From IMG/VR virus record IMGVR_UViG_3300033388_001993, positions 1 through 23,526 of that record: a stretch of 23,526 nucleotides of DNA; one strand, written 5' to 3'. The notes beneath the pieces were generated by a model that was given only the letters and a program-made list of their open reading frames with translations, made no database searches and was not told where the DNA came from. Positions 1 through 23,526 of this stretch are shown here, in pieces. How positions within the stretch are numbered: the first letter of the stretch is position 1; the number at the start of each line of letters is the position of its first letter. The translations under genes were made by a program, and so were the position numbers. The stretch comes from a virus.

Positions 1-1158
1 TTCTTCTTCAATTTTAGGTGAAGTATTGGTATCTGTATAAACTTTTGATACATTTTGAATAGAAACTACATAATTTTTATTATGAATATCCCATCCACCT
101 AATATTTGACTTTTATATTTATTAACTAATAAAACTTCACCTTGTGGTTGATCACCTGCAATAGGTTTATTTAATACTACTCTACAATATACATTACCTC
201 CCGAAGACCAAGGAGAAACTGATACTACATAATATTCATTATTTGGAGTAGGTGAAATACCTTGAGGATCATAATAAAAACTGGATCCAATTTTTATAGA
301 ACAACAACCACCTTCTACATCTATAACCCAATTATTACCACTACCGGTACCAAAAGGATCACCAGTTATTATTGTGCCAGTTATAGATTCAGAAAATTGA
401 TCATCATTAATTGATGCTAATTCATCTCTAAAATAATCGTTCATACCATATGTCGATATTTCAGTTATACCGTCTCTAGATAGTCTTAAAATGCATCCTC
501 GGTTACGATCTGCAAAATATTTTTGAAATCCGTATATAGCAAAACTTTCTGGATTAGTACTAATACCATATTCACCTAAGTATGGAACAACTTGCCCTAT
601 TACTACGTTTGATTGAGTTTGCATAGCTGACCCCTCAGCAGTATATATAGCATCTTTATCTATCAAAGCTCTATGTACTTTATTTTCTTGAAATATTATT
701 AAATTCGTATCTTCAGCATACAACTTCTGTATAGAACCATTTATTGGATCTACACTTTTTGTTATATCTTTAGCTACAGAAAATACATTGGTTTGGTTTA
801 TACCAGTCCTAGAGTTATATATACCAGAATATATTAATGAACTAAATAAATGTTCTTGTTTTGTTCTTTCTTCTACTATGTAAGCTTTAACACCTAAATC
901 TATGGGCGTATTATTAAAACCTCCTTTTATCCTCATTTCTTCAATAGCCCATGGTTCTTGATAAGCATATCCTTCTCCTTGATAACCAATAGGAGCAAAC
1001 TCTCCACCATTAAAAGGAAAAGTTGGATAACCTTGAGGATTCCAAGGCAAGCCAGGCCAACCCGGTAAAACAACGTTAGCTGTATCGATATCAGGTTTTT
1101 TACAAACTTTCTTTAACCAAAAAGAGTTAAAGTATTTTATTTCCATTACTACTCCCAT
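1..1158 (-). CDS. Tail nozzle/stabilisation-type protein, 3'-truncated by the window edge
   Basis: The frame is open from an ATG at 1158 to position 1, giving 386 residues with the C-terminus outside the window. The ATG overlaps the stop of the preceding gene as TAATG, which decides the start; a second ATG lies at 1146. Residues 110-170 contain YSGIYNSRTGINQTN, KLYAEDTNLIIFQENKV and RALIDKDAIYTAEG, and residues 200-245 contain FADRNRG, LRLSRDGITEIS and YGMNDYFRDEL. I associate these with the later part of large tail stabilisation ('muzzle') proteins of short-tailed Bacteroidota phages; that is recollection, not a search. It follows the 1251-aa and 399-aa genes almost without gaps. It may be the distal half of a protein that is one chain in relatives, here separate. 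Role inferred: tail nozzle of the virion. Confidence 0.7.
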   Translation of the reverse strand, partial: MGVVMEIKYFNSFWLKKVCKKPDIDTANVVLPGWPGLPWNPQGYPTFPFNGGEFAPIGYQGEGYAYQEPWAIEEMRIKGGFNNTPIDLGVKAYIVEERTKQEHLFSSLIYSGIYNSRTGINQTNVFSVAKDITKSVDPINGSIQKLYAEDTNLIIFQENKVHRALIDKDAIYTAEGSAMQTQSNVVIGQVVPYLGEYGISTNPESFAIYGFQKYFADRNRGCILRLSRDGITEISTYGMNDYFRDELASINDDQFSESITGTIITGDPFGTGSGNNWVIDVEGGCCSIKIGSSFYYDPQGISPTPNNEYYVVSVSPWSSGGNVYCRVVLNKPIAGDQPQGEVLLVNKYKSQILGGWDIHNKNYVVSIQNVSKVYTDTNTSPKIEEE

Positions 1159-2357
1159 TATAATATAGCTTTAGTGTTAAAACTACCATCTTGTAGAATT
1201 AAATATCCTATTGCTGGAGTTGGTTGGTTTTTCTTGTTAGCTCCACTACCACTTCCATTCCATTGATATAATATTCCACCTGGTCTTTTGTCGTTATTAA
1301 TAGGTCTATTAATAGAAGCACCGTTTGTATTATCAGCAAACTGAGCAAATAAAGCTGAAATAACTACAAACAATCTATCTCCTTGATTTAAAGCAATGCT
1401 AGGAACATTTATATTATATTGGTTATTACTTTTAACTCCACTAAAACTATTAATTCTATTACCAAAGTTTACTGGACCTTCAAGACCCCACCATGATCCC
1501 ATTTGACTATAAAATTCACCATAATTTGCTAATCCATAATGACTAGTTGGATCATATACCCATCCACTAGCTGTATTCCCATCCCAATATCTAGGAACCT
1601 TCATTTGTGTAGGATAAGTAAAAGCTACTTTTGGAATCATTTCTTCATTAGCAAAGTTTGATGGAAATTCTTTTTCAGCTTTCATACTACCAGTACCACT
1701 CATCAAACCACCGCTACCACTTGAAAAATTATGTCCACCCCAACTAGCACCTTGATTGTATACTATTCCAAAAGGTGTTCTTGAAACTTGTTGAATGCCC
1801 GTCATGGGAGTATATAAACTACTACCATTCGCAAGAATTCTTTCTCCATAAGGAATCCAGTCAGTATTAGAAGCTGGTAATCTATATAGTGTAATGTATC
1901 CGCTTATTCCTCCATTGCTTTTAACTGGAGCTGGATTGTTTTGATCTATTAAAGGCATAGCTGGGATAATAGAAAGAGCATGTTGAAGTTTTAAATCTAT
2001 ATCTATTTGATAGTCTCTATTTGCAGGTACTGTCCACACACCAGTGTTATCATAAGAATTACTCCAATCTTTTACAGTATTACCAAAATTTACTAAATTA
2101 TTTATTCTATTTCCCTTCGTTAAACCAAACTGGTTATACATATGTGCACTATTGGAAACGGCAGCAGAATCCCATTCCTCCCATATTTGAATAGAATCTC
2201 TAGGTCTCCACATCGGAGTTGGTGGATTTGAAGGCCATCCACTTTGACTATCTCCATTCCATTGCCATTTTGGGGCATTACATTCTAGGTAATTCCTCAC
2301 TTTAACAAAAAATGTTATTTCTTTTTCTAGACTATTTGCGGTTTTTGATCCTGCCAT
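1158..2357 (-). CDS. Virion/tail protein with two C1q-like jelly-roll motifs, possible receptor-binding protein
   Basis: This 399-residue protein has no signal peptide or membrane segment and is rich in Gly, Asn, Trp and Ser. Two stretches resemble each other: VNFGNTVKDWS...WTVPANRDYQIDIDL at about 89-121 and VNFGNRINSFS...YNINVPSIAL at about 296-323. Each is a VNFGN strand, then a 'VP' turn and a hydrophobic strand (in the second copy continuing as GDRLFVVISAL), as in C1q/TNF-like jelly-rolls where the fragment 'GVFTAPVNGTY' is typical. I infer two related beta-sandwich domains joined by a Gly/Ser-rich linker (about 200-225). The gene sits between two parts of the tail nozzle set, 2 bases after the 1251-aa gene and overlapping the next gene by TAATG. 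A receptor-binding or nozzle-decorating role is inferred. It could equally be a domain split from the giant tail protein. Confidence 0.55.
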   Translation of the reverse strand: MAGSKTANSLEKEITFFVKVRNYLECNAPKWQWNGDSQSGWPSNPPTPMWRPRDSIQIWEEWDSAAVSNSAHMYNQFGLTKGNRINNLVNFGNTVKDWSNSYDNTGVWTVPANRDYQIDIDLKLQHALSIIPAMPLIDQNNPAPVKSNGGISGYITLYRLPASNTDWIPYGERILANGSSLYTPMTGIQQVSRTPFGIVYNQGASWGGHNFSSGSGGLMSGTGSMKAEKEFPSNFANEEMIPKVAFTYPTQMKVPRYWDGNTASGWVYDPTSHYGLANYGEFYSQMGSWWGLEGPVNFGNRINSFSGVKSNNQYNINVPSIALNQGDRLFVVISALFAQFADNTNGASINRPINNDKRPGGILYQWNGSGSGANKKNQPTPAIGYLILQDGSFNTKAIL

Positions 2358-2359
2358 GA

Positions 2360-5300
2360 TTAAAGTATTTGTAAATTTTGTTGAGGTTCTGCTACAGGGT
2401 TATTAGTTCCAAAAGGATCCCAACAATCTGTATATCTAATAGTTATTTTAAAAATATCTCCATCTACAAAATCTCCCGCAGGACAATTAGCGAAGTTTGA
2501 TTTTAACATATTATATGGATATCCTGGTTCAGCAGTAGTTACAATATTACCGGCTAAATGAAAATAATCTAATGCTACGTTGTTAACGTGTGTAAATTCT
2601 TCTAAATCCGAATTAGGATCATCTGGGTTTATGGGTCTTACTAGAGTTTGACTAACTATTTGTGCATGTAATTCTCCAGCGTTGTTTCTACCAACGGGAC
2701 TTGATCCATAGTTATCGTGTGTCCATTGATCATAATCGAAACATTTACTTCCATCAAACCAAGATCCGTTACCCATAGGTAATCTTATCCAATTAATTTC
2801 TCCTAAATTTATATATTGCTCTAATGCGGTATTTAATATTTCGTTATTGCTAAGTTGGTTTATGTTAAGATAATTAACACCAAGTGCTGTACCATTAAAT
2901 GGATATCCACCGTCAACCCAATCTCGTGGATAATTAAAACTTGGACCTGGACTCCAAATACCTGGTATACCTGACCATGGTTCAGGATCTTCGTATCCAG
3001 TCCCACCTGCTGGAGCCGCAGAAAGTGATGGATTATTTGGGTAATTAGGTACGTTGAGTGGTACATCAATTCCACTTTTATCAATCTCAAAGTCATCCTC
3101 TGTTGGAACCCATCCAGCAAAGGGTATTGTATTTTTAGTTGATGCTTCTAATTCGACTATATTAGTAGATCCAGCATCTGTAACCGTAAAAGTGAATTTA
3201 TAATCATTAAACCAATCATTTTTAGAAAACCAAAAAGTATCACTTAAAACTATAAATGCTTGATAAGGATCAACTCCCGCTGGTGGAAATTGACTACTTC
3301 CATTATAACTTGGCCACCATGCTTGAATCTCAAAACTACTAGAGCAATCAGCCCAACCCGAAGTCCAAGTAACTCCTGTAGGTGGAACTTTTCTCTCTAC
3401 TTTGTGTAATTGAATAAAAGCTCCTCCTGTTCCTTGTCCAATAGTTTGCCCTAAATTATTAACAAAGTGAAATACTGTAGATACTTGGTTTCTTTGTTGA
3501 TTATAATCATAACTCATCGCAAAAGCATCCCAAGGACACCGATCTTCTGTAAAAGTAAATGGTGTTACAGACCACGATTCACCTGTAGGATTAGTTGTGT
3601 CTACCACAACATCATTAGAATCTTCTATTACATCATTTAAATCTTTAACTAAACCAGTGGTAGAAGTTTCCCAAAATAATCTTAATCTAGATACTTCAGG
3701 TTCTGTCTCATAAATTGCTAATGTAGGTAACTTTTTAGTTGACGGCATACCTACTAAATAATCTTCAACTTCTAGTCTAGCACAAAGTGGATTACTTTGA
3801 GGATTATATATATATGTAGGAAATTGTCCTACCTCCCACAATCCTAAATCCGTTCCTGTACCTATATTAACAACAACATCCTGTAGTATTCCAGGATAAA
3901 ACTGTTCATTTTCATGTCCAGTATGCTCAAATCCAGAATCTCCACCAATATTATCAACTCTTAAATACATTCCTAAACTAGCATTAGAACCAGTATCAGG
4001 TTCAATAATTCCAAGATCTATATTACGTTGTAATATAAAATTTCTAGCTTCTAAAGAGTCCCAATCATCAAATTTAGCTTCTGTAGCTTCTCCTTCTTCA
4101 TTGGCTACAGCATACCATAAGGGATTTTCTACTTTAGTAGGTTTACTAGTTCTAAATATCTTTTGATTTGGACCTACATTTTTTAAATCTCTAGGAACTT
4201 TATTAATATTATCTCCTTGTAGTGTTATATGAGCATAAGGTTGATTTGCAGTTGCAGGATCTGCTATTGGTTCTGGATCGTCTCCTGGAACGAGAACCTC
4301 CCATTTTGAACCACCATTTAGTATTCCAGGAAAATATATATTATAATAATTTTGTTCTTGTTGTTTTACTACCACCTTGTAACTATACCATCCTAGTGGG
4401 TTAGTATCTTCATTATATACACCAGGTTCTCCTGTTTCGTTGTTATATTTAAAAACTTGCGAAACTAATACATTATTAAACAACACTCTTAAAGCGTCTC
4501 CAGGCCAACTATATGGAGCAATCGGATTAGCACTTATAATTGAATGTGGGTTATATTTATGAAATACTGTAGAACCAGAATATAACGCGTTAGATGGAGT
4601 TTGACCACTATCGACACTAGACAATAAAACTGAAGATTGTCTACCATAACGATCAGATAATACTATCCCAACTTGATAAGTTCTATTCTGCTTAAGAGTA
4701 TTATTAGGATACTCTATTATATTATTTATATTAAATTCTGGTAAATAGAAATTCTCTTCTTCTTTTTCACCAACTAAGACATTATAATCTATATTTGCAG
4801 GTGGAGTATGTTTATTTACAAAGTTGCCATATATTACCCTATTCCCTGAAACTTCTTGTGTTGCAGCTCTAATGGGTACTTTATCGTATACTCTAGTAGT
4901 ATCATCTGTTGGTAATGTTTTATAAGGTTTTGATGAATTATATATATATTCCATCACATTGGTAGTATTCGGAATTGCTTGAGATGGAGGAGTATAATGA
5001 CCAGTAACTGTATCTAGTCCTCCATATTCAAAAACTTCACTTGATAATGTATCTACAACTTTTACAGAAAGTCCATCTGATTCTCTATATAAAATATCTA
5101 TTCCTACAACTTTTAATTTACTATATAATTCGTTAAAAGGTATTCCATCAGGAGATTCTATCATTAAAGTAATTACATTTACTTTATTTTCAAAAAATCT
5201 AACTTCTGTACTTTGATAAGTAATATCTTCATCATTTTTACCTACAATTGGATCTGGAGCATGCTCTGGATCAAATTCTGACATAAAATAACCATCTTGT

Positions 5301-6115
5301 TTAGGTATAAATGCTGTTTGAGTAAATGGAGCCATTAAAGAGAATTCACCATCTTCATATTTAAATCTATAACTAAATCTTAGAAACTTGTCTTTAATAA
5401 AATTAGGATCTCCTCGCCATGCACTATCATAATCTGGGTTGATATTACCATCTGGTAATTTTTCATCTACTACATTTATCATAGTACCTTCTGGACCGTA
5501 ACCTGGATTATCTTTAATTAGTCTAATACATTTATATGGATAATATTTAGCAACAGATATATGATCTTCAGCAGTGTAATATGTAGAATTAGCATAAGCC
5601 GTTCCAATGTTTATTTTTCTAGGTTGATTTCTGTTATCAGTCCAAAATAGTAATTCCTCAACAACATTAACATGGTTAATAGGAAAATTCTTAGCAAAAT
5701 TCAAAAAGCCTCCGGCTGCTCCTGCTCCTCCTACTAAAACTTGTGACGTATTATTTTTAATATCATATATACTAATGGCAGAATAATAGTTAAAAACTCC
5801 TGCACCAATTTGTACATATCTATTATCTAATCCGTTACTTGAGTTATCTATAAAATTAGTTAAAAAAACAATAATCCTATCATTAGTGACATCCATATAT
5901 CTACCAATCACCTCTACATTACAGCAATTACCAGGTATATTAAAAATAGTTAATAAATTATTACCTAATACATTTTCTAATGCACCGACGTTTGCCCCTT
6001 CTGATCTACTTATTTGGATATTTTGGCCGTCTCTGTATTCTCCAGGTGGAACTAATCTATCATCTAGATCTTTGTTCATCTTTGATTTGATGAACACATT
6101 TTTTGCCTTTGCCAT
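2360..6115 (-). CDS. Giant tail stabilisation/muzzle-like structural protein (1251 aa)
   Basis: This is the largest gene in the window. Its N-terminus carries IKSKMNKDLDDRLVPPGEYRDG and then NIQISRSEGANVGALENVLGN (residues 9-51), a pattern I associate with large tail stabilisation or nozzle proteins of short-tailed phages, functionally like P22 gp10 or T7 gp12. The rest is mostly beta-rich and contains many Trp, Pro, Asn and Gly residues, without transmembrane segments. Roughly residues 850-1150 are especially aromatic and low in charge, like an exposed tail domain. It starts at a TAATG overlap with the stop of the 431-aa connector gene, so the two are probably translationally coupled. Role inferred: forms the nozzle below the connector rings. 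The following 399-aa and 386-aa ORFs may belong to the same structure. Confidence 0.75.
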   Translation of the reverse strand: MAKAKNVFIKSKMNKDLDDRLVPPGEYRDGQNIQISRSEGANVGALENVLGNNLLTIFNIPGNCCNVEVIGRYMDVTNDRIIVFLTNFIDNSSNGLDNRYVQIGAGVFNYYSAISIYDIKNNTSQVLVGGAGAAGGFLNFAKNFPINHVNVVEELLFWTDNRNQPRKINIGTAYANSTYYTAEDHISVAKYYPYKCIRLIKDNPGYGPEGTMINVVDEKLPDGNINPDYDSAWRGDPNFIKDKFLRFSYRFKYEDGEFSLMAPFTQTAFIPKQDGYFMSEFDPEHAPDPIVGKNDEDITYQSTEVRFFENKVNVITLMIESPDGIPFNELYSKLKVVGIDILYRESDGLSVKVVDTLSSEVFEYGGLDTVTGHYTPPSQAIPNTTNVMEYIYNSSKPYKTLPTDDTTRVYDKVPIRAATQEVSGNRVIYGNFVNKHTPPANIDYNVLVGEKEEENFYLPEFNINNIIEYPNNTLKQNRTYQVGIVLSDRYGRQSSVLLSSVDSGQTPSNALYSGSTVFHKYNPHSIISANPIAPYSWPGDALRVLFNNVLVSQVFKYNNETGEPGVYNEDTNPLGWYSYKVVVKQQEQNYYNIYFPGILNGGSKWEVLVPGDDPEPIADPATANQPYAHITLQGDNINKVPRDLKNVGPNQKIFRTSKPTKVENPLWYAVANEEGEATEAKFDDWDSLEARNFILQRNIDLGIIEPDTGSNASLGMYLRVDNIGGDSGFEHTGHENEQFYPGILQDVVVNIGTGTDLGLWEVGQFPTYIYNPQSNPLCARLEVEDYLVGMPSTKKLPTLAIYETEPEVSRLRLFWETSTTGLVKDLNDVIEDSNDVVVDTTNPTGESWSVTPFTFTEDRCPWDAFAMSYDYNQQRNQVSTVFHFVNNLGQTIGQGTGGAFIQLHKVERKVPPTGVTWTSGWADCSSSFEIQAWWPSYNGSSQFPPAGVDPYQAFIVLSDTFWFSKNDWFNDYKFTFTVTDAGSTNIVELEASTKNTIPFAGWVPTEDDFEIDKSGIDVPLNVPNYPNNPSLSAAPAGGTGYEDPEPWSGIPGIWSPGPSFNYPRDWVDGGYPFNGTALGVNYLNINQLSNNEILNTALEQYINLGEINWIRLPMGNGSWFDGSKCFDYDQWTHDNYGSSPVGRNNAGELHAQIVSQTLVRPINPDDPNSDLEEFTHVNNVALDYFHLAGNIVTTAEPGYPYNMLKSNFANCPAGDFVDGDIFKITIRYTDCWDPFGTNNPVAEPQQNLQIL

Positions 6116-7410
6116 TATTTAATTATTTTAGATTTACCTCTCATTACTTGGGTAATCTCTTCAATTTTTATATTAGACAACCGTATCTTAGCATTTCTTA
6201 AAGCAGCTCTCCTATCTCTTTTAAATCTTTGTACAACATATTCTGGTTGACGAATTCTGCTAGCTAATATACTATATGCAATATGCATGTATAAAGCTTG
6301 TTCTGCTAATTTAGGTATTTTACTATTTTCATCATGCGCTAATCCATCAGATATATATTCTAATAATATTAATTTTCCTCCTAGATTGCTGCTAAAAGAA
6401 AACTTACCCTCTCTGTCATTTATAGTAAACCATCCATTTCCTTGTGATGTCTCTGGATCTAAACCATATTTCTGACCAAACCACGTGTTCCAATATGGAT
6501 AAATGTTACCATAATAAGCATTCATTTCATATAAGTCAATGTTAGGATCATTAGACATAGTATTCCAACGCTCTTCCATTAATGATGTTCCTTGTATATT
6601 TTCTCCTTTTAAAGAACCATCAGGATACAATACATCATCTTGTATTGGAATACCTTTATCGTCTTGAATAGGGAGATGTGTGGGATTTGAAGTTAATCTA
6701 GTTGGATATATTATGTGAGTTACCCCAGATGAATCTATCCAAGACAACTTAACATAATTAACATAGTCTTGAGGTATGACTACTGATAAACTAGGTGGGA
6801 TTGTTAATTCTTGAGAGTTAACACTTTTTAATGTATCATAACTAAATTCTTGTAAACCTCTTTTAGCATGAAACATAACATCGGTTCTTTTAACACTAGG
6901 TATTATCTTATCTTGTCCAACATATGCAACCATAAAGTTGTTGACTACATCTTCTAAACTAGTATACTGATAACCTCCATATTGCGCAAAAGAATCTGTA
7001 TTATATAAATTCTTTAATCTTACTCTTATGTAACTTGGAGATGGATTTACACCGTCATAATTTACTGCATTTGGATTTGCAAATGTTATAACATTGTCAT
7101 TTAATGTAAAGTAACCTCCACTTCCAGTTATACCAACTGAACCGTTTCCTGGAAATTGACCATCATATTCTAACCATGTAGAATTATCTGGACTTGTTTC
7201 TAATATAAAGTTATTTAGTTGATAATAAGGACTCATTGATGGTGTTGCTGGCGCTGACCATGAGCTACTACCTGGATTCAGTAAGTCTACATATCCAAAT
7301 GCTAAATCAATATCCCAAGTAAAAGCATATATACCTGTACCATTAGGATCAAATACCATGGATTGCGTACCTACATAGTATTGTTCGTTAGTTTCGTTTA
7401 TTAATCCCAT
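6115..7410 (-). CDS. Head-tail connector/ring protein with an extra N-terminal beta domain
   Basis: Residues from about 148 to the end (YTSLEDVVNNFMVAYVGQDK... FHAKRGLQEFSYDTL... WFTINDREGKFSFSSNL... GKLILLEYISDG... ALYMHIAYSILASR... FKRDRRAALRNAKIRLSN) look like the adaptor or ring proteins that extend the portal in podoviruses (P22 gp4 / T7 gp11-like role). The C-terminal 60 residues are helical and very basic. Residues 1-147 are different: Gly/Pro/Ser-rich, beta-prone, with NNFILETSPDNSTWLEYDG and FTLNDNVITF, and read like an appended virion-surface domain. The preceding 263-aa gene ends 6 bases upstream, and the stop overlaps the next start as TAATG. The connector assignment rests on motifs and position; the exact ring it forms is not known. 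Confidence 0.7.
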   Translation of the reverse strand: MGLINETNEQYYVGTQSMVFDPNGTGIYAFTWDIDLAFGYVDLLNPGSSSWSAPATPSMSPYYQLNNFILETSPDNSTWLEYDGQFPGNGSVGITGSGGYFTLNDNVITFANPNAVNYDGVNPSPSYIRVRLKNLYNTDSFAQYGGYQYTSLEDVVNNFMVAYVGQDKIIPSVKRTDVMFHAKRGLQEFSYDTLKSVNSQELTIPPSLSVVIPQDYVNYVKLSWIDSSGVTHIIYPTRLTSNPTHLPIQDDKGIPIQDDVLYPDGSLKGENIQGTSLMEERWNTMSNDPNIDLYEMNAYYGNIYPYWNTWFGQKYGLDPETSQGNGWFTINDREGKFSFSSNLGGKLILLEYISDGLAHDENSKIPKLAEQALYMHIAYSILASRIRQPEYVVQRFKRDRRAALRNAKIRLSNIKIEEITQVMRGKSKIIK

Positions 7411-7416
7411 ATCTTA

Positions 7417-8208
7417 TTAACTTTTTTCTGATACTTCATCTTGTTGTGCTTTTTGAGATGCCATTTGTACAATCTGAGGATCGCGTACTATAACTCCAGC
7501 ATACATTAATACATTTAACACAACCTCGGACTGTTCTGAAGCGTGTAATTCAAAATTTGTTGAACCTTCAGGACCCGCTACACCGTTCCATTCTGTAGTA
7601 TCATATTCAAATTGCCCAAGTGTTCCGGGATTATAACCCCATTTAACATTTTGAGGTTTCCTAATACACGTAGTTGAAATAGGTGTATATGGGATTGTAG
7701 TATCACCAACTATTGTTTTTGGATATACATATATTCTATGATTTTCATAAGTATATACTGGATAAGTAATAGTAGGTTTGGTTAGTGGAGATTTATTTAT
7801 GTATAGTAATTCATTTGGTTTAGCCCTTTGTACCTCAGTGTTATTATATATAACAGTACCAAGTTTATAAAATTCAATAGGTAAGGTAGGAATATTATTT
7901 ACTATTATACTAGCAGGGTATGTACCAAGATCTGGTTCTTCGTAATATTCATTTACATTCCAAGCACAATCACCGTTAGTTTTAAATATATCTAACTTCT
8001 CCTCTATATTGTCTATTCTATTACCATACTCAGTATCGTTATCTTGGATTCTTGAGTATTGATTTAAGTCCTCAAAATACTTTTCAAATATCTCTAATTG
8101 AACTTGCGTTGCTATCTTGTTAAACTCTTCTGGCGTTAGATAACCCCTTTGTTCTTTATTTAATACGTATAGAACAGTTTTGTATACGTCATCTACGTTT
8201 ATTGCCAT
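7417..8208 (-). CDS. Putative head-tail connector/ring protein (263 aa)
   Basis: The N-terminus is helical (INVDDVYKTVLYVLNKEQRGY, then LTPEEFNKIATQVQLEIFEKYF, residues 3-45). A coiled stretch and a beta-rich middle follow (TLPIEFYKLGTVIYNN, YPVYTYENHRIYVYPK). The C-terminus returns to a helix with VLNVLMYAGVIVRDPQIVQMASQKAQQDE. I recognise this architecture as a conserved neighbour of the connector gene in crAss-like and marine Bacteroidota phages, where it is thought to form one of the rings between portal and tail. The gene starts 18 bases beyond the T-run of the minus-strand terminator at 8227-8251, so it depends on read-through or on a promoter I cannot identify. Product class is inferred; no catalytic motif is visible. 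Confidence 0.55.
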   Translation of the reverse strand: MAINVDDVYKTVLYVLNKEQRGYLTPEEFNKIATQVQLEIFEKYFEDLNQYSRIQDNDTEYGNRIDNIEEKLDIFKTNGDCAWNVNEYYEEPDLGTYPASIIVNNIPTLPIEFYKLGTVIYNNTEVQRAKPNELLYINKSPLTKPTITYPVYTYENHRIYVYPKTIVGDTTIPYTPISTTCIRKPQNVKWGYNPGTLGQFEYDTTEWNGVAGPEGSTNFELHASEQSEVVLNVLMYAGVIVRDPQIVQMASQKAQQDEVSEKS

Positions 8209-8226
8209 TTTGTTTTATTTTTAAAT

Positions 8227-8251
8227 AAAAAAGGCGGCGATTAAGCCGCCT
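8227..8251 (-). terminator. Intrinsic terminator after the 256-aa gene
   Basis: On the minus strand a 7-bp perfect stem, AGGCGGC paired with GCCGCCT around a 6-base loop, is followed at once by TTTTTT. The stem is almost pure G/C in otherwise A/T-rich DNA. It lies 30 bases downstream of the stop of the 256-aa gene and 18 bases upstream of the next start. It therefore sits inside the structural block rather than at its end. Confidence 0.85.
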
Positions 8252-8280
8252 ATAATATAGTTACATACTAAAGATCTTTT

Positions 8281-9051
8281 TTAATTAATCTTCTTCTCTA
8301 TAGACTTGTACACTTCTAAACCTTCATCGGTTTTAAAGAACGCAGCCATAGCAGAATATGGGTTTTCATCAAAAGGTACCGTCATTAGTTTTCTACCATT
8401 ACTACCCCAATTGAATGTTCTTTGATCACTAGCGAGTTTTAATATACCTAGTTCTGTTGCTTTAATAGCAAAATTTCTAAGTATAACATTTTCATCATTA
8501 GCTAGTTCAATAAACAATCTAGGATTTCTCTTAGCAAATACTAATATGTCTCTTTTTAATTCTTTAGAAGATAAATTAGAAACATTTGATCCTATTTCAA
8601 CTCTAAGAATTGCTTCAGCTTGATCTAATTCTATAGCTTGAGCCGCGACTAGGGCTTCTATTTCTAGATTTAAATCTTCTAATTCATCTTTAGCTACTTC
8701 ACGATTATCGTGTTCTGCAAATCTTTTACCTTTAAGAGGATGTACTTCTAACATCCTTTGCAGATTTTGTTGCTGCATAGGGACATGTAAAGTTCCTTGA
8801 TCAAAAACTATATGAGCTAATGTTACTGGACCTTCTTGTTCGTCTACGAACGGTGAAACTTGATTAGTAGCATATCTTAAAGCTCTTTGTATTCCTTTCT
8901 CTTCGTCATAATAAAGTAAAGGTGCTTTTGTAGTATGTTTTGAATTCATTGTATAACTTAATGGCGACATGTCATTAAGTAGATAGTAGTATCTATCTTT
9001 CATTTCCCATTCTTTAGTTTGAACAGGAGTTTGTACTTCTTCGTTTTCCAT
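8281..9051 (-). CDS. Conserved phage protein of unknown function (256 aa), insulated by terminators
   Basis: The protein is soluble, with an N-terminal part containing WEMKDRYYYLLNDMSPLSYTM and APLLYYDEEKGIQRALRYATNQ, a central helical part (ELEDLNLEIEALVAAQAIEL), and a well-ordered C-terminal part with KRNPRLFIELANDEN, RNFAIKATELGI and RTFNWGSNGRKLMTVPFDEN. I recognise the pattern as a protein recurring near capsid genes of marine and gut phages, but know no established function. It is not secreted and has no catalytic signature that I can name. The gene is flanked by strong minus-strand terminators at 9073-9100 and 8227-8251, a layout found nowhere else in the window. That suggests its level is set separately from the capsid genes. 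A head-completion, cargo or regulatory role cannot be distinguished. Confidence 0.75.
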   Translation of the reverse strand: MENEEVQTPVQTKEWEMKDRYYYLLNDMSPLSYTMNSKHTTKAPLLYYDEEKGIQRALRYATNQVSPFVDEQEGPVTLAHIVFDQGTLHVPMQQQNLQRMLEVHPLKGKRFAEHDNREVAKDELEDLNLEIEALVAAQAIELDQAEAILRVEIGSNVSNLSSKELKRDILVFAKRNPRLFIELANDENVILRNFAIKATELGILKLASDQRTFNWGSNGRKLMTVPFDENPYSAMAAFFKTDEGLEVYKSIEKKIN

Positions 9052-9052
9052 G

Positions 9053-9070
9053 ATATAATATAATATAATA
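9053..9070. repeat. A/T pentamer tandem repeat in the leader of the 256-aa gene
   Basis: The plus strand reads as about 3.5 copies of ATATA with a period of 5. It fills the space between the terminator hairpin and the ATG at 9051. It may simply be an A/T-rich translation leader as used in Bacteroidota; it could also hide a promoter -10 element, but no matching upstream element is visible because the terminator occupies that place. Confidence 0.5.
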
Positions 9071-9072
9071 GT

Positions 9073-9100
9073 TAAAAAGACCCCAAATTAATGGGGTCTT
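9073..9100 (-). terminator. Intrinsic terminator after the 105-aa head gene
   Basis: On the minus strand an 8-bp perfect inverted repeat, AAGACCCC with GGGGTCTT around an 8-base loop, runs into a short T-run (TTTTT then AAC). It lies 16 bases beyond the stop of the 105-aa gene and 21 bases before the ATG of the 256-aa gene. It would trim transcripts that carry the capsid protein and 105-aa genes, leaving only read-through for the downstream connectors and tail genes. Confidence 0.85.
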
Positions 9101-9116
9101 ATATTAATTGTAGTTG

Positions 9117-9434
9117 TTATGCGTAACTAGTGATCAAAGCTACTTCGTCAGCGACTAAATATGCGTCGGTTTCTGAAGTTATACTTTTCACATCTGGAAT
9201 AGCATAAGGTTCTGCTACACCTTCTTCAATTGCATCTGTAAATTGAACTCGAGCAGCAGCAGCTAACGCTCCAGTTGTACCAAACACACCGGATTGTACA
9301 TCTATCGTTACTACTCCACCACTCTCCTCTGCTACAGTAAACTGCGTAGCGCTAGCGCCAGCAACGGTAAGAGGTATAGTTATGTCATAAATTTGACTAA
9401 GAGGTGCTGTTGATGTTATTTTCATTAAAGCCAT
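9117..9434 (-). CDS. Small head protein, candidate capsid decoration/auxiliary protein (105 aa)
   Basis: The short, acidic, Ala/Val/Thr-rich protein begins MALMKITSTAPLSQIYDI and continues with alternating hydrophobic strands (ITIPLTVAGASATQFTV, VVTIDVQSGVF). It lacks Cys, a signal peptide and membrane segments. Position right after the major capsid gene, 26 bases away and before a strong terminator, fits a protein made in large amounts with the capsid, such as a decoration or minor head protein. This is inference from location and composition; I do not recognise a named family. Confidence 0.65.
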   Translation of the reverse strand: MALMKITSTAPLSQIYDITIPLTVAGASATQFTVAEESGGVVTIDVQSGVFGTTGALAAAARVQFTDAIEEGVAEPYAIPDVKSITSETDAYLVADEVALITSYA

Positions 9435-9460
9435 AGTTTCTTATTTTAAAAGATTAATAA

Positions 9461-10927
9461 TTACGCTGTGAATTCTACGAAGTTATTCGCAGCTTGAACA
9501 CACAGACATCTTTCAGATAAGAAGTGTACTTCCATAGCATCTAAATCAGAAGTGTAAGCACCACCAACAGATCCAGTAATCCAGGATTTATATCTTCTAT
9601 CATCAGTTTGCGAAGCTCTATACCTCACATGTAAGAAAGGTCGTCTAATGTTTTGACCAAGTAATTGATCATAAACAGTAGATGTTCCAGCTGGAACCAT
9701 TACTCCTCTTATATTGTCAACCATTCCACGAGTTGAAGCATCATTTAGATATTTCCAATCAGTTTTGTAGAAGTCATAAGAACCTCTTCTAAACCCAGAA
9801 AATCCAAAGTTTAATGCCATCTCGCCAGAGTTGTCAAATAAACCATAAGAAGCAGCAGTAGTAGCGGCATAACCTCCACCAGCTTGAGCTGCAATCATAT
9901 CATCAAAGTCAAGAGCAGTTGCTCTGTCTAAGAATAACATGTTCTCTTCAATAGCACCCTGTGCATCTAATTGAGAAAGTATAGCATCAAAATCAGCTAA
10001 CGCGCCAGCTCCAGGAGCAGCAGCACCAGCAAATCCTTGCCATACATTACCTCTTGTTTCAATTGCTTGAAATAAACCTTGCGTACCACCAATATTGACA
10101 GTATTAGCATCAACTGATATACCACCAGTAGCTGCAACAGAAAGTTCACCTTCAACCATTGCCATTTCAAGATAATCCTCGTAACGCAACCTTGTTTCAG
10201 ATTCAGCTTTTAGATACCATAAGTATCCTGATGTTCCATCTTCAGTAGCAACTTCAACCCAACCAATTTGAGCAGTGTCAGATCCTGAGATCTCATACTT
10301 ATCTTTTATAATTATTGGTTTGTTATGAAATTGTGTGAAAGCTGGATCAACAGCTCCATCTAATCCTTGTGTTCCTTTAGCAAATTCAGATCCATAAACA
10401 AAGATGTTTAAGTCAGCACCTACAAAAGCAGCGGGCCAAACAGCTAATCCATATGGAAAAGCGTCAATCGTGGTTGCTGTTACAGAACCTGGTACTGTCA
10501 CTCCGTTAACTGGAGGTTCTACCAAGGCTTTAACAGTTGTATTAGATATGGGTTCATTAACTACAATAGTTTGACCTGCTCTAATAACATGAGCTGGTGT
10601 TGTTGGACCAGGTATGTGAGCTGGATCAATTGTTATTGTAGGATTATTATTAGCAGCTATAGTGTTTCCAGTATAACTAACATGTAATCTATTTTGTTCT
10701 GACCAAATTACTTGATCTGATGTCATAGGCATTTCAGCCCCGACCATCCTTAAGAAGCCAGATATGGTTCTATTACCAAATCTCTCGACTTCTTGTTCGT
10801 ATAACTCAGGAAGGTATTGTTGTGCAAAATCATTTCCACTTGAATCGGTGAAGTTTAAATAATTGTCTGACAATATTACCTGGTCCTGGTGCGGCTGTAA
10901 GTCCGCATTTTGTACTGTAAACGGCAT
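9461..10927 (-). CDS. Major capsid protein (HK97-fold type)
   Basis: At 488 residues this matches the capsid protein length of crAss-like phages. It follows the acidic scaffold gene by 18 bases. Visible features: a helical N-terminal section (YLPELYEQEVERFGNRTISGFLRMVGAEMP split over residues 38-68), a long Gly/Ala-rich middle with a helix (RYEDYLEMAMVEGEL) as in HK97-type cores, and a conserved ending VHFLSERCLCVQAANNF. Codon use is slightly richer in G+C than the surrounding genes, as often for highly expressed capsid genes. The upstream region is A/T-rich with no Shine-Dalgarno motif. The encoded protein is inferred to form the icosahedral shell. Confidence 0.88.
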   Translation of the reverse strand: MPFTVQNADLQPHQDQVILSDNYLNFTDSSGNDFAQQYLPELYEQEVERFGNRTISGFLRMVGAEMPMTSDQVIWSEQNRLHVSYTGNTIAANNNPTITIDPAHIPGPTTPAHVIRAGQTIVVNEPISNTTVKALVEPPVNGVTVPGSVTATTIDAFPYGLAVWPAAFVGADLNIFVYGSEFAKGTQGLDGAVDPAFTQFHNKPIIIKDKYEISGSDTAQIGWVEVATEDGTSGYLWYLKAESETRLRYEDYLEMAMVEGELSVAATGGISVDANTVNIGGTQGLFQAIETRGNVWQGFAGAAAPGAGALADFDAILSQLDAQGAIEENMLFLDRATALDFDDMIAAQAGGGYAATTAASYGLFDNSGEMALNFGFSGFRRGSYDFYKTDWKYLNDASTRGMVDNIRGVMVPAGTSTVYDQLLGQNIRRPFLHVRYRASQTDDRRYKSWITGSVGGAYTSDLDAMEVHFLSERCLCVQAANNFVEFTA

Positions 10928-10945
10928 AATTTTTAGTTTATAAGT

Positions 10946-12136
10946 TTATAATTTTATTTTTTTTTCTTTTAATTTAGAACTATCTAATCCAGTAACTGCT
11001 TTTACTCTTAACCCATTAATATAAACGTTTCCATCAGCACTTTGCCTAGGTGTGTCATTTATATTTTTAGATTTAGCCATAACATCTTTTACAGCGTCGG
11101 CTTTACCTTGCTCATAGAAATGTTGTGCTATAGTATCTGCATTTTTAGCTGCATAGATAGCTTTGTGATAACCCTTGTGATCTTTAATAGTACCGTCTTC
11201 ATTTAAGAACCTCTTTATGAAATTAGCAATATCGGATTGTGTCTCCGCTAGTTCTTTAGGATTATTTATACCATACCTAAACTTCTTCTCACCCAAGTTA
11301 AACTCAAAACCTTTGAAATCTTGACTAAAGTAGTTTTTAGTAATGTTTTTAAATTCTTCGTGTTTCTTTAAAGAAACCTCTTGATCTTTATTATACTTAT
11401 TAAAAAATTCAATTGCTTTTCTATCTTCTTCTGTATTTGATGGTTTCAACTTGATCTCATCATAATACTTATTTTTAGTTTCTTCTAGGAAACTTTTAGC
11501 TTTAGCAACTTCTTCTTTATAAGCTAATTTCTTTTTCTTAATCTCTTTATCTTCATCATAATCTTCATCAACTTTAAATTGATCTTCTATAATGAATTCA
11601 ACCTCTTCTCTATTTAAATGAGGTTTAGTGACTTTGTAATACTCTTTAAGTAATATGTCGGAATCGACAGAATCGTAATCAAAATTAAGTCTAACATAGT
11701 CATTTATGTCTCCACCGGTATCACTCATAAAATTAACCAACTTTTCTAAGTTTTCAGGTAAATCAATTTTAGGTGTTGGTGGTTGTATAGTAACTGGTTC
11801 TTCAATCTTAGTTTCTCCAATTACAATTTCTTCATCTGTAATATCTTCTATTACTCCTCCGGTAGATTCTCCGGTAGGTAACCTTTCGGTGTCTCTTGTT
11901 CCCACTTCTTCGCCATTGCTGGGAAGTTCGCGTACATCCACGCTCTCTGTGCTTGGCTCTTGAATGGCATCTTCTTCAGTTTTAGTTTCTTCTTCTTCTT
12001 TTTTGGTTGATAGATCTACTTTAATTACTTCATCTTTACTAGTAAACTTTTTAGGTTTTTTAACTTTTAGTTTTTCTATCTTTGTGTCAACTATTGGTTC
12101 TTCTCTGACTACTAATTCTTCTTGTTCTTCTTTCAT
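10946..12136 (-). CDS. Capsid assembly scaffold-like protein (396 aa)
   Basis: The protein is highly charged and rich in Glu and Lys. Residues 1-120 are low-complexity and probably disordered (EEEETKTEEDAIQEPSTES). Residues 165-270 are long charged helices (EVEFIIEDQFKVDEDYDEDKEIKKKK). The C-terminal part has HKAIYAAKNADTIAQHFYEQ, GKADAVKDVMAKSKNIND, then GNVYINGLRVK and a basic tail. Location between portal and capsid, acidic coiled composition and a basic C-terminus fit a scaffold that binds the inner face of the capsid protein and is removed later. No protease gene is visible here, so how it leaves the head is unknown. A short segment around 11880-11960 is richer in G+C than its surroundings. 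Confidence 0.8.
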   Translation of the reverse strand: MKEEQEELVVREEPIVDTKIEKLKVKKPKKFTSKDEVIKVDLSTKKEEEETKTEEDAIQEPSTESVDVRELPSNGEEVGTRDTERLPTGESTGGVIEDITDEEIVIGETKIEEPVTIQPPTPKIDLPENLEKLVNFMSDTGGDINDYVRLNFDYDSVDSDILLKEYYKVTKPHLNREEVEFIIEDQFKVDEDYDEDKEIKKKKLAYKEEVAKAKSFLEETKNKYYDEIKLKPSNTEEDRKAIEFFNKYNKDQEVSLKKHEEFKNITKNYFSQDFKGFEFNLGEKKFRYGINNPKELAETQSDIANFIKRFLNEDGTIKDHKGYHKAIYAAKNADTIAQHFYEQGKADAVKDVMAKSKNINDTPRQSADGNVYINGLRVKAVTGLDSSKLKEKKIKL

Positions 12137-12148
12137 GATATTATATAA

Positions 12149-14569
12149 TTATATATTTTCTGGTGGAGGTTGCAAAGACGCATCTTGCTCCATTTTTTGA
12201 TCTATAGTTTCTGGGGTTATTTCAAAGTTTTTTGGTAATAAATTATTTTTTCTTTGGTCAATTAATTCACTTTGTTGACTAGCTTGTATTTTAGTTCTAT
12301 TATCTTTTCTATTTTCCTTTTCCCCATCAACTTGTAATCTAGTTTGAGAATCTAATTGTGCTAATTGCATATCGTAACTAAACTTCTGTTCAGCTAATTG
12401 CATTTTTATTTGACCTTCTTGTTGCAATAGTTGTATATCAAATTGCGATTTTCCTTGTTCAATTTGCAGTGTTGTTTGTGCTATAGCTTGTTGTTTTTGC
12501 GCTTCAGCCATTGCTGTTGCTTGAGCTGCCTCAGCTTGAGCTTGAGCTTGAGCTTGCATTTGTTGTTGAGCTATTTGTTGATCTATTTTTTGTTTTTCTT
12601 GTCGTTTTATCTTAAGTAGTTTATTTGCTAATTTAAGATTTTTTACATTCCTGACATCTATAGCATCTTCTAAGTATATTTGGTTCTGTTGAAGAGCCAT
12701 TTGAATATTTTGCTCTAATAGTGCTTTTTCTTCATCATCTGGTTCAAGTTCTAAGTATATTCCAAAATCATATAAATGTAAATTATACATTTCTTCTAAT
12801 GTACCTACATTATAAGCTGTTATACTATTAATTAAAGCTTCCCTTGTTAGATCAAACTCTAAACAATCTGATATCCTTAGCGTAATATTTTCACATGCTC
12901 TTAAAGTGAGATACAAACTAGCATCTAAAATATGTCTAGTAGCAGTGTTTGAGTTAGCAGCTGCTAATTTTTGTAATCCTACTAATGATTTCTCATTTGG
13001 CATACTACCATCTCTAGCTTCATTTAATCCGGTTACATCCCTTATCATTTGTAAATAGTACTGATATGTACCTATTAATGATTGAATTTTAGCTTGACCG
13101 TTAGAACTAGATAATTCTTGTATAGGTACTTTTCCGTGATTTAAATCACCGTCTTGTGTCATGGACCTACCAACTACACTACCAGTTTGAAAGTACATGT
13201 TAAGCGCTTCAGCAGGATTATAATTTGTACCATTACCTAAGTCTATCTCTGCTAAACCATCCACATCTAAAAATACACCATCTGGAACTATTTTAGATAA
13301 TACTTGTTGAAGTTTTATATGTGTTATCTGAATCATGTCAGCAAATCCCATACACTTGCTAACTATAGATTCAATTCTCCCTTTATACATTCTAGGAGCA
13401 GTTATATTATAGTTCATATTAACCTTAGTCAAGTTTGACTTAGGTCTTGTCATATTTTCAGCTAATCTCCAATCTAATAATTGATCATATCCTAAAACTT
13501 TAGCGCCAGAATATAGTACTTCTATTGATCTTGATACCTTATCGAACTTATCACTTTCTGGAGGATTAAAACCACTTGGTTTTTCTAAAGCTTTTTCTAA
13601 TCCTTGGTCAGTGTATTTTATTTTAAATACTTGATCACTATACGTTTTGTATTCAAAAAATAATACATATATAGTGTTACCTTCATTTCTACCACCCCAA
13701 CCTCTTGTATAATTATTATTACCGTTGTATTTTTCTATTTTTAATAATTCATCATCAGAAATGTGAGGCCAATATTTTTTTATCTCTCCTAATGTTAATG
13801 CTTTTATTTCTCCTACATACCATATATCTTCGAAATTTGGATCTTCTGTATATGAATATACCAAATTAGCTGGATCTACATATTCTACAACTACGCCTTC
13901 TGATTTGTTGTAACCAGTTTTATTAGCACCGATACCTATAGTAGTTAAATCCTGGTTAAATCTATGTTGTATTAAATTATATTTATTTCTTTGTAACGTA
14001 TTGTTTATAGCTTCTTCTTCTGCAATCTCTATAGCTTGTTTATAGTCTAATTGCATATGGACCTCTAATTCCTCTTCACTTTGAGGAGAGGTTTCCGCAT
14101 TTTCTATTTGAGATATATCGTATCCTAAATTATTTTTAACTGATTTATGATAATCTTTTAATGCTATATTTCTAAGTATACTATCAGCATAGTCTGTTCT
14201 ATTCTTCCTAGAGACTGGATCTTGTGAGAATGCTTTTATATCATAATTTCTAGCAGCCATACCATTTACTACAATATCTACGAACTTAGATAAAACAGGT
14301 ATTGGTTTCCAATCTAGATTCAAATATGATAAATCACCATTAATGGATAATTCATCTTTATATTTTTGAACTGGTTGTTCTCCTCTAGCGTATAATCTTC
14401 TAAAATGAAAATTATTATAATTTACAGAAAACCTACTACCAGAATTATAACCATGAAACCACTCTCCTTCTACAGCTCTCGCTACTTGTAGTCCATAGTC
14501 ATAACTTTGTTTTACTTCATCAGGTACAACCTGATCAGGAAAAGAACTATTAGTACCAGTATTAATCAT
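12149..14569 (-). CDS. Portal protein (806 aa) with glutamine-rich C-terminal coiled coil
   Basis: The dodecameric portal is the DNA entry channel of the head. The ATG directly abuts the terminase stop (TAAATG). Visible segments include PVLSKFVDIVVNGMAARNYD (91-110), the wing region with YVDPANLVYSYTEDPNF (230-246), IDWKP-like contacts, a stem/crown section MYKGRIESIVSKCMGFADMI (394-413), and the conserved RDVTGLNEARDGSMPNEKSL followed by QKLAAANSNTATRHI (510-547). Residues about 640-770 form a long Gln/Ala-rich coiled coil with QAQAQAQAEAAQA, ending Pro-rich. About 800 residues is typical of crAss-like portals. The coiled-coil tail may project into the head; this is inferred. Confidence 0.9.
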   Translation of the reverse strand: MINTGTNSSFPDQVVPDEVKQSYDYGLQVARAVEGEWFHGYNSGSRFSVNYNNFHFRRLYARGEQPVQKYKDELSINGDLSYLNLDWKPIPVLSKFVDIVVNGMAARNYDIKAFSQDPVSRKNRTDYADSILRNIALKDYHKSVKNNLGYDISQIENAETSPQSEEELEVHMQLDYKQAIEIAEEEAINNTLQRNKYNLIQHRFNQDLTTIGIGANKTGYNKSEGVVVEYVDPANLVYSYTEDPNFEDIWYVGEIKALTLGEIKKYWPHISDDELLKIEKYNGNNNYTRGWGGRNEGNTIYVLFFEYKTYSDQVFKIKYTDQGLEKALEKPSGFNPPESDKFDKVSRSIEVLYSGAKVLGYDQLLDWRLAENMTRPKSNLTKVNMNYNITAPRMYKGRIESIVSKCMGFADMIQITHIKLQQVLSKIVPDGVFLDVDGLAEIDLGNGTNYNPAEALNMYFQTGSVVGRSMTQDGDLNHGKVPIQELSSSNGQAKIQSLIGTYQYYLQMIRDVTGLNEARDGSMPNEKSLVGLQKLAAANSNTATRHILDASLYLTLRACENITLRISDCLEFDLTREALINSITAYNVGTLEEMYNLHLYDFGIYLELEPDDEEKALLEQNIQMALQQNQIYLEDAIDVRNVKNLKLANKLLKIKRQEKQKIDQQIAQQQMQAQAQAQAEAAQATAMAEAQKQQAIAQTTLQIEQGKSQFDIQLLQQEGQIKMQLAEQKFSYDMQLAQLDSQTRLQVDGEKENRKDNRTKIQASQQSELIDQRKNNLLPKNFEITPETIDQKMEQDASLQPPPENI
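12534..12556. repeat. Hexanucleotide microsatellite in the portal gene
   Basis: GCTTGA is repeated almost four times on the plus strand; on the coding strand this gives TCAAGC units encoding alternating Ala-Gln in the portal's C-terminal coiled coil. Copy changes would keep the reading frame and alter helix length by two residues each. Confidence 0.85.
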
Positions 14570-16795
14570 TTATTTTATTATTTTTGAAACAAAACCTTTG
14601 TTATCATATCTTTTTATTCCTAGATCAACATACTTAATTGAACGCTCGGCTATAGGTTTATACTTATTCTTGTTACAAGCCATTATAGCTAATCCAGAAC
14701 TTATCGAAGCATCATGACTTGTTCTTTTATTAATATTAAATCTACACCAATCTTCTAAAGTCCTTTGAAAATACATATCTCCATATGCTTCTCCTAAAAA
14801 ACCAACATGGTTTTCTATATAAGACTCTATAGCAGAGGCGTGAGCTTGTTTAATGTCTTCACTTGAGTTCGGTATTCCACCAATTTCTCTTTCTGTAACT
14901 GATAATTTATTCCAAACCTTATCAGGACGATTCATAGAATATCCCCTATAACCTCTTCGCTTTAAATAGTAAAGTAACCTAGGTTTATTATTCTCACATA
15001 ATAAAGGCATTCCATAAAAAACTAAAGCCATTAATACATCTTCAAAAAATGTTTCAGCAGTTTGAGGTCTAGCTATATATTCCAAAAAGAAATGATTTGG
15101 AGGAGCATCTTCCATACTAAATTTTGTCAACCCATGTAATGATCCATTAGAACCTCTACCATCCACGGTACCTGATATATCATAACTATCACAACCAAAA
15201 CCTCCAATGTGTTCGTTACTAGGATATTTGATACCATTCTTAATAATTACTCGGTTTTGTAGATTTTTAGGTGGAATCCAAGAAATAAAAAATCTGCCAT
15301 TTTTAGATGGCATAAATATTACACTTGTATCTTTTACACCGTTAACCCATTGAAAATTACCTCTAGTAACATTAGCTACATTATTTATATCTTCATTATG
15401 ATCAATCTGTTCGTATATTCTAATAAGATTAAATAAACTTTCTTGTGTTTCATCTCTAAAGGCGTGTTTTTCAGTTCTTGGAAATTGTCTAAAAAATTCA
15501 TTTAAAGAATCTTGATCATCTTTTAAACCTTCAGCTTCATTATCCCAATATTCAACTACACCTATTTTTATTGGTATACCATCTATTCCTATAACAGGTT
15601 TTTTTGGTGTATCAAATACAGGCATTCCGTATAGATCTATATAACCTTCATAATTCCATTCCATTGGAATAAATAAAGAATATAAACCAGATTTAGTTTG
15701 ACTGTTCCTGTTTCTTTTAGTTACATCAGAACTACTATATATATCTTTAAAATTTTGACCACCCTTATCTAATGCATTACTAGTAGATCCCATCATGCAT
15801 TTACCTATTATTCTTCTACCTAATCTTAAACAAGTTTTTGTTACTTTCCAATTGTTCTTAATATTGTCAGGTCTCTCCCATTTGCCACTTTCATCATGTG
15901 CTAATAGTTTTAACTTTTCACCATCATAACTATTATCTCCAGTATTTTTCCAATCTATAGTTGTATCTAAACCATCTAACTCTTCTAGTTTTTCTCTATT
16001 ATCTAGTTTTCTCCTTGTTAATTTAGAAGCAGGTACTCTGTATGCCAATTCGGTTTTAGGACGATCCATACCATCTTGGATGGGTTTGAAGAAGAATGGA
16101 TAATTAACCGAGATTGGTACAACTTTATCCGTGAACATTTTCTTAGCATCCCAACCTGTTTTGGATAGTACCCCAAATCTTGAATCGCTAGACATTGTTG
16201 CTTGATTGACAAGTTCGGCTGAAGCCATGAACGAAAATCCTGATCGTCTGTTTTTAAGATAGCACATTCCATAGCATCTGGTATCTGCTTTACATGCCTC
16301 CCAAAAGTAGAAAAATAATTTGTTTGATTCCCTATAGTCAGCTGCTCCGATATCAATCTTTGCCCATTGCAAATATGTGTAGTGAGTGCCAGTAATATAA
16401 TTAGGAACACCGTTATTATAAAACCAATGTCCTTCTTCTCTTCTATTAAATTCTTCATCAATATAATCAAACCACTTTTCTTTAAATTCTAATGGATATT
16501 CCTCCCATTCAAAAGTACTTTTTATTCTACTTAATTCTTTTGGATAGATTTGTTTCTCCCAATACTGCTCTTCCTTTTTATCGCTTCTTTTAAACGGCTT
16601 GTTAACTGCCGGTAAAGCAATGCGGAGATTTTGTATTTCGATGATTTCTCCAATTTGTCCGGTTTTACTTATAACAATAAAATCATAGTCTTGATTATAA
16701 CCATACTCCCATTTCTTATATCTATTGTTCTTCTTAAAAATCTTAGGATTTACTACGTCTTTTATTATTTTAAATAACGTTTGCTCGTAATCCAT
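14570..16795 (-). CDS. terL: Terminase large subunit (ATPase and nuclease)
   Basis: Packages DNA into the prohead and cuts it. The 741-residue length and the segment GHWFYNNGVPNYITGTHYTY (122-141) are typical of crAss-like terminases. ATPase motifs: a Walker A-like LKNRRSGFSF (180-189) that lacks the usual GK[ST]; Walker B LLAHDESGKW (297-306) with D301-E302; coupling motif GSTSN (336-340). Nuclease (RNase H-like) acidic residues: D536/D539 in FGCDSYDISG, E601 in LLCENNKP, and D695 in SHDASISSGLA. The upstream 91-aa gene ends in a TAATG overlap with this ATG, and the portal start follows the stop directly. Both domains appear intact. Confidence 0.95.
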   Translation of the reverse strand: MDYEQTLFKIIKDVVNPKIFKKNNRYKKWEYGYNQDYDFIVISKTGQIGEIIEIQNLRIALPAVNKPFKRSDKKEEQYWEKQIYPKELSRIKSTFEWEEYPLEFKEKWFDYIDEEFNRREEGHWFYNNGVPNYITGTHYTYLQWAKIDIGAADYRESNKLFFYFWEACKADTRCYGMCYLKNRRSGFSFMASAELVNQATMSSDSRFGVLSKTGWDAKKMFTDKVVPISVNYPFFFKPIQDGMDRPKTELAYRVPASKLTRRKLDNREKLEELDGLDTTIDWKNTGDNSYDGEKLKLLAHDESGKWERPDNIKNNWKVTKTCLRLGRRIIGKCMMGSTSNALDKGGQNFKDIYSSSDVTKRNRNSQTKSGLYSLFIPMEWNYEGYIDLYGMPVFDTPKKPVIGIDGIPIKIGVVEYWDNEAEGLKDDQDSLNEFFRQFPRTEKHAFRDETQESLFNLIRIYEQIDHNEDINNVANVTRGNFQWVNGVKDTSVIFMPSKNGRFFISWIPPKNLQNRVIIKNGIKYPSNEHIGGFGCDSYDISGTVDGRGSNGSLHGLTKFSMEDAPPNHFFLEYIARPQTAETFFEDVLMALVFYGMPLLCENNKPRLLYYLKRRGYRGYSMNRPDKVWNKLSVTEREIGGIPNSSEDIKQAHASAIESYIENHVGFLGEAYGDMYFQRTLEDWCRFNINKRTSHDASISSGLAIMACNKNKYKPIAERSIKYVDLGIKRYDNKGFVSKIIK

Positions 16796-17070
16796 TATTT
16801 AGATCTTTTTTCAGGTGATATAGAATATGATCTCTTTGGTATTTCTTCTTTTGGTTTTCCTTCCAGCATAGCTTCTTCTTCTTCCATTCTATTTAAAATT
16901 TCAAAAGCGTCAAATATAGCTAACTTTTTTGTAGCTGCAGCATTCTTAAGTCTATCCGCTGATATGTCATCAGGCGTGTCAATTATAGGTTCTTTAGCAA
17001 CTTTGATTAATTCATCAACCGCCACTTGCCCAGCTTGGATTATATTCTTCTTCGTTTCCTTTATATTCAT
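16795..17070 (-). CDS. Small terminase subunit candidate (91 aa)
   Basis: The small mainly helical protein has AGQVAVDELIKVAKEPII (13-30), then DISADRLKNAAATKKLAIFD (35-54) and AFEILNRMEEEEAML, ending with a basic tail KPKEEIPKRSYSISPEKRSK. The position immediately before TerL with a TAATG overlap, small size and helical make-up match a small terminase subunit that recognises phage DNA and regulates TerL. No helix-turn-helix can be named with certainty, so this remains inferred from context. The 5' 56 bases overlap the end of the GroES-like gene in another frame, which limits change in both proteins. Confidence 0.55.
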   Translation of the reverse strand: MNIKETKKNIIQAGQVAVDELIKVAKEPIIDTPDDISADRLKNAAATKKLAIFDAFEILNRMEEEEAMLEGKPKEEIPKRSYSISPEKRSK

Positions 17071-17620
17071 GCTTTATAACAATATCATTTGATTTCATAC
17101 AATATAGTCTCTCATCATCTATAACCATCTCGAATTGTCTATTTGGTTTAAATGTAACAAGAGTACCATTTGATATACCTAAGTCATTTAAAGTATTGTT
17201 ATCATATTTTACTATACCAGTACAATATTCTTCAACACTATTTATAACCTTAGATCTATTTAATATAGGTTTAACAAAGCATCTATTAAAAACAGTATTC
17301 CACTTATCATTTCTAAAATAAGCATAAACTTGATCAATAGCACAAAAGTACATATTATCTTTAAAGTAAGATCTGCTATTCTTTTCAACTCCCTTTATAT
17401 CATAAAATCTTCTAAATACATTATGATGTATAATGATTATATCACCTTTACTTATTGGTGTATTTATGTTTGAAGGTGTTGATATAACTAAAGCTTCCTT
17501 GTTAACCGCTTTAAAATTTTCGATATTAGTATTGGTTATTAAAGTTTTATCACCAACTTTTATACTATTATTATATCTATTGTTTATCGGTTTTACTATA
17601 AAGTCATATAGACTATTCAT
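17015..17620 (-). CDS. GroES-like co-chaperonin with two GroES-like halves (201 aa)
   Basis: Two successive segments each resemble the GroES fold. First half, about 7-100: FIVKPINNRY, ALVISTP, ISKGDIIIIHHNVFRRFYD and DNMYFCAIDQVYAYF. Second half, about 115-186: FVKPILNRS, CTGIVKYDN, LGISNGTLVTFKPN and MVIDDERLYCMKSNDIVIKHEY. The ordering 'K-P-[IL]-x-[ND]-R ... new strand ... GD/NGxxVxF ... IDxExLYxMxxxDI' is that of GroES, in which the last strand pair ends in the 'EYLIMREDDIL' element. Phage co-chaperonins such as T4 gp31 replace host GroES so the host GroEL can fold the capsid protein; that role is inferred here. The mobile loop in the first half (~50-56) is not clearly recognisable. Starts 8 bases before the end of the preceding gene. 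Confidence 0.55.
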   Translation of the reverse strand: MNSLYDFIVKPINNRYNNSIKVGDKTLITNTNIENFKAVNKEALVISTPSNINTPISKGDIIIIHHNVFRRFYDIKGVEKNSRSYFKDNMYFCAIDQVYAYFRNDKWNTVFNRCFVKPILNRSKVINSVEEYCTGIVKYDNNTLNDLGISNGTLVTFKPNRQFEMVIDDERLYCMKSNDIVIKHEYKGNEEEYNPSWASGG

Positions 17621-17846
17621 TATATTCTAAGTCATATTCAATGGATATAGCCATGTTAGAATTGAATTTCTTCCATGGCAATACCTCATTGTTTTTACTT
17701 ATGTATATGTTATAAGAGTTGTCTTCATCATCAAACAGTATATCCGAAATATTATGTCCACCATAAACTTGCTGGCCAACAGAGTAATGCATAGCATCAT
17801 TCTTATAATCTGAACCAATACTTATCTTTCTTATTACTTTAGACAT
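17613..17846 (-). CDS. Conserved phage protein of unknown function (77 aa)
   Basis: Short protein: MSKVIRKISIGSDYKNDAM, then HYSVGQQVYGGHNISDILFD, a beta hairpin SYNIYISKNNEVLPWKKF, and NSNMAISIEYDLEYNE. It looks like a compact mostly beta protein with no membrane segment or catalytic motif. I recognise the pattern as recurrent in phages of Bacteroidota but no function is known to me. It overlaps both neighbours by 8 bases (ATGTCTAA upstream, ATGAATAG downstream), which supports a real co-translated gene. Confidence 0.75.
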   Translation of the reverse strand: MSKVIRKISIGSDYKNDAMHYSVGQQVYGGHNISDILFDDEDNSYNIYISKNNEVLPWKKFNSNMAISIEYDLEYNE

Positions 17847-18087
17847 TCTCAGCTACTTTTTCCGCTTGTTCTATAACGGTGTAAGATCCATCTTCTATGT
17901 TTACATTTATAGGTCCGTATTCAGTTTCGAGTTCATGTTTAAATGACTCCACTTCATTATTAACCTCGCCTAACTTGTGCATCATAGCATGTTTCTGAGC
18001 TGACAAAAATCCTATTTCATTTAAGATCTTATTTAACTTTTGTTGATGTTCTCTTATTTTACTTAATTGTTCTTCTTTTATTTTCAT
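17839..18087 (-). CDS. Small coiled-coil protein (82 aa)
   Basis: Residues 1-55 form a charged coiled coil (KEEQLSKIREHQQKLNKIL, EIGFLSAQKHAMMHKLGEV, NNEVESFKHELETEYG), followed by a short beta element INVNIEDGSYTVIE. No known catalytic motif. It opens the four-gene overlap series before TerL. Probable oligomeric virion-assembly or regulatory protein; function unknown. Confidence 0.75.
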   Translation of the reverse strand: MKIKEEQLSKIREHQQKLNKILNEIGFLSAQKHAMMHKLGEVNNEVESFKHELETEYGPINVNIEDGSYTVIEQAEKVAENV

Positions 18088-18106
18088 TTAAATATTATTT
18101 AATTTA

Positions 18107-19324
18107 TTAACACGGTTCTCCACCGCAGTTTTGTACTTCTATTCCTTCACATCCAAGTGTTGCCTCTTCAAATGATGGACCTACTAATGTGTAACATGGA
18201 TTACCTTCTATTGCAAATCCATTTGCTGTAAATCCTACATAAAAAATCTTAGCTACTTCTTCACAACATGTTAAGTTTGTATATATAAATTCTGGACCTG
18301 CACCACCTTCACATATTGTCCATTCTAACGACGATATAGTATCTAGTAATTCTCCACAGTCTTCTTCAAAATGTACTACCGTGTCATATGTCCAACCTGT
18401 ATCATCATCTCCAGTTGTAATAGGTCCTTCTGGAACTACAAAATAACAGCAACCAACCCATAGCGCAGCATCTCCATCACCATGTAAAGGTTCTGTACTT
18501 ACTATTTGCTCACATCCTTCACTGCATGATTCATAAACCCATTTTTCTGTTTCTGTTCCTCCAGGATATTCCTCAAAGCACGTTTCACAATTCTCTCCTT
18601 CATATTCTGTCCATTCAAAAGTTGCTTCTTCACAACTCGCTGATGGTTCACCATAACAATAAGTAGTTCCTTCAAAATCGAACAATATTGTTTGCATATA
18701 TGGATCTTGGTCATAATCAATTACCACATATGGTGGAGCTGGAACTTCTTCATATCCTCCACATAAGTTATATTGCCATCTATTAGTACTTTCTGGATTT
18801 TCTTGACAACAAACACATCCTTCTTCGCCAGATAAACTATATATTGCAGTAAATACTACATTAGTAATTTCTGTAACAACTTCGTTAGGTAATGCTACAG
18901 GAGGTCCAGCAGCTTGCCAACAACCTTCATGTCCTTCTATTGTAAATGTACCATTTCCAGCATCCATTATATGGCTATTGTTCGTGTATAGACTCTCTCC
19001 ATCAATACAATTTGTGATTTGGAATATAAAACAATTTCCATCTGGATCACATTCTTCTCCAGTCCAATAATCACCCCACGTAATACCTTCTGTGGCCGGT
19101 TCTGAACCGGATTCTTGTTGGTTGTAACACCAAGTTTCTAAAGCAACTCCAGTTGCCACTGTAATTAAAGCTCCAGGACTTTCCGAAGAATCTATATACA
19201 TATCGTCTAATCCCTCTATTCCGGGACAAGGGGTATATCTATATGTAGTAGATTCTGGCGGTTCAGGGTTTTGTGACATTGAGACACCGAAAAAACCTGC
19301 TGCCGCTCTTCTAGTAAATCCCAT
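18107..19324 (-). CDS. Cysteine-rich five-repeat virion surface protein (405 aa)
   Basis: The protein has 26 cysteines in 405 residues and is acidic. I see five repeat units of roughly 72-79 residues, starting near 28, 103, 182, 261 and 333. Each begins with [YW]-x-x-C (RYTPC, QITNC, QYNLC, VYESC, EWTIC) and continues to a second cysteine/aromatic cluster (WCYN, GCWQ, YCYG, CCYF, PCYT). Two repeats also end in similar segments, SCEEATFEWTEYEGENCETC and SFEEATLGCEGIEVQNC. The N-terminus has MGFTRRAAAGFFGVSM but is too short and basic to be a clear signal peptide. Position after the fibre genes suggests an external adhesin or fibre tip; related Cys repeats occur in marine Bacteroidota phage proteins. 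No enzyme motif. Confidence 0.7.
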   Translation of the reverse strand: MGFTRRAAAGFFGVSMSQNPEPPESTTYRYTPCPGIEGLDDMYIDSSESPGALITVATGVALETWCYNQQESGSEPATEGITWGDYWTGEECDPDGNCFIFQITNCIDGESLYTNNSHIMDAGNGTFTIEGHEGCWQAAGPPVALPNEVVTEITNVVFTAIYSLSGEEGCVCCQENPESTNRWQYNLCGGYEEVPAPPYVVIDYDQDPYMQTILFDFEGTTYCYGEPSASCEEATFEWTEYEGENCETCFEEYPGGTETEKWVYESCSEGCEQIVSTEPLHGDGDAALWVGCCYFVVPEGPITTGDDDTGWTYDTVVHFEEDCGELLDTISSLEWTICEGGAGPEFIYTNLTCCEEVAKIFYVGFTANGFAIEGNPCYTLVGPSFEEATLGCEGIEVQNCGGEPC

Positions 19325-19326
19325 TT

Positions 19327-19743
19327 TTATAAGTCGTTAGTAAAGTTTAAACCTACAGTAACAAAGAACTGATCAAGCGCTCCATTATAAACCCAAGTTA
19401 GTATATCAACAGAACCTATGTCAACAGTTAGATCAACAATACCTACTCCGTTATTAACAACAGAAAATTGTCCACTTTGTAATGTTATAGCACTACCGCC
19501 AACAGCACCTTGTTCTATTATTAATGTGCCAAAATCTCCGTCTTCAACATTAGTTGGAGCTAATAGTTCTCTACTACCACCACCTGCTGCTTCTAAATAA
19601 GCACTTAAACCGTCATTGACATCCCATGCTACATCACCACCCATATTATCAACTAACACTTGGAAGTCTTTAGATGGTCCTATATTTGCGTCGATACGAT
19701 TTATCTGATTTTGTAAATCCATATCCTTTTTAATTCCTTGCAT
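19327..19743 (-). CDS. Fibre-associated structural protein (138 aa)
   Basis: N-terminal half: DLQNQINRIDANIGPSKDFQ, then GGDVAWDVNDGLSAYLEAAGG. The C-terminal half is a beta-strand-rich domain with FGTLIIEQGAVGGSAITL, then SVDILTWVYNGALDQFFV and GLNF at the end. This final arrangement (a strand, a Gly-rich turn, 'DILTWxYNG' and 'GxNF') is familiar from phage tail-fibre terminal domains. The gene ends 2 bases before the Cys-rich protein start and begins 24 bases after the 406-aa fibre stop. An internal ATG at residue 8 is possible. Function in fibre assembly is inferred. Confidence 0.55.
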   Translation of the reverse strand: MQGIKKDMDLQNQINRIDANIGPSKDFQVLVDNMGGDVAWDVNDGLSAYLEAAGGGSRELLAPTNVEDGDFGTLIIEQGAVGGSAITLQSGQFSVVNNGVGIVDLTVDIGSVDILTWVYNGALDQFFVTVGLNFTNDL

Positions 19744-19766
19744 TTTCTTTTTTTTTATTATTTATG

Positions 19767-20987
19767 TTACCAAGTTTGTGTGTCTAATAAACGCACAAAT
19801 ATACTATTGTTACTTGTATCACTATACGCACAATACCCTATCTTTACTCCAGTAGTAGTATCTGTAGTTACTCTAGTCCAATCTGTATTATCTAAAAATA
19901 ATGTTGTACCTTCTCCAACGTGCGCTGGATTTCCTATAGTATAAGGTATATTAGGTTTAATATTAAAATCCCATCCAGGATATGTTGAAACAAAGTCACT
20001 AACAAAATAAAATCTCGCATATCTAGTTCCCGTGCTTATCGTAAATGGAACAACAGGTACACCAGCTGATAAATCACTATCTGGAAAAATCCATCCTGGA
20101 CTTCCACCTGTTATTGGATTAGCTTCTGAATATGGAGGAATTGGATCATCTGATTCTAACATCCAAGCTTCACTGTGATTTGTATAAACAAAATCATCAG
20201 GAGATGTCTGAATCGCCATTCTATCGTAAAAGTCAGTTCCAATTATTTCATATTCAAAGTCTATAATCTCTATGTCTACTGTATTTCCAGGTCCCGCATC
20301 AAATGTTACATAATAGTTTTCATTGCTATTATAAGCACCTCCTGCACCTCCACTATCTCTAAATGGAGTGCTATTAGCACCCATAGAATGTGTTGTCTGA
20401 TTGGTAGTTACTGTTAATCTAACTTCAGGATCTGTTGCTGTGTATAGTTGAGTATTAAATCTAGCAGTAGCATATCCATCTAATAACATGGCACCACCGG
20501 CACCAGCTCCGGTATCATGTCTTGAAATACCTATAATCTGATCTTGAGAAGGAAGAGTAGTTATTTCAGATGCTGTTATTACACCACCAAAATAATTGTT
20601 CATTGTGGGTTGACCACATAACACGCCTGCGCCACCAGAGTATACTGTATATTTATAGTCATGACCATATAAGGGTTGAGTAGTTACTGCTGTTAAATCT
20701 ACTCTAGCCGTTGCTCCATCAAGTCCTTCAAAATCTATTTCATTAGGATTTTTCCATTCTAAATTTGTTCCTGCAGGATCTACTGTTAATGCTTCTCCGG
20801 GTTGACCACTAGTCATTTGTGTAAAACTTGTTAACTGTAGATAATCCTCTAAACTAGCTACTAAGTCAAGACCTGATATCGACGCATTAGCTGCACCCGC
20901 TCCCGTATAAGCCGCCATACCATCAATAGTGGTAATATCGGTGGTGGGAATAAATACTGCTACGTCACTTATTTTTACATTTGCCAT
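19767..20987 (-). CDS. Fibre/adhesin protein with a CUB-like domain (406 aa)
   Basis: N-terminus MANVKISDVAVFIPTTDI plus AAYTGAGAANASISGLDLVA and GEALTVDPAGTNLEWKNP is of the fibre-anchor type. From about 204 to 345 the sequence follows a CUB domain: FRDSGGAGGAYNSNENYYV, TFDAGPGNTVDIEIIDFEYE, DFYDRMAIQTSPDD, and the last strands RYARFYFVSDFVSTYPGWDF. CUB modules bind surface glycans or proteins and are frequent in secreted Bacteroidota proteins. The usual first cysteine pair is missing. Residues about 360-406 form a C-terminal beta element. Probable role: exposed fibre that binds the host surface. Neighbours are the 53-aa ORF and the 138-aa fibre-related protein. Confidence 0.65.
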   Translation of the reverse strand: MANVKISDVAVFIPTTDITTIDGMAAYTGAGAANASISGLDLVASLEDYLQLTSFTQMTSGQPGEALTVDPAGTNLEWKNPNEIDFEGLDGATARVDLTAVTTQPLYGHDYKYTVYSGGAGVLCGQPTMNNYFGGVITASEITTLPSQDQIIGISRHDTGAGAGGAMLLDGYATARFNTQLYTATDPEVRLTVTTNQTTHSMGANSTPFRDSGGAGGAYNSNENYYVTFDAGPGNTVDIEIIDFEYEIIGTDFYDRMAIQTSPDDFVYTNHSEAWMLESDDPIPPYSEANPITGGSPGWIFPDSDLSAGVPVVPFTISTGTRYARFYFVSDFVSTYPGWDFNIKPNIPYTIGNPAHVGEGTTLFLDNTDWTRVTTDTTTGVKIGYCAYSDTSNNSIFVRLLDTQTW

Positions 20988-21000
20988 TCTTCTTTTTTAT

Positions 21001-21162
21001 TTAAGGGGATGTTTCTATTTTTACTAAATCAACACCAACTTCAATTAAAACTAGTTCGCTTTTAGCTTCTTGCTCTATAAATATTTCTACTACAGGAGGT
21101 GCTGATCCCCCTCTTTTTTTAAAAGCAGGTACTGTGTTTACGTTACTGTTTATTAACGGCAT
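21001..21162 (-). CDS. Small conserved-position ORF (53 aa)
   Basis: A short frame begins MPLINSNVNTVPAFKKRGG, has a hydrophobic/acidic core SAPPVVEIFIEQEAKSELVL, and ends IEVGVDLVKIETSP with TAA. Its ATG overlaps the stop of the 223-aa gene as TAATG, and it fills nearly all of the 174-base space before the 406-aa fibre start (13 bases remain). These are the main reasons to believe it. It could act as a small linker or decoration for the fibre; I know no homologue. Confidence 0.6.
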   Translation of the reverse strand: MPLINSNVNTVPAFKKRGGSAPPVVEIFIEQEAKSELVLIEVGVDLVKIETSP

Positions 21163-21833
21163 TAATACATTGCTACAATATCATTAAGAGATCCGCCCCA
21201 TACTGTAACAGTAAGTGCTTTTATAGGTAAGAAAGTACCAGCTTGTACGCCTAAAAATTGAACTGTTTTATTTGGAATACCAGTCATTTCATCAACAGGA
21301 TCTTCTAATATAACTGTTATATTACCTGTAACACCCACATATAATGTTGCACCTTCTTTGTTAAAAAAGTGCTCATTAACACCAACTAAATATCTAGTTG
21401 AATTTTCTCTCATTACAGAATCTAATGGTGCTCCTTTAACTATACCTAGCGGAGATAAAGGGTCACCTAAAGCCCATGGTGTTCCAACTGCTAAATTAGC
21501 TTGTATCAATTCTAAGTATGCTCCTTCACCAAGACCACCTATTGAATCAATACGAACTATATCACCCGCTTTATAACCTTCACCACCAGCGGTAACACTT
21601 ACTATTGTTATAACACCAAGTACCGCTGTAACATCAACTGTTAATCCTATTCCTGAACCACCTGTAGTAGTAACACCAGCGGTTGGACCCGCGGGATAAT
21701 CTTGACCAGCAGAAGCTAACTGCGGAGTCAATACCCCACTTACTATACCCCAGGTGCTATCTAAGTCACTTAATCTGGTTGCAGAATGTGTAAAAACCCT
21801 AGGTTCCTTTAACATTGTCCCAATTAAACTCAT
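21162..21833 (-). CDS. Spike-base-like head/virion protein (223 aa)
   Basis: The C-terminal 40 residues, TVQFLGVQAGTFLPIKALTV followed by TVWGGSLNDIVAMY, match the shape of the spike-base domain of gene transfer agents and related phages ('LPxVxAGxxLPIrVxxVxxxGTtAxxIvAL'). Residues 35-105 are a glycine-rich beta segment: SAGQDYPAGPTAGVTTTGGS and GGEGYKAGDIVRIDS, like beta-repeat modules seen in marine phage virion proteins. The middle contains STRYLVGVNEHFFNKEGATL. Probably a capsid-spike or fibre base to which the following fibre genes attach. The stop overlaps the next small ORF start (TAATG). The spike-base call is by pattern; no search was done. Confidence 0.6.
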   Translation of the reverse strand: MSLIGTMLKEPRVFTHSATRLSDLDSTWGIVSGVLTPQLASAGQDYPAGPTAGVTTTGGSGIGLTVDVTAVLGVITIVSVTAGGEGYKAGDIVRIDSIGGLGEGAYLELIQANLAVGTPWALGDPLSPLGIVKGAPLDSVMRENSTRYLVGVNEHFFNKEGATLYVGVTGNITVILEDPVDEMTGIPNKTVQFLGVQAGTFLPIKALTVTVWGGSLNDIVAMY

Positions 21834-21836
21834 CTC

Positions 21837-22304
21837 TTATTTTTTGTTTTTATTTATAAATACTTTTTCAGCTCCTCTAGAACCAAAGTAAGCTACATAT
21901 ACCGTAACCAATAATGTTTGTAATAATTCAATCCAAGCGTTTTTCATTTCAAATAGTAATTCTAATGAATCAAAAACGATATATAAAGTCATACATACAG
22001 TAAGATATATTAATGCTAAAGGTCTTGTGTTTTTAGATAACCAAGAATCTGATTGCATGTCGTATTGCCATCTTTCAGATATACTTTGCATTTCCGCTAA
22101 ATCCATTTCTAATAGTTTCATAGCGGTTTCCTTATCTTCTGATGTCATTTTATCGTCTGTAGTAATAAGATTTTTAACAATACCGTATACACCGTTATCG
22201 GGTAATATGTCCCCAATACCATTCAAGATTTTAGGAGCCTTTTCTTTCAAAAAAGCCCCTACTTTTGTATCTTTAAATTTTTTACGTTCTTTGTTTTTTC
22301 TCAT
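21837..22304 (-). CDS. Holin of the 3TM (GTA-holin) type, 155 aa
   Basis: The C-terminal half has SWLSKNTRPLALIYLTVCMT then LYIVFDS as membrane segment one and WIELLQTLLVTVYVAYFGSR plus GAEKVFINKNKK as membrane segment two with a basic tail. The motif 'SW(F/L)S(R/K)NxRPL' before the first helix is characteristic of the GTA-type three-transmembrane holin family. An amphipathic region (GIGDILPDNGVYGIVKNLI) and an acidic helix precede it. I take ATG at 22304; a TTG at 22343 would add 13 residues but lies deep in the upstream gene. It overlaps that gene's end by 23 bases. Likely role: timing of host lysis by forming membrane lesions. Confidence 0.7.
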   Translation of the reverse strand: MRKNKERKKFKDTKVGAFLKEKAPKILNGIGDILPDNGVYGIVKNLITTDDKMTSEDKETAMKLLEMDLAEMQSISERWQYDMQSDSWLSKNTRPLALIYLTVCMTLYIVFDSLELLFEMKNAWIELLQTLLVTVYVAYFGSRGAEKVFINKNKK

Positions 22305-22881
22305 TCCTATTGAGTTGTCTTTTTTCTTTTCCGTAAGTTTCAAATAGTATGTGACCGTATGGTACTATTAAATATGTAATATATTTACCATCTTCTTTCG
22401 TTAGATACAAATGTCTATAATTTCTTTGCATCGCCTGATTCCATCCTAGTACCTTATTTTTTAAAAGTCTATTTTTAACAAAACTCACCCAAAATTTATT
22501 ATAATCTGTATTCTGAAAGTAACCATATTTATTTAGTGCTCTTTTATCACACTTAACATAGATTACATATATTTCATCTTCAAAACCTATATATCTATCT
22601 ACGTCAACATCAGTATTTTTATATAGTTTTATATCACGAATAATATTAGAATCTACTTCATCTACTTTTAAAAACCCATATTCATATAAAATATAATTAG
22701 GTTTTGATCCTAGATCTGTAATGTCCCAAGCAAACTGTTTATTGTTTGTAGTACTAGGCCTAACATCGCTTGTGCAATGTTTAATTTTTACCATAGAATA
22801 AGGCCAGTGAAAGTTTGTTGCTTTTTGTCCTTGAATGTTTATACACAATAGTGTTATTAAAATTAAAATTAAATTTTTCAT
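22282..22881 (-). CDS. Secreted protein of unknown function, lysis region (199 aa)
   Basis: A classical N-terminal signal peptide MKNLILILITLLCINIQGQ is visible, with probable cleavage after QGQ, a typical Bacteroidota pattern; the Cys at residue 14 is not in a lipobox. The mature part has IYVIYVKCDKRALNKYGYF, WVSFVKNRLLKNKVLGWN and YITYLIVPYGHILFETYG, and ends with a basic KRQLNRNEKKQRT tail that is encoded in the overlap with the holin gene. I do not recognise a family. Neighbouring a holin, it may belong to lysis (spanin-like or envelope-associated) or be an export-dependent virion factor. Start ATG at 22881 has an A-rich leader (AAAACCAAAATCAA). Confidence 0.65.
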   Translation of the reverse strand: MKNLILILITLLCINIQGQKATNFHWPYSMVKIKHCTSDVRPSTTNNKQFAWDITDLGSKPNYILYEYGFLKVDEVDSNIIRDIKLYKNTDVDVDRYIGFEDEIYVIYVKCDKRALNKYGYFQNTDYNKFWVSFVKNRLLKNKVLGWNQAMQRNYRHLYLTKEDGKYITYLIVPYGHILFETYGKEKRQLNRNEKKQRT

Positions 22882-22928
22882 TTGATTTTGGTTTTATTGG
22901 TTTATATTTTCAGATATTATATCTGTAT

Positions 22929-23081
22929 TTATTTCATTTGAGTATCAGCATTTTTCTTACGTTTCCTTGCTTTTACTTTATTCTTTTTGCCGGTATAACC
23001 TCTCTCTTCAGATTCTTGTTTTTTATTTACAAAAGTATTTTTTCTTTCTAAATCAGCAGCAGCTTTTTCTTCGTGGGTCAT
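22929..23081 (-). CDS. Small lysine-rich ORF (50 aa), possible frameshifted C-terminus of the upstream gene
   Basis: From ATG at 23081 the frame reads MTHEEKAAADLERKNTFVNK, KQESEERGYTGKKNKVKARK, RKKNADTQMK. The end is strongly basic, compatible with a nucleic-acid contact or an unstructured virion tail. The same frame stays open upstream past the stop of the preceding gene at 23113 (NTEVKKLGSKSTNVANYQN), which is +1 relative to that gene. A GTG at 23099 is an alternative start. So it may be an independent tiny gene or the remainder of the upstream protein after a natural or programmed shift. Confidence 0.5.
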   Translation of the reverse strand: MTHEEKAAADLERKNTFVNKKQESEERGYTGKKNKVKARKRKKNADTQMK

Positions 23082-23112
23082 ATTTTGATAGTTTGCCACA
23101 TTTGTGCTTTTA

Positions 23113-23526
23113 CTACCAAGCTTCTTTACTTCGGTATTTTACTCCTTTTTCTCTTTCATTAAAAATTCTTGTATCTCCTGCTCCACCTTCATCTCTAGAA
23201 CCAGAATCTCCTTTTACTTTAAAAACTTTTTCTTTTTTAGCAATTCCAGATCGATCATACTTAGTGAACGTGGTAGATTGTCCTGCGTCCTTAGTTAATG
23301 TACCAGTATAATTTCCTTCTGCGTCCATGCTATGCCCATATGTTTCTTTAGGAGCATTAGTTTTAGTCATTGAAGCTTTTTTCCTTAATTCAAATGGATT
23401 GGCACCACCTTCATTCTTGTATAATTTGTGGGCTTCGTATGTTCTTGAACCAACGATTTTTTTATCTCCAAAAGTTTCAGTTGTATTAGCTACATCTTCT
23501 AGTATTTCAGTACCATGATCTATTGT
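23113..23526 (-). CDS. C-terminal part of a protein cut by the window edge
   Basis: The frame is open from the right edge to TAG at 23113, giving 137 visible residues. Start lies beyond the window; the methionine at 23370 is probably internal because ordered sequence precedes it (SRTYEAHKLYKNEGGANPFE, LRKKAS). The protein is Lys/Glu/Gly-rich, hydrophilic and without membrane segments (KETYGHSMDAEGNYTGTL, GDSGSRDEGGAGDTRIFN, EREKGVKYRSKEAW). No known family is recognised. Given its location at the beginning of the late block it may be a virion or assembly protein. It could continue in +1 frame into the 50-aa ORF. Confidence 0.6.
   Translation of the reverse strand, partial: TIDHGTEILEDVANTTETFGDKKIVGSRTYEAHKLYKNEGGANPFELRKKASMTKTNAPKETYGHSMDAEGNYTGTLTKDAGQSTTFTKYDRSGIAKKEKVFKVKGDSGSRDEGGAGDTRIFNEREKGVKYRSKEAW

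Follow-up and report, generated by a model that had tools for sequence, protein, structure and literature searches.

The tail muzzle of crassviruses, represented by crAss001 gp44 (Pfam families PF25731, crAss_MUZ, and PF25729, crAss_MUZ_C), serves a very abundant phage group as its ejection gate and was reported to consist of a single large chain whose fold is unique. In crAss001, this chain of 1371 aa is composed of a ring-joining domain, a seven-bladed propeller and an Ig-like/tip region (PMC10172136). The ring-joining and propeller domains are also found in the T7 nozzle (PMC10172136), and nozzles of short-tailed phages such as T7 gp12, P22 gp10 and that of SU10 likewise consist of one chain, but are devoid of a tip domain of the muzzle kind. 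In cultured Bacteroidota phages and in ctfjg026, homologues of the muzzle proteins analyzed here are encoded by a single gene. Within the limited set of papers considered, no description of a split muzzle was found. The locus presented in this study probably encodes a tail muzzle made of two chains that originated from fission of one, with a further gene inserted at the junction between them.

The window, i.e., the whole 23.5-kb stretch of a virus record that was analyzed, carries nearly all of its genes on the minus strand in the order terminase large subunit, portal, head protein, more virion proteins and, finally, the three ORFs designated MUZN, MID and MUZC (Table 1). The terminase large subunit TerL, the portal and another virion structural protein matched PHROGs 6681, 6547 and 13704. 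Following the direction of transcription, MUZN (1251 aa) is succeeded by MID (399 aa) and MUZC (386 aa up to the edge of the window). A gap of 2 bases separates MUZN from MID (TAA-TC-ATG), while MID and MUZC overlap in the letters TAATG; ORF map and junction letters therefore agree with the tight packing described in the original prediction. Synthesis of the three proteins in fixed proportion by coupled translation, which had been deduced from these junctions, is not supported, because other junctions of the structural operon are just as tight (positions 6115, 14569/14570 and 16795).

Table 1. Features of the split muzzle locus, given in positions of the window.
Feature	Position	Strand	Basis
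MUZN, N-terminal chain of the split muzzle, 1251 aa	2360..6115	-	phrog_14478, crAss_MUZ, gp44 alignment
Last conserved motif of MUZN, ETEPEVSRLRLFWE, residues 803-816, directly ahead of the cut	3668..3709	-	regular expression
Hypervariable C-terminal tail of MUZN, 435 aa	2360..3667	-	tail comparison among relatives
MID, inserted gene, 399 aa, no detectable relatives	1158..2357	-	null searches
MID repeat 1 (bounds approximate)	1758..2285	-	internal duplication, shuffle test and alignment
MID repeat 2 (bounds approximate)	1161..1652	-	internal duplication, shuffle test and alignment
MUZC, C-terminal chain of the split muzzle, 386 aa seen, truncated by the edge	1..1158	-	phrog_14478, family alignments
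MUZC core, residues 70-250, common to single-chain relatives	409..951	-	27-38% identity

Both outer ORFs were matched by the same profile, phrog_14478 (1474 positions), namely MUZN at profile positions 2-181 (E 1e-51) and MUZC at positions 917-1097 (E 3e-45). Furthermore, the Pfam model crAss_MUZ recognized MUZN of the window with 38.1 bits, above the cut-off of 27, and crAss_MUZ_C was present in 22 of the 23 members of the MUZC alignment, the exception being the truncated copy of the window; complete MUZC proteins of relatives comprise 443-690 aa. The assignment of both ORFs to the muzzle, originally made from the letters, is borne out by these profile matches. In tblastn searches, MUZN and MUZC each matched 87 phage records, and both sets were composed of the same organisms in the same proportions. 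The single long protein covering both ends that was to be searched for was found in cultured or complete relatives: in phi38:1, elemoF, elemoA, ctfjg026, Gundel and phi13:2, both matches are located inside one gene encoding 1324-1613 aa, and the MUZC core shares 27-38% identity with the C-terminal regions of single chains, phi38:1 gp097 among them. Among named proteins and families, phi38:1 gp097, phi13:2 gp120, Gundel gp060 and the proteins of Elemovirus and ctfjg026, as well as phrog_14478, are the closest relatives of both halves. Moreover, when the fused form was used as query against IMG/VR, 60 of 80 loci encoded a fused protein (19 contained the N-terminal part only and one a broken chain). 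As had been suspected, MUZN and MUZC correspond to the N- and C-terminal parts, respectively, of a protein that related phages make as a single chain, and homologues of the two ORFs are not always separate and unrelated proteins.

Homology to crAss001 gp44 was detected at both ends of the split protein, and the mapping is collinear. A search of PDB sequences with the family profiles missed gp44, whose detection required aligning nine crassvirus muzzles with crAss001 gp44 as the lead sequence; the lone weak match obtained in the PDB search, to protein G, was dismissed as chance. One of the nine aligned muzzles, that of cr109, contains 18 recoded stops. In the profile alignments, residues 1-172 of MUZN correspond to gp44 1-150 (probability 96.9, E 1.4e-10) and residues 110-426 of MUZC to gp44 1055-1354 (probability 98.7). 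Fused relatives align to gp44 1-393, a span including IG1 and the start of IG2, and to gp44 1049-1265, with no detectable similarity across the rest of the region that holds the Ig-like domains and the crass fold between the propeller halves. In addition, a structural model was built from 136 sequences for the complete MUZC protein of a relative (L004). This model reached a mean pLDDT of 76.7, with values mostly about 90 from residue 110 on and poor values before. The best PDB match of this model was 7qok, the crAss001 muzzle (E 3e-16); tail proteins of other short-tailed phages ranked next, including those of P22 (gp10), T7 and SU10. The crassvirus-type muzzle is one polypeptide, whereas two ORFs are present in the window and in all relatives of its clade described below; the locus therefore represents a variant of the crassvirus-type muzzle family, which differs from gp44 by its division into two chains, by a long and variable tail where the chain is cut and, in the window, by the inserted gene.

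IMG/VR contigs of the window's clade holding both parts were inspected. All 182 encode MUZN and MUZC as two ORFs and none as a fused one, and the 182 loci comprise 172 distinct MUZN proteins. The two ORFs are directly adjacent (-71 to 47 bases) in 173 of the 182; eight further rows, derived from seven contigs as L112 and L134 are the same contig, feature a gene between MUZN and MUZC, and in one (L065) MUZN is broken. Fission of the muzzle is fixed in a large environmental clade. A FastTree phylogeny (174 sequences, 368 columns) separated 135 split from 39 fused proteins across a single branch with a support of 1.0 and without error. A single ancient fission fits this topology, and one event on the separating branch would be the simplest account, because crassviruses and all cultured relatives examined are fused, Panino being the only exception. 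The muzzle of the crAss-like phage cr108_1, considered as a further split candidate, proved to be encoded by one long gene.

The sequence surrounding the cut shows conserved flanks and a highly variable center. Upstream, the motif ETEPEVSRLRLFWE (pattern ETEP..S.L.LFWE) was found by regular expression in 143 of 173 distinct MUZN proteins. The tail following this last motif ranges from 32 to 1242 aa in relatives (median 522, as compared to 435 aa in the window), and mean column identity amounts to 7% among 80 tails. Cadherin matches were obtained for three and a bacterial Ig match for one of these 80 tails of relatives; the tail of the window itself matched neither. Downstream, MUZC begins with a conserved start (M...EIKYFNSFWLKK) and continues with a variable segment ahead of the core, and the counterpart of this start (FNCF.FGNGVES) is located within the chain of the fused proteins. 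By analogy with gp44, the cut would fall in a stretch that, as an insertion in blade 3, makes up the exposed tip of the tail there. Its exact position within the Ig2/tip region was interpolated, because the middle of MUZN yields no significant match to gp44 in the profile alignment beyond residue about 170.

The middle gene MID was found in this window only, i.e., in one contig, and L002, which is most closely related to the window, does not carry it. No relatives were detected by tblastn against phages, by a pattern scan of IMG/VR, in PHROGs or among the ORFs of neighboring loci. The two C1q-like motifs ascribed to this protein in the original prediction were not recovered, as neither C1q nor any other Pfam family matched even at E 1 and the PDB sequences yielded a chance hit only. 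However, MID contains an internal duplication (32% identity) with a Smith-Waterman score of 68, compared to a shuffle mean of 35 and reached by none of 1000 shuffles, and this duplication may be what had been taken for two motifs. Structure prediction by AlphaFold without an alignment resulted in an unusable model (pLDDT 29). Weak phmmer matches of MID to MUZC or MUZN of L002, L033 and L032 (E 0.1-1.2) were dismissed as chance; with such matches only, an origin of MID as the detached end of a longer MUZN of relatives was not supported. Nor is MID the interior of one continuous chain in its relatives, nearly all of which have nothing between the two halves. Jelly roll and host binding are guesses as labels for this protein.

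The junction between MUZN and MUZC is a gene-insertion site, because genes unrelated to MID occupy the same place in seven other contigs. These inserts belong to three families: a 221-aa orphan in L112, found only in its own contig when sought elsewhere, a family of 249-324 aa in L145, L147, L160 and L177, and a family of 129-131 aa in L181 and L188 that resembles nucleotidyltransferases (phrog_1614, E 2e-4 and 4e-5). The enzyme-like family argues that not every cassette at this junction would be a tip subunit. Large gaps were observed in 9 of 182 rows at the MUZN/MUZC junction, including the broken L065 and one contig counted twice, versus 1 of 181 at each of the two junctions immediately upstream of it. 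This is a modest excess, and once relatedness is taken into account, about three independent gains are left in addition to that of the window.

Several alternatives have to be weighed against a genuine two-chain muzzle carrying an insert. Some crAss-like phages possess recoded stops, also in the muzzle gene (PMC12386605), and stop-codon readthrough or frameshifting could in principle join the ORFs during translation, so that the product would still be one chain. This is extremely improbable in view of the mixed spacing between MUZN and MUZC (gaps modulo 3 of 46/44/83), the use of all three stop codons (TAA in 142, TAG in 38 and TGA in 2 cases), the closure of the MUZC frame by a stop before a possible overlap with MUZN in 147 of 173 cases and the conserved start of MUZC. 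It was consequently rejected for most contigs, and in the window, the overlap of the MUZC frame with MID is limited to 10 bases. An assembly error or a decayed gene is hardly credible as the cause of the split either: although a few contigs look broken, such as L065 with MUZN in pieces and L074 with MUZC in two, the same organization recurs in 182 contigs with 172 distinct MUZN proteins, and sequence is conserved on both sides of the cut. For the insertion of MID, the evidence is the one contig of the window.

Concerning the role of MID, the original proposal considered it a possible host-binding subunit between the nozzle halves; in the strict form of this reading, the split would exist to seat it. 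The cut is located in the part that forms the exposed tip in crAss001, a tip presumed to touch the surface of the cell (PMC10172136), which would suit such a function. Nevertheless, this reading is unlikely, as neither a binding-domain nor a C1q match was obtained and the split does not exist to seat an insert, because the halves follow each other directly in 173 split contigs; whereas the split is ancient and general, MID was found in this window only. A considerably stronger competitor, to which slightly less than an even chance is assigned, regards MID as a passenger without a physical part in the muzzle, the junction having become a tolerated landing site after the cut. The mutually unrelated inserts, the nucleotidyltransferase-like family among them, and the lack of MID in the closest relative are in favor of this explanation, but general tolerance does not predict that neighboring junctions are interrupted far less often, and MID features two repeats as well as a base composition fitting that of the neighboring genes. 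The preferred, though weaker, part of the interpretation is that MID may serve the tail tip as an accessory subunit and dock close to the tail of MUZN, and arguments for and against it are considered about evenly balanced.

For the two-chain muzzle, a hexameric gate at the tail tip is proposed. Judging from gp44, MUZN would contribute the ring-joining domain and the first propeller blades together with the start of the Ig-like/tip region, and MUZC the remaining blades and the C-terminal domain. As the cut would divide the first blades from the last, a closed propeller would need both chains, and the seven-bladed propeller holding the gate would, by homology, only be complete once two polypeptides combine in trans. 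The first 110 residues of MUZC, for which no confident structure was obtained when modeled alone, would be the natural place of contact with MUZN. Termini freed at the cut could tolerate growth, as may be reflected by the hypervariable tail of MUZN and by a junction that takes up extra genes. Completion of a propeller in trans is familiar from Sec13, which receives a blade from Sec31 or Nup145C. These complexes, which share no homology with the muzzle, serve as a model for how the split form would work; they differ in that one blade is donated, whereas the muzzle propeller would be made up of two large pieces. That the propeller is assembled in trans and that the fission point at the tail tip acts as a cassette site for differing extra tip subunits encoded as separate genes is a tentative extension and, taken together, rather doubtful.

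A clade with a stably two-chain muzzle reveals where the gate tolerates a break, and the split form offers a natural means of separating gate and tip experimentally. The split form also lends itself to testing how part of a viral machine evolves from a single chain to several. Since the insertion site is located at the break, host contact at the muzzle tip becomes directly testable through comparison or deletion of single small genes; if the cassette reading is true, modules for host contact could be exchanged without touching the gate. Annotation pipelines should consider that half of the muzzle protein may be encoded by the next gene.

Hosts of the split-muzzle phages are likely Bacteroidota, because the corresponding contigs were binned with MAGs of Flavobacteriales, Saprospiraceae and other Bacteroidetes; single contigs occurred in other bins. 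The split-muzzle group is large and consists mostly of marine phages.

Cassettes of one family, i.e., additional genes at the boundary between the two genes of the split muzzle (tail-tip gate protein), were identified in four of the compared phage loci; they share a stretch of conserved sequence at the N-terminus and contain a GGxGYxxGD module. This module was also found in other virion proteins of the same phages, and a protein encoded in the window is among the virion proteins possessing it. In two further loci, a nucleotidyltransferase-like ORF of 129-131 aa is located between both muzzle genes.

Additional apparent breaks were observed within muzzle chains. In the cultured Maribacter phage Panino, two annotated genes share the muzzle C-terminal region, representing either an independent break elsewhere in the chain or a sequencing error. 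The N-terminal muzzle chain of L065 (split clade) is distributed over three ORFs, and the L258 chain (fused clade) is cut into 1296 and 234 aa, i.e., both consist of more pieces than those of their relatives, probably due to frameshift errors.

Phage contigs of the same kind were also present in a Woesearchaeota (archaeal) MAG (L302, PBPJ01000012.1) and in an Ilumatobacteraceae (actinobacterial) MAG (L299), most likely as a result of mis-binning. Within the window, the GroES-like co-chaperonin gene adjoins the terminase gene, as is also the case in phi38:1.

Coordinates of the described features
Locus	Position	Feature
L145	13207-13956	junction cassette
L147	13196-14086	junction cassette
L160	13390-14163	junction cassette
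L177	13178-14152	junction cassette
L181	13816-14205	nucleotidyltransferase-like (phrog_1614)
L188	13756-14151	nucleotidyltransferase-like (phrog_1614)
L059 (Panino)	9403-12243; 12354-13316	two annotated genes sharing the muzzle C-terminal region
L065	5679-9973	N-terminal muzzle chain
L258	9116-13761	fused-clade muzzle chain
window	17015-17620	GroES-like co-chaperonin (phrog_13932)
window	21162-21833	virion protein, GGxGYxxGD module
window	21837-22343	holin-like small membrane protein, TTG start; overlaps the gene at 22282-22881
window	22282-22881	signal-peptide-like start
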